From the NCBI GenBank assembly GCA_018262505.1, contig JAGSYV010000059.1:1-49906 (forward strand): a stretch of 49,906 nucleotides of DNA. Reading direction: 5' to 3'. Source of the DNA: Pseudomonadota bacterium (GTDB lineage: Bacteria > Pseudomonadota > Alphaproteobacteria > Rhizobiales > Pleomorphomonadaceae). This document shows positions 1-49,906 of this stretch, piece by piece. The notes below the pieces were generated by a model. It saw nothing but the letters and a program-made list of their open reading frames with translations. It did not search any database and had not been told where the DNA came from. How positions within the stretch are numbered: position 1 is the first letter of the stretch; every line of letters begins with the position of its first letter. A program made the position numbers and the translations under genes.

Positions 1-20
1 CTGAGTGGTGAGAGGTTTCA

Positions 21-37
21 TTGACCGAACCGGTCAA
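21..37. repeat. Short perfect inverted repeat at the window edge
   Basis: TTGACCG and CGGTCAA are separated by AAC, giving a perfect 7-bp inverted repeat about 55 bases upstream of the first gene. It could be an operator or the remnant of a terminator for a gene outside the window. There is no T-run after it, so a terminator is not supported. The function is unknown. Confidence 0.4.
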
Positions 38-91
38 ATCCTAGTGTGAAGGGCGTGATCGGCGGCCTTCGACCTCGCCAGGATAGCGGTT

Positions 92-767
92 ATGCCGTAT
101 GGTTGTTTCATCATGACCTTCTGGCAGCAATTCTCCGCCGTCATCTCTCGCATTCCCGATGCGGTTACCTGTGTCTTCCAGTGCGTGGTCGACGTGCTGC
201 GCGAGACGTTGTCACCCGAGGCGCGTCGCGGGGTGGCGTTCACCTCTGCGATGATCGCGCTGGCCGCCAAAATGGCCAAGGCCGACGGCGTCGTCACCGC
301 CGATGAGGTCGCCGTTGTCGAACGACTTTTCCAGGTGCCGCCGGAAGAAAAACGCCACGTCGCACGGCTCTTCAATCTGGCCAAGCAGGACATCGCTGGC
401 TACGAATACTATGCCGAGCGGATCCATGCGCTCTATGAAGCCGACATGGAGACCCTTGAGGATATTCGATAATGAACTCGTCTTCCTCGAGACGGTGGCG
501 GCCATCTTCCGCCTGCCGCAAGCGGCCTTCCATCGCGTCTTTGCCCGCCACGTTGGCGAGGACGCCCGCTGCCCCTATGCCGTGCTTGGCTTGCCGCCAG
601 ATGCCGACAGTGAGGCGGTAAAGAAGGCTTGGCGGCGCCTTGTCGCCGAGCACCACCCTGACCGCCTGCAAGCGCGCGGTCTGCCGGCCGACTTCATTCG
701 GGTCGCAACCGAGCGGATGGCTACCATCAACGCCGCCTACAGTGCCATCACCCGACAGGCGGCGTGA
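92..767 (+). pseudogene. TerB-DnaJ (DjlA-like) co-chaperone gene, frame broken
   Basis: Two overlapping frames together make one TerB plus J-domain protein, the DjlA-like layout common in alphaproteobacteria, where the J-domain stimulates DnaK. The first frame (92 or 113 to 472) carries the first TerB half (AKMAKADGVVTADE) and stops just after ETLEDI. The second frame resumes at about 465 with DNELVFLETVAAIF and continues into a J-domain with an intact HPD (EHHPDRL) to a stop at 767. Family members have about 14-16 residues between these points (a helix like LFHIAKADG), so a deletion of roughly 40-47 bp that is not a multiple of three is inferred. ATG 92 has an AGGAT seven bases upstream; ATG 113 gives the more family-like start MTFWQQF. 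The gene is probably inactive, unless the gap is an assembly error. Confidence 0.75.
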
Positions 768-816
768 GGGCAGGCTGACGGCTCGCTTTACGAGGTCGCT
801 CTTCCGGCCGGCAACC

Positions 817-837
817 GCTTCCGCTAAAGACGGAAGC
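817..837 (+). promoter_or_regulatory. Hairpin covering the ribosome binding site of the next gene
   Basis: GCTTCCG (817-823) and CGGAAGC (831-837) form a perfect 7-bp stem with a 7-nt loop, ending one base before the ATG at 839. The likely Shine-Dalgarno GGAAG lies in the 3' arm, so folding would hide it. It may tune translation of the acetyltransferase or act as a weak terminator for the gene upstream. No T-run follows. Confidence 0.4.
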
Positions 838-838
838 C

Positions 839-1474
839 ATGACTGAAACATCGTTCCTTCCTGACGGCTACCACGCCCTCGCCCCCGGCAAGCTCGCCAG
901 CCTCGTCACTTTTGTCGAGATGACCCGACGGCCCAGCGGGTCCCGCAGGCCGGCGCCTGCGGGCTATGTTCTGGAGCCGATCGACCGCTGGGACACCGAC
1001 GCCTTTCTCGACCTCTACCGGGAGATCGGTTGGGAGTGGCTGTGGAGTTCACGTCTCCTGATGCCGCGCGAAGAACTTGAGGCAAAACTCGCCGCGCCCT
1101 ACATGCGCTCCTGGTGCCCGATGACGGGTGGCCGGCGCATGGGAATCGTCGAAATGAACCTCTCCGCGCCGGATGAGACCGAGATATCCTTCTTCGGGCT
1201 GGTGCCCGACGCGGTCGGCGGTGGCATCGGTGGCTGGATGATGCAGGAAGCGATCGACATGGCCTTTGCGCGACCGGGTGTGAAGCGCCTTTGGCTGCAT
1301 ACGTGCCACTTCGACAGCCCGCAGGCCCTGCCCTTCTATATGCACATGGGGTTCATGCCCTACGCCCGCGCCGTCGAGGTGCATGACGATGTCCGCCTCC
1401 TCGGTCGGCTCGACGAAAGCGCCGGTCCGCATGTTCCGATGATCCGGAATGGCCGCCGGCCCGACCTTGGGTAA
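839..1474 (+). CDS. GNAT-family N-acetyltransferase
   Basis: A 211-residue protein with a GNAT fold in its second half. Around residues 110-150 it has the beta-strand/acetyl-CoA loop pattern (EISFFGLVPDAVGGGIGGWM, matching the Q/RxxGxG/A pyrophosphate loop as VGGGIGG) and then SPQALPFYMHMGF, the usual C-terminal motif of the fold. The first 50 residues are an extension. The acceptor substrate cannot be read from the sequence. The start ATG directly follows a hairpin that contains its ribosome binding site. The broken TerB-DnaJ gene lies upstream; amn follows after a 214-bp gap in which no clear element is seen. Confidence 0.85.
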   Translation: MTETSFLPDGYHALAPGKLASLVTFVEMTRRPSGSRRPAPAGYVLEPIDRWDTDAFLDLYREIGWEWLWSSRLLMPREELEAKLAAPYMRSWCPMTGGRRMGIVEMNLSAPDETEISFFGLVPDAVGGGIGGWMMQEAIDMAFARPGVKRLWLHTCHFDSPQALPFYMHMGFMPYARAVEVHDDVRLLGRLDESAGPHVPMIRNGRRPDLG

Positions 1475-1688
1475 GGGAAGCTGCATTCACTGTCCATCTT
1501 GGGCGCAAACGGCGACTCCGCCCGCTTTGCGCGGTGGAGTTCGGTAGGAAGGCGCCTAGCGCGGCTTCCAGCAATTGTCCCGCGGCTTGAACAAACGGGA
1601 CTTTCTTCGCCGTCATCTTGTGGTATTGACCTTGCGGTACCAGCCCGAGGGTGCGCAACCTGACGGGCACGTACTGCAAGAGACCGAC

Positions 1689-3188
1689 ATGATCGCATCC
1701 GAGCGCCCGGCTCCCGTTTTCATCGATAGTCCCCCCCGCCTTCCCATGACGAGCTTCCGCGATGCGGAGGCCGCTGTCGATCGCCTCATCGAAATCTACG
1801 CCCGCAATACAGCCTTCCTCCGCTCGTCTTTCGAGGCGGTGGTGCAGGGCTCGGTTCCCGAGGGGCGTATTCGCGCCTATTACCCGCTGATCCGGGTATC
1901 GACCGACACACATGGCCGCGCCGATTCGCGCCTGTCTTACGGCCAATTCAGTGGCCCCGGCGTCTACGAGACCACCGTGTCGCGCCCCGAGTTGTTCCGC
2001 ACCTATCTCATCGACCAGTTGACGGTGATCATCCGCAACTACGACGCACCGGTCGAGATCGGCGAGAGTTCGCTGCCGATCCCGCTGCATTTCGCCTTCT
2101 ATGAAGGAGCTTACGTCGAAGGCGCGTTGATGGACACGCTGCCGCGCCCGTTGCGGGACATGTTCGACGTGCCCGACCTCGCCGTCACCGACGACGCCAT
2201 CGTCAACGGCACGCTCGATCCCAAGATTGGCGATCCGCTGCCGCTGGCCCCCTTCACGGCGCCGCGCGTCGACTACTCCCTGCACCGCTTGCAGCACTAC
2301 ACGGCGACCTCGCCGCGGTTCTTCCAGAACTTCGTGCTGTTCACCAACTACCAGTTCTACGTCGATGAGTTCGCCGCCCGTGCCCGCGAGATGATGGCAT
2401 CCGGTGAGAGCGACTACATCGCCTTCGTCGAGCCGGGCAACCAGGTGACGCCGCTCGGCGAGGCCGCGCCAACCGAGGGCGAGGAACTGCAGCGCCTGCC
2501 GCAAATGCCGGCCTACCACCTCGTCCGCGAGGATCACTCGGGCATTACGCTGGTCAATATCGGCGTAGGTCCCTCGAATGCCAAGACGATCACCGACCAC
2601 GTTGCCGTTCTGCGGCCGCATGCCTGGGTGATGCTCGGCCATTGCGCCGGTCTCAGAAACAGTCAGGCGCTCGGCGATTACGTGCTGGCCCATGGCTACG
2701 TACGCGACGACCATGTGCTCGACGCCGACCTGCCGCTATGGATCCCCATCCCGCCGCTGGCCGAAATCCAGGTGGCGCTGGAAGGTTCGGTCGCCGAGGT
2801 CACCGGCCTCAAGGATCTCGAACTCAAGCGCATCATGCGCACCGGCACCGTCGCCACCATCGACAATCGCAACTGGGAACTGCGCGATCAGCGCGAACCG
2901 GTACAGCGCTTCTCGCAGTCGCGCGCCATTGGCCTCGACATGGAATCGGCGACGATTGCCGCCAACGGCTTCCGCTTCCGCGTGCCTTACGGCACGCTGC
3001 TCTGCGTCTCTGACAAGCCATTGCATGGCGAGCTGAAGCTGCCGGGCATGGCGAGCGCCTTCTACCGACGCCAGGTCAGCCAGCACTTGACCATCGGTAT
3101 TCGCGCCATGGAGAAGCTGCGCGAAATGGCACCGGAGCGGCTGCATTCGCGCAAGCTGCGTTCCTTCATGGAAACGGCCTTCCAATAG
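1689..3188 (+). CDS. amn: AMP nucleosidase
   Basis: Hydrolyses AMP to adenine and ribose 5-phosphate in the cytoplasm, a route for purine salvage and adenylate balance. The 499-residue product has the family's two parts: an N-terminal Amn regulatory domain (about 20-190, with PLIRVSTDTHGRADSRLSYG) and a C-terminal nucleoside phosphorylase-like domain (about 260-460, with GVGPSNAKTITDHVAVLRPH and the substrate-site segment GLDMESATIAANGFRF). The frame is open upstream to 1575, but ATG 1689, preceded by AAGAGA, gives the usual family length (about 485-500). It stands alone between the GNAT gene and a HAD phosphatase; no operon partner is evident. Confidence 0.93.
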   Translation: MIASERPAPVFIDSPPRLPMTSFRDAEAAVDRLIEIYARNTAFLRSSFEAVVQGSVPEGRIRAYYPLIRVSTDTHGRADSRLSYGQFSGPGVYETTVSRPELFRTYLIDQLTVIIRNYDAPVEIGESSLPIPLHFAFYEGAYVEGALMDTLPRPLRDMFDVPDLAVTDDAIVNGTLDPKIGDPLPLAPFTAPRVDYSLHRLQHYTATSPRFFQNFVLFTNYQFYVDEFAARAREMMASGESDYIAFVEPGNQVTPLGEAAPTEGEELQRLPQMPAYHLVREDHSGITLVNIGVGPSNAKTITDHVAVLRPHAWVMLGHCAGLRNSQALGDYVLAHGYVRDDHVLDADLPLWIPIPPLAEIQVALEGSVAEVTGLKDLELKRIMRTGTVATIDNRNWELRDQREPVQRFSQSRAIGLDMESATIAANGFRFRVPYGTLLCVSDKPLHGELKLPGMASAFYRRQVSQHLTIGIRAMEKLREMAPERLHSRKLRSFMETAFQ

Positions 3189-3222
3189 GTCTGCGCCGCT
3201 TCCACTCAAGCTTTGGCCTTCT

Positions 3223-3927
3223 ATGGCCACACCGAACCTGGATCATTTCATGCTTACTATTTTCGACTGCGATGGCGTGCTCATCGATTCCGAAATCATT
3301 TCCTCGACGGTGACCGCGGACGTGCTCAACGACGAGGGCTTCGCCATCACAGCCGATGAAGTGACGTCGCGTTTCGCGGGCCTGGCCAGTGGCGAGATGG
3401 AGGCGATTCTCTCCGAGGAAACCGGGCTGCCGGTGAGCGGCCGCATCAAAGAGCGCATCCAGGCGGAGTTCGACCGGCGCATCGTGCACGTCAAGGCGGT
3501 GCCTGGAATCGTTGAGTTGCTCGATGCGCTCGACGGGGCGCGATGCGTCGGCTCCAACGCAAACTCGGCCTATCTCAAGCGGGCGCTCACCAGCGCCGGC
3601 CTCTACGACCGCTTCAAGCCCTATGTGTTCTCGGCTGGCGAGGTCGGAACCCGCAAAGGCAAACCCGATCCCAACGTTTTCCTCCACGCCGCCCGCGAAC
3701 TCGGCGCCGATCCTGCCGAGACGATCGTCATTGAGGATTCGTTCGCCGGCGTGACCGCCGCCGTAAGGGCTGGCATGCGGGCGATCGGCTTCACCGGCGG
3801 GGCGCATTCCTGGCCGGGGCACGCCGAGGCGTTGATGGACGCCGGCGCCGAGACGGTGGTGCGCCGGCACGCTGAGGTTCTCGCCGTGATCGAAGCCTTG
3901 GGAAGCTGGGACGGCCGGGGCGTGTAA
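3223..3927 (+). CDS. HAD-superfamily phosphatase (beta-phosphoglucomutase-like)
   Basis: A 234-residue HAD hydrolase of subfamily IA. Motif I is DCDGVLIDSE near the N-terminus, with the nucleophile and acid/base aspartates intact. Motif II is the serine of CVGSNANS. Motif III/IV is the lysine in RKGKPDPNVFLHAA followed by IVIEDSFAGV. The helical cap between motifs I and II resembles phosphoglycolate phosphatase and beta-phosphoglucomutase relatives; the substrate is not determined. An internal ATG at 3250 would also give a normal start for this family. A 57-bp palindromic repeat lies between its stop and the convergent gene downstream. Confidence 0.88.
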   Translation: MATPNLDHFMLTIFDCDGVLIDSEIISSTVTADVLNDEGFAITADEVTSRFAGLASGEMEAILSEETGLPVSGRIKERIQAEFDRRIVHVKAVPGIVELLDALDGARCVGSNANSAYLKRALTSAGLYDRFKPYVFSAGEVGTRKGKPDPNVFLHAARELGADPAETIVIEDSFAGVTAAVRAGMRAIGFTGGAHSWPGHAEALMDAGAETVVRRHAEVLAVIEALGSWDGRGV

Positions 3928-3963
3928 ATAGTCGAAAGGTCCGGTGATCCCGTGATCAACGGA

Positions 3964-4020
3964 CAGCGGTTCGACTCCGACATTTGCTTTCGCCCGATAC
4001 CAGCGTCGGAGCAAATGTCG
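3964..4020. repeat. 57-bp dispersed palindromic repeat, copy 1
   Basis: CCGACATTTGCT (3977-3988) and AGCAAATGTCGG (4010-4021) form a perfect 12-bp stem with a 21-nt loop. The whole 57-bp unit matches the reverse complement of 47347-47403 at 51 of 57 positions, without gaps; the first 24 and last 14 bases are identical. It sits between two convergent genes (stops at 3927 and 4024) and could serve as a two-way terminator. The matching loop core CCGATACCA shows common descent of the unit rather than chance palindromes. Confidence 0.8.
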
Positions 4021-4023
4021 GGA

Positions 4024-4551
4024 TCATTGCGCCAGGATTTCCTTCAGCGCTTGGGCGAGTGAATAGTGGTCGTCCCCCTCGCCCGAGGCGACGTCGGAGA
4101 TCACTGGCCGACCGTTTTCCGAAATCACCCGAAAATGAACTTCTGAAACGGCGTTGCGCTCCTCGTCGGACGCACCATCCATGCAGGAGAAATGCTTGAA
4201 GCGGGCCACAACATCGGTGGCGGCGCCGTCCTTCTTTCCCACCTGGAAGGTCAGCCCTTCCAATGGGCAACCATCTTGCCCGAGGACGATCGGATCGTAG
4301 TCGAAGGGACTGCCCGTTCCGTCTTCCGTGTCGAAGGCGGGATGCTTGGTCGCCTCTGTGTAGAGGGCGCGCATGGTCTTGCTGAAGTTGCCGATGTGGG
4401 CCTCGTCGAAATAGTCGCCCGCCTCGCCGTCCCCACTGGACCATAAGGCGGTCGCCACATCCATGATGGCACGCACCGGCGTTGTGACATCGGCGGCACT
4501 GGCTGGCCCGACGAATGCAAGAGAAGCGGCGACAAGAAGATACTTCAGCAT
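4024..4551 (-). CDS. Exported protein of unknown function
   Basis: A 175-residue protein that starts MLKYLLVAASLAFVGPASAA, a classical signal peptide with an AxA cleavage site near residue 19, so a periplasmic location is expected. The mature part has an early helical segment with FSKTMRALYTEA, two cysteines (in DGCPLEG and HFSCMDGA) that could form a disulfide, and a strand-rich end (VHFRVISENGRPVISDV). The shape recalls small secreted DUF3828-like proteins, but I do not recognise the family. It is transcribed alone; the palindromic repeat abuts its 3' end. Confidence 0.75.
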   Translation of the reverse strand: MLKYLLVAASLAFVGPASAADVTTPVRAIMDVATALWSSGDGEAGDYFDEAHIGNFSKTMRALYTEATKHPAFDTEDGTGSPFDYDPIVLGQDGCPLEGLTFQVGKKDGAATDVVARFKHFSCMDGASDEERNAVSEVHFRVISENGRPVISDVASGEGDDHYSLAQALKEILAQ

Positions 4552-4679
4552 CGGCGGCTCAGTCCTCGTCCTTTACAAAATCGGCGGAACATTAGGCATT
4601 TAGCGGCGGCTGTGCAATCGCCGTCACCGCGTCTTCATGCCATTGTCAGAGCTCCTCATCGGCGGCTTGTCCACTCGCG

Positions 4680-4940
4680 TCAGGCTTTTTTCGCCGCCCG
4701 CAACACGGCGGCGATCACCGCCGCCACCGCCTTATAAAGGTCGACCGGAATCGTCTCGTCGAGCTTCAGCGTCGATAGCGCGTCGGCGAGGGCCGGATTT
4801 TCCTCGACCGGCACACCGGCTTCCCGGGCTTTCTCGACGATCGCCTCGGCGATGGCGCCTTTGCCCGTTGCGACCACTTTCGGCGCCCCCGGCGCGGCAT
4901 ATTGCAGCGCCACAGCCTTGCGGATGTCCTTGTCGCTCAT
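4680..4940 (-). CDS. Orphan FlhB C-terminal-domain protein (EscU/YscU/HrcU-type export switch)
   Basis: An 86-residue protein equivalent to the cytoplasmic C-terminal domain of FlhB, the substrate-specificity switch of the flagellar type III exporter. The segment KAVALQYAAPGAPKVVATGK corresponds to the region just after the NPTH autocleavage site in FlhB, and GVPVEENPALADAL plus IPVDLYKAVAAVIA match the rest. There is no membrane part and no NPTH: the protein begins about where the self-cleaved fragment begins. Stand-alone relatives (FlhX of Helicobacter, YlqH of Bacillus) are known. Its ATG overlaps the stop of the FliK-like gene (ATGA), so the two are translationally coupled and probably act together in flagellar hook export. 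Confidence 0.85.
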   Translation of the reverse strand: MSDKDIRKAVALQYAAPGAPKVVATGKGAIAEAIVEKAREAGVPVEENPALADALSTLKLDETIPVDLYKAVAAVIAAVLRAAKKA

Positions 4941-7324
4941 AGCTGAAGATCCAGGCGGTGGCTGGGCGCAACAGCCGTCTCGTCGTGGCCTTCGGCCGGA
5001 TGCCCGCGATGCAGATCGACACCGGCCACGACCATGCCCTCCTGTTCGAGGCCCAGCACGATATTCTCGCGCTCCGCTTCCATCCGGACCAGGCCGTCGT
5101 CGCTCTCGCACCAGACACCGACCGCCACACGCCGTCCATCCATCAATCCTACACGCACGGCGACCGGCCCGAGGGGCGCGATATCGAAGGCGATATCCAC
5201 CTGAAAGACCCGACGCGGCGGTGCGCCGGGTTCGTTCGGGGCATGATCGTCGCGCTCGATGCGAAGCTGAGCCACCGATGTGCCGTTCGGCCCGACAATG
5301 GGGATTTCCAGCATCAACGCCTGCGTCGGCTGGGCGGCTTTCATGTCACGGTTCTCGGCGGTTGCCGCCTGATGCAGGAAGACGCGCGACAGGGAGCGCT
5401 CCGCTTCGCCGAGCGCGCGGCCAGCCAATGTTTCGGTCGATGTCGTCTCGCTCTCGTCGCCATCCGGAAGCAGAACGGCTGGCTGGCCGCGAACAGGACT
5501 ACTCTTGCGTGGCGGCGGTGGCCGTTCGATGCGGGGCGCTACGGTATCGCCGCTGGCACCGTCAAGACTGGCCATCACGTCGGCATTGCGGCCAAGCCAG
5601 GTGATCAGCTCACGACGCAGGACTTCCAACGCGCCTTTGAGATCGACACCAGCCATCAGAGGCATGGTCACGGTGGGCTGAGATATCTGCTGAGCGAGCG
5701 GCCGGGGGGGCGCCGCGGAGATTTCGCCGCCGGCGGGCGCTGCCGGACGGGATTGCGGCGCAGGCTCGGATTGAGACGGGGACGCACGCTGCCCCAGCAC
5801 AGGTACTGACGCGGGCTCAGACGAAAAGACCGACGCGGCGGAAGGTTGTCCGGCACCCGGCAGCGTTGGTGCATTCTGCGCGTGAGAGGGCGCCCCCGGA
5901 CCAGCCGGCACTCGTATCACGACCGGCTCAGGCGGGGCATTCGGCAGGTTCTCCACCGCGGAGGGCACGAAGGGAGCTCGGTCACCGGCGGCACGAGGAC
6001 TGACGATTTCGCCACCGGCCGGAGCAGCCGGCGAAGGTGACGCGGGACGACCGACATCACCGGACGATCCGGCAGGCGCCGGAGAAGATGGCGCCGGTGC
6101 GGTGGGCGTGAATGGTCGACCCGGCGTCCATGGCGCAAACGAGCGAGACGCCGCGGATGCCTGGGCGGTTGGAACCGTCAGTGAAGGCCGGGTTGATACC
6201 CGCGCGTCTGACGGATCGGCGGTTGGTAGCGCGGCCGACGCTGGTGAGGGAGGCGCAGGGTTTGAAGCCGGGACCAGCGGCTCTGCGTGTTGGCCGACAG
6301 CCGTCGGCGTTGCCGGCACCCCTTGAAAAACAGGAGACGGCAATGGGGCCGGCTCAGCTCCCTGGTTGATCGACGGGGCCGGTTGGGCTTGCTGACCTCC
6401 AGAGACCGTCTGAATTTGTGCCGCCGCTGCCCCTTGGGGCACATTTCCAACTGCGGGCGGCAACGGGGCTTCAGAGGCGATCGCTGTCGTAGCGATCATC
6501 GGTGGCGCCTCTCCAGCCGCCGAGGTCGGCACAGGCACCGTGGCAACGCTCGTCGGCGGGAGAGCCGTGCTCGTTGACTGTGGCGCGGCGAGAGTTGCCG
6601 GCGGTGCGACGGGGCCGGCTGCCGAAGCGATCCCAACTGATGTATTTGGCGTAATGGTCGGACCGGGCGCATTGTCGCTACGCGGTGGAACGACGGGCGC
6701 GGTCGTGATGGGCGGCGAGCCCCCCTGCCGTCCGTAGGCTTGCGCAGCGGCGGATGCAGGCGTCGGGGCAGTTGGTGGCGGTGAGGCGTTGGCTGGCAGG
6801 GCTGAAACCTGGGTTGCGGTTGCGGTCGGCATCATGGGCGTGGAAGGCAATGTCACAGGACGTGCCGCTGCCTGCCCGTCTGCCGTCGCCACGTCACCAA
6901 GCGCCTGCCGGACGGCCGGCGGCAACGCCGCGGCCATTTTGCCGGCGGCCACCGCCTCATGGAATACGCCCGATGAGCGGATTGCCTCGGCCACCCGCGC
7001 TGGCGTCACGTTGTCCTCATCGAGGCGGAAGGCCAGTATGGTATCGACCGCCGCCTTCACCGCATCGGGCAGATCCGGTGCATCGGCAAGTTCAGCCAGC
7101 GTGGCGTAAAGCGGCGCCAACCCGCCCTGATGGCCCAGCGCTTCGGCAACCGCCTTTTCAAGCAATGTGGTTTCGGGGAGGATGGCGATTGCCGGTTCGC
7201 TGATCGCCGCCGCCTGAAGATCCAGAAGCGAACTGGCTGCCGTTTGTTGGGCGAGCGTCTTTCCCGGCTGACCGGAGTTTGCCTGTATTTCACTGATCAC
7301 CGGCGGCAGCGGGCCGATCGCCAT
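4937..7324 (-). CDS. FliK-like flagellar hook-length control protein
   Basis: About 795 residues. The N-terminal 140 residues are helical (LLEKAVAEALGHQGGLAPLY). A long linker rich in Pro, Ala, Ser and Thr (about 150-580) behaves as a flexible ruler, as in FliK. The last 130 residues form a Flg_hook-like domain (LEIPIVGPNGTSVAQLRIER, then FDIAPLGPVAVRVGLMDGRR). FliK is exported through the flagellar apparatus and triggers FlhB to switch from hook to filament substrates. The start at 7324 has GGGAG seven bases upstream; the frame is open further but the extra N-terminus is arginine-rich and unlikely. It is coupled to the FlhB-C gene. No other flagellar structural gene lies in the window. GC-rich repetitive linker sequence may vary in length. 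Confidence 0.85.
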   Translation of the reverse strand: MAIGPLPPVISEIQANSGQPGKTLAQQTAASSLLDLQAAAISEPAIAILPETTLLEKAVAEALGHQGGLAPLYATLAELADAPDLPDAVKAAVDTILAFRLDEDNVTPARVAEAIRSSGVFHEAVAAGKMAAALPPAVRQALGDVATADGQAAARPVTLPSTPMMPTATATQVSALPANASPPPTAPTPASAAAQAYGRQGGSPPITTAPVVPPRSDNAPGPTITPNTSVGIASAAGPVAPPATLAAPQSTSTALPPTSVATVPVPTSAAGEAPPMIATTAIASEAPLPPAVGNVPQGAAAAQIQTVSGGQQAQPAPSINQGAEPAPLPSPVFQGVPATPTAVGQHAEPLVPASNPAPPSPASAALPTADPSDARVSTRPSLTVPTAQASAASRSFAPWTPGRPFTPTAPAPSSPAPAGSSGDVGRPASPSPAAPAGGEIVSPRAAGDRAPFVPSAVENLPNAPPEPVVIRVPAGPGAPSHAQNAPTLPGAGQPSAASVFSSEPASVPVLGQRASPSQSEPAPQSRPAAPAGGEISAAPPRPLAQQISQPTVTMPLMAGVDLKGALEVLRRELITWLGRNADVMASLDGASGDTVAPRIERPPPPRKSSPVRGQPAVLLPDGDESETTSTETLAGRALGEAERSLSRVFLHQAATAENRDMKAAQPTQALMLEIPIVGPNGTSVAQLRIERDDHAPNEPGAPPRRVFQVDIAFDIAPLGPVAVRVGLMDGRRVAVGVWCESDDGLVRMEAERENIVLGLEQEGMVVAGVDLHRGHPAEGHDETAVAPSHRLDLQL

Positions 7325-7404
7325 GGGCATGCTCCCGGAGAAGGGGTCCCGGAAGGGTGCTTCGAAACGGCCCGTCTGGCAAGCCGTCACATTGGATCTA
7401 TCGC

Positions 7405-7443
7405 TCCGCCTCAGGCGGAACGGCGACCTCTTTGGCCGCCGTT
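7405..7443 (-). terminator. Tandem hairpins after the gcv operon
   Basis: Two adjacent stems lie between the gcvPB stop (7455) and the fliK-like start (7324): TCCGCC/GGCGGA (7405-7419, 3-nt loop) and AACGGCG/CGCCGTT (7419-7443, 11-nt loop). They may end or weaken gcv transcription before fliK. There is no clear U-tract on the minus strand, so this is a modest call. Confidence 0.4.
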
Positions 7444-7454
7444 TGCTCTTAAGG

Positions 7455-9008
7455 TCAGCCCTGATAAACGAGCTTCGGTTGGCGAGCGGCCAAAGTCTCG
7501 TCGACACGGCGGCGCGGCGCAAGATGCGGTGCTGCCTTGAAGGCCGCGACATCCCCCGCCCTGGCCTTTTCGGCAAGATGCCGCAGTGTGCCGATGAACT
7601 GGTCGAGGCTCGCCTTCGACTCCGACTCGGTTGGTTCGATCAACAGGGCGCCGTGGACGACCAGTGGGAAATACATGGTCATCGGATGGAATCCCTCGTC
7701 GATCATCGCCTTGGCGAAATCGAGCGTCGTGACGCCGGTTCCCTCCAGAAAATGGTCGTCGAACAGCACTTCGTGCATGGCCGGCCGCTCTGGGAAGGCA
7801 ACCGACATGACATCCTTGAGGCGCGCCTTGACATAGTTGGCGGCAAGCACCGCATCCTCAGACGCTTGCTTGAGACCGTCGGCGCCATGGCTCAGCATAT
7901 AGGCGAGCGCGCGCACGAACATGCCCATCTGACCATGGAAAGCGGTGATGCGGCCAAAGGGTTTCAGCTCTCGTTCACCGGCCGCCTTGCGCGTCTCGAC
8001 GAATTCGGCCGTGCCATCCTTGTCGAACCGCACGAAGGGGACAGGCGCATAAGGCGCAAGGCGATCGGAAAGCACCACCGGACCGGCGCCGGGACCACCG
8101 CCGCCATGCGGCGTCGAGAAGGTCTTGTGCAGGTTGATGTGCATGGCGTCGACGCCGAGATCACCCGGCCGGACCTTGCCGACGATGGCATTGAAGTTGG
8201 CGCCATCGGCGTAGAAATAGGCACCGGCGGCGTGCACCGCTTCGGCGATCTCGACGATGTCGCGCTCGAACAGGCCGCAGGTGTTGGGGTTGGTCAGCAT
8301 GATCGCCGCCACGTCGGGACCGAGGCGCTTCCTGACTTCCTCAGGATCGACCGTACCATCGGCACGCGCCGGCACGCCGACCACGCGGAACCCGAGTTGG
8401 GCAGCCGACGCCGGATTGGTGCCATGTGCAGATTCGGGCACCAGCACCACGTCGCGTGCCTCGCCTCGATCGACGATCGCCGCCTTGATCGTTGCCATGC
8501 CGCACATTTCGCCGTGCGCACCGGCCTTGGGGCTCATGGCGACCGAGGCCATGCCGGCGAGTTCCAGCAGCCAGCGGCCAAGCTCGGCAATCAATTCGAC
8601 GGCACCTGATACCGTCGACAATGGCTGCAGGGGATGCACGTCACCAAATCCCGGTAGCCGCGCCATCGCCTCGTTGAGACGCGGGTTATGCTTCATGGTG
8701 CAGGAGCCGAGCGGATAGAGGCCAAGGTCGATGGCGTAGTTCTGACGGCTGAGGCGAACGTAATGACGCATCGTCTCCGGCTCGGTGAGGCCCGGAAGAT
8801 CGACGGGCGCCGTACGACCGAGGCCGCCGAGGCGGGACTCGAAGGCGTCGACGTCATCGAAGTCGACGCCGGAAGCATCCGGACGACCGACTTCGAACAG
8901 CAGCGGCTCCTCGATGGCGAGCCCTTGATTGCCGGTAAAGGTGGATGCGGCAGCAGCCGCGCCGGGGATGACGGGCGCGGTCGGGCGGCCCACGTTATTC
9001 ATGGTCAT
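7455..9008 (-). CDS. gcvPB: Glycine dehydrogenase (decarboxylating) subunit 2
   Basis: The PLP-bearing half of the two-subunit P-protein, which decarboxylates glycine and passes the aminomethyl group to lipoyl GcvH. The 517-residue product has the PLP lysine K295 in INLHKTFSTPHGGGGPGAG, the SCTMKHNPRLNE motif and SAHGTNPASAA. A strong Shine-Dalgarno GGAGGTGAT lies just upstream of the ATG, and these bases are the last codons of a 52-residue ORF whose TGA overlaps this ATG. Last gene of gcvT-gcvH-gcvPA-ORF-gcvPB. Expression should follow the glycine riboswitch upstream of gcvT. Confidence 0.96.
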   Translation of the reverse strand: MTMNNVGRPTAPVIPGAAAAASTFTGNQGLAIEEPLLFEVGRPDASGVDFDDVDAFESRLGGLGRTAPVDLPGLTEPETMRHYVRLSRQNYAIDLGLYPLGSCTMKHNPRLNEAMARLPGFGDVHPLQPLSTVSGAVELIAELGRWLLELAGMASVAMSPKAGAHGEMCGMATIKAAIVDRGEARDVVLVPESAHGTNPASAAQLGFRVVGVPARADGTVDPEEVRKRLGPDVAAIMLTNPNTCGLFERDIVEIAEAVHAAGAYFYADGANFNAIVGKVRPGDLGVDAMHINLHKTFSTPHGGGGPGAGPVVLSDRLAPYAPVPFVRFDKDGTAEFVETRKAAGERELKPFGRITAFHGQMGMFVRALAYMLSHGADGLKQASEDAVLAANYVKARLKDVMSVAFPERPAMHEVLFDDHFLEGTGVTTLDFAKAMIDEGFHPMTMYFPLVVHGALLIEPTESESKASLDQFIGTLRHLAEKARAGDVAAFKAAPHLAPRRRVDETLAARQPKLVYQG

Positions 9009-9163
9009 TGATCACCTCCAAAGGTGAACAGCGTCGAAAGCAGGAAGCTGCGGTAGCGGCTCGGCGTTTTCACCGGACTGTCGCTGAAGAAGCGGCGCTG
9101 AGAGGCCGGGGAGCTGTCCTTGCCCCACGGCTCGCCGCCCTCTGTCGGTCGTCTGTCGGTCAT
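9005..9163 (-). CDS. 52-residue ORF coupled between gcvPA and gcvPB
   Basis: A previously easy-to-miss small ORF fills the whole gap between the two P-protein genes. Its ATG overlaps the gcvPA TGA (ATGA, 9160-9163), and its TGA overlaps the gcvPB ATG (9005-9008), so both ends have the 4-bp overlap used for translational coupling across this genome. The peptide starts [18 protein letters not shown], has an Arg/Ser-rich middle, and ends with a hydrophobic-aromatic stretch, [15 protein letters not shown] recognise no family. It may be a true small protein, or its main role may be to carry ribosomes to gcvPB and keep the two subunits in balance. No transmembrane helix is long enough to be sure of. 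Confidence 0.6.
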
Positions 9164-10506
9164 GCCAGCGCCTCCTTGAGAGCAGCCGTCAACGCGGCCC
9201 TGTCATCGTCGGTGTTAACCTCGGTGGCAGCGACGACCAGCACGTTTTCGAGTTCCGGTCGGTTCGGCTCCAACCGGCTTGCCGGTACGCCGGCAAGAAT
9301 GCCGCGGGCAGCCAACGTTTCGACAAGAACGGAGGCATTTTTCGGCAGACGCAGGGCGAACTCGTTGAAGAAGGTGCGGTTGAGCAGCTCGACGCCAGGC
9401 AACGCGGCCAGCGCATCGGCGAGCTTCACCGCGTTGGCGTGATTGAGGCGGGCAAGCTTCGTCAATCCCGCGCCGCCCAGCAGCGTCAGGTGGATGGAGA
9501 AGGCCAGCGAGCAAAGGCCGGCGTTGGTGCAGATGTTGGATGTGGCCTTCTCGCGGCGAATGTGCTGTTCGCGCGTCGACAGCGTCAGCACGAAGGAACG
9601 CCGGCCGTCGGCATCCACCGTCTCGCCGCAGAGACGACCGGGCATCTGGCGAACGTATTTCTGGCGCGTCGCAAAGAGGCCGACATAGGGACCGCCGAAA
9701 CTGAGCGGGTTCCCGAGCGATTGCCCCTCGCCAACGACGATGTCGGCGCCCTGCGCGCCCGGCGGCTCGATCAGGCCGAGCGACACCACCTCGGTGAAGA
9801 CGGCGATCAACAGCGCGCCGACGGCATGCGCCTTTTCAGCGACTGGCCTGAGATCGTAGAGATGACCGTAGAAGGAGGGCGACTGCACGACCACGCAGGA
9901 AGTCGTCTCATCGATGGCGGCGAGGATATCCTCGGTGCCCGAGAGGTCCGGCGGCAGACTCTCCACCGTATGGCCTGGGAAACGCGTCACCGTCTCGACG
10001 ACACCGCGATAGTGCGGGTGGACGCCGCCCGACAGCACTGCCTTGTCACGCTTGGTGACGCGGTGGGCCATCAGCACCGCCTCGGCCAGCCCCGTCGAGC
10101 CGTCATACATCGAGGCGTTGGCGACCTCCATGCCGGTGAGGCGGGCGACCTGGGTCTGGAACTCGAACAGGACCTGCAACGTGCCCTGGGCAATTTCCGG
10201 CTGATAGGGCGTGTAGCTCGTCAGGAATTCCGAGCGCTGGATCAGGTGATCGACGGTGGCTGGAACGTGATGCCGATAGGCGCCGGCACCGATGAAGAAA
10301 GGCACTGAGCCAGCTGGCGTGTTCTTCGCCGCCATCGTTCCAAGGCGGCGGGCGACAGCCTGCTCGCTGGCGTGCGGCGGTAGCTTCGGCAGCATGGCGA
10401 GGCGTTTCTCCGCCGGCAGATCAGCGAAGAGATCGTCGATCGAAGCAACACCGATGGCCGAAAGCATGTCGGCCCGATCAGTATCGGAAAGAGGAAGATA
10501 GCGCAT
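9160..10506 (-). CDS. gcvPA: Glycine dehydrogenase (decarboxylating) subunit 1
   Basis: The non-PLP-lysine half of the split P-protein (448 residues), partner of GcvPB. The family signature is clear: [19 protein letters not shown] at the start, [38 protein letters not shown] and [16 protein letters not shown], with [20 protein letters not shown] near residue 320. It overlaps the following 52-residue ORF by 4 bp. Between it and gcvH is a 172-bp spacer in which I see no gene. Bacteria with a single fused gcvP differ from this split form. Confidence 0.96.
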
Positions 10507-10678
10507 GCAACGGGCTCCAATAGCCGAATCAAGCGATGCTGTTGTTCCGGGGAGGCGGCCTTCGCGCTCCTACCGTGCGATAGGCCCGGGCGGGCGGCAC
10601 GCCTTGGCGAACCATCGCGCCTCTTGGAAGCGGGCCTTTAGCAGGCAAAGACGCTGCCGGAGACGTACCCCGAGGTTG

Positions 10679-11050
10679 TTAAAGTCCTTCGACGAAGGTC
10701 TTGTAGGCGGCCTCGTCCATCAGAACTTCGAGTTCGGCAGGATCCGACATTTCGATCCGGCAGAACCAGCCGGCACCCTCCGGGTCCTCGTTGACGGTGA
10801 TCGGATTGTCGGCGAGCGGTCCATTCGCCTCGACGACCGTTCCGGTGACCGGCGAATAGACTTCGCTCGCCGCTTTGACGCTCTCGACGACTGCCGTCTC
10901 TTCGCCCTTTTTCACCTTGCGACCGATGACCGGCACCTCGACGAACACCACGTCGCCGAGCTGGGCCTGCGCATAGTCGGTAATGCCGAGGGTGGCGATG
11001 TTGCCGGCCACGGCGATCCACTCGTGCTCTTCGGTGTAATACTTGGTCAT
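10679..11050 (-). CDS. gcvH: Glycine cleavage system H protein
   Basis: The lipoylated carrier of the glycine cleavage system (123 residues, normal length). K59 in VVESVKAASEVYSPVTG is the lipoylation site, with the conserved ExVK context. It starts MTKYYTEEHEWI, as is typical, and ends ...AAYKTFVEGL. It shuttles the aminomethyl intermediate among P, T and L proteins in the cytoplasm. It lies 27 bp after gcvT in the riboswitch-led operon. Confidence 0.96.
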   Translation of the reverse strand: MTKYYTEEHEWIAVAGNIATLGITDYAQAQLGDVVFVEVPVIGRKVKKGEETAVVESVKAASEVYSPVTGTVVEANGPLADNPITVNEDPEGAGWFCRIEMSDPAELEVLMDEAAYKTFVEGL

Positions 11051-11077
11051 GATTGTGTTCCGCTGCTTCTGGAAGTT

Positions 11078-12238
11078 TTACTTGGGCGCGCGATAAAACC
11101 GCGCCGGAACGAAGGGAAGAGAGACGATTTCGGCCGGCAGCGCCTTGCCGCGCACGACCAACCCCACCCGCGTGCCCGGCCGGGCGTGAACCGCGGCGAC
11201 GTAGCCCATTGCTACCGGGCCGCCAACGGTTGGGCCGAAGCCGCCGGAGGTGACGACACCAATGGCGACGCCGTTCTCGTCGACGATCTCGGCACCGTCG
11301 CGGGCGGGTGCGCGCCCATCCGGTCGAATGCCGACACGTTTGCGGGCGACGCCCTCGGCGATCTGCGACAGAACGATATCGGCGCCGGGGAAGCCGCCTT
11401 CTTCGCGGCGGCGTTTCTGGATCGACCAGAGGAGACCAGCTTCGACCGGCGTCGTCGTCTCATCGATGTCATGACCGTAAAGGCAGAGCCCGCCTTCAAG
11501 GCGCAGCGAGTCGCGAGCGCCAAGGCCAATTGGTCGGACGCGGGGATCGCGTAGCAGGATTTCCCAAAGGCCCACCACCGTATCGGCGTGAACCGAAATC
11601 TCAAAACCGTCCTCACCGGTATAGCCGGAACGGGACAGAAAGACTGGAATACCGGCGATGCTCGCCGAGCCGACAGCCATGAAATCCCAACCGGCAACAT
11701 CGGCGCCGAGAGAGACCAGCACGTTGACCGCTTCGGGACCCTGCAAGGCGAGCAGTGCCCGCTCTTCGTGGATTTCGAGCAGCACATTCTCAGGCAGCCG
11801 AGCTGCAATATGGGCGTAGTCCGCGACCTTGCAGGCGGCGTTGACGACCAGACCGAGCGTACCGTCGGCGCCGAGAGCGCGATGCACCATCAGGTCATCG
11901 AGGATACCGCCGCGCTCGTTGAGAAGCTGGGAATAGCGCTGCCGGCCCGGCTCGAGGCCGAGGATGTCAGCCGGTATCAAGGATTCGAGGGCACGGGCTA
12001 CCGTCTGATGGTCAGGTCCGCGAAGCGTCGCCTGTCCCATATGCGACACGTCGAACAGGCCAGCCGCGGCGCGGCAATGGGCGTGTTCGGCGAGAATGCC
12101 TTCGTATTGCACCGGCATCAGATAGCCGGCGAACGGCACCATGCGGGCACCGAGCGCCACGTGGGCGTCATGGAGCGGTGTCTTGAGTGGCGCGACGGCG
12201 GAATGCGTGTCGTGGTCGGCATGGACGGGCGTCGTCAT
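11078..12238 (-). CDS. gcvT: Aminomethyltransferase (glycine cleavage T protein)
   Basis: Transfers the methylene group from aminomethyl-lipoyl GcvH to tetrahydrofolate, releasing ammonia. The 386-residue product shows LHDAHVALGARMVPFAGYLM, FDVSHMGQATLRGPD, the SRSGYTGEDGFEI motif of the folate-binding core, and IGLGARDSLRLEGGLCLYGH. GGAG lies nine bases before the ATG. It is the first gene of the operon, about 50 bp downstream of a tandem glycine riboswitch, so glycine should raise its expression along with gcvH, gcvPA and gcvPB. Confidence 0.95.
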   Translation of the reverse strand: MTTPVHADHDTHSAVAPLKTPLHDAHVALGARMVPFAGYLMPVQYEGILAEHAHCRAAAGLFDVSHMGQATLRGPDHQTVARALESLIPADILGLEPGRQRYSQLLNERGGILDDLMVHRALGADGTLGLVVNAACKVADYAHIAARLPENVLLEIHEERALLALQGPEAVNVLVSLGADVAGWDFMAVGSASIAGIPVFLSRSGYTGEDGFEISVHADTVVGLWEILLRDPRVRPIGLGARDSLRLEGGLCLYGHDIDETTTPVEAGLLWSIQKRRREEGGFPGADIVLSQIAEGVARKRVGIRPDGRAPARDGAEIVDENGVAIGVVTSGGFGPTVGGPVAMGYVAAVHARPGTRVGLVVRGKALPAEIVSLPFVPARFYRAPK

Positions 12239-12290
12239 GCATCAACTCCGGATAGAGGTGGGCGGACGACAGGCTCCGTCATGTCCGCGC

Positions 12291-12476
12291 CCCCTCTGTC
12301 ACGTAACCTGAGAGATTTCCCCGGACTCCCTGTCCAGGTTACTCCTTCGGTGAGTCGAAGCCTGGGCCTCGCCTGCTTTCCAGAGCGTCGTCCGCTGCGA
12401 GCGGTCCGTTTGCCTGAGAGTTTCCGGGGCGGTTGCTCCTTCGGCGCCGACGGTAACCACCGTCGATCTCTCCCGC
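12291..12476 (-). promoter_or_regulatory. Tandem glycine riboswitch upstream of gcvT
   Basis: Read on the minus strand, two aptamers follow each other. The first has GGGAGAGA, GCGCCGAAGGAGCAACC and ACTCTCAGGC. The second has CACCGAAGGAGTAACC and ATCTCTCAGG. The GxACCGAAGGnGnAA and CTCTCAGG elements are the signature of the glycine aptamer, and their doubling with a linker between is the classical cooperative form. It ends about 50 bases before gcvT. In known cases glycine binding turns on gcv expression. I see no clear terminator between aptamer 2 and the gene, so control may act on translation or on a fold I cannot resolve by eye. Confidence 0.93.
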
Positions 12477-12534
12477 GCAGCGTCTCGGGGCCTTGCGGCT
12501 CCACGTCCGGGCACGACTATCCCGAACAACCGCC

Positions 12535-12563
12535 AGCATGACCTGCCGGCGGCGGAATTTCAA
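12535..12563 (-). promoter_or_regulatory. Candidate promoter of the gcv operon
   Basis: On the minus strand TTGAAA (12563-12558) and CATGCT (12540-12535) are spaced by 17 bases, a fair sigma-70 match. Transcription would begin near 12528, some 50 bases ahead of the first glycine aptamer. The -10 element matches only half of its consensus, so this is tentative. Confidence 0.35.
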
Positions 12564-12591
12564 GCGACTTCGATCAGCGCTGTGCCGCGAC

Positions 12592-13176
12592 CTACTTCTT
12601 CTTTTTGTCTTTGCTCTCGTCGAAGCCGACGTAGATGACGAAGTTGCCTTGGCTCTTGTCGCCTGTCACCACGAGATCCGGCGCTACGAAATCCCAGTCG
12701 GCCGCGGCGGCGCCCGGCGCAATCGTGATGTTCTGGGCATAGAGCTTGGAGTAAAGCACTTCGTCACCGTTGCGCACCAACACGACGCGCACAGGCAATG
12801 TCGCAGCGCCAATTGCCCCATTAGGCCCGGCGAGGAGGCGGCCGGCCACTCCCACCTTGATGGTGGTGTTGCCGGAGGCGTCGGTGTGGCATTCGCGGGC
12901 GAATTTGCGAATGGTGCCCTGGAAGCGGACGGCGCTAAAATCGCCTTCCTTGCCCTTTTCGAACACGGCCAGCATTTGCGTGCCTTCGCGCACCTGCACG
13001 TCCGGACAAACAGCGACCGGCGCGAATTTCTCCAGCGTCTCCTGTTCGGCCTTGGGATCGGTGCCTCCCGAGACCCACGAACGGGGTGAGAAGCTGCTGC
13101 CCGAGGAACAGGCCGAAAGCGTCACGGCAAGCGCCAACGCCGACAAAATCTTACCGCTGAAACCGACAGAACTCAT
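12592..13176 (-). CDS. Lipoprotein of unknown function
   Basis: A 194-residue protein with a type II signal peptide: MSSVGFSGKILSALALAVTL followed by the lipobox LSAC, so it is expected to be lipid-anchored in the envelope. GGAGGTAA stands eight bases before the ATG, fixing the start although the frame is open further upstream. The mature domain has strands around CPDVQVREGTQMLAVFEKGK and a tail ending in KDKKKK. It contains two more cysteines (VCPDV, ECHTD). I know no function for it; it looks like a conserved Hyphomicrobiales lipoprotein. It shares the upstream region with the divergent ispH. Confidence 0.8.
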   Translation of the reverse strand: MSSVGFSGKILSALALAVTLSACSSGSSFSPRSWVSGGTDPKAEQETLEKFAPVAVCPDVQVREGTQMLAVFEKGKEGDFSAVRFQGTIRKFARECHTDASGNTTIKVGVAGRLLAGPNGAIGAATLPVRVVLVRNGDEVLYSKLYAQNITIAPGAAAADWDFVAPDLVVTGDKSQGNFVIYVGFDESKDKKKK

Positions 13177-13446
13177 GAGAGCGTTACCTCCGCTTCGCCG
13201 CTTCCATAGCACGCGGCCCCGGCCTTGGCGACTCGTTCCATGCCTGTCATTTGTCATGGGTATCCGGCCCTGCGTCTTCGCTTTGCTAGACGCAATGGCG
13301 ACAGATTCCGAATCCAAAACACCATCGCGTAGAGTGCCGGTACCCATGGCCGCGGTTTCAAGCAATAGCCCTTGAGATCACCGCCTTCCCTTGACAGTCC
13401 CCGGGCAAACACTTCTATTCCGCTTCTTCAGCAAGAGGGACCAGGG

Positions 13447-14421
13447 TTGACGCTGCCGAAGCTCAAGATTCTGCTCTGTGCGCCGCGCGGCTTCTGCGCC
13501 GGCGTCGACCGGGCGATCCAGATCGTCGATCTGGCGCTTGCTCGCTATGGCGCGCCGGTCTACGTGCGGCACGAAATCGTCCACAACAAATACGTGGTCG
13601 AAGAGCTCAGGGCCAAGGGCGCCGTATTCGTCGAGGAACTCGACGAGATCCCCGATACGGAGCAACCGGTTATCTTCTCCGCACACGGCGTACCGCGCTC
13701 GGTGCCGGCCGCCGCTCAGGCGCGCAACCTCTTTCAGCTCGATGCCACCTGCCCGCTGGTCACCAAGGTGCACCGCGAGGCCGAGATCCATCACAAGAAG
13801 GGACGACACGTCATCCTGATCGGGCACGCCGGCCATCCCGAGGTGATCGGCACCATGGGGCAACTACCCGAGGGGGCGGTGACGCTGATCGAGACCGTCG
13901 ATGACGTCGGCAAGCTGAGCTTTCCGGCCGGCACGGTGCTTTCCTACACATCGCAAACCACGCTGTCGGTCGACGACACGCGGACCATCGTCGAGGCGCT
14001 CACCGTTCGTTTTCCGGACATCGTCCCACCGCACAAGAGCGACATCTGCTACGCCACGACCAACCGACAGGCAGCCGTGCGCGAAGTGGCCCCCAAAGTC
14101 GACGCCATGCTGGTGGTCGGCGCGCCGAACTCGTCCAACTCACAGCGCCTCCGCGAAGTGGCCGCCCGCGAAGGCTGCGCGCGCGCCTTCCTGATCCAGC
14201 GGGCCTCCGACCTCGACTGGGACGCGCTCGACGGCATCGGAACGCTGGGGATTACCGCCGGAGCCTCGGCGCCGGAAGTTCTCGTCGAAGAAATCATCGA
14301 TGCTTTCGCCGCCCGTTACGACGTATCGGTCGAAACGGTCCGGACGGCCGAGGAAACCATCGCCTTCACCCTTCCGCGCCCACTGCGCGACATGGCCGAC
14401 CAGAGCGGCCCGGAGCTCTAG
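13447..14421 (+). CDS. ispH: 4-hydroxy-3-methylbut-2-enyl diphosphate reductase
   Basis: Final enzyme of the MEP isoprenoid pathway; it reduces HMBPP to IPP and DMAPP with a [4Fe-4S] cluster. The three cluster cysteines are seen in [16 protein letters not shown] (the GFC cysteine), [13 protein letters not shown] and [13 protein letters not shown]. The start is read as TTG 13447, eight bases after GAGGGA, giving 324 residues, normal for the family; another TTG at 13372 would add a 25-residue extension of poor quality. It heads the operon ispH-thrB-rnhA-lipid kinase, with one base between its stop and thrB. Confidence 0.95.
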
Positions 14422-14422
14422 A

Positions 14423-15403
14423 ATGGCCGTCTACACGGATGTTTCCGACGAGGAACTTTCCGATTTTCTGACTCGCTACGACATCGGCGCGCTGGTCTCC
14501 TGCAAAGGGATCGCCGAGGGCGTCGAAAACTCCAACTTCCTGCTCGGAACTGAGACGGGGCGCTTTATTCTGACGCTTTACGAGAAGCGGGTGAACGAGG
14601 CCGATCTGCCGTTCTTTCTCGGTCTGATGGACCATCTGGCTGGCCGCGGCATCAATTGCCCGCAGCCGGTGCGCGATCGCGACGGCCGCGCGCTCGGCCG
14701 TCTTGCCGGCCGCCCCGCGACCGTCGTCAGCTTTCTCGATGGCATGTGGGTGAAACGGCCGGAGGTCAGCCATTGCGGACAGGTGGGCGAAGCCCTGGCC
14801 CGTCTGCATAAGGCTGGCGAAGGATTTTCCATTCGCCGCCGCAACGGCCTCGGGCCGGATGGTTGGCCGCCGCTTTATGCTGGCAGCGCCGATCGCGCCG
14901 ATGAGGTGCTCGCTGGGCTCGGCGGCGAAATCGAGGCCGAACTCGCCTTCATTGGTGCGCATTGGCCAAAGGGCTTGCCGGAAGGCGTCATTCACGCCGA
15001 CCTCTTTCCCGACAATGTGTTTTTCCTGAAGGGGCAGCTCTCCGGCCTCATTGACTTCTATTTCGCCTGCAATGACTTCCTGGCCTATGATCTCGCGATC
15101 TGCCTCAACGCTTGGTGCTTCGAACCGGACGGTGCCTTCAACATCACCAAGGGGCGGGCGATGCTGGCAGGCTATACCGCCGGTCGACCGCTGACCGATG
15201 CCGAGATCAAAGCTTTGCCGGTGCTCTGCCGCGGGTCGGCGCTACGCTTCCTGCTCACGCGCCTCTATGACTGGCTGATGACGCCACCCGGCGCGCTCGT
15301 CCGCAAGAAGGACCCGCTCGAGTATTACCGAAAGCTGCGGTTCCACCGGACAGCGGCCACCGCCACTGCCTACGGTCTCGAGCTTGCCGGAACCGGCGCA
15401 TGA
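14423..15403 (+). CDS. thrB: Homoserine kinase (ThrB2 type)
   Basis: Phosphorylates homoserine in threonine biosynthesis; thrC for the next step is at 40.6-42.0 kb. The 326-residue product is of the aminoglycoside-phosphotransferase-like ThrB type used by many alphaproteobacteria. It has [20 protein letters not shown] at the N-terminus, the catalytic [13 protein letters not shown] loop and [20 protein letters not shown] (metal-binding Asp) near residue 210. The ATG is one base after the ispH stop; the TGA overlaps the rnhA ATG by four bases. Confidence 0.95.
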
Positions 15404-15882
15404 CCGAGAAAAAGCGCATCACCGTCTATACCGACGGCGCCTGTTCGGGAAATCCAGGTCCCGGTGGCTGGGGAGCGATCCTCGTTTATGGCGACAAGTG
15501 CAGGGAACTCTGCGGTGGCGAGCAACTCACCACCAACAACCGCATGGAGCTGACCGCCGCCTGCGCGGCGCTCGAAGCGTTGACGCGGGCCTGCGCCGTC
15601 GATCTCTATACCGACAGCCAATATGTGAAGGGCGGCATCACCGGCTGGATCTTTGGTTGGAAGAAGAACGGCTGGAAGACCGCAGACAAGAAGCCGGTGA
15701 AGAACGCCGATCTCTGGCAGCGACTCGAGGCGGCGCGCGGGTGTCACAGCGTCGAGTGGCACTGGGTAAAAGGCCACGCCGGCCACGACATGAACGAACG
15801 GGCCGATGAGCTCGCCCGTCTCGGCATGGCGCCGTTCAAGCCGGGCTACAGGCCGCCAGACGGAGGCGCAGATGCCGCATGA
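15400..15882 (+). CDS. rnhA: Ribonuclease HI
   Basis: Degrades RNA in RNA-DNA hybrids such as replication primers and R-loops. The 160-residue product contains all four carboxylates: D in [18 protein letters not shown] in [11 protein letters not shown] in [16 protein letters not shown] and D in NERADELAR, plus the catalytic-loop histidine of KGHAGHD. Length is normal. Translationally coupled to thrB, and its last bases overlap the start of the lipid kinase gene. Confidence 0.96.
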
Positions 15883-16747
15883 AGCCGCGCCGATCCTGGT
15901 GGTTGCCAATCCGGTGGCCGGCAGTTTCAACTATCGTCATCTGATGCGGCTGGCCGAGCGGCTCGACCGGCTTGGCCTCAAGTCGGACATCTGGCTGACC
16001 CGCTACTCCGGCGAGCTCGCCGACATCGCCGCCGACCTTTCGCCAGCGGTCCGCACACTGGTGGTGGGCGGCGGCGACGGCTCGATCAACGAGGCGATAA
16101 CCGGCATCATACGGCGCGGCGGCGGCGCCCCTGCCCTCTCCATTCTGCCATTCGGCACCGCCAATGTGCTGGCGCATGAACTCGGTGTGCCGTTCTCGCC
16201 CGAAAAGCTGGCCGAGCGCATCGCTGCCGGTCGTACCGAACAGTTGCATCTCGGAACGGTTGGGGATCGCCCCTTCTCGCTGATGGTGTCGGCCGGCTTC
16301 GACGCCGATATCGTCCACGCGGTCGACGCGCCGTTCAAGCGGCGATGGGGCAAGCTCGCCTATGGCTGGCGCGGTCTGACACTGGCACTCGCAAGGACGG
16401 GGCGCGACGTGACCGTCATCGCCGACGGCGAGACCATCTGTTGCCGAATCGCGGTGGTGACGACGGCGCGCTTTTATGGTGGTCCGCTTGCGATTACCCG
16501 TCACACCCGTGCCACCGAGCCGGGGCTGCGCCTGGTGACGCTTGCCGATGACCGGCCCGCGACATTGCTCCGCGCCGCCACTGCCCTGGCACTCGGACGT
16601 CTCGACAGGCTTGCAGCCGTTCAGGATCGGGCGGTCACCGAAGTGCGGTTTTCCGGCAAGGACATTTGCATGCAAATCGACGGCGACCGTCTGGAAACGA
16701 CCGACGCGGTGGTGCGCGCCGGCCGAACCATCGACGTGATCAGCTAG
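15872..16747 (+). CDS. Diacylglycerol/lipid kinase family protein
   Basis: A 291-residue soluble lipid kinase of the DAGK catalytic (YegS/DgkB-like) family. The nucleotide-binding [11 protein letters not shown] (about residue 65) and [12 protein letters not shown] (about residue 95) are present, followed by a beta-sandwich C-terminal half with FYGGPLAIT. The lipid substrate cannot be read from sequence. ATG 15872 follows GGAGG by five bases and lies inside the rnhA end (11-bp overlap). The stop codon is inside a long hairpin that may end this operon. Confidence 0.88.
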
Positions 16748-16785
16748 ATCGTCGTGCGTCCTAACGGACGCAAGATGACGATCTA
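16745..16785. terminator. Long hairpin at the stop of the lipid kinase gene
   Basis: TAGATCGTC (16745-16753) pairs with GACGATCTA (16777-16785) and, inside it, TGCGTCC (16755-16761) pairs with GGACGCA (16766-16772) around a TAAC loop. The outer arm begins with the gene's own TAG. It is a likely transcription stop or mRNA 3'-end protector. The plus strand after it reads GGTCTTTGTTGTT, only partly T-rich. Confidence 0.55.
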
Positions 16786-16798
16786 GGTCTTTGTTGTT

Positions 16799-16843
16799 GC
16801 ATCGGATTTTCCGAAAACCGGATTCCACTTTTCGGTCCGATGC
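16799..16843. repeat. Palindromic intergenic repeat (rhizobial AAAACCG-CACTTTT type)
   Basis: Two nested stems: GCATCGGA/TCCGATGC (16799-16806 with 16836-16843) and CCGAAAA/TTTTCGG (16811-16817 with 16829-16835). The centre GAAAACCGGATTCCACTTTT is the core of a palindromic repeat that I recall as common between genes in Hyphomicrobiales. A variant of the same layout lies at 17423-17466, on the other side of the peroxiredoxin gene. Confidence 0.65.
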
Positions 16844-16851
16844 TTTAAACT

Positions 16852-17334
16852 TCAGAGCTTTTCGACAATGCTGGGGGCGCTGGAACAGGTGGCTTCGCTG
16901 GCCTTCTCCTCGACCTGCAATTCCTTCACGACACCGTTCTCGACGATCGCCGCATAGCGTTTGGACCTGACGCCCATGCTCGGCGAGGACTCAAGGTTGA
17001 GGCCGACTTCCTTGGCAAAGGCCGCCGCCCCATCGGCAAGGAAGACGATCTTTTCGCCCGCCCCGAGCGCATCACGCCAGGCGCCGAGCACGTAAGCGTC
17101 ATTGACCGCCGTCACGGCGATGGTATCGACACCCTTGGCCCTGATCTCATCGTACTGCCGGATGAAGCCGGGAACGTGGGTCTTCGAGCAGGTCGGGGTG
17201 AAGGCGCCCGGCACCGCCACCAAAATCACCTTCTTGCCGGCGAATACCTCATCGGTCGTGATCTCCTTCCTGCCGCCATCGGCGGTCGGTGTCAGGAAGG
17301 TGAACGCAGGCAGCTTGTCTCCGACCTTGATCAT
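16852..17334 (-). CDS. Peroxiredoxin (Prx5-like)
   Basis: Thiol peroxidase that reduces hydrogen peroxide and organic peroxides. The 160-residue protein has the peroxidatic cysteine C49 in PGAFTPTCSKTHVPGF, the Prx5 pattern, and a second cysteine, C150, near the C-terminus (EATCSSAPS) that may act as resolving residue. No signal peptide, so cytoplasmic. It is convergent with the lipid kinase gene and stands alone. Palindromic repeats lie on both sides (16799-16843 and 17423-17466). Confidence 0.93.
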   Translation of the reverse strand: MIKVGDKLPAFTFLTPTADGGRKEITTDEVFAGKKVILVAVPGAFTPTCSKTHVPGFIRQYDEIRAKGVDTIAVTAVNDAYVLGAWRDALGAGEKIVFLADGAAAFAKEVGLNLESSPSMGVRSKRYAAIVENGVVKELQVEEKASEATCSSAPSIVEKL

Positions 17335-17366
17335 GACCTTGTCCTTTTCTGAGTGGCTATGACCCT

Positions 17367-17404
17367 AGAGAATTTCCGGTGAAAACGGGTTCACCGGAAA
17401 CTCT
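17367..17404. repeat. Palindrome upstream of the peroxiredoxin gene
   Basis: TTTCCGGTGAA (17373-17383) and TTCACCGGAAA (17390-17400) make a perfect 11-bp stem with a 6-nt loop, extended by AGAG/CTCT across a 2-base bulge. It lies 33 bases upstream of the peroxiredoxin ATG, where it could influence transcription, or it may end transcription from the gene upstream. Confidence 0.6.
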
Positions 17405-17422
17405 CCAGCTCATTGTTTTCAC

Positions 17423-17466
17423 GCAAATCCTTACGCAAAACCGCGAGGCACTTTTGCTGGATTTGC
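17423..17466. repeat. Palindromic intergenic repeat, second variant
   Basis: GCAAATCC/GGATTTGC (17423-17430 with 17459-17466) encloses GCAAAA/TTTTGC (17435-17440 with 17452-17457). The centre AAAACCGCGAGGCACTTTT has the same spaced elements as the repeat at 16799-16843. It may help end the DsbD-N-like gene (stop at 17481). Confidence 0.65.
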
Positions 17467-17480
17467 TTTAGTGAATATAC

Positions 17481-18338
17481 CTATTGGGTCATAGCGTCGA
17501 GGCGACGGGAGATCTCGTAAGCACGGTCCTTCTCGACAAGGACGAAATTCAGCTCAATGCCATCCGTCCCTGTCGCCCCCGACGGCCCTTCCAACGCAAC
17601 GGTAAAGCGGCGTCGGCCGCCGTCTGCTGCGACGGGCTCGGGCGGCGCGGCATACCACTTGGGCGGGGCGGTGACGAACAGATCGATGAGGCGTCCATCG
17701 TCGGCCACCGAAACGTCGGCGTTGCCGCGCGCTGTCTTGGCGTCGAAGGCGAGGCGGTCAATGGTAAGGCGATTGTCGTCGGCTCTCACTGGCACGCGCG
17801 CCTCGAAGGTCGCAATATCGTCTCTTACGACCGGATCGACCGTGGTAGCTGGATCGAGACGAGCCGTGACGTCGGCCTCGGCCGGCACGCAGACCTCCGC
17901 GCAGAGACCGTAGAGCACGCGCACTGTGAGCGTCACCGGAGCACCGGGGTGGGCCGGAACGGCTCGGATCGGCAGGAGAAGACGCCCTTCATAAATCATT
18001 GACGTGCCGGCACCATCGATGCGGCGAACCGGCGTCGGGTATTCGACGTTGAAATCCTTTAGATTTTCGCTACGGGCCACGTCGAAGATCGGCGGGATAC
18101 CGGCGTCGCCGGGGTTGCGCCAGTAGGTATGCCAACCATCCGGCAGATCAAGTTCCAGAGCCGCGCGGTAAGCGCCGTTTTCGATCCCGCCGGCAACGAT
18201 GAGATGGGCTTCCGCCGATGGCGCCTCGAAAGTCGAGGCATGAGCAGGAAGGCCACCGAACAGCGGCAGGAGAAAAGCAAATCGCAGCAAGCCTAATATC
18301 TTCAATGCAGTCGTCTCGGTTCGAGGAAACGTTCGCAT
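17481..18338 (-). CDS. Exported DsbD-N-terminal-domain-like protein
   Basis: A 285-residue protein with a hydrophobic N-terminal signal (ILGLLRFAFLLPLFGGLPAH, cleavage after AHA expected). The mature part matches the N-terminal immunoglobulin-like domain of thiol:disulfide interchange protein DsbD: LDLPDGWHTYWRNPGDAGIP, then YGLCAEVCVPAEADV, where the CxxxC pair is the redox motif. The membrane and thioredoxin domains of full DsbD are absent. It probably passes or senses thiol oxidation in the periplasm. Its gene is divergent from the chemoreceptor gene. Confidence 0.85.
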   Translation of the reverse strand: MRTFPRTETTALKILGLLRFAFLLPLFGGLPAHASTFEAPSAEAHLIVAGGIENGAYRAALELDLPDGWHTYWRNPGDAGIPPIFDVARSENLKDFNVEYPTPVRRIDGAGTSMIYEGRLLLPIRAVPAHPGAPVTLTVRVLYGLCAEVCVPAEADVTARLDPATTVDPVVRDDIATFEARVPVRADDNRLTIDRLAFDAKTARGNADVSVADDGRLIDLFVTAPPKWYAAPPEPVAADGGRRRFTVALEGPSGATGTDGIELNFVLVEKDRAYEISRRLDAMTQ

Positions 18339-18526
18339 CTAGATAGCATCGGGCGTGGCTTTCACCCACGAAAAAGCGCCTGGCCGCTCGTTTGCAGTTC
18401 ACATTATCGTGGTTCGAAACATCGCCAGGGTAGCAAAGATCATTGTCATTATCGGCAATATTTTCTGTTTCTTAAGGGCTAATGGGCTTGATGGATACAC
18501 CTTTCGTATGAGTTGGCGAGGCTGGT

Positions 18527-20485
18527 ATGCGTCTGTCGAGCCTGTTCGAGGTGGTATCAAACTTCCAAGTCGAGCGTGGCGATACACCCTCCGTAATGGG
18601 CCTGCCGCCCGAGCAGAGTGGCGATGCGGTCAAGGCGATCGCCGAACGTCGGGCCGCCACCTCGGCCGGCCTGGAGGCGACGGTTGCCGGCCTGGAGGCG
18701 ATCAGCGATGCCACCCTCAAGCCGGTGCTGGATGATCTCAAGGCGCGCCGGGACACGCTCGAAAAGCTGCGAGCCGACGCCGACGCCGAACTCGCCAAGC
18801 CGCTCGCCGAGCGTAACAAGTCCCTTGGGAAAACCTATCTCGCCGAGGGCGGCAACATCCTCACGGCGATGGACAACGCCACGGGCGCCATCGAGAGCAG
18901 CATCCAGGCGATGGCGCCGGAGCTCACCTCGCTTGTCAATGTCCGCTCGCTTGCCTGGAGTGCGCGCAGCAACGCCGGAACCACCGTGACGGGAATGCTG
19001 CCGGCCGTCACCGAGAAGCGCCCGTTCCGCGAGGGTGAAGCCGCGCCGGTCAACGCCGCGCTGAAACAGGCGCAGTCGCTGTGGGAACTGGTCCGCAGCA
19101 TGGTCGCCTCGCCGAGCATTCCCGAGACCATCCGGCAGAGCTTCACGACGGGCGACGCAGCCTTCTTTACCGGGGATTTCCGCAAGCTTCAGGACGAGCA
19201 GATCAAGAAGATGACCTCCTGGCAGCCGCCCAGCGTCAAGTTTGACGACTGGCGCCAGGCGAGTGCCAAGGCAACCGCGGCGATTGGGAACGTCGCCGGA
19301 ACGGCTATCGACGCGCTCCGGGCGCAGGCCGACCGCTACTCGGGCCTAGCGACCCGGCAGCTTGCCATCAATGTCGCGATGCTCGCGGTCACCCTCTTGC
19401 TGGCGATTGGCGCCGCCGTCATCACCCGCGTCCGCCTCGGCCGGCCGATGGCTCTGATGACCGATGCCATGGGGCGGCTCGCCGCCAATGACACGTCGGT
19501 GGAAATCCCCGGCCTTGGCCGCAAGGACGAGATTGGCGCCATGGCCGCCGCCGTCGAAGTGTTCAAGACCAATGCCATTCGTGTCGGCGAAATGGCCCGC
19601 GAGGCCGCCGCGCGCGATGCCGGCGAGGCTGCCGAACGCCAACGGCTGCGCGATGCAACCGCGGCAGCTTTCGAAACCACCGTCGGCGGCGTTCTTGAAC
19701 GTGTCGTTGCCGCCATCGATCTGTTGCACAGCTCGGCCGAGATGCTGACCGGCAATGCCGAGGAGACGGCGATGCAGGCCGCTTCGGCCGCCGCCGCCGC
19801 CAACCAGGCGACGGCCAACGTTCAGACGGTTGCCGGTGCCACCGAGGAACTGTCCTCGTCCATTACCGAAATCGGCACCCGCGTCGCGACCGCAGGATCG
19901 GTCGCCACCGAAGCTCGGGATACCGCCGCGACGACGCGCGAGAACATCGGCAGCCTGCAGGCCGCCGCAGACCAGATCGGCACCATTGTCGAGCTGATCG
20001 ACAACATTGCCGGCCAGACCAACCTCCTCGCGCTCAATGCCACCATCGAGGCAGCTCGAGCCGGCGAGGCCGGCAAGGGGTTTGCCGTGGTGGCTGCCGA
20101 GGTGAAGCAGCTCGCCGATCAGACATCGAAAGCCACCTCGCAGATCGGCAGGCAGATCGGCGACATTCAGACATCGACCGGTACCTCCGCCGCGTCGATC
20201 GGCGCCATCGCCGAGATCATTCACCGCCTCAATGAGATCTCCGGCGCCATTGCCACCGCCGTCGCGCAGCAGGCGGGAGCGGCGAGTGAAATTGCCCATA
20301 ATGTCAGCGAGGCGGCGCGCGGCACGGCGGCCGTCTCGGAAAATGTCGAGGGCATCCGCAAGGCTTCTGAACACACCAGCACCGTATCGACCACAGTCCT
20401 CTCGGCCGCCGATGATCTGGCGACGCAGGCCGGCGAACTCCGTAAGGCCATGGATGAATTCCTGGTGACCCTGCGGGCGGCGTGA
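18527..20485 (+). CDS. Methyl-accepting chemotaxis protein lacking the first membrane helix
   Basis: A 652-residue chemoreceptor. Residues 1-275 are a helical sensor-like region ([11 protein letters not shown]... resembling NIT-type sensor helices). One membrane helix follows at about 279-301 ([19 protein letters not shown]), then HAMP (to about 355) and the signalling hairpin with its tip at [20 protein letters not shown]. There is no CheR-binding pentapeptide at the C-terminus. Typical members begin with a transmembrane helix; here the protein starts directly in the sensor and an in-frame TGA at 18509 blocks any extension. With one helix the topology is unclear, so the receptor may sense in the cytoplasm or be 5'-truncated. 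GCGAGG lies before the ATG. Confidence 0.9.
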
Positions 20486-20505
20486 CCTGACAATAATGCG
20501 GAGAT

Positions 20506-20548
20506 GCGACGAGAGGAGAAGGTCTGAACCATCTCCTCTCATCGCTTT
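20506..20548 (+). terminator. Rho-independent-type terminator after the chemoreceptor gene
   Basis: GCGA-c-GAGAGGAGA (20506-20519) pairs with TCTCCTCTC-a-TCGC (20532-20545), 13 base pairs with one mismatch, followed by TTT. It lies 20 bases after the stop codon. The T-run is short but the stem is the strongest plus-strand hairpin in this gap. Confidence 0.7.
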
Positions 20549-20616
20549 CATGCCTTGAATAATCGCCATGGCGGTTCATATTGGTCAATCGGAGCCCTAC
20601 GAACCTCGGATGCGTC

Positions 20617-21207
20617 ATGGCCGGAAAGGCAACCTATCTCGACGGTAAGTTTCTGATCGCCATGCCGGCGCTCGACGAAGGCGATTTCGAGCGCTCGGTG
20701 ATCTACATGTGTGCCCATTCGGCCGAGGGAGCCATGGGGCTCGTCATCAACAAGCCACTCGACCACCTGTCCTTCCCCGATCTCCTGGTTCAGCTCGAAA
20801 TCATTCCTGACGAAAAGCGTATCCGTCTGCCTTCGGACGCGCGAACCATGCGTGTGCATCAAGGCGGTCCTGTCGATACCGGCCGTGGTTTCGTCCTGCA
20901 TACGTCCGACTTTCATCTCGACGCATCGACCCTGCCGATCTCTGAAGATCTGTCGCTGACGGCTACGGTGGAGATCCTGAAAGCGATCGCCGAGGGGCGT
21001 GGGCCGGAACACTCGCTGCTGACGCTCGGCTACGCCGGCTGGGGCCCGGGCCAGCTTGAAAGCGAGATTCTGGCCAACGGCTGGCTCACCACCGACTCGG
21101 ATCCCGACATCATCTTTTCAGCCGCCGACGGCGATCGTTATCGCCGGGCACTTGCCACGCTGGGCGTCGATCTCGCCGCGCTATCGCCGACGAGCGGCCG
21201 GGCGTAA
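20617..21207 (+). CDS. YqgE/AlgH (UPF0301) family protein
   Basis: A 196-residue protein of the YqgE/AlgH family. Signature segments are YLDGKFLIAMPALDEGDFER at the start, SVIYMCAHSAEGAMGLVINK, VHQGGPVDTGRGFVLH and YAGWGPGQLESEI. The molecular role of the family is not settled. ATG 20617 matches the family start. Its TAA (21205-21207) directly abuts the stop of the convergent purD with no spacer. Confidence 0.92.
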   Translation: MAGKATYLDGKFLIAMPALDEGDFERSVIYMCAHSAEGAMGLVINKPLDHLSFPDLLVQLEIIPDEKRIRLPSDARTMRVHQGGPVDTGRGFVLHTSDFHLDASTLPISEDLSLTATVEILKAIAEGRGPEHSLLTLGYAGWGPGQLESEILANGWLTTDSDPDIIFSAADGDRYRRALATLGVDLAALSPTSGRA

Positions 21208-22491
21208 TCAGTCGACCGATTTCTCTCGCGCTACAGCCCGCCAACCGATGTCGCGACGGCAGAAGCCGTCTGGCCAGCGGATACGATCGACCGCAGCATA
21301 GGCCTTGGATTGCGCCTCGGAAACGCTGTCGCCAAGCGCTGTGATGGCGAGCACGCGACCACCGTTTGCGACGATCGCACCGTCCTTTTCAGCGGTGCCT
21401 GCGTGGAACACCGAAACATCCGGCAGCGTTGCGGCGTCATCGAGCCCTTCGATGTGGCTGCCTTTTGAATAGTTGCCAGGGTAGCCATTTGCCGCCATCA
21501 CCACCGTCAGCGCCGTCCGCTCGTCGAAATTGGCAATGTTGCCTGACAAGCGCCCTTCAGCTGAAGCCAGCATCAGTTCGAGGAGGTCGGATTTGAGACG
21601 CGGCAACAGCACTTCGGTTTCGGGATCGCCGAAGCGGACGTTGTATTCGATCAGCTTGGGGCCATCCTCTTCGATCATCAGACCCGCGAACAGCACGCCA
21701 ACGAAGGGGGTGCCCCGCTTGGCGAGGCAGCGCACCGTCGGCACGACGATCTCCTCCATGATGCGCATTTCCATCGCCTCATCCACCACCGGAGTCGGCG
21801 AATAGGCGCCCATGCCACCGGTGTTGGGTCCCGTGTCGCCATCGCCCACTCGCTTGTGGTCCTGAGCGGCAGCCAGCGGCAGAACGTCGATGCCGTCGGT
21901 GATGGCAAAGAAACTCGCTTCCTCGCCGACAAGGCAATCCTCGATCACCACCTCGGCGCCGGCAGCCCCAAAGGCGCCAGAGAAACAGGCGTCGACGGCA
22001 GCGTGTGCCTCGTCGACGGTGGACGCCACGACAACGCCCTTGCCGGCAGCCAGACCATCGGCCTTGACGACGATCGGCGCACCACGGCTGAGCACATAGG
22101 CGCGCGCCGCCTCTGCGCCGGAGAAACGACCATAGGCAGCGGTCGGAATGCCAGCTTCGGTGCAGAGTTCCTTGGTGAAGGCCTTGGAGCCCTCGAGCCG
22201 GGCCGGCTCCTTCCTGGGCCCAAAGGCTTTGATGCCCACGGCGGACAGATCGTCAACGAGGCCGGCAACCAGCGGCGCCTCAGGTCCAATTACCACGAAA
22301 TCGACTTTTTCAGCCTTGCAGAAGGCGATCACGGCCGCATGGTCGGCCGGGTCAATGGCAGCCAATTCGGCGATAGCGGCAATGCCGGCGTTGCCAGGGG
22401 CACAGGTGAGACGGGTCAGTTTCGCGGAGCGGCGTAAGGCAGCGGCGATGGCGTGTTCACGCCCGCCAGAACCGATAAGGAGCACGTGCAT
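21208..22491 (-). CDS. purD: Phosphoribosylamine-glycine ligase
   Basis: Second step of purine synthesis: joins glycine to phosphoribosylamine with ATP (GAR synthetase). The 427-residue product begins [19 protein letters not shown], has the ATP-grasp segments ([38 protein letters not shown]-like region) and [14 protein letters not shown], and ends in the GARS-C domain ([15 protein letters not shown]). Divergent from ubiA; convergent and abutting with the YqgE gene. Confidence 0.96.
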
Positions 22492-22632
22492 CTAGGGCCT
22501 CCAACGTCGCCGAGCCGATGCCGCGCGCCTTACCATGGCGAGCCGTCGAGCGAAAGGCCAGAGCTGCCGATAGCGGCCAATTTGCATGAGTAAGCTGTCG
22601 CATCGCGGCAGCGGGAAGGCTAAGCTTCCGCC

Positions 22633-23580
22633 ATGAGCACGCATGATTCCGACGAGATCGTCATTCCCGACGCCAAGCGCGGCAACTGGGTCGACCGCTG
22701 GCTGCCGGTCGCCCTCAGGCCTTACGCGCAGTTGGCCCGGTGGGACCGACCGATCGGCTGGTGGTTGCTGCTCCTGCCCTGCTGGTGGTCGCTGGCACTG
22801 GCGAGCGGAGCCGCCGGACAATCCACTCCCTCGTCCTGGTATTACGCGCTGCTGTTTTTCGTGGGCGCCGTTGCCATGCGCGGTGCCGGCTGCACCTACA
22901 ACGACATCGTCGATCGAGACATCGATGCTGCCGTAGCCCGGACCCGGACCCGGCCGATCCCGTCAGGTCGGGTCAGTCGCTCCGCCGCCGCCGCCTTTCT
23001 GGTGCTGCAGGCGCTGATCGGTCTCGCGGTCCTGCTTCAATTCGACCGCTTCTCGATCGTTCTCGGCTTCTGCTCCCTGGTGCCTGTGGCCATCTACCCC
23101 TTCATGAAGCGGATCACCCACTTCCCGCAGATCGTGCTCGGCCTGTCGTTCTCTTGGGGCGCGCTGATGGGCTGGAGCGTGGTGTTCGGTCGCCTCGACC
23201 CGCCGGCATTCCTCGTCTATGCCGCGGCCATCCTTTGGACATTTGCCTATGACACCATCTATGCCCACCAGGACCGCGAAGACGACGCGCTGATCGACTT
23301 GGGCTCGACGGCCCGCTATTTCGAGCGATCGACACCGAAGCTGCTTACCGTCTGCTACGGAGCTGCCGTCCTCCTGATTGGCTTGGCTTTCTATCTCGCC
23401 GACGCCAAGATCGTCGCCTTCGTCGGTCTGGCCGGTTTTGCCCGCCAACTCGCCTGGCAGGTGGAAAAGTTCGACGCCGACGACGGCGCGCTCTGCCTGA
23501 GACTTTTCAGGTCCAATCGAGACGCAGGCCTGATCCTGACGGCCGGTCTCATCATCGACGGACTGCTCAAAGGACTATAG
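22633..23580 (+). CDS. ubiA: 4-hydroxybenzoate polyprenyltransferase
   Basis: Integral membrane enzyme that prenylates 4-hydroxybenzoate in ubiquinone synthesis. The 315-residue protein has eight to nine hydrophobic helices and both aspartate-rich motifs: CTYNDIVDRDIDAAVARTRT (first, around residue 95) and YDTIYAHQDREDDALIDLGS (second, around residue 215). Length matches the family. The TAG is part of a hairpin that may end transcription. Confidence 0.95.
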   Translation: MSTHDSDEIVIPDAKRGNWVDRWLPVALRPYAQLARWDRPIGWWLLLLPCWWSLALASGAAGQSTPSSWYYALLFFVGAVAMRGAGCTYNDIVDRDIDAAVARTRTRPIPSGRVSRSAAAAFLVLQALIGLAVLLQFDRFSIVLGFCSLVPVAIYPFMKRITHFPQIVLGLSFSWGALMGWSVVFGRLDPPAFLVYAAAILWTFAYDTIYAHQDREDDALIDLGSTARYFERSTPKLLTVCYGAAVLLIGLAFYLADAKIVAFVGLAGFARQLAWQVEKFDADDGALCLRLFRSNRDAGLILTAGLIIDGLLKGL

Positions 23581-23608
23581 CCGGCCCTCGACATGCGAAA
23601 GCCGGCTA
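23578..23608. terminator. Hairpin between convergent ubiA and the DUF6101-like gene
   Basis: TAGCCGGC (23578-23585, including the ubiA stop) pairs perfectly with GCCGGCTA (23601-23608) over a 15-nt loop. Its place between two convergent genes suggests a two-way terminator, but no T-run follows on either strand. Confidence 0.5.
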
Positions 23609-23631
23609 CGGAACAATTTGGCCCAAGTCGC

Positions 23632-24195
23632 TCAGTCGTAGCTGATGATCTCGCGCCAATCGCGCAGTACAGGCATTTCGCCGGCAGCGCCCACCTTGCG
23701 GCGGACCAGGAACCGCGGCCGGCGGTCGGCCATGCTGGCGTGGCGGCGGCGCGGCGCGGGCTCGCCCACCGGAACGGTCGCCTGGGGACCGACGCGCTCG
23801 ACGCCGCCGGAGGTGGTGACCAACAGCATTGGCAAGCTCAAGCGACTGGACCAGTCCTGCCAGTCGGCAGCGGCGGCTTCCATATCGCGTGTCACGGTAA
23901 GTGGGATCGATAGGGCCGGATCGCGATGGCGCAGTTCGACATGGGCGGTCAGATCGCCGGCGACATTCGGCTCAATCCTGACCGACACGCCTTCGAAGGC
24001 GGCGAACGGCAGGGTCAGCGTCAACGGCAGTCCCGACAGTTGACGGCGAACGACGACACCGTCGTCGTCCATATAGATGGCGGCCTCCTGGACCGGCCGG
24101 CCGGCCGATCCGACGTTGACGCACCACTTGGCCGGCAGATGTCCCGGATCGAGCCTAAGCGCCGTCTTCAGGCCCAGGGGAGTGGCTCCCATCAT
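23632..24195 (-). CDS. DUF6101-like family protein
   Basis: A 187-residue protein without signal peptide or membrane helix. It begins MMGATPLGLKTALRLDPGHL and is strand-rich, ending RRRHASMADRRPRFLVRRK and VLRDWREIISYD. The basic middle and this C-terminus match a Hyphomicrobiales-restricted family that I believe is DUF6101; no function is known. GAGGCGAAGAGC lies before the doubled ATG at 24195/24192. The frame is open further upstream into low-quality sequence. Confidence 0.75.
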   Translation of the reverse strand: MMGATPLGLKTALRLDPGHLPAKWCVNVGSAGRPVQEAAIYMDDDGVVVRRQLSGLPLTLTLPFAAFEGVSVRIEPNVAGDLTAHVELRHRDPALSIPLTVTRDMEAAAADWQDWSSRLSLPMLLVTTSGGVERVGPQATVPVGEPAPRRRHASMADRRPRFLVRRKVGAAGEMPVLRDWREIISYD

Positions 24196-24608
24196 GCTCT
24201 TCGCCTCACTCGAAATCTTTTGACTATCCCTGTCGGGCCGAGCGTCTTTTTTTTGCGCCCGGTCCCGAAACCATGGCGAGCATAAGGCGAACGTCATCCC
24301 CGGCGGCTTAAGGGATTGGGTAAACTTTTTCTCGATTTTTGAGAGGGTTAGCGGAATCTGAAGCCCTCGGTCAATCTTCGTTGATAACGACGCCAATAAA
24401 AGAGAGTCTGCCAGACGACCGTTCCCGGCGACAAAAGGCTTGCACATCAAATGGTTGACCGGCAGACTCCGAAGGTGCCCGGAAAGGCCTTAGGGTGAAG
24501 GCCGGCAAGGAGTTGCCGCATTTCTATAGGAGGAAAGCGGCCACAAGGCTTGTCGGTTCACACGCCCAGCCCTAAACACGGACCTTCCGCAACCGATCGG
24601 ATACCCGC
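24196..24608. other. Intergenic region, 413 bp, between divergent genes
   Basis: No gene is supported here. It must hold the promoters of the DUF6101-like gene and of the pmbA operon. Seen in it: an 8-T run (24247-24254); an AT-rich stretch around 24318-24345; and GAGTCTGCC (24404-24412) with GGCAGACTC (24461-24469), a perfect 9-bp inverted repeat enclosing 48 bases. An AGGAGG near 24528 has no start codon at a useful distance. Confidence 0.5.
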
Positions 24609-25952
24609 ATGAGCGATCTCGTCGACCTCGACCAATTGACCGGACAGGCTGCCCGCCTCGTCGCAGCGGCGCGCGCCGCCGGTGCCGACGCCGCCGACGC
24701 CGTCGCCGTGCGCTCGGTCAACCAAGTGGCGAGCGTGCTGAAGGGCAAGGTCGAGAAGATCGAGCATGCCGAGAACGACGACTTTGGGCTCAGGGTCTTC
24801 GTCGGCGATCGCAACGCCACCATCTCTGCGACGCTCGGCTCGGATGTCGAGGCGCTGGCGGCCCGCGCTGTCGCCATGGCCCGTGCCGCGCCGCCCGATC
24901 GCTTCGCCGGTTTGGCCGACAGCTCGCTCCTTGCCACTGCCTGGCCCGATATGGATCTCCTCGACGAGACGCCGGTTTCCGCCACCGACCTCGGTGAGCG
25001 CGGCCGGGCGGTCGAGGCGGCGGCATTGGCGGTCGACGGCGTTACCAATACCACCGGCGCCAGCGCCTACTGGGCGCGTGGTGGCATGGCACTGGTGACC
25101 TCCAGCGGCTTTTCCGGTGCCTATGAGTCCTCCGGCCACGGCCATTCGGTAGCGGCCATCGCCGGCAGCGGCACCGGCATGGAACGCGACTGGGACTCGT
25201 CGTCAAAGACCCATCTGACGGACCTAGAAAGCGCGGAGACCGTCGGCACCCGGGCGGGTGACCGCGCCGTGCGCCGCCTCAACCCACGTCAGGTTGCCAC
25301 CCAGACGGCGACCGTGGTCTATGATCCGCGCGTCGCCACCAGCCTGATCGGGGCGCTTATCGGCGCCATTTCCGGTGCGTCGATCGCTCGCCGCTCGTCC
25401 ATTCTGAAGGATCGACTTGGTCAACAGCTATTCGGCTCCAAGATCCGCATCACCGACGACCCGCTACGCCGGCGCGGTCCTGGTTCGCGCCCCTTCGATG
25501 GCGAGGGTGTCGGCGCGGCTGCGCTGGACCTTGTTCAGGAGGGCGTGCTCCAGACGTGGCTGCTCGACAGCGCGACGGCACGTGAACTGGGCCTTCAGAC
25601 CAACGGCAGAGCCGGTCGCGGCACCGGTGCGCCGAGCCCATCATCCACCAACGTACTGCTGCATCCGGGAGAGCAATCACCGGCCGAGCTCATCAAAGCC
25701 GTTGGCAGCGGCCTCTATGTCACCGACTTCATTGGTCACGGCGCCAACCTCATCACCGGCGACTATTCGCGCGGTGCCGCCGGCTTCTGGATTGAAAACG
25801 GTGAGCTTGCCTATCCGGTGGCCGAGATCACGGTGGCCGGCAACCTCCTCGAGATGTTCCGCGAACTGGTGCCAGCCGACGACATCGAGTTTCGGTCGGC
25901 CTTCACCGCGCCAACGGTGGCCATCGGGGGATTGACGATTGCCGGCCGCTGA
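24609..25952 (+). CDS. pmbA: TldE/PmbA subunit of the TldD/TldE metalloprotease
   Basis: The non-catalytic partner of TldD; together they degrade unfolded peptides and, in E. coli, mature microcin B17 and process CcdA. The 447-residue product has NQVASVLKGKVEKIEHAEND, LRVFVGDRNATISATL, TGASAYWARGGMALVTSSGF and the GDYSRGAAGFWIENGELAYP signature near the C-terminus. The metal-binding HExxxH of TldD is absent, as expected. tldD is at 33.3 kb on the other strand, not in this operon. It leads the operon pmbA-cysQ-like-DUF4170-DUF374-waaA-lpxK. Confidence 0.93.
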   Translation: MSDLVDLDQLTGQAARLVAAARAAGADAADAVAVRSVNQVASVLKGKVEKIEHAENDDFGLRVFVGDRNATISATLGSDVEALAARAVAMARAAPPDRFAGLADSSLLATAWPDMDLLDETPVSATDLGERGRAVEAAALAVDGVTNTTGASAYWARGGMALVTSSGFSGAYESSGHGHSVAAIAGSGTGMERDWDSSSKTHLTDLESAETVGTRAGDRAVRRLNPRQVATQTATVVYDPRVATSLIGALIGAISGASIARRSSILKDRLGQQLFGSKIRITDDPLRRRGPGSRPFDGEGVGAAALDLVQEGVLQTWLLDSATARELGLQTNGRAGRGTGAPSPSSTNVLLHPGEQSPAELIKAVGSGLYVTDFIGHGANLITGDYSRGAAGFWIENGELAYPVAEITVAGNLLEMFRELVPADDIEFRSAFTAPTVAIGGLTIAGR

Positions 25953-26733
25953 CAGCGCACGCATCGATGAAGACACCGCGCTTCTTTCCGACGCAGCACT
26001 CGCGGCGGCTAGCATCGGCCTTTCCTTCTTTCGCCGCGACCCGCGCGTCTGGAAGAAAGCCAACGATTCGCCGGTCAGCGAGGCCGACCTCGCCATCGAC
26101 CGCTTCTTGAAGGAGCGCCTCCTGGCTGCCCGTCCCAACTATGGTTGGCTGTCGGAGGAAACGGAGGATGATCCGGCACGGCTCGATTGCGAACGGGTTT
26201 TCGTGATCGACCCGATCGACGGCACGCGCGGCTTTCTCGCCGGATCCGATCAATGGACCATCTCGCTCGCCGTGGTCGAGAGCGGACGGCCGGTGGCGGC
26301 GGCACTTCTGCAGCCATCGCTGAGCCGCCTCTATACCGCCGGTCACCGGCGTGGCGCCTTCCTGGACGGCAATCACCTGCGCCTGCAGCCACGCCCGAGC
26401 CTTGCCGGTGTGCGTGTCGCCGGCCCGGCGGTGCTGATTTCGCATCTGTCTCGGCCGGTACCAACGTTGAGAAGCCGCGGCTACGTCGCCTCGCTGGCAC
26501 TCAGGATCGCCATGGTCGCCGATGGGACGCTCGATCTCGTGTTTGCGCGCAGCGGTGCCCATGACTGGGATCTCGCCGCGGCCGATCTCATCGTCGCCGA
26601 AGCTGGCGGAACGCTCGAGACCATCGACGGCGCCCCCATCATCTACAACCGACCTGATGCCGATCACGACAGCCTGATCGCCGGCCTGCCAGCGCTGACA
26701 CGAGCAGCGGCGGCGGCTCTCGGCCCTTGCTAA
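25939..26733 (+). CDS. Inositol monophosphatase-family / CysQ-like phosphatase
   Basis: A 264-residue member of the lithium-sensitive phosphatase family. Metal-binding motifs are present: LSEETEDD (E of motif 1), VIDPIDGTRGFLAG (D-P-I-D-G-T) and GAHDWDLAAADLIVAEAGG. The sequence is closest in pattern to CysQ-type 3'(2'),5'-bisphosphate nucleotidases, but myo-inositol phosphate or a related substrate is possible. The start is read as TTG 25939, which gives MPAADSARIDED and overlaps the pmbA stop by 14 bases; no ATG is available nearby in frame. Confidence 0.87.
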   Translation: MPAADSARIDEDTALLSDAALAAASIGLSFFRRDPRVWKKANDSPVSEADLAIDRFLKERLLAARPNYGWLSEETEDDPARLDCERVFVIDPIDGTRGFLAGSDQWTISLAVVESGRPVAAALLQPSLSRLYTAGHRRGAFLDGNHLRLQPRPSLAGVRVAGPAVLISHLSRPVPTLRSRGYVASLALRIAMVADGTLDLVFARSGAHDWDLAAADLIVAEAGGTLETIDGAPIIYNRPDADHDSLIAGLPALTRAAAAALGPC

Positions 26734-26775
26734 TTCGACACCCTTGCAAAATGGGCTGGGCTTGACGAAAAGAGG

Positions 26776-26794
26776 ATGAGCGCGAGGCGCTCAT
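26776..26794 (+). promoter_or_regulatory. Hairpin in the leader of the DUF4170 gene
   Basis: ATGAGCGC (26776-26783) and GCGCTCAT (26787-26794) form a perfect 8-bp stem with a GAG loop, 19 bases upstream of the ATG. There is no T-run, so it may shape expression or mark RNA processing between the phosphatase and DUF4170 genes. Confidence 0.4.
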
Positions 26795-26813
26795 TGTGGA
26801 AGGCGGAGTTTCC

Positions 26814-27047
26814 ATGACGACCGAAATCACCTCAAAACAGCTGCTTCACTTGGTTATCGGCGGCGAGATGAAGGCGCTCGACTCGACAGAGTTCGCCGAT
26901 CTCAATGCCATCGATATCGTCGGCGCCTTCCCCAGCTATGCCACTGCCTATGCCGCCTGGAAGCAGAAGGCGCAGGCCACCGTCGACCAAGCGCAGATGC
27001 GCTATTTCATTGTCCACCTGCATCGTCTCTTGGATCCGTCAAACTGA
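26814..27047 (+). CDS. DUF4170 domain protein
   Basis: A 77-residue cytoplasmic protein of a small alphaproteobacterial family. The signature is KQLLHLVIGGEMKALDSTEF followed by DIVGAFPSYATAYAAWKQKA and MRYFIVHLHRLLDP. No function is known. GGCGGAG precedes ATG 26814. It is always next to lipid A or phosphatase genes in relatives as I recall, which hints at an envelope link but does not prove it. Confidence 0.88.
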   Translation: MTTEITSKQLLHLVIGGEMKALDSTEFADLNAIDIVGAFPSYATAYAAWKQKAQATVDQAQMRYFIVHLHRLLDPSN

Positions 27048-27116
27048 TGCCGAACAAGGCTGGACATCAGGTCGCGACGCCGAGAATGCCCTGCTTCTCG
27101 CCCTCGGAGACGCGGT

Positions 27117-27860
27117 TTGCGACTTGACCGGAAAATCCTCGACAATGTGGCGGTGAGCCGCGTCCTGGCGCATCTTCTCGCTCGCTACGTCCTGACGGTC
27201 CGCCGCACCGCCCGGCTGACGATCGTGCCGCCGGATGCCTTGGATGTGGCACGGGCGGAAGCGCCTGTTATCTTTACCTTTTGGCACGGCCTCGCTATGA
27301 TGGCGGGATATGCGGTACCGCCGGACCTGCCGATCGTACCGATGGTTGCCCGCAATGCTGCGGCCAGCGTGATCGCCGATGCGGCCGGTACGGTCGGCGT
27401 TCGCACCATCCGCGCCTCCGGCTCGCAGCGCGCCCGCTCCCAGCTCAAAAAGGGCGGCGCCACCGGCTTCCGGCAGGCGCTGAGAGAACTCGCTGCCGGC
27501 AACTCGGTGCTGATGACGGCGGACGTCCCCAAGGTGGCGCAAGTGTCCGGCAAGGGCGTAATCCAGCTGGCGCGACTGTCCGGCCGGCCCATCATTCCGA
27601 TCGCCTACGTGTCCCGATACGCTTTGCGGTTCAACAACTGGGACCGCATGGTGGTCGACCTTCCCTTCTCGCCGGCGACGCTCCGGCACGGCGCACCGAT
27701 CCGCGTCCCGGTCGACGCCGATGACGAGGCCGTCGAAAAGCTGAGGCGCTTGCTCACTGAGGAGCTTGATCGGATCACGCAAGACGCCTACCAACGCACG
27801 GGAATCGTCGAGAAATTCAAACCCGGACCCCTAGAAAAAGATATTGCCGCCGATGGCTGA
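27117..27860 (+). CDS. DUF374 lysophospholipid acyltransferase-like protein
   Basis: A 247-residue protein with the DUF374 fold, related to LPLAT acyltransferases. The catalytic-like motif is FTFWHGLAMMAGYA (HG rather than the HxxxxD of classical acyltransferases), followed by ARNAAASVIADAAGTVGV and SVLMTADVPKVAQVSGKGVI. No transmembrane helix is obvious. The start is read as TTG 27117 with GGAGA seven bases upstream. It overlaps waaA by 8 bp, so an acylation step linked to lipid A or an envelope lipid is plausible; the reaction is unproven. Confidence 0.87.
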   Translation: MRLDRKILDNVAVSRVLAHLLARYVLTVRRTARLTIVPPDALDVARAEAPVIFTFWHGLAMMAGYAVPPDLPIVPMVARNAAASVIADAAGTVGVRTIRASGSQRARSQLKKGGATGFRQALRELAAGNSVLMTADVPKVAQVSGKGVIQLARLSGRPIIPIAYVSRYALRFNNWDRMVVDLPFSPATLRHGAPIRVPVDADDEAVEKLRRLLTEELDRITQDAYQRTGIVEKFKPGPLEKDIAADG

Positions 27861-29151
27861 CCTCGGAGACGCGCTGCTTTCGACGTGGATCGTCCTGACC
27901 CGGCTTGCCAGCCCGGTCGGGACGCTTATCGTTGGCGCGCGCCGACGCCGTGGCAAGGAAGATCCCGCCCGATCGAGCGAACGGCTCGGCCATCCCTCGG
28001 CGACACGGCCGCAGGGGCCTCTCGTCTGGGTGCATGCCGTTAGCGTCGGCGAAGCGATGGCCGCCATGCCGGTGATCGATCGGCTGTCCGCCGAAGGCCT
28101 GAGCGTGCTGGTCACCACGGTGACCACGACGTCAGCCGCCCTTGTCGGTCATCGTCTGAGACCGGGACTGATCCATCAGTTCGCGCCACTCGATCTGGCC
28201 GGACCGGTGGATCGCTTTCTCGCTCATTGGCATCCCGATCTCGCGGTGTTCGTCGAGAGCGAAATCTGGCCGGTGGCCATTGGCCGTCTGGCCGACCATG
28301 GCATCCCCTTGGTGGTCGCCAACGCTCGATTGTCGCCGCGCTCTTTTCGGGGCTGGCAGCGGGCCGCGTCGGCGGCGCGGGCGGTGTTCCGACGCATGTC
28401 GATGGTGCTGGCCCAGACCGAAGATGATGCAATGCGCTTTTCCCGCCTCGGCGCCCCCGAGGTGGCCACGTTCGGCAATATCAAGTTCGACGCCGGCGTA
28501 CCGGATGTTGACCTCGCCGACCTCGATGCGCTGAGGAAGGGCATCGGCGAGCGACCAATGGTACTGGCCGCGTCCACCCATCCTGGCGAGGATGAGGTGG
28601 TGCTCACAGCGCTTCTGAAGCTCAGGGAGAGCCGACCAGAGACGCTGCTCGTCATCGTGCCCCGCCACCCGGTACGTGGCAGCGACGTCGCACTGCTTTC
28701 GGAAGCAACCGGGCTTGCAACGCGTCGCCGCAGTAGCGGCGAACTTCCCGATGCCACGACAGAAGTCTATGTCGCCGACACGCTTGGCGAACTCGGCGCT
28801 TTCTTCCGGCTCGCCGACGTCGTGTTGATGGGCGGGACCTTCGTCGACGGTATTGGCGGTCATAACCTCATCGAGCCGGCCCGTCTCGGCGCGGCGGTGA
28901 TCAGCGGCCCCCATTTCTCCAACTGGCTGGATATTTATCGCGCTTTCATCGACGCGGGCGGGCTCAGGATTGTCTACTCATCCGCCGAGCTTGCCGACGC
29001 AACGCTGGGTCTCATCGACAATCCCGCTCTCAGGACGGCTCAGGCAAAAGCCGGTGAGCGGGTCGTCTCGGGTTCGGCCGGCGCCGTCGGCCGGACCATC
29101 GAGGCGATCAGGCCATTGATGACCCAGCCCTCCGGTGACGCCCCATGCTGA
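27853..29151 (+). CDS. waaA: 3-deoxy-D-manno-octulosonic acid transferase
   Basis: Adds Kdo to lipid IVA at the inner face of the inner membrane. The 432-residue GT-B/GT30 enzyme begins with a membrane-associated helix (LLSTWIVLTRLASPVGTLIV), then GPLVWVHAVSVGEAMAAMPV, LDLAGPVDRFLAHWHPDLAV, ESEIWPVAIGRLAD, AASTHPGEDEVVL and GTFVDGIGGHNLIEPARLG in the donor-binding half. ATG 27853 overlaps the DUF374 gene; its stop overlaps the lpxK ATG by seven bases. Confidence 0.95.
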   Translation: MADLGDALLSTWIVLTRLASPVGTLIVGARRRRGKEDPARSSERLGHPSATRPQGPLVWVHAVSVGEAMAAMPVIDRLSAEGLSVLVTTVTTTSAALVGHRLRPGLIHQFAPLDLAGPVDRFLAHWHPDLAVFVESEIWPVAIGRLADHGIPLVVANARLSPRSFRGWQRAASAARAVFRRMSMVLAQTEDDAMRFSRLGAPEVATFGNIKFDAGVPDVDLADLDALRKGIGERPMVLAASTHPGEDEVVLTALLKLRESRPETLLVIVPRHPVRGSDVALLSEATGLATRRRSSGELPDATTEVYVADTLGELGAFFRLADVVLMGGTFVDGIGGHNLIEPARLGAAVISGPHFSNWLDIYRAFIDAGGLRIVYSSAELADATLGLIDNPALRTAQAKAGERVVSGSAGAVGRTIEAIRPLMTQPSGDAPC

Positions 29152-30164
29152 CACCGGCTTTCTGGTGGAAGCGCAAGGGTCCCACGGCCCTCTTGTTGGC
29201 CCCGTTCGGCCTTGTCTACGGTGCCGTCACCGCGCGGCGCATGCGCCGGCCAGGTGGCGCCGAGCCGCCGCTTCCGCTCGTTTGCGTCGGCAATTTCGTG
29301 GCTGGCGGGGCCGGCAAGACGCCGACCGCCATCGCGCTTGCCCATTCCGCTCGCTCGGTCGGCCTCGATCCTTGCTTCCTGACCCGTGGCCACGGCGGTC
29401 GCCTCAAGGGGCCGGTGCTGGTGAGCAGCGAACGCCACACTGCCCACGATGTCGGCGACGAGGCCCTGCTGCTCGCCCGCGTGGCACCGACGGTCGTGGC
29501 GCGACGGCGCGCCGATGCCTTTTCGCTCCTCAAGGCGACGGGCACCGACCTCTGCATCATGGACGATGGCTTCCAGAACCCGTCGGTGAAGAAAACCTTC
29601 AACTTTGTGGTGGTTGATGGAACGGTGGGGGTCGGCAATGGCCTGCCGTTGCCGGCCGGCCCGCTTCGGGCGCCGCTCAGGCGGCAGATGCTGCTCGCCG
29701 ACGCCATCATCATCTACGGCGATAGCAAAAACGGACAACGCGTTGTCCGCACGGCTGCCCGGGCCGGCAAGCCGGTGTTCCGCGCCGCGCTAATCGCCAA
29801 CGCGCCACCAGCGGCACCGCACCGCCGGCTTTACGCCTTTGCCGGCATCGGCCGACCGGAGAAATTCTTCCGCTCGCTCGAGGACGAAGGCTATCGCCTC
29901 GCCGCTCGTCGGGCTTTCACCGATCACTACCCCTACCGCTTTTCCGACCTCTGCCGCCTGCTGGACGAGGCCGACACGCTGGATGCCGTACCGGTCACGA
30001 CCGAGAAGGACGCCGTGCGACTGCCCGCCGGCATCGTCGGCAGCAACTGGTCACGCAACCGCATTGCCATATTCGGCGTTCACACGCGCTTTTCGGAGGA
30101 GCAAGCGGTCGGTTCACTGCTGCTCGACATCCGCAAACGCTGGATGGCGCGGCACTTCAGCTGA
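29145..30164 (+). CDS. lpxK: Tetraacyldisaccharide 4'-kinase
   Basis: Phosphorylates the 4' position of the lipid A disaccharide. The 339-residue product has a short membrane-anchoring N-terminus (LLLAPFGLVYGAVT), the Walker A segment VGNFVAGGAGKTPTAIAL, ILTRGHGG-like FLTRGHGGRLKGP, and the catalytic DDGFQNPSVKKTF. Length is normal. Last gene of the plus-strand lipid A operon; the following gene is on the opposite strand 12 bp away. Confidence 0.95.
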   Translation: MLTPAFWWKRKGPTALLLAPFGLVYGAVTARRMRRPGGAEPPLPLVCVGNFVAGGAGKTPTAIALAHSARSVGLDPCFLTRGHGGRLKGPVLVSSERHTAHDVGDEALLLARVAPTVVARRRADAFSLLKATGTDLCIMDDGFQNPSVKKTFNFVVVDGTVGVGNGLPLPAGPLRAPLRRQMLLADAIIIYGDSKNGQRVVRTAARAGKPVFRAALIANAPPAAPHRRLYAFAGIGRPEKFFRSLEDEGYRLAARRAFTDHYPYRFSDLCRLLDEADTLDAVPVTTEKDAVRLPAGIVGSNWSRNRIAIFGVHTRFSEEQAVGSLLLDIRKRWMARHFS

Positions 30165-30176
30165 AGATCAATATCC

Positions 30177-30401
30177 TCAACGGGCACCGGTGTGCCGACG
30201 GTAGGCGGTGAGTGCCGCCTCGGCGTCGATATAAGGTTCCTGATGCTCGGCGGACCAATATTTCAGGTCCTGCAGCAGGATGGGGCGACCGGTGATCGCG
30301 CAACGGACGTAATTGCCGTTGCGGAGGATCTGGTAGTCGCCGTCGAGGTAGCGAATCTGCGCCTCGCCGCCGCCGAAGGGGGTGTCCGTGCTGTTCAACA
30401 T
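30177..30401 (-). CDS. DUF2093 domain protein
   Basis: A 74-residue protein with the DUF2093 signature: EAQIRYLDGDYQILRNGNYV, CAITGRPILLQDLKYWS and ASAEHQEPYIDAEAAL-like EHQEPYIDAEAAL. No signal or membrane segment; function unknown. The cysteine and aromatic pattern is typical. It is convergent with lpxK (12-bp gap) and starts 40 bp after the MATE gene ends, so it may be read from the same transcript as the transporter. Confidence 0.88.
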   Translation of the reverse strand: MLNSTDTPFGGGEAQIRYLDGDYQILRNGNYVRCAITGRPILLQDLKYWSAEHQEPYIDAEAALTAYRRHTGAR

Positions 30402-30441
30402 GAAAGGTGAATAACCTCCGCCCGGCCGCCGCGCAAGAGGA

Positions 30442-31791
30442 TCATGCGACGACTGCGAGGCGGTCGATCGACCGCCGGGCCAGCCAGAGGGCTGGCAGAC
30501 CAAACAGAGCGGCGCCGATGCTCCACCACAGGATGACCGCCTCGGCGCTGCCGTACCAGATGCCGAGCCAACAGAAGGGCAGCGTGCCGAGCGTCGCCCG
30601 CCCCCAATTGAACACCGTCGAATAGGATGCGAATCCGAGATTGTTGAAAGCGGCGTTGGCCACGAACAGCGCGCCGGTGAAGATGAACGTCGGCGCCGCC
30701 CATAGGCAGTAGAAGGCGATCATTTCGGCCACCCTGCCCGTCGCATGGAAGGCCCAGTTGATGGCGTCGGTGCCCAGGAAGAGCAGCGCCCAGATCACAA
30801 CCACATAGACCGCCGTGAACACCGCGCTGTCAGCAAGCGTCTTGCGAACGCGATCGAAGCGGCGGGCGCCGACATTCTGGCCGAAGATGGCCCCGACCGA
30901 GCCGGTGAGCGCGAAGATACCGGCAAAGCACAGCGGATAGATACGGCCGATGATCGACCAGCCGGCCACCGCCTCGGTGCCAAAGCGCGCAACATAGGCG
31001 GTGACAAGTATATTGCTGATCGGCGTCGCGAGATTGGTGAGGATGGCCGGAAAGGCAATGGCAAAAAGCGGCCCGACATCCCGACGGACGCCCTCCAGAG
31101 TTGGCCACGCCAGCGCACGGAGGCGCGGCACCAAGCCATACCAACCGACGGCGAGTGCCACAAAGCGGATCAACACCGTGACGATAGCCGCGCCGGTGAC
31201 CCCAAGGTCGAGAGCGAAGATGAAAATCGGATCGAGGATGGCGGTGGCACCCGCGCCGGCAAGGTTGATCCACAGCGTCATGCGTGGCGCGCCGAAGGCC
31301 ATCAGCACACCGCCCATGGCCATGCTGAGGGCCAGCGGTGGCATGCCCAGCATGGTGATCCAAAGGAAGTGGCGGGTGACTTCAAACGCACGCCCCTCGG
31401 CACCGAGCAGCGCGAGGCAGGGGTCGAGTACGGCGGCCAGGGCCAGGGTCGCGGCGGTGGTCGAAACAAAGGAAATGATCAGGCCGGACGTGGCGACCCG
31501 GCGCGCGGCGGCGCGGTCGCCCGCACCGATGTGCCGGGCGGTATGGGCGGTCACGCCAATGGAAAAGCCGATGCCAACCGACACGATGATGAAGAGCACA
31601 GCGCCGGCGTAGCCCATGGCCGCCGTCAACACCTCATCATTCAGAAGCGATATGTAGAGCAGGTTGACAAGGTCGACGCTGAAGATCGCCATCAGCCCCA
31701 GGGAGCCGAGGGCCGTCAGCGCCACCACGTGACGGAACACCGACCCTTCCACATAGACAGCATCGACAGTCGCGCCGGTGGCGTGCGTCAT
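30442..31791 (-). CDS. MATE-family efflux transporter
   Basis: A 449-residue membrane protein with about twelve hydrophobic helices in two similar halves, the MATE/NorM layout. Clear segments are LGSLGLMAIFSVDLVNLLYI near the N-terminus, VGIGFSIGVTAHTARHIGAG and, in the second half, NILVTAYVARFGTEAVAGWS followed by GAIFGQNVGARRFDRVRKTL. It exchanges cations for organic cations or drugs at the inner membrane; substrate unknown. Downstream of terC on the same strand. Confidence 0.92.
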   Translation of the reverse strand: MTHATGATVDAVYVEGSVFRHVVALTALGSLGLMAIFSVDLVNLLYISLLNDEVLTAAMGYAGAVLFIIVSVGIGFSIGVTAHTARHIGAGDRAAARRVATSGLIISFVSTTAATLALAAVLDPCLALLGAEGRAFEVTRHFLWITMLGMPPLALSMAMGGVLMAFGAPRMTLWINLAGAGATAILDPIFIFALDLGVTGAAIVTVLIRFVALAVGWYGLVPRLRALAWPTLEGVRRDVGPLFAIAFPAILTNLATPISNILVTAYVARFGTEAVAGWSIIGRIYPLCFAGIFALTGSVGAIFGQNVGARRFDRVRKTLADSAVFTAVYVVVIWALLFLGTDAINWAFHATGRVAEMIAFYCLWAAPTFIFTGALFVANAAFNNLGFASYSTVFNWGRATLGTLPFCWLGIWYGSAEAVILWWSIGAALFGLPALWLARRSIDRLAVVA

Positions 31792-31845
31792 CGCGAAACC
31801 TCTCGTGCGTTTAGGAACAGACGAAGCGAAAGAGGCCAGTCGGCC

Positions 31846-32547
31846 TCAGTTCAGCATGTCACCCGTAGCATCCTGGAGGTCCTGAATCTGGCAGCTTTCT
31901 TCACCGGTGATGCCGGTGCACACCTCGACCGACCCCCGATGAATCATATCCAGGGACACGTAGAGGATGATCACCAGGCCGATCCAGGCGATCCAGCGGA
32001 AGCGGTGCAGCAGACGGGCGATCAGCGTGGCAGCGGCCCCCATCAGGCCGACCGACAACAGAAGACCGATCACCAGGACACCGATGTGGTCGCGCGCCGC
32101 GCCGGCGACCGCCAGCACATTGTCGAGCGACATGGAAACATCGGCGAGGATGATCTGGATGAGCGCCTGGCGAAACGTCTTGCCGGCCGATGCCGGCGTC
32201 ACATCGCAGGCGTCGGTGTCGAGCGCCTGCTCGGCGGCCTCGACGCCCCGCTCTTCCTCATGGCGACTCGACCAGATCTCGCGGAACATCTTCCAGCAGA
32301 CCCAGAGCAACAACACGCCGCCGGCCAACGTCAGCCCGACAACGGCCAGTAGGTGCGTAGTGATGACGGCGAACAGGATACGCAGGGCAACGGCGCCGCC
32401 GATACCCCAGAAAATAACCTTGCGCCGGATGGTCGGATCGACGCCCGCCGCCGCCATGCCGACGACAATGGCGTTATCGCCTGCCAGCACAACGTCGATG
32501 AAGACGACCTGTGCCAGAGCGGCAAGCTCAACCGACAGGAATTCCAT
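31846..32547 (-). CDS. TerC-family integral membrane protein
   Basis: A 234-residue membrane protein of the TerC/YjbE group, with seven or so helices and the two charged signatures LAGDNAIVVGMAAAGV and SMSLDNVLAVAGAARD. Family members act in metal-ion export, notably manganese, or in tellurite tolerance. A cytoplasmic charged loop (SRHEEERGVEAAEQAL) separates the two halves; the C-terminus holds two cysteines (EVCTGITGEESCQ). ATG 32547 gives the family-like start MEFLSVELAAL. Confidence 0.88.
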   Translation of the reverse strand: MEFLSVELAALAQVVFIDVVLAGDNAIVVGMAAAGVDPTIRRKVIFWGIGGAVALRILFAVITTHLLAVVGLTLAGGVLLLWVCWKMFREIWSSRHEEERGVEAAEQALDTDACDVTPASAGKTFRQALIQIILADVSMSLDNVLAVAGAARDHIGVLVIGLLLSVGLMGAAATLIARLLHRFRWIAWIGLVIILYVSLDMIHRGSVEVCTGITGEESCQIQDLQDATGDMLN

Positions 32548-32598
32548 TGAAAACACGGCGTCCGTCCCAACCTTGTTCGGCGAGACGCCGAGATCAGA

Positions 32599-32623
32599 GC
32601 GGTCGGAGCACATTCCCGACCGC
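32599..32623 (-). promoter_or_regulatory. Hairpin in the leader of the TerC gene
   Basis: GCGGTCGG (32599-32606) and CCGACCGC (32616-32623) form a perfect 8-bp stem with a 9-nt loop, about 50 bases upstream of the terC start. Manganese riboswitches (yybP-ykoY) precede some TerC genes, but I do not find that consensus here, so only the hairpin is called. Confidence 0.4.
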
Positions 32624-32704
32624 CGGTCAGGTAGGGCGCCCGAGAAGAAATTTCAATGCCTGACGGCAATTTTGACTATCGCGATTTCTACGGATGCACC
32701 TGAC

Positions 32705-33325
32705 TCAGAGCAGGTTATGGGCGACAAGCGCCGCCTCAAGCGCAGCCGGGGTGGTGAACACGGCACCAGACAGCCCCGCGGCACGCGCCCCTTCAACATT
32801 CTCCGGCATGTCGTCGATAAAGAAGCTCTCTTCCGGTGGAAAGCCCAACCGTTCCAGCGCCCGTTGAAAGATGCGGGGGTCGGGTTTCATCGTCGAAAAA
32901 GACGACGATACCAGGAACCGGTCACCGACCAAGCGCGCGAGGTCAGGTGCCAACGTTTCCCGATAGGCATGCACCAGCGGGCCATTGTTGGTCAGCACGC
33001 CGACCGTCGTTCCCGCCGCGATCAACCGCTCAATGAGGGTGAGCGTGCCAGGAATGAGACGCATGCCAAGGCGGCGCGCCTCGACCCAATCTTCGACGGC
33101 GAGCGGATAGCCGAGGCGATCGCGCCAGGACCCGATGTAGAGTTCCGGCGTCGGAAAGGCGCCGCCGTCGGCGGCCGTCTCCAGCCCCTCGCTCCAGATA
33201 CGATCGTTGATGAACGCCGGGGCGAGGCCGGTCACGCTGGCAAGGTGGGCGATACGGTCGGCACGGGTGTAGGCGTAGACCACATCGTCCATGTCGAACA
33301 AAGCGAGACGGATGGAAGCCGACAT
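32705..33325 (-). CDS. HAD-superfamily hydrolase
   Basis: A 206-residue HAD-IA hydrolase. Motif I is LALFDMDDVVYAYT (D-x-D kept; the usual glycine after it is aspartate), motif II is the threonine of VGVLTNNGP, motif III is the lysine of STMKPDPRIFQRAL, and motif IV is FIDDMPENVEGA. The cap is small and helical, as in epoxide-hydrolase-N and haloacid dehalogenase-like phosphatases. Substrate unknown. It begins three bases after the tldD stop, so the two are in one transcript. Confidence 0.87.
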   Translation of the reverse strand: MSASIRLALFDMDDVVYAYTRADRIAHLASVTGLAPAFINDRIWSEGLETAADGGAFPTPELYIGSWRDRLGYPLAVEDWVEARRLGMRLIPGTLTLIERLIAAGTTVGVLTNNGPLVHAYRETLAPDLARLVGDRFLVSSSFSTMKPDPRIFQRALERLGFPPEESFFIDDMPENVEGARAAGLSGAVFTTPAALEAALVAHNLL

Positions 33326-33328
33326 GAA

Positions 33329-34750
33329 TCAGGTCGCCGTCCCACCAACGGTGACCGCATCGATGCGAAGCGACGGCTGGCCGACGCCGACGGGCACGCT
33401 CTGGCCGGCCTTGCCACACATGCCGATACCGCGGTCGATCTCGAGGTCGTTGCCGATCATGGAGACGCGTCTCATCGCCTCGGGACCATTGCCGATCAGC
33501 ATGGCGCCCTTGATCGGCTCGCCGACCTTGCCGTCCCGCACGCGATAGGCTTCGGTGCAATCGAACACGAACTTGCCCGACGTGATGTCGACCTGCCCAC
33601 CGGAGAAGGAGACGGCATAGATGCCATCCTTGACCGAGGCGATGATTTCCTCGCGGGTCTTGTCGCCGGCAAGCATGTAGGTGTTGGTCATGCGCGGCAT
33701 CGGCACGTGAGCGTAGGACTGGCGGCGGCCATTGCCGGTGGACTCGGCGCCCATCAGACGGGCGTTCTGGCGGTCCTGCATGTAGCCGACGAGGCGACCA
33801 TCCTCGACGAGCACCGTCTTGCGGCTCGGGGTGCCTTCATCATCGATCGTGAGCGAGCCGCGCGCTTCCGGCAGCGTGCCGTCGTCGACGATGGTTACGC
33901 CCTTTGCCGCCACCTGCTCGCCCATAAGTCCGGCGAAGGCCGAGGTCTTCTTGCGATTGAAATCGCCTTCGAGCCCATGCCCCACCGCCTCGTGCAGCAA
34001 CACACCGGTCCAGCCGGGGCCGAGCACAACGTCGAATGTCCCGGCCGGAGCCGGTTTTGCCTTGAGATTGACCAGCGCCTGCCGAAGCGCCTCATCGACC
34101 GCATGCTGCCAGCGCTCGGGCGTGATGAAGCCGTCGAGGGCCAGACGACCGCCCTCGCCGTAGGAACCGCTCTCCTGACGATCACCGTTGCCGGCGATCA
34201 GCGAAACATTGACGCGCACCAGCGGCCGCACATCCCTGAGATGGATGCCGTCGGCACGGATGATCTCCACGATCTTGTGGCTGGTGGTGATCGATGCCGT
34301 CACCTGCCGCACGCGGGGATCACGGGCGCGCGCCCAGGCGTCGATCTCAGAAAGAAGCGTCACCTTGTCGGAGAAGGCCGGAGACAGGAGCGGATTGGTG
34401 TCGCCATAAAGCTTGCGATTGGTCGGGCGCGGCGGTTCGGCGAGCGTGCCGGAATAGCCCGACGACACAGCCTTCACGGCGTCGGCGGCGCGGCGCAACG
34501 CCTTTTCTGAGAGATCGTCGGCGTGTGCGTAGCCCACCGCCTCGCCGGCTACCGCCCGAAGGCCAAAGCCCTGGTTGACATCATAGGTGGCGGTCTTAAG
34601 GCGGCCGTTGTCGAAGGTCAGCGCTTCGCCTTCCGAGCGTTCCAGATAAAGCTCACCATCGTCGGCGCCGGCGAGCGCATCGACAACGAGGCGCTGCGTC
34701 GTTTCGGGGTCCAGTCCGGCGAGAGCGAGGAGATCATGGCGTTCGGTCAT
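33329..34750 (-). CDS. tldD: TldD metalloprotease subunit
   Basis: The zinc-bearing half of the TldD/TldE protease. The 473-residue product carries the catalytic HEAVGHGLEGDFNRKKTSAF (HExxxH) near residue 260, DDEGTPSRKTVLVEDGRLVG, RQSYAHVPMPRMTNTYMLAG and SFSGGQVDITSGKFVFDCTE; these are the family hallmarks. Its partner pmbA/tldE lies 7.4 kb away on the plus strand. The gene is followed after 3 bp by a HAD hydrolase. Confidence 0.95.
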   Translation of the reverse strand: MTERHDLLALAGLDPETTQRLVVDALAGADDGELYLERSEGEALTFDNGRLKTATYDVNQGFGLRAVAGEAVGYAHADDLSEKALRRAADAVKAVSSGYSGTLAEPPRPTNRKLYGDTNPLLSPAFSDKVTLLSEIDAWARARDPRVRQVTASITTSHKIVEIIRADGIHLRDVRPLVRVNVSLIAGNGDRQESGSYGEGGRLALDGFITPERWQHAVDEALRQALVNLKAKPAPAGTFDVVLGPGWTGVLLHEAVGHGLEGDFNRKKTSAFAGLMGEQVAAKGVTIVDDGTLPEARGSLTIDDEGTPSRKTVLVEDGRLVGYMQDRQNARLMGAESTGNGRRQSYAHVPMPRMTNTYMLAGDKTREEIIASVKDGIYAVSFSGGQVDITSGKFVFDCTEAYRVRDGKVGEPIKGAMLIGNGPEAMRRVSMIGNDLEIDRGIGMCGKAGQSVPVGVGQPSLRIDAVTVGGTAT

Positions 34751-34869
34751 CGGCGGCAGCGTCCCATCTTAGGAGGATCGACTCTTCCATAAAAGCAAAC
34801 GTCCGGGTGCTCCAGCCTCCGGACGCGCAACATGTCGTGTTTCCGGCTGAGCCGTACAAGTGCCGCCGC

Positions 34870-35400
34870 TCACGGCAGGGCATCGAAGCCTTCCTTGAAG
34901 CCCTTCAGCGAAATCGGAATGCCGATGCCGTCTTCCGGCGAATCGTAGATGATGAACAGCGCCTTGGCACTTTTCTCGAGCTGGCTGACCAGATCATCCT
35001 GCAGCACCACTTCGGCATAACAGCCGCGCGCCCGACAACGAACGAAGCCGACGCGGCCGATGTCCTTGTCGTCGATGCGAAGCCCCAGCCCGGCCATCAA
35101 ATAGACGCCGAGCGGCGCGAGGACCCGCATGATCTTCGCTTTCTTGTCCACCGTCTTCACGATCAGCACGGACAGGCCGATGTTGTCGCGATCCTCGGCG
35201 GTAACGTTCTGCACCATGGCGCATTGCTTGTCGCGAGCGCCGACCGGTTGGTCGCAGCGAATCTGCCAGTCGCCGTGCACGGACTCGACCTTGCCGTCGA
35301 CGAATTCCTGCGCAGCCGCCGATGAAAGCGTCGCCGGCAGCGAGCCCAAGGCGAGCAGAACGGAAAGGCAGGCGGAAAGAACGGTCCTCATGACGGTCAT
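34870..35400 (-). CDS. Invasion-associated locus B (IalB) family protein
   Basis: A 176-residue exported protein: signal peptide MRTVLSACLSVLLALGSLPA (AAA site near residue 28) followed by the IalB domain, with VHGDWQIRCDQPVGARDKQC, RVLAPLGVYLMAGLGLRIDD and GFVRCRARGCYAEVVL. Four cysteines are arranged as in IalB-family proteins of Bartonella and other Hyphomicrobiales and probably form disulfides. Role outside pathogens is unclear. The start is ATG 35400 or 35391; GAGAGG precedes the first. Confidence 0.9.
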   Translation of the reverse strand: MTVMRTVLSACLSVLLALGSLPATLSSAAAQEFVDGKVESVHGDWQIRCDQPVGARDKQCAMVQNVTAEDRDNIGLSVLIVKTVDKKAKIMRVLAPLGVYLMAGLGLRIDDKDIGRVGFVRCRARGCYAEVVLQDDLVSQLEKSAKALFIIYDSPEDGIGIPISLKGFKEGFDALP

Positions 35401-35486
35401 GATCCTCTCGTCAACGTCCCAGACCCCGGCGGCGAATCGCCGGCCGATCCTTATTCCCACACTTGTGGCGGCACGAAAAGGTAGGC

Positions 35487-38480
35487 TCAAGCGACCGGCC
35501 GCCCGCCCGCGGCCTCTCCGGCACTCAGTGGCGTGACCGAGGCCCCCGGGACTCGCTCCGGCACGCGCAACGGCGCATCGGGAACGGCAACCGGCGCCAC
35601 CTTGGCCACGGCTTTCTTCGCCTTTTCCATGAGCTTGCGCACCTCGTCGGCGCTCATCGGCGACCCGAACAGGTAGCCTTCGAGATAATCGGCTCCGAGA
35701 CCGGCAACTTCGTCGAGGTCGATGGCGCGGTCGACGCCCTCCACCACCAGTTCCAGTTCCAGATCGTGGGCCAGCGAGGCGATGGTCCTGAGCAGGTCCT
35801 GCCGATGACGGCCGGAACTTCTCAAGACATTCTGGTCAACTTTCAGCGTGCCGGGCGGCAACCTTTGCAGATAGCTCAGCGACGAAAAGCCCATACCGAA
35901 CTCGTCGACCGCGAAGCCCGCGCCGAGCTCCTTCAGCTTCATCAGCATTTGCAACGAGAATTCCGGGCTTTCCATCAAGAGGCCCTCGGAAAATTCGAGA
36001 TGCAGCACGTCGCGCGGCAGACCGGTGCGCGACAGGACGGCTTTGACCTCGTTCAGAAGCTCGTGCCGGAGCAACTGCCTGTTGGACAGGTTGACCGACA
36101 TGGTCAGCGTGTCGCCGAACGGCAGATGGTCGCGCCAGTCGGCGAGCTGGCGGGCGGCTCGATCGAGCAGGAACAGACCGAGCTGGGCGACCAGACCGGA
36201 GCGAACGGCAATCGGCATGAATTCGGCAGGCGGAATCGAGCCCTTGCGCTGATGGTTCCAGCGCAGCAGGGCCTCAAAGCCAGCCACCGACCGGTCGCCG
36301 GCTCGGATGACCGGCTGGTAGAGTATGGTCAGTTCGCCCTTCTCGATGGCGCCGCGCAGATCCTGCTCAAGTGCGGTGAGGTCGGCCGACATGATGCGAA
36401 GCGCCGGGCGGAAGGTCTCAATGCGGTCGCCGCCCAGCTTCTTGGCGAAGGCGAGCGCGATCTCGGCATCCTGGATCAGAGTGCGCGCTTCCTTGTCGTC
36501 AGTATCGGGCACAGCGATGCCGATCGAGGCGGTGAGGAACACTTCCTTCTCGCCGACGACGATCGGTGCCCGCACCGCCCGCTTGACGGTGTCGGCGAAG
36601 GCGGCGAGCCGGTCCGACGCTTGTTCGGAGACCAGCACGATGCCGAAGCGATCCCCCTCAAGACGCGACAGCGTATCGAGCGGCTTGACGAGACGGCCAA
36701 GCCGGCGGGCCAACGTCAGGAGAATGGTATCGCCCACCGACAGGCCAAGCGTCTCGTTGACTTGGCGGAAGCGATCGAGGTCGACGAGGAAGACGGCCGG
36801 CCGGCGCTGGTTGTCCACTTTGGCTCGGGCGAGATCAGACGCGAGGCGGTCAAAGTAGAGCTCGCGGTTCGGCAACGAGGTGAGGTTGTCGTGAATGGCG
36901 TCGGACAGCAGACGCTCCTGTGCAACCTTCATGTCGGTGATGTCGAGCAACGTGCCGACGCAGCGGATGACCTCGCCGTCCGAACCAAGAATCGGACGCG
37001 CGCGCAGACGGAACCATTGGTAATGGCCGTCCTGGGCACGCATGCGGAAGGTCTGGCTGAGGCGCCCCTTGCGCGTCTCGACGACGGCGTCGAGCGTCGC
37101 CTTGAAGCGTTCCCGATCTTGCGGATGCAGATAGTCGAGCCAGTCGCGCGCCGGTCCCTCGAGACGACCGCGCTTGAGACCCAGGCTTTCCTCGGCCTCG
37201 GCCGACGTGACGATCTGGTCGGCGAGCACGTCCCAGTCCCAGATCATGTCGCCGGAGCCGGTGAGCGCCAGCGCCTTGCGCTCACTGTCGTCGACCTGTC
37301 CTTGCGTGATGGCGCCGCCCGCGAAGGCATGCTGCATGACCGTGAAGCCGAGAAGTAGGACCACCAGCACCAAGCCGCCGGCCAGCGCCGGCTGGGCGAG
37401 ATCGCTGACGAGGCGGCCGGAGACCGCGAGCCCCGTACCGGCCAGCCAGGCCAGGAACACCAGCCAGGTCGGCACCAACATGATCGCCCGGTCATAGCCA
37501 CGCAGGGACAAGGCGACGATCAGCACGAAGCCGATACCGCCGAGGGCGGCCAGCACCATGCGGGCAATGCCGGCGGTGATCGATGGATCGTAGAGGGCGA
37601 GCGCGAACAGTCCGACCAGCGCCAAGAGCGTGATCAGCATGACGTGGCTGTAGCGGACGTGCCAGCGATTGAGGTTGAGATAGGCGTAGAGGAAGATCAC
37701 CATGGTGACGGCGATCATCACCTCCGAGCCGGCGCGATAGAGCTGATCGGTTCCCGAGCCGACCGCGAACACCTTGTTCCAGAAGCCGAAATCGATGCAG
37801 AGATAGGCGAGCACCGCCCAGGCGAGCGCCGCCGTCGCCGGGAACATCATCGACCCCTTGACGACGAACAGGATGGTCAGGAACAGCGCCAGAAGACCGG
37901 AAATGCCGAGCACGATACCGCGATAGAGCGTGTAGGCGTTGACGCTGTCCTTATAGGCGTTGGGCTCCCAGAGGCCGATCTGCGGCAGGTCGCGTGTTCT
38001 GAGTTCCACGACGAAGGTCACCACCGTGCCGGGATCGAGCGTTACCAGGAAAACGTCGGAATCCTGACTGGTCTGTCGCTCCGGAGCGAAGCCGGAACTC
38101 GGGGTGATCGCCGCGATCCGCGAGGCGCCGAGATCGGGCCACATGACGCGCGAGCCAACCAGATGGAAGTGGGGCGCGACGATCAGCCGGTCGAGCTGAA
38201 GATCCGACTGATTGGACAGTGAGAACACCACCCAGGACGGATTGGAATCGATGCCCTTGGCGCGCACCTCGATGCGGCGGACGACGCCGTCGGGGCCGGG
38301 CGCCGTCGACACCTGGATCGAGTTGCCGGCATCCCGCCGATACTCGACGGCGTGCGTGAGATCGAGCGCCTTGACGTCGGGTTGGACAAGGATGGGCTCG
38401 GCGGCCAAGGCAACGTGAGGAGCAAAGCCGGCGGCGAACACCAGCAGCAACAAGGCGACAGCGGCGCGGACGAAGGCCAA
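35487..38480 (-). CDS. Membrane PAS-GGDEF-EAL protein with altered signature motifs
   Basis: A near-1000-residue c-di-GMP-related protein. After a signal peptide (AAVALLLLVFAAGFAPHVAL) comes an extracytoplasmic domain and seven or so helices (about 185-395), a 7TM-DISM-like sensor. A PAS domain follows (SGDMIWDWDVLADQIV, PRARP-like FRLRARPILGSD), then GGDEF (about 530-690) and EAL (about 705-950). The GGDEF signature is RLEGDRFG, losing the second glycine and glutamate, so cyclase activity is unlikely. In EAL the FEALLRW, NLSNRQ, KVDQN and VVEGV residues are kept, but DDFG is DEFG (DEFGMGF). TTG 38480 follows GGAG by seven bases; a TTG at 38498 is possible. Confidence 0.88.
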   Translation of the reverse strand: MAFVRAAVALLLLVFAAGFAPHVALAAEPILVQPDVKALDLTHAVEYRRDAGNSIQVSTAPGPDGVVRRIEVRAKGIDSNPSWVVFSLSNQSDLQLDRLIVAPHFHLVGSRVMWPDLGASRIAAITPSSGFAPERQTSQDSDVFLVTLDPGTVVTFVVELRTRDLPQIGLWEPNAYKDSVNAYTLYRGIVLGISGLLALFLTILFVVKGSMMFPATAALAWAVLAYLCIDFGFWNKVFAVGSGTDQLYRAGSEVMIAVTMVIFLYAYLNLNRWHVRYSHVMLITLLALVGLFALALYDPSITAGIARMVLAALGGIGFVLIVALSLRGYDRAIMLVPTWLVFLAWLAGTGLAVSGRLVSDLAQPALAGGLVLVVLLLGFTVMQHAFAGGAITQGQVDDSERKALALTGSGDMIWDWDVLADQIVTSAEAEESLGLKRGRLEGPARDWLDYLHPQDRERFKATLDAVVETRKGRLSQTFRMRAQDGHYQWFRLRARPILGSDGEVIRCVGTLLDITDMKVAQERLLSDAIHDNLTSLPNRELYFDRLASDLARAKVDNQRRPAVFLVDLDRFRQVNETLGLSVGDTILLTLARRLGRLVKPLDTLSRLEGDRFGIVLVSEQASDRLAAFADTVKRAVRAPIVVGEKEVFLTASIGIAVPDTDDKEARTLIQDAEIALAFAKKLGGDRIETFRPALRIMSADLTALEQDLRGAIEKGELTILYQPVIRAGDRSVAGFEALLRWNHQRKGSIPPAEFMPIAVRSGLVAQLGLFLLDRAARQLADWRDHLPFGDTLTMSVNLSNRQLLRHELLNEVKAVLSRTGLPRDVLHLEFSEGLLMESPEFSLQMLMKLKELGAGFAVDEFGMGFSSLSYLQRLPPGTLKVDQNVLRSSGRHRQDLLRTIASLAHDLELELVVEGVDRAIDLDEVAGLGADYLEGYLFGSPMSADEVRKLMEKAKKAVAKVAPVAVPDAPLRVPERVPGASVTPLSAGEAAGGRPVA

Positions 38481-38672
38481 GGACACTCTCCAGCTCAACT
38501 GGCGAACAGTTTAATTTTCGTGAGCCGCGCCGGATACGCGGCGGCTTTGTCAGGGTGCGCGGCGGCTACGACGACAGCCCGCCGGAGATCCTTTGCACAG
38601 CTTCCTCCGAAAGCGCGTCGGGAAGATATAACCGAGGACGAGGGCCATGCAAACCGCCCGTTCGGTGGGCCG

Positions 38673-39260
38673 TCAGGCTGCGCCATCGTCATCAACCATC
38701 CGTGACAGCAACACATGATCCTGCCAACGGCCGTCGATCAGGAGATAGCGCCGGGCATAGCCTTCGCGAACAAATCCGGCTTTTTCGAGAAGACCGAGAG
38801 ACCGGTCGTTGCCGGGGATGCAAGCCGCCTCAACCCGGTGAAGTCTCAAGTCGCCGAATGCGAACTCAAGAACCAGATCCACGGCCCGGCGCATGTAGCC
38901 GCGGCCGGCATGACGCACGCTCATCCAATAGCCGAGACTGCAGGTTTGGGCGACACCCCGACGAATATTGGACAGGGTGATGCCACCGAGCAGTGCGTCA
39001 TCGTCGCTGTGAAAGATGAGGAACGCGAAGCCGCTCTGTTCGGCCGCCTCGCGCTGAACGCGACGCACGCGGCGCTTGAAGGCCGACCGTGTCAGATCCT
39101 CGGCCGACCATGTCGGCTCCCAGGGTTTCAGGAAGGCGTGGCTTTCGGATCGCTCGGCTACCCAGGCGGCATAGTCCGACACCGCCGGCAGGCGCAGACT
39201 GACGGCGTCGTCCGCCAGCACCGGAAAGGTTCCGGACGCCACGACGCCGAAGAAGGTCAT
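38673..39260 (-). CDS. GNAT acetyltransferase (RimJ/RimL-like)
   Basis: A 195-residue RimJ-like acetyltransferase: VSLRLPAVSDYAAWVAERSE at the start, LGYWMSVRHAGRGYMRRAVD with the acetyl-CoA loop RHAGRGYM, LHRVEAACIPGNDRSLGLLE and KAGFVREGYARRYLLIDGRW. Relatives acetylate ribosomal-protein N-termini or other amines; the target is not certain. ATG 39260 lies inside the reading frame of the M16 peptidase as it stands, which is itself likely shifted; the expected 4-bp overlap (ATGA) would be restored by one added base there. Confidence 0.9.
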   Translation of the reverse strand: MTFFGVVASGTFPVLADDAVSLRLPAVSDYAAWVAERSESHAFLKPWEPTWSAEDLTRSAFKRRVRRVQREAAEQSGFAFLIFHSDDDALLGGITLSNIRRGVAQTCSLGYWMSVRHAGRGYMRRAVDLVLEFAFGDLRLHRVEAACIPGNDRSLGLLEKAGFVREGYARRYLLIDGRWQDHVLLSRMVDDDGAA

Positions 39261-40509
39261 GCCGCGCTCGCCTTGGTCGATACCGAACCTTGGCGATGGG
39301 ACCGATGGCCGCGAGTGTCGGGTTGGGCGCAACGACGATCTTCTCGAGGAACTCGCAGACCCTCTGAGGCGTCACGGCGTTGATGCGCGTGACCAATTCA
39401 TCGAGCGGCAACGTGCGGCCATGGAACATGATGTGACGAGCGATCTGGCCGGCCCGCGCCACCGGGCTCTCCAACGCCATGAGGAGGCCGGCTCTGAGCT
39501 GCGACTGGGCGCGTTTCACCTCCACCTCGGTGACCTCGGTCGAGGCGCGGGCGATCTCGTTCATGGTCTCCTCGACCACAGAGCCGGCATCGCGCTCGCC
39601 GGTCGCCGCCGAGATTCCGAAAATGCCCGCATCCTCGAAGCCCCAGTGGAAGGCGTAGATCGAGTAGCAAAGACCGCGCTTTTCGCGGATCTCCTGGAAA
39701 AGACGTGACGACATGCCACCGCCGAGGATCGAAGAAGCGATCTGGGCGGTGATATAATCGTCATGGCCGTAGGCGATGCCGGGGAAGCCGAGCACCACCT
39801 GCGCCTCCATCAAATCGCGCTCTTCGCGCGCTTCGCCGCCGACGTAGACAGCCCGTTCCGGAACGATCGACTCCACCTCGCCGAAATGCAGGAACTTCTT
39901 GCGCGCCAAACGCACGAGATCACGGTGGCCGAGCTTGCCGGCAGCGGCGATCACCGTGCGGCCGCCGGTGTAGTGGCGGTTGAGATAGCCACGCAGCGCA
40001 TTATCGGAAAAGCTCTTCACCGTTTCGATCGAACCGAGGATCGGACGGCCGATCGACTGACCGGGAAAGGCGGCCTGCTGGAACATGTCGAAGACGAAGT
40101 CTTCGGGTGCGTCGAGCGCCGCACCGATTTCCTGGCCGATGACGTGTTTCTCGCGGTCGAGTTCATCGGGCTCGAACAGCGAGTTCTGTAAAATGTCGGA
40201 GAGAATATCGAGGGCGAGCGGCACGTCACCGGCCAGCACGCGGGCATAATAGCTCGTGCTCTCAATGGAGGTGGCGGCGTTCACCTCGCCGCCGACGTTC
40301 TCGATCTCCTCGGCGATATCCTTGGCCGAGCGCTTCTTGGTGCCCTTGAAAGCCATGTGTTCGAGAAGGTGGGAGATGCCATTCTCGTCCGCCGACTCCG
40401 ACCGCGATCCAGCCGCCACCCAGACGCCAAGCGCAGCAGACGCCAGATGCGGCATGGAATGGGTGACGACGGTGATGCCGTTTTCCAACTTCGTTACTTC
40501 GACGGCCAT
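38998..40509 (-). CDS. M16-family zinc peptidase, probably frame-shifted at the 3' end
   Basis: Processing-peptidase-type protease (mitochondrial MPP-like). The inverted zinc motif HLLEHMAFKGT is intact, with EEIENVGGEVNAATSIESTS and YITAQIASSILGGGMSSRLF. Family members end soon after TLAAIGPIAKV; that is residue 408 here. The frame instead runs 95 more residues of arginine-rich sequence, overlapping the GNAT gene by 263 bp. A one-base gain near 39287 would give a short tail (VSTKASAA) and a TGA at 39257-39259 overlapping the GNAT ATG, about 417 residues, the normal length. GGGAGGAAA precedes the start. Next to thrC upstream, as in relatives. Confidence 0.85.
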   Translation of the reverse strand: MAVEVTKLENGITVVTHSMPHLASAALGVWVAAGSRSESADENGISHLLEHMAFKGTKKRSAKDIAEEIENVGGEVNAATSIESTSYYARVLAGDVPLALDILSDILQNSLFEPDELDREKHVIGQEIGAALDAPEDFVFDMFQQAAFPGQSIGRPILGSIETVKSFSDNALRGYLNRHYTGGRTVIAAAGKLGHRDLVRLARKKFLHFGEVESIVPERAVYVGGEAREERDLMEAQVVLGFPGIAYGHDDYITAQIASSILGGGMSSRLFQEIREKRGLCYSIYAFHWGFEDAGIFGISAATGERDAGSVVEETMNEIARASTEVTEVEVKRAQSQLRAGLLMALESPVARAGQIARHIMFHGRTLPLDELVTRINAVTPQRVCEFLEKIVVAPNPTLAAIGPIAKVRYRPRRARHDLLRRRGVRNLSGAGGRRRQSAPAGGVGLCRLGSRAIRKPRLPETLGADMVGRGSDTVGLQAPRASRSARGGRTERLRVPHLSQRR

Positions 40510-40634
40510 CCGACCATTTCCTCCCTAGAAGGCCAGCTTTTCAGCGAACACTGCATGGAACGACGCGCCACTCAACATAAAGTTTCGCGTCACCCTTCAC
40601 TTTTGCCGGCGCACCTCCCTGTGGAGCCGGTCAT

Positions 40635-42035
40635 TCAGGCGAGAACCCGCGCCCGCTGCCGCACGAAGGCCTCGACGACCGCGAGGTCGTCGGCCAGCAC
40701 GGTCATGCGTTCAGGCCGGCTCATCAGGTCGCCGAGAAAAGCAGGCAGCGACGGCCGTTCGCCACAGGCCGCTTGCACCGCGTCCGGGAACTTGGCCGGA
40801 TGGGCCGTGGCGAGCGTCACCATCGGCACGCGACCGCCGGTGAAGGCCTCGGCTACCACCACACCATTGCCGCCGTGGGTGTCGATCAGGTATCCCGCCT
40901 CGCCCCGCAAACGCCGGATGAGAGCCGCCGTCGCCTCGACCGATGCCCGGCCGGCGGCGAATTCAGAGCGGATGGCGGTCAATGCCGCATCCGGCAGCGA
41001 GAAGGCTCCTGACTGCGACAGCGTCTGCATCAGGCGTGTCACCGTCGGCGCGTCTCGGCCGCAGGACTCGAAGACGAGACGCTCGAAATTGGAGGACACC
41101 TCGATGTCCATCGACGGCGAGGTCGACGGCACGACGCCGGTCACCTCGTAGCGGCCGGTTTCGAGGGTACGGGCGAGAATGTCGTTGACGTTGGTGGCGA
41201 TCACCAGTTTGTCGATGGGCAGCCCCATCTTCTTGGCGACATAACCGGCGAAGATATCACCGAAGTTGCCAGTCGGCACGGTGAAGGACACCTTGCGGGC
41301 CGGCGCGCCGAGCGCCACGGCGGCAACGAAATAGTAGACCACCTGCGCGGCGATGCGGCCCCAGTTGATCGAGTTGACGCCCGAGAGGCTCAGTTCGTCA
41401 CGGAAGGCGAAGTGGTTGAACATGCCCTTCACCAGCCGCTGGGCGTCGTCGAAGGTACCTTCGAGAGCGATGCAATGAACGTTGTCATCGGCGACCGTCG
41501 TCATTTGGCGACGCTGCACGTCCGAAACGCGGCCATTGGGGAAGAGAATGAAGATGTCGGTGTTGTCGCGGCCTCGGAAGGCCTCGATCGCCGCGCCGCC
41601 GGTATCGCCGGAGGTGGCGCCGACGATGGTGGCGCGGGCGCCGCGCTGGCCGAGCACATGGTCCATCAGGCGGGCGAGCAACTGCATCGCCACGTCCTTG
41701 AAGGCGAGCGTCGGCCCGTGAAACAGTTCGAGCAGGAAGTGATCGGGGGCGATCTGAACGAGCGGCGTCACCGCCGGATGGCGGAAAGTACCAGTGTAGG
41801 CGGCATCGATCATGGTTTTGAGATCGGCGTCGGCGATGTCGCCGTCGACAAAGCGCGAGATTACCTCGAAGGCGACGTCGGCGTAGGACCTACCGGCGAA
41901 GGAAGCGATGGTTGCCGCGTCGAGCGTCGGCCAGGTCTCGGGCACATAGAGCCCGCCGTCGCGGGCAAGGCCGGCAAGAATCACGTCGGAAAAGCCAAGG
42001 ACGGGCGCGTTGCCACGGGTGCTCACATATTTCAC
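40635..42035 (-). CDS. thrC: Threonine synthase
   Basis: PLP enzyme converting O-phosphohomoserine to threonine, pairing with thrB at 14.4 kb. The 466-residue product begins KYVSTRGNAPVLGFSDVILA, has the PLP lysine in GPTLAFKDVAMQLLARLMDH, GATSGDTGGAAIEAF and the conserved VPTGNFGDIFAGY. The start is read as GTG 42035, six bases after AGGGAAG; a GTG at 42056 is also in frame. Upstream, a 7-bp stem (GCGGCGG/CCGCCGC, 42102-42122) lies between it and the divergent patatin gene. Confidence 0.95.
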   Translation of the reverse strand: MKYVSTRGNAPVLGFSDVILAGLARDGGLYVPETWPTLDAATIASFAGRSYADVAFEVISRFVDGDIADADLKTMIDAAYTGTFRHPAVTPLVQIAPDHFLLELFHGPTLAFKDVAMQLLARLMDHVLGQRGARATIVGATSGDTGGAAIEAFRGRDNTDIFILFPNGRVSDVQRRQMTTVADDNVHCIALEGTFDDAQRLVKGMFNHFAFRDELSLSGVNSINWGRIAAQVVYYFVAAVALGAPARKVSFTVPTGNFGDIFAGYVAKKMGLPIDKLVIATNVNDILARTLETGRYEVTGVVPSTSPSMDIEVSSNFERLVFESCGRDAPTVTRLMQTLSQSGAFSLPDAALTAIRSEFAAGRASVEATAALIRRLRGEAGYLIDTHGGNGVVVAEAFTGGRVPMVTLATAHPAKFPDAVQAACGERPSLPAFLGDLMSRPERMTVLADDLAVVEAFVRQRARVLA

Positions 42036-42239
42036 GAAGGTCTTCCCTGTCCTCACACGACGATGGCCCGGTGGATCGCCTGTCTTCCTGAAAATGCTCT
42101 AGCGGCGGCGCGACACCGCCGCAAGCGCAGTCACGGCCGGGAAAGATCGTTTTTTGCCGGCCGACCTCGCGAAAGCGTCGTGAAGACGCCATATCGAGCC
42201 GGCATGTCCCTTTCACACAAACCAAACGAGCATATCGTC

Positions 42240-43091
42240 ATGACCGGTGCCGCCCCGCCTCAGTCAAGCTTTCCCCGCCTCGGGCTGGCGCTCGGCGGCG
42301 GCGGTGCGCGCGGCCTTGCGCACGTGCACGTCCTCTCGGCCCTCGACGATCTCGGCCTCAGACCGTCGGCGATCACCGGCTGCTCCATCGGCGCCCTGAT
42401 CGGCGCGGCAGCGGCAGCCGGCCTGTCCGGCGCCGAGGTGGAGGATGAAATCCTCATCGCGCTTGGCCGTCCGGCCGACGTCTGGGGCAAGATCTGGAAG
42501 CTCCGGCCACGCAGTCTGGCCGACATCGCCGGCGGCCTGCCGTTGTTCGACCCGGAGGCGGTGGCCACCGAATTCCTGCCGGATCGCATTCCCAACGATT
42601 TCGCCTCCCTCTCCATCCCTTTTTCCACCGTTGCCGCCGATTTCTACGGCGCTGCCGAGGTTGAGATCAGCGCCGGCTCCGTGCGGCGGGCAGTCGCCGC
42701 GTCGATCGCCCTCCCTGCGTTGTTCCGACCTGTCGAAATTGGCGGCCTGACGCTGATCGATGGCGGTGTCGTCAATCCATTGCCCTTCGACAGGCTGCCG
42801 AGGGATATCGAGCTGATCGTTGCCGTCGACGTCGTGGGCACGCCTGTCCGCCCCGAGAAAAACCGCCTGCCCGGCGCGCGCGAAGCGCTGTTCGGCGCCA
42901 GTCAGGTTTTGATGCAGGCGCTGATTGCCGAGAAGCTGAAGTCACGGCAACCAGACGTTCTGATCCGGCCGCCCATCGATGGCATCCGGGTGCTTGACTT
43001 CACCAAAGCGCGGGACATCCTCGCCGCCACCGCCGGCGTCCGCGAGGAAGTGAAGGCCGCTGTCGGGCGACGCCTCGACGCCGCCGCCTGA
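42240..43091 (+). CDS. Patatin-like phospholipase (RssA/YchK-like)
   Basis: A 283-residue serine lipase-like protein of the patatin family. The oxyanion loop GLALGGGGARGLAHVHVL, the nucleophile motif ITGCSIGALIGAAAAAGL (GxSxG as GCSIG) and the catalytic DGGVVNPLPFDRLPRD are present. No signal peptide, so it acts in the cytoplasm or on the inner face of the membrane. ATG 42240 gives the family-like start MTGAAPPQS; ATG 42204 is in frame. The TGA directly abuts the tadA stop, with no spacer. Confidence 0.9.
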   Translation: MTGAAPPQSSFPRLGLALGGGGARGLAHVHVLSALDDLGLRPSAITGCSIGALIGAAAAAGLSGAEVEDEILIALGRPADVWGKIWKLRPRSLADIAGGLPLFDPEAVATEFLPDRIPNDFASLSIPFSTVAADFYGAAEVEISAGSVRRAVAASIALPALFRPVEIGGLTLIDGGVVNPLPFDRLPRDIELIVAVDVVGTPVRPEKNRLPGAREALFGASQVLMQALIAEKLKSRQPDVLIRPPIDGIRVLDFTKARDILAATAGVREEVKAAVGRRLDAAA

Positions 43092-43532
43092 TTATCGCCG
43101 ATCCGCAAAGAAATTTCTGAGCAGTTGGCCGGCTTCGCTCTCGCCGATTCCCGAATAGACTTCTGGCGCGTGGTGGCAAGCAGGCGAGGCGAAGAAACGA
43201 ACATTGTGTTCCACCGCGCCCCCCTTCACGTCGCCCGCACCGTAATAAAGACGTCTCAGGCGAGCGAAGGATATCGCTCCGGCACACATGGCGCAGGGTT
43301 CGAGGCTGACATAGAGGTCGCAGCCGACAAGCCGCTCCGAACCAATCGCCGTGGCAGCGGCGCGGATCGCCAGGATCTCGGCATGCGCGGTGGGATCGCA
43401 TAGCTCCAGCGTGCGATTGCCGGCGGCGGCGAGAACGGCGCCGTCGCGGACGATCACCGCGCCGACCGGCACCTCGCCGCGCGCGGCGGCCGAGCGCGCT
43501 TCCTCGATGGCCCTATCCATAAAGCCGGACAT
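43092..43532 (-). CDS. tadA: tRNA adenosine(34) deaminase
   Basis: Converts the wobble adenosine of tRNA-Arg(ACG) to inosine. The 146-residue product has the zinc-deaminase signatures: CDPTAHAEILAIRAAA (HAE) and SLEPCAMCAGAISFARL (PCxxC), plus the family end LRNFFADRR. It is convergent with the patatin gene and divergent from the pseudouridine synthase gene. Confidence 0.95.
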   Translation of the reverse strand: MSGFMDRAIEEARSAAARGEVPVGAVIVRDGAVLAAAGNRTLELCDPTAHAEILAIRAAATAIGSERLVGCDLYVSLEPCAMCAGAISFARLRRLYYGAGDVKGGAVEHNVRFFASPACHHAPEVYSGIGESEAGQLLRNFFADRR

Positions 43533-43663
43533 GCTTATCCTCGATATGACAGATTGGCATATAACCCGGCTTGGGCTGTCCGAACATAGCGCGCGTTCGA
43601 ACCGGGCTTGCTCGTTTCACAGACCGACTGCACGTCGCGTGCTTTTCCTGCTAAGAGCGTCGC

Positions 43664-45052
43664 ATGATCAAGACTCCCTCCCCCGCCCCCAAGGCGAATA
43701 AGTCCCCGGCCAAGGCCGACGATGGCGCCGACCGTATCGCCAAGGTGATTGCACGCGCCGGCCTCTGCTCGCGCCGCGAGGCCGAAGCCTGGATCGCCGA
43801 TGGTCGCGTCAAGCTCAACGGCCGCCTCCTGGACACGCCGGCGGTTACCGTCAAGGCTGGCGACAAGGTCGAGGTGGACGGTCAGCCGCTGCCCGAGCGC
43901 GACCGTACCCGCCTTTGGCTGTTCCACAAGCCGCGTGGCACCGTCACCACCACCTACGATCCCGAAGGGCGGCCGACGGTGTTTTCGATCTTGCCCGAGG
44001 ATCTGCCGCGCGTCATGACCATCGGCCGGCTCGACATCAACACCGAAGGCCTATTGCTGCTGACCAACGATGGCGGTCTCGCTCGCATTCTGGAACTGCC
44101 GACCACCGGCTGGCTCCGTCGCTACCGGGTGCGTGCCCATGGCGACATCAATCAGGCGCGACTCGATGCGTTGAAGGATGGCATCGCCATCGACGGCATT
44201 CTCTACGGTTCGGTGGAGGCGACGCTCGACCGCCGCCAGGGCGACAATGTCTGGCTGACAATCGGCCTGCGTGAAGGCAAGAACCGAGAGGTGAAGACCA
44301 TCCTCGCCCACCTCGGGCTCGACGTGAACCGGCTGATCCGCGTCTCCTTCGGCCCGTTCCAGCTCGGCGATCTGGCCGACGGCGCCGTGGAAGAGGTGCC
44401 GCGCCGCGTGCTGCGCGCCCAGCTTGGCGATCGGATCGCCGGCGAAGCGAGCGCCGACTTCGAGGCGCGTGAGGATGATCGCGCGCCGATCCAGTCGGTG
44501 ATCGCCAAGGCCGGCAAGGCTGCGTCCAGCGCGAAGGAAAAGGCGCCCGTTGCCAAGGAAAAGGCCCCAGTGCGACCGAAAGCCGTTTCGGCGTCGGCGA
44601 ACCGCAAGCGCCACGAGGCCGATCTCGATGCATCGACAACGCGCCACCCGACCGGGCGGAGCGCTGGCAAAGCCGGAAGCGGAAAATCACCGGCTCGCAC
44701 CGCCAAGGCGGAAAAGCCGCCGCGCGCCACGCTGACTCTCAAGAGCGGCGTCAGTGATGAGCGGCGCGCCGGCCGCCTCACCCGCCGTGCTGAGACCGAA
44801 GACGCGCCGCGCGCTTACAAATCGGGCAAGAGCTTCGAGGTCGACCGCAAGCCGCGCGCCCACGGCGATGAGCCGACCCGGGTGCGCGGCGAAGGACCAC
44901 AACGGGGGATTGTCCCCAAGGGCAGCCGCATCCAGGATGGCAGCCCGATGGGCGCGACCAAGGGCAAGGGGAGCCGAGGGGGACCGAAGGACGGTGCCGG
45001 CCGGAGCGGAACGGGCAAGCCGGGAGGGCGCGATGCGGATCGTCGCCGGTAA
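43664..45052 (+). CDS. RluB/RsuA-type rRNA pseudouridine synthase with a long basic tail
   Basis: A 462-residue pseudouridine synthase. S4 RNA-binding domain (RIAKVIARAGLCSRREAEAW), then the RsuA core with FHKPRGTVTTTYDPEGRPTV, the catalytic aspartate in IGRLDINTEGLLLLTNDGGL and NREVKTILAHLGLDVNRLIR. Family cores are about 250 residues; here some 200 further residues are low-complexity, rich in Lys, Arg, Ala and Gly, with short repeats such as AKEKAPVAKEKAPV. The tail is probably disordered and RNA-binding. Its end overlaps rsmD by 20 bp. Confidence 0.9.
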   Translation: MIKTPSPAPKANKSPAKADDGADRIAKVIARAGLCSRREAEAWIADGRVKLNGRLLDTPAVTVKAGDKVEVDGQPLPERDRTRLWLFHKPRGTVTTTYDPEGRPTVFSILPEDLPRVMTIGRLDINTEGLLLLTNDGGLARILELPTTGWLRRYRVRAHGDINQARLDALKDGIAIDGILYGSVEATLDRRQGDNVWLTIGLREGKNREVKTILAHLGLDVNRLIRVSFGPFQLGDLADGAVEEVPRRVLRAQLGDRIAGEASADFEAREDDRAPIQSVIAKAGKAASSAKEKAPVAKEKAPVRPKAVSASANRKRHEADLDASTTRHPTGRSAGKAGSGKSPARTAKAEKPPRATLTLKSGVSDERRAGRLTRRAETEDAPRAYKSGKSFEVDRKPRAHGDEPTRVRGEGPQRGIVPKGSRIQDGSPMGATKGKGSRGGPKDGAGRSGTGKPGGRDADRRR

Positions 45053-45593
45053 GCATCGAGGCGCCGCGCTGGCCACACCGGTGGCCGGCAGCCTCGCCAT
45101 CCGCCCCACTTCCGACCGCCTGCGCGAGAGCGTCTTCAACATCCTCGAGCATGGCTATGAGGGCGTGTTCGACGGGGCTCGGGTCATGGACGTGTTCGCC
45201 GGAACCGGCGCGCTAGGCTTCGAGGCGATGAGCCGGGGTGCCAAGACCTGCCTGTTCGTCGAGGAGGCGGCGGAGGCGCGCGGCCTCATTCGCCGCAACC
45301 AGGAAACGCTTGGCCTGATGGGCACGACGCGCATCTTCCGTCGCGACGCCACAACCATGGGATCGATCGGCCCGGCCGAGCCCTACACGCTCGCCTTTCT
45401 CGACCCGCCCTACGGCAAGGGCCTCGCCGAAAAAGCGCTTGCTTCGCTTCTAGCCGGCGGGTGGCTCGCGAAGGACGCACTCGTCGTTGTCGAGGAAACG
45501 GCCAAGGGCGAAGTGGCGCTGCCGGAAGGCTTCGAACGTCTCGACCAACGCTCTTACGGCGAGACGCAGGTGGTCTTCGCCCGCCGGACCTGA
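45033..45593 (+). CDS. rsmD: 16S rRNA (guanine(966)-N(2))-methyltransferase
   Basis: Methylates G966 of 16S rRNA. The 186-residue SAM-dependent enzyme shows RIVAGKHRGAALATPVAGSL, the SAM loop VMDVFAGTGALGFEAMSRGA and the catalytic FLDPPYGKGLAEKAL (DPPY). ATG 45033 follows GGGAGGG. Its reading frame starts inside the end of the pseudouridine synthase gene, so the two rRNA enzymes are coupled. The convergent HugZ-like gene ends 6 bp away. Confidence 0.94.
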   Translation: MRIVAGKHRGAALATPVAGSLAIRPTSDRLRESVFNILEHGYEGVFDGARVMDVFAGTGALGFEAMSRGAKTCLFVEEAAEARGLIRRNQETLGLMGTTRIFRRDATTMGSIGPAEPYTLAFLDPPYGKGLAEKALASLLAGGWLAKDALVVVEETAKGEVALPEGFERLDQRSYGETQVVFARRT

Positions 45594-45599
45594 TCTCGT

Positions 45600-46262
45600 T
45601 CAGCCAAGTCCGGCGAGAAAAGCCTTTACCTCGCCAGGATCGTCGACGCGGCGCGGAAAGGACAACCGCTTCACGCTTTTGTCGGCGACATCGACGCCAT
45701 CGGGATCGACCGCCACAAGCCGGGGGCCGGAGCCGTTGAGGTCGTCCAGAAGGCCGGCCTCGGCGGCGGCGAACGCATCGGCCACAGCCGCCGGCACCAG
45801 GAATTCAGAGGCAAAAAGGCGTGCGATCCGCCCGAAGCCGGCGACAAGATGAACGCCGTCCACGTTCATGTGATGAATGGAAAAATCGCCGAAACCGGCG
45901 TACCCCTCCGCCTGCGGGTGGCGCGCCAGGAAGCGGCCGAGGAGCCGCGCGTGGCTAGCCTCGTCGCGCGCGACACGCCGGAAGTTGCCCATGACGGTGA
46001 CCCGGGCACCCGTCAGCGGATCCTCGCCATCACCAGCTGGCGCCTGCATCAGGAGCGAGGCGCGTCCATCGCGTGCGAGATGGCGGGTGTGAGCGGCAAG
46101 GCCCGAGAGAAAGACGAGCGGAGCGCCGTCGATATCGGTCGCCACCGTCACAAAGGTGACGAACGGTCCGCCTTCGGTCGTGAGCGTGCCGAGGGCGGCG
46201 GTTGCCGCCGATCGAACAATCCGGCGCGCCATATCCTGGGCATCGAAGCGGGCATCATCCAT
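45600..46262 (-). CDS. HugZ-like / pyridoxamine 5'-phosphate oxidase-related protein
   Basis: A 220-residue protein with a split-barrel flavin/heme-binding fold at the N-terminus (TAALGTLTTEGGPFVTFVTV, DGAPLVFLSGLAAHTRHLAR) and a DUF2470-like C-terminus (VDPDGVDVADKSVKRLSFP). This pattern is that of HugZ-type heme-utilisation proteins. Histidines in FSIHHMNVDGVHLVAGFGR could bind the ligand. Alone on its strand; the 267-bp gap before chvI has no other gene I can support. Confidence 0.85.
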   Translation of the reverse strand: MDDARFDAQDMARRIVRSAATAALGTLTTEGGPFVTFVTVATDIDGAPLVFLSGLAAHTRHLARDGRASLLMQAPAGDGEDPLTGARVTVMGNFRRVARDEASHARLLGRFLARHPQAEGYAGFGDFSIHHMNVDGVHLVAGFGRIARLFASEFLVPAAVADAFAAAEAGLLDDLNGSGPRLVAVDPDGVDVADKSVKRLSFPRRVDDPGEVKAFLAGLG

Positions 46263-46529
46263 TCGAAATCTTCCCTTGAATTGCCCGACGGCTTGCGCCG
46301 GGCGAGAATCGGAGCCGAGCGAACTGCGTGCGGAGCCGCCCTAGTCTTACTCGGCGCGGGCGCAAATTCACGCTCACGGCACCGAAAGAAGGTGAAAAAG
46401 CGAGTGAATTCTTGATCTTTCTACATTGTTGCCCAGATTCTGCTCAACTCTGCTACAAAGGTCCGGCTGTCGATACCGACCGATTATGACATGAAGAGCT
46501 AAGGCTCGGAACTGACGGGGACCTGGGGC

Positions 46530-47234
46530 ATGCCGACCATCGCGCTCGTGGACGATGACAGAAACATCCTGACGTCCGTTTCGATCGCCCTCGAATCGGA
46601 GGGCTATCGCGTCGAGACCTATACTGACGGAGCGTCTGCCCTCGACGGTCTGACCAAGGTGCAGCCCGACCTTGCCATCCTCGACATCAAGATGCCGCGC
46701 ATGGACGGTATGGAGCTGCTCCGCCGCCTCCGCCAGAAGACCGACATGCCGGTCATCTTCCTGACCTCCAAGGACGACGAGATCGACGAGTTGTTCGGCC
46801 TCAAGATGGGCGCCGACGACTTCATTCACAAACCGTTCTCGCAGCGGCTTCTGGTCGAGCGCGTCAAGGCGGTGCTGCGGCGTGTCGCCCCGCGCGACAC
46901 CAATGCCACCCCGAAGCCGAGCGACGCCAATCGCAACATCGAGCGTGGCAACCTCGTGATGGACCAGGAGCGGCACACCTGCACCTGGAAAGGCCAGAAC
47001 GTGGTGCTGACCGTCACCGAGTTCCTGATCCTGTTCGCGCTGGCCCAAAGGCCCGGCGTGGTCAAGAGCCGCAACGCGCTGATGGATGCCGCCTATGACG
47101 ATCAGGTCTACGTCGATGACCGCACGATCGACAGCCACATCAAGCGGCTGCGCAAGAAGTTCAAGGCTATCGACGACGACTTCGAAATGATCGAAACTCT
47201 CTATGGCGTCGGCTACCGCTTCAAGGAGACTTGA
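46530..47234 (+). CDS. chvI: Response regulator ChvI
   Basis: OmpR-class response regulator of the ChvG/ChvI envelope-stress system, which controls succinoglycan, motility and acid or host responses in rhizobia, Agrobacterium and Brucella. The 234-residue product has the receiver (VDDD acidic patch; phosphoacceptor D52 in [13 protein letters not shown]; switch lysine in FIHKPFS) and a winged-helix domain ([20 protein letters not shown] to [16 protein letters not shown]). A TTGATC near 46412 could be part of its promoter; the -10 is unclear. Between it and chvG are two hairpins. Confidence 0.96.
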
Positions 47235-47257
47235 GGTGCGGGCCCGCGGATGAGTTT

Positions 47258-47300
47258 GACATTTGAGTCCTCGCAGACATAAGGCTGCCGATCAAATGTC
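47258..47300. repeat. Hairpin sharing the core of the 57-bp repeat, plus a GC palindrome
   Basis: GACATTTGA (47258-47266) and TCAAATGTC (47292-47300) form a 9-bp stem over a 25-nt loop; the arms share GACATTTG with the 57-bp repeat at 47347. GCGGGCCCGC (47238-47247), right after the chvI stop, is a perfect 10-bp palindrome. Together they make the chvI-chvG gap rich in structure. Confidence 0.55.
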
Positions 47301-47346
47301 GGAGGCTCCGCTGGAAACATTGGGTTGCCAGTGGTTCTTTTGACTT

Positions 47347-47403
47347 CGACATTTGCTCCGAGGGTGGTATCGGCGGCATGCAAATGTCGGAGTCGAACCG
47401 CTG
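47347..47403. repeat. 57-bp dispersed palindromic repeat, copy 2 (reverse orientation)
   Basis: CGACATTTGC (47347-47356) pairs with GCAAATGTCG (47380-47389), and the stem extends outward to GAC/GTC with one G-T pair. Read on the minus strand it matches 3964-4020 at 51 of 57 positions. The repeat contains the ATG codons at 47378 and 47384 that would otherwise look like chvG starts, and it ends 17 bases before the preferred chvG start. Confidence 0.8.
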
Positions 47404-47419
47404 GCAGGAAGCGATGCTG

Positions 47420-49192
47420 ATGAGGGTTAGCCAGGAAGCCGACCGGGCCGACGGCGGGCGCATTCAAACGATGCGCCGGCTGGTGCCGGTTATTATCCGC
47501 CGTGTCAAACGCTTCGCGGCGACGTCGATCGGCACTTCCCTCAGCCGCCGCATCCTCGTCCTCAACCTCGCCGGGCTGGCAGCGCTGGTGGCCGGCATTC
47601 TCTACCTCAACCAATTCCGGGCCGGTCTGATCGATGCGCGCGTCGAGAGCCTGCTGACGCAGGGCGAGATCATGGCCGGCGCCATTGCGGCCTCGGCCTC
47701 GGCGGTGTCCAATACCATCACCATCGATCCCGAACGCCTCCTGCAAATGCAGGCCGGCGGCGAGGTCACCGCCCCAATAGATACCGAGAGTCTCGACTTT
47801 CCGATCAATCCGGAGCGCGTGGCGCCACTCCTGCGCCGGTTGATCACGCCGACCAAAACGCGGGCACGCATCTACGATCGCGATGGTATCCTGATCCTCG
47901 ATTCTCGCTTCCTCTATTCGCGAGGGCAGGTGCTTCGCTTCAACCTGCCGCCGGCGAAACCGGTGGCGCCATCGCTCCTCGAACAGGCGATCAATGCCAT
48001 CACCTTTCGCCTGAGACGCTTCGACCTCCCCGTTTACCGCGAGCTCGGCGGCGCCAACGGGCGCGGCTACCCCGAGGTGGAGCAGGCCCTCAACGGAGCC
48101 CCCGGCACGGTGGTGCGTGTCACCGAGGCCGGCGAGATGATCGTCTCGGTGGCCGTTCCGGTGCAGCGCTTCAATGTCGTCGTCGGTTCGCTGCTGCTTT
48201 CCACCGAAGGCGGCGATATCGACGCCATCGTCACGGCCGAACGCTGGGGCATCTTCCGCGTCTTCCTGGTGGCGGCTGCCGTCACCGCGACGCTATCCTT
48301 CCTGCTTGCCGGTACCATCGCCCGGCCGCTCCGCCGTCTTGCCGCGGCGGCCGACCGCATCCGGCGCGGCGTCAAGCAGCGAGAAGAGATCCCCTCTTTC
48401 GACCGCGAAGATGAGATCGGCGACCTCGCCCGTGCTTTCCGTGACATGACCAACGCCCTCTACAGCCGGATGGATGCGACCGAGAGCTTCGCCGCCGATG
48501 TCGCCCACGAGCTCAAGAATCCGCTGACTTCGCTGCGCTCGGCCGTAGAGACGCTGCCGCTCGCCAAGAGCGACAACAGCCGGGAGCGGCTTCTCGAGAT
48601 CATTCAGCATGACGTCCGTCGTCTCGACCGGCTGATCACCGACATTTCCGATGCCTCGCGCCTCGACGCCGAACTCGCTCGCGAGGACGTGGCGCTGCTC
48701 GACGTCGGTCGGCTCATCGAAGGCGTCGTCTTGTTGGCCCGGGAGACCGGCCGCCATCAGGAGGTCGGCATAGATCTCAGGATTGACCGCGGCGAGGGCG
48801 ACAAGCCCTTGACGGTGCTGGGGCATGACAGCCGGCTTGGGCAGGTGTTCAATAACCTGATCGACAATGCCCGCTCTTTCTCACCGGACGGCGGCCGGGT
48901 CGAGGTGACCGTCTGCCGAGACGACCACGTGATCAATGTCATCGTCGACGACCACGGTCCGGGTATTCGCGCCGAAAAGCTCGAGCGCGTGTTCGAGCGC
49001 TTCTACACCGACCGCCCGGAGGGCGAGAGCTTCGGCAACAATTCCGGCCTCGGACTATCGATTTCCAAGCAGATCGTCGAAGCCCATCGCGGCACCATCA
49101 CGGCAATCAACCGCCAGGACGACCCCGGCGATCCTACACATGTCACCGGTGCGCGCTTCGTGGTGTCGTTGCCGGCGGACCTCGCCTCATGA
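47420..49192 (+). CDS. chvG: Sensor histidine kinase ChvG
   Basis: Membrane kinase partner of ChvI (590 residues). Two transmembrane helices (about 41-63, ILVLNLAGLAALVAGILYL, and about 277-300) flank the periplasmic sensor domain; then HAMP, DHp with H363 in SFAADVAHELKNPLTSLRSA, and HATPase with N-box GQVFNNLIDNARSF, G1 DDHGPGIRAE and G2 GLGLSISKQI. AGGAAG lies eight bases before ATG 47420; earlier ATGs at 47378 and 47384 are inside the palindromic repeat. The gap after chvI is 185 bp. The stop overlaps hprK (ATGA). Confidence 0.95.
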   Translation: MRVSQEADRADGGRIQTMRRLVPVIIRRVKRFAATSIGTSLSRRILVLNLAGLAALVAGILYLNQFRAGLIDARVESLLTQGEIMAGAIAASASAVSNTITIDPERLLQMQAGGEVTAPIDTESLDFPINPERVAPLLRRLITPTKTRARIYDRDGILILDSRFLYSRGQVLRFNLPPAKPVAPSLLEQAINAITFRLRRFDLPVYRELGGANGRGYPEVEQALNGAPGTVVRVTEAGEMIVSVAVPVQRFNVVVGSLLLSTEGGDIDAIVTAERWGIFRVFLVAAAVTATLSFLLAGTIARPLRRLAAAADRIRRGVKQREEIPSFDREDEIGDLARAFRDMTNALYSRMDATESFAADVAHELKNPLTSLRSAVETLPLAKSDNSRERLLEIIQHDVRRLDRLITDISDASRLDAELAREDVALLDVGRLIEGVVLLARETGRHQEVGIDLRIDRGEGDKPLTVLGHDSRLGQVFNNLIDNARSFSPDGGRVEVTVCRDDHVINVIVDDHGPGIRAEKLERVFERFYTDRPEGESFGNNSGLGLSISKQIVEAHRGTITAINRQDDPGDPTHVTGARFVVSLPADLAS

Positions 49193-49641
49193 ACCAGCCA
49201 ACCGTCCACGCCACCGCGGTCGTCATCGGTGAAGCCGGCGTGCTGATCCGCGGCGCCTCGGGCGCGGGAAAGACGTCGCTCGCCTTCGCCCTTGTCGACG
49301 CCGCTCGCCGGGGCGGCCTTTACGCCGCCTTCGTCGCCGACGACCATGTCGCGTTGACTGCTCTGAACGGCCGTCTTCTTGCTCGCTGTCCGGAGCCCAT
49401 CGCCGGCCTTGCCGAGCGACGCGGTCATGGCGTCGAGAAAGTGGAGCACGTACCGATGGCTGTGATCCGGCTCGTTGCCGACCTTGTCGACGCGGAGACA
49501 ATGTCCCGCCTGCCGGAGGCGGCGGAGGAAGAGACCGAAATCGAAGGTTTGAGACTGCCGAGGCAAGCGATTCCGGCCCGACAAACGGTGGTTTCGCTAC
49601 CGCTGCTCACCGCCGCGCTCGCCGAAATGAACAAGATTTAA
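49189..49641 (+). CDS. hprK: Short HPr kinase/phosphorylase
   Basis: The compact alphaproteobacterial HprK (150 residues against about 310 in Firmicutes), consisting of the C-terminal kinase core. Walker A is GASGAGKTSLAFALVDAARR near residue 20; the Asp of VADDHVALTALNG supports catalysis. It phosphorylates HPr on serine and links the PTS-Ntr system to carbon state; in relatives it follows chvG, as here, and precedes PTS EIIA and HPr genes that would lie beyond the window. Coupled to chvG by a 4-bp overlap. Confidence 0.93.
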   Translation: MNQPTVHATAVVIGEAGVLIRGASGAGKTSLAFALVDAARRGGLYAAFVADDHVALTALNGRLLARCPEPIAGLAERRGHGVEKVEHVPMAVIRLVADLVDAETMSRLPEAAEEETEIEGLRLPRQAIPARQTVVSLPLLTAALAEMNKI

Positions 49642-49906
49642 CGATCGAAGCCGCAATTCCGACAAACCTTGCGTTCTTCTCCTAAAGTCCCCTTAAGGCC
49701 CGGGTTTTCGGGCCAATGCCGCGTCTCTTTTGTCGTGCCGGCCCGCCGTTGCCTGCCCTTGAGAACAGCTCCCGGCCCGATCACGATCCGATTTCCTCTT
49801 GCAAGACGTCCCGCTCTGGTGAAGATGTGGCCCGTTCCAGCTTGGAGCGAAACCAACATGGCGTGCCGCATGATCTTCGCATTCTATAGGGATCGGACCC
49901 CAGCAT
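49642..49906. other. Window end, 265 bp without a supported gene
   Basis: No gene is supported. A hairpin GGCCCG/CGGGCC (49697-49714, 6-bp stem) lies 56 bases after the hprK stop and might end its transcript. The window closes before the PTS gene expected from other Hyphomicrobiales. Confidence 0.4.

Follow-up and report, generated by a model that had tools for sequence, protein, structure and literature searches.

We describe a 52-codon open reading frame (ORF) that fills the junction between gcvPA and gcvPB, the genes for the two P-protein subunits, in a Pleomorphomonadaceae genome (assembly GCA_018262505.1); it lies in a window of 49,906 nucleotides from contig JAGSYV010000059.1, which is the whole stretch of DNA analysed here. 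Its pattern of conservation in related genomes indicates that the small ORF is very probably a real gene, with translation predicted from the sequence, and we favour, as rather probable, the reading that this lineage-specific and very probably translated small gene acts as a translational relay between its two neighbours.

Results

The small ORF overlaps both neighbouring genes in the glycine cleavage operon

The operon lies on the minus strand in the order glycine riboswitch, gcvT, gcvH, gcvPA, small ORF and gcvPB. The riboswitch aptamer (positions 12392–12485; RF00504, 64 bits against a gathering threshold of 32) is located 5' of gcvT (11078–12238; PF01571 and PF08669), followed by gcvH (10679–11050; PF01597), gcvPA for glycine dehydrogenase subunit 1 (9160–10506; PF02347, E 7.8e-118) and gcvPB for subunit 2 (7455–9008; PF21478, E 2.8e-21). 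Between the last two, the small ORF runs from ATG to TGA at 9005–9163 and encodes 52 amino acids; here the initial annotation had both the coordinates and the description right, the strand being minus. The two ATGA overlaps that it reported were confirmed at 9160–9163 (gcvPA TGA with small-ORF ATG) and 9005–9008 (small-ORF TGA with gcvPB ATG), as was the gcvPB Shine-Dalgarno (SD) sequence, GGAGGTGATC, within the last codons of the small ORF (9010–9019). An SD-like AAGGAGG that would serve the small ORF itself lies within the last codons of gcvPA (9171–9177).

Beside the gcv operon, also on the minus strand, are a FliK-like gene (4937–7576) and a gene resembling the C-terminal part of FlhB (4680–4940; PF01312, E 2.5e-17), the former with a weak Flg_hook match (E 0.00073) under the Pfam cut-off. 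These two genes are joined by an ATGA overlap at 4937–4940. This was the one joint checked for the earlier claim that ATGA overlaps occur at several other operon joints of the genome; the claim was borne out there, and "several" was not counted.

The small ORF is conserved in a frame-specific manner in Pleomorphomonas

The small ORF was found at the gcvPA/gcvPB junction in 12 of 14 Pleomorphomonas genomes, the present genome counted, and among the carriers were records of P. diazotrophica and P. carboxyditropha (L031 and L033). All 12 copies are ATGA-coupled at both ends, with the ATG on the gcvPA stop, the TGA on the gcvPB start and a 4-nt stop/start overlap with each neighbour. That 12 of 14 genomes retain the ORF with its two overlaps makes a chance origin of the double overlap very unlikely, as had been argued from the single sequence. 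The ORF was 52 codons long in 10 genomes, 49 in one and 45 in one, and in the 12-sequence alignment all indels were whole codons and were confined to the N-terminal half.

Over codons 2–52, dN/dS (Nei-Gojobori) was 0.40, with a bootstrap confidence interval over codons of 0.26–0.57, so the check for a value below 1 that had been proposed with the annotation came out positive. Values for parts of the ORF were 0.44 for codons 2–32 (bootstrap 0.31–0.59), 0.52 for codons 2–22 (0.34–0.73) and 0.28 for codons 23–32 (0.14–0.46). When the same region was read in other frames, dN/dS was 1.18 and 1.24 in the two alternative forward frames and 1.18 in one reverse frame; another reverse frame gave 0.44, but its wobble positions coincide with those of the annotated frame and it contains 1–3 stops per sequence. 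Purifying selection specific to the annotated frame, which we used as the mark of protein-coding sequence, was thus found.

It is highly improbable that the small ORF is a non-gene, i.e. an accidental open frame in a GC-rich spacer. GC-rich DNA often holds short open frames, and the codon-for-codon antisense frame is likewise open in 12 of 12 sequences, but selection is frame-specific (the antisense frame has a dN/dS of 1.31), the indels are exclusively whole-codon and both overlaps are kept in every carrier. The conservation data largely refute the non-gene reading, and the conserved frame, its low dN/dS and its whole-codon indels support, at the level of sequence, the proposal of a real small protein.

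Relatives of the small ORF were found only within the genus

The small ORF had no match in Pfam or NCBIfam at E ≤ 1 or among PDB sequences at E ≤ 10, and its single match in PHROGs (E 0.29, 3 of 12 members) was taken as noise. Judged by profile matches, it therefore belongs to no known family in Pfam, NCBIfam, PHROGs or PDB sequences, as the initial annotation had supposed. When 397 genomes sampled from the order were searched with a profile built from the 12 sequences, the strong matches numbered 12 (E 2.7e-22 or better, for one genome) and all fell within Pleomorphomonas, at one per carrier genome. The ORF is present as a single copy, and neither a second copy nor a donor was found in the 14 Pleomorphomonas genomes. 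Of the 397 genomes, 235 had some match at E ≤ 1. The best match outside the genus reached E 6.5e-4 but contained two internal TGA codons, and at 12 weak-match loci outside the genus (~3 kb checked at each) gcvPA was matched in none and gcvPB only at E 0.28 or worse. The comparison with related Hyphomicrobiales that had been suggested therefore gave a divided answer: the frame is conserved within the genus, whereas no convincing relative was found outside Pleomorphomonas among the 397 genomes of the order, where direct overlap of gcvPA and gcvPB was commonest. In the literature library searched, no paper combined Pleomorphomonas with glycine cleavage, and titles or abstract openings of the papers listed for gcvPA/gcvPB and small proteins mentioned no such ORF.

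An invariant C-terminal segment precedes the gcvPB start

Residues 33–47 of the small-ORF product (codons at 9023–9067) were identical in all 12 sequences, with zero amino-acid change over 15 positions. The pS of these codons was 0.174, lower than in any of 921 equally long windows from the gcvPA and gcvPB genes of these genomes (mean 0.429; one gcvPB, cut by a contig end, was excluded). The synonymous contrast to gcvPA/gcvPB was less extreme in shorter stretches: 11 of 931 windows were equally low for codons 35–44, 5 of 927 for codons 36–47 and 2 of 939 for codons 42–47. Because the synonymous sites of codons 33–47 change so little, the conserved C-terminal codons seem to be under a constraint on RNA besides that on the peptide.

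Folding predicted a hairpin, UCACCU-UUGG-AGGUGA, at codons 46–51 (9012–9027) over the gcvPB SD. In its genus-wide form, UCACCU-UYGG-AGGUGA, all six pairs were intact in 11 of 12 sequences, and a synonymous change in the L007 orthologue breaks one pair. Z-scores were near 0 in the six of 12 sequences folded singly, whose stability did not exceed that of shuffled sequences. The energy needed to open the gcvPB SD was 6.8 kcal/mol in the 12 carriers vs 5.6 kcal/mol at 76 other junctions (p 0.011), and the mean unpaired probability was 0.47 in both groups; of 105 junctions, 88 entered this comparison after removal of loci specified in the script, of alignments that began past residue 3 and of stretches of insufficient length. 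We regard the hairpin as plausible, with weak statistical support, and as largely a consequence of the peptide and codon bias. A conserved RNA structure across the whole small ORF was also considered and was unsupported (1 of 44 pairs with two-sided change, covariation term -0.18).

The small ORF arose once, within Pleomorphomonas

In a tree of gcvPA and gcvPB (22 sequences), the 12 carriers were split from all others with a support of 100, and the congeners G007 and G008 fell outside the carrier clade. The small ORF was gained once, inside the genus. Its junction in G008 is a direct gcvPA/gcvPB ATGA overlap, and in G007 the two genes are separated by a 388-nt insert that no ORF bridges. The G007 insert (locus L112) ends TTCACCCCGGAGGTGA before gcvPB, where a possible SD hairpin like that of the small ORF can be seen by eye.

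Relatives such as L113 and L118 have the junction sequence GGAGGTGCTGGCATGACCATG, and ATGACC opens the small ORF in 11 of 12 carriers and gcvPB in 9 of 12. Given these ATGACC starts and the direct overlap in relatives, the small ORF appears to sit on the former start site of gcvPB, and the present gcvPB start appears to be new. On the basis of the tree and of the direct overlap in relatives, we take the ORF to be a probable insert. A relationship between the small ORF and the end of the G007 insert (TTCACC..GGAGGTGA ahead of the start) is suggestive only; in four carriers, 1–10 of 200 shuffles equalled the score.

Inserts at gcvPA/gcvPB junctions in other lineages are often bridged by an open frame

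We examined 230 loci and kept 211 distinct junctions, after dropping 15 duplicates, three loci without an upstream gcvPA and one without a gcvPB match; a looser duplicate test found none remaining. The present locus (L001), the weak-match loci L013–L030 and the loci L121–L156 were excluded beforehand. The last group includes G015, the other copy from G008 and loci that duplicate ones in the set; G015 has gcvPB in pieces and a 200-nt non-bridging insert, outside the survey count. Briefly, 117 junctions were taken by position from the 199 genomes of the order with gcvPB, besides the junctions that arrived as loci; sampling drew on genomes among the matches listed, with G314 (contig start) left out, and the related-locus scan covered the best 80 of 586 relatives.

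Direct -4 ATGA overlap was the commonest junction (101 of 211), and a further 18 had a one-base overlap. Inserts longer than 30 nt were found at 39 of the 211 junctions, 11 in carriers of the small ORF and 28 in others. An insert was called bridged when an ORF started exactly at -4 on the gcvPA stop (ATGA, GTGA or TTGA) and ended between 16 nt upstream and 7 nt downstream of the gcvPB start, measured from its first base, and expectations were obtained by shuffling each insert with dinucleotides preserved. By this definition, 21 of the 28 other inserts were bridged vs 8.15 expected, as were 15 of the 21 inserts of at least 100 nt (3.73 expected) and, with a strict end at +1 to +7, 9 of those 21 (3.41 expected). 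Exact 4-nt overlaps at both ends occurred in 7 of 28, using gcvPB starts chosen by the script.

The nominal P of 6e-18 for 21 of 28 ignores kinship among inserts and is too small, because the groups L275/L283/L284 and L038/L195 look related by descent. With related inserts collapsed, 18 of 25 were bridged vs 6.4 expected. For 11 of the 21 bridged inserts the shuffle probability of bridging was 0.15–0.93 (above 0.6 in nine), and given their length an open in-phase frame is unsurprising in these, each of which carries little weight singly. Eight of the other ten hold ORFs of at least 100 codons that resemble ordinary genes, and -4 overlaps are frequent between genes of an operon for ordinary reasons. 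The Pfam scan, which covered these eight of the 21 bridging ORFs, identified one DinB and one DUF2513, the other six having no match at E ≤ 0.01; the remaining bridging ORFs are short or repeat-like. When related copies and the eight gene-sized ORFs were removed, 10 of 17 inserts were bridged vs 6.2 expected (P 9e-4), so the excess of bridging is then far more modest. What remains is that the gcvPA/gcvPB junction keeps varied open frames in phase above chance.

The DinB-family gene (L265, genome G256) has 177 codons and lies between gcvPA and gcvPB with ATGA overlaps at both ends. The insert at L114 (genome G014) belongs to a palindromic repeat for which 82 matches were counted in that genome, both strands and the self-match included, and it contains a 66-codon ORF, again with ATGA overlaps at both ends; the repeat had no match at E ≤ 1e-6 in G007, G015, G016 or the present genome.

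Two other joints of the operon served as controls, with 70 of 77 loci covered for each. Gaps of at least 100 nt were bridged in 1 of 30 cases at gcvH-gcvPA and in 3 of 5 at gcvT-gcvH. The difference between gcvPA-gcvPB (15/21) and gcvH-gcvPA (1/30) gave a Fisher P of 2e-7, an unequal comparison because few gcvH-gcvPA gaps follow an NTGA able to start an ORF (5 of 37 gaps longer than 30 nt). Since gcvT-gcvH gaps are bridged as well, bridging is not limited to subunit pairs. The gcvT/gcvH gaps concerned, those of L040, L044 and L066 (106, 139 and 259 nt), have bridging ORFs with 4-nt overlaps at both ends. Among the other gcvPA/gcvPB inserts, 7 of 28 were unbridged, that of the congener G007 among them, which indicates that a relay is not indispensable.

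Discussion

We infer that DNA was inserted at the start codon of gcvPB, that the new frame took over the old gcvPB start site (the ribosome-binding sequence in gcvPA and the ATGA), and that gcvPB acquired a new SD and ATGA start at the far end of the insert. Ribosomes finishing gcvPA would start the small ORF at the first overlap, and those finishing the small ORF would open the hairpin over the gcvPB SD and start gcvPB at the second overlap, which would keep the synthesis of the two P-protein subunits in step. The insertion may first have preserved the passage of ribosomes between the subunit genes and later have been refined into a peptide-coding relay. We base this reading on data on reinitiation distance and on a review of short ORFs and mycobacterial inserts. 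Excerpts of the former report that, in native gene pairs, reinitiation requires overlaps or very short distances and is nearly abolished by ~20 nt, and that genes encoding subunits of heteromeric complexes are enriched in short overlaps (PMC10666635); according to excerpts of the latter, a short ORF may bring the ribosome to the next gene (PMC12548453). The earlier suggestion of a coupling element gains support from the overlaps kept at both ends in 12 of 12 carriers and from the bridging pattern in other lineages, both of which are consistent with it. Since the peptide is under selection, it probably does more than pass on ribosomes. We suggest, with less certainty, that its invariant C-terminal segment has a function of its own, likelier exerted in cis during translation than as a free protein, because conservation extends to its codons, its residues and the distance to the gcvPB start.

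The main rival to cis action is a free partner of the P-protein, in which the released peptide would bind the GcvPA/GcvPB complex or another partner via a C-terminal helix and aid assembly or activity, with coupling merely setting the dose. We consider this possible, although doubtful, and it can be compatible with a relay. Selection on amino acids across the whole ORF, the invariant 15-residue segment and the location between two subunit genes all speak for it, as does the single helix predicted by AlphaFold2 at residues 35–48. The AlphaFold2 model is nevertheless poor (mean pLDDT 62, pTM 0.30; too poor for a structure search), the helix is not clearly amphipathic (its low moment, 0.21, also led us to reject an amphipathic membrane helix), and the ORF is limited to one clade, yet split gcvPA/gcvPB genes are common in the order. 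A free protein would also leave the low synonymous change of the C-terminal codons unexplained. Somewhat less probable again is a pure coupling spacer that passes ribosomes along by means of a peptide that is itself irrelevant: other lineages do hold different ORFs in the same place, at least one of them from a genomic repeat, and short ORFs solely for ribosome delivery have been proposed in excerpts of PMC12548453, but a dN/dS well under 1 and 15 invariant residues stand against it.

A regulatory arrest (leader) peptide, whose C-terminus would stall the ribosome under some condition and thereby open or close gcvPB translation, is a special form of the cis action that we favour and is, in our estimate, quite unlikely. 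The conserved C-terminal part following an N-terminal half variable in sequence and length, the fixed position immediately 5' of the regulated start and the SD inside a possible hairpin would suit such a peptide; on the other hand, a RAPP-like motif was seen by eye in 0 of 12 sequences, and internal arrest would be unusual where a glycine riboswitch is already present at the head of the operon. The probabilities that we attach to these readings overlap because a relay, a free protein and an arrest peptide are not mutually exclusive.

Returning to the relay, a broader version of it is tentative: the gcvPA/gcvPB overlap may be a recurrent landing site at which unrelated DNA (repeats, junk, genes) is kept mostly as a relay frame, and the Pleomorphomonas relay may now be a gene whose nascent C-terminus tunes gcvPB synthesis. 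Were that true, a regulatory peptide would have been born of a coupling spacer. If the relay reading is right, the birth of a gene can be located on a tree (with 12 carriers, two congeners without the ORF and a known older junction), with a coupling spacer turning into a conserved peptide gene, and an otherwise textbook enzyme operon would have a small extra component. It would also suggest a simple rule for the survival of insertions at overlapping genes, namely to stay open and in phase. A similar insertion rule has reportedly been proposed already for mycobacterial interspersed repetitive units (MIRUs); were it to operate in several Alphaproteobacteria at a single enzyme junction, the rule would become more general and testable.

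The present arrangement resembles known ATGA termination-reinitiation coupling in its 4-nt overlaps on the same strand between genes for subunits of one complex, as described in excerpts of PMC10666635, and differs in having two serial overlaps with a small ORF between the subunits. Effects of an intergenic small ORF on translation of the following gene are described, in the excerpted accounts, for a Salmonella Mg2+ transporter (PMC8092293) and the axe-txe minigene (PMC8708949). Compared by description only, these two systems share with our case a small ORF within an operon that affects, or here would affect, a downstream gene, whereas the present ORF overlaps both neighbours and lies between enzyme subunits. 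RAPP-like arrest peptides, the active part of which is the C-terminal sequence according to excerpts of PMC10987492 and PMC12992588, are likewise encoded by short upstream ORFs; the small ORF differs from them in the missing motif and in its place inside an operon, between enzyme subunits.

MIRUs come closest. In the original work, MIRU ORFs are said to overlap both neighbours at DTGA sites. According to excerpts of a review, MIRUs insert at start codons and bring an ORF that is coupled at -4 (PMC12548453), and the small ORF is similar in being a putative start-codon insert with an ORF at -4 to the next gene. Unlike a MIRU it is not a repeat, being present in one copy per genome of the genus, and selection acts on its peptide; the G014 insert, with its 82 repeat matches, is nearer to a MIRU than the small ORF is. 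By analogy, the nearest precedent for the small ORF would be the MIRU-type start-codon inserts of mycobacteria, to which it would add, as new features, a single copy and a conserved peptide.
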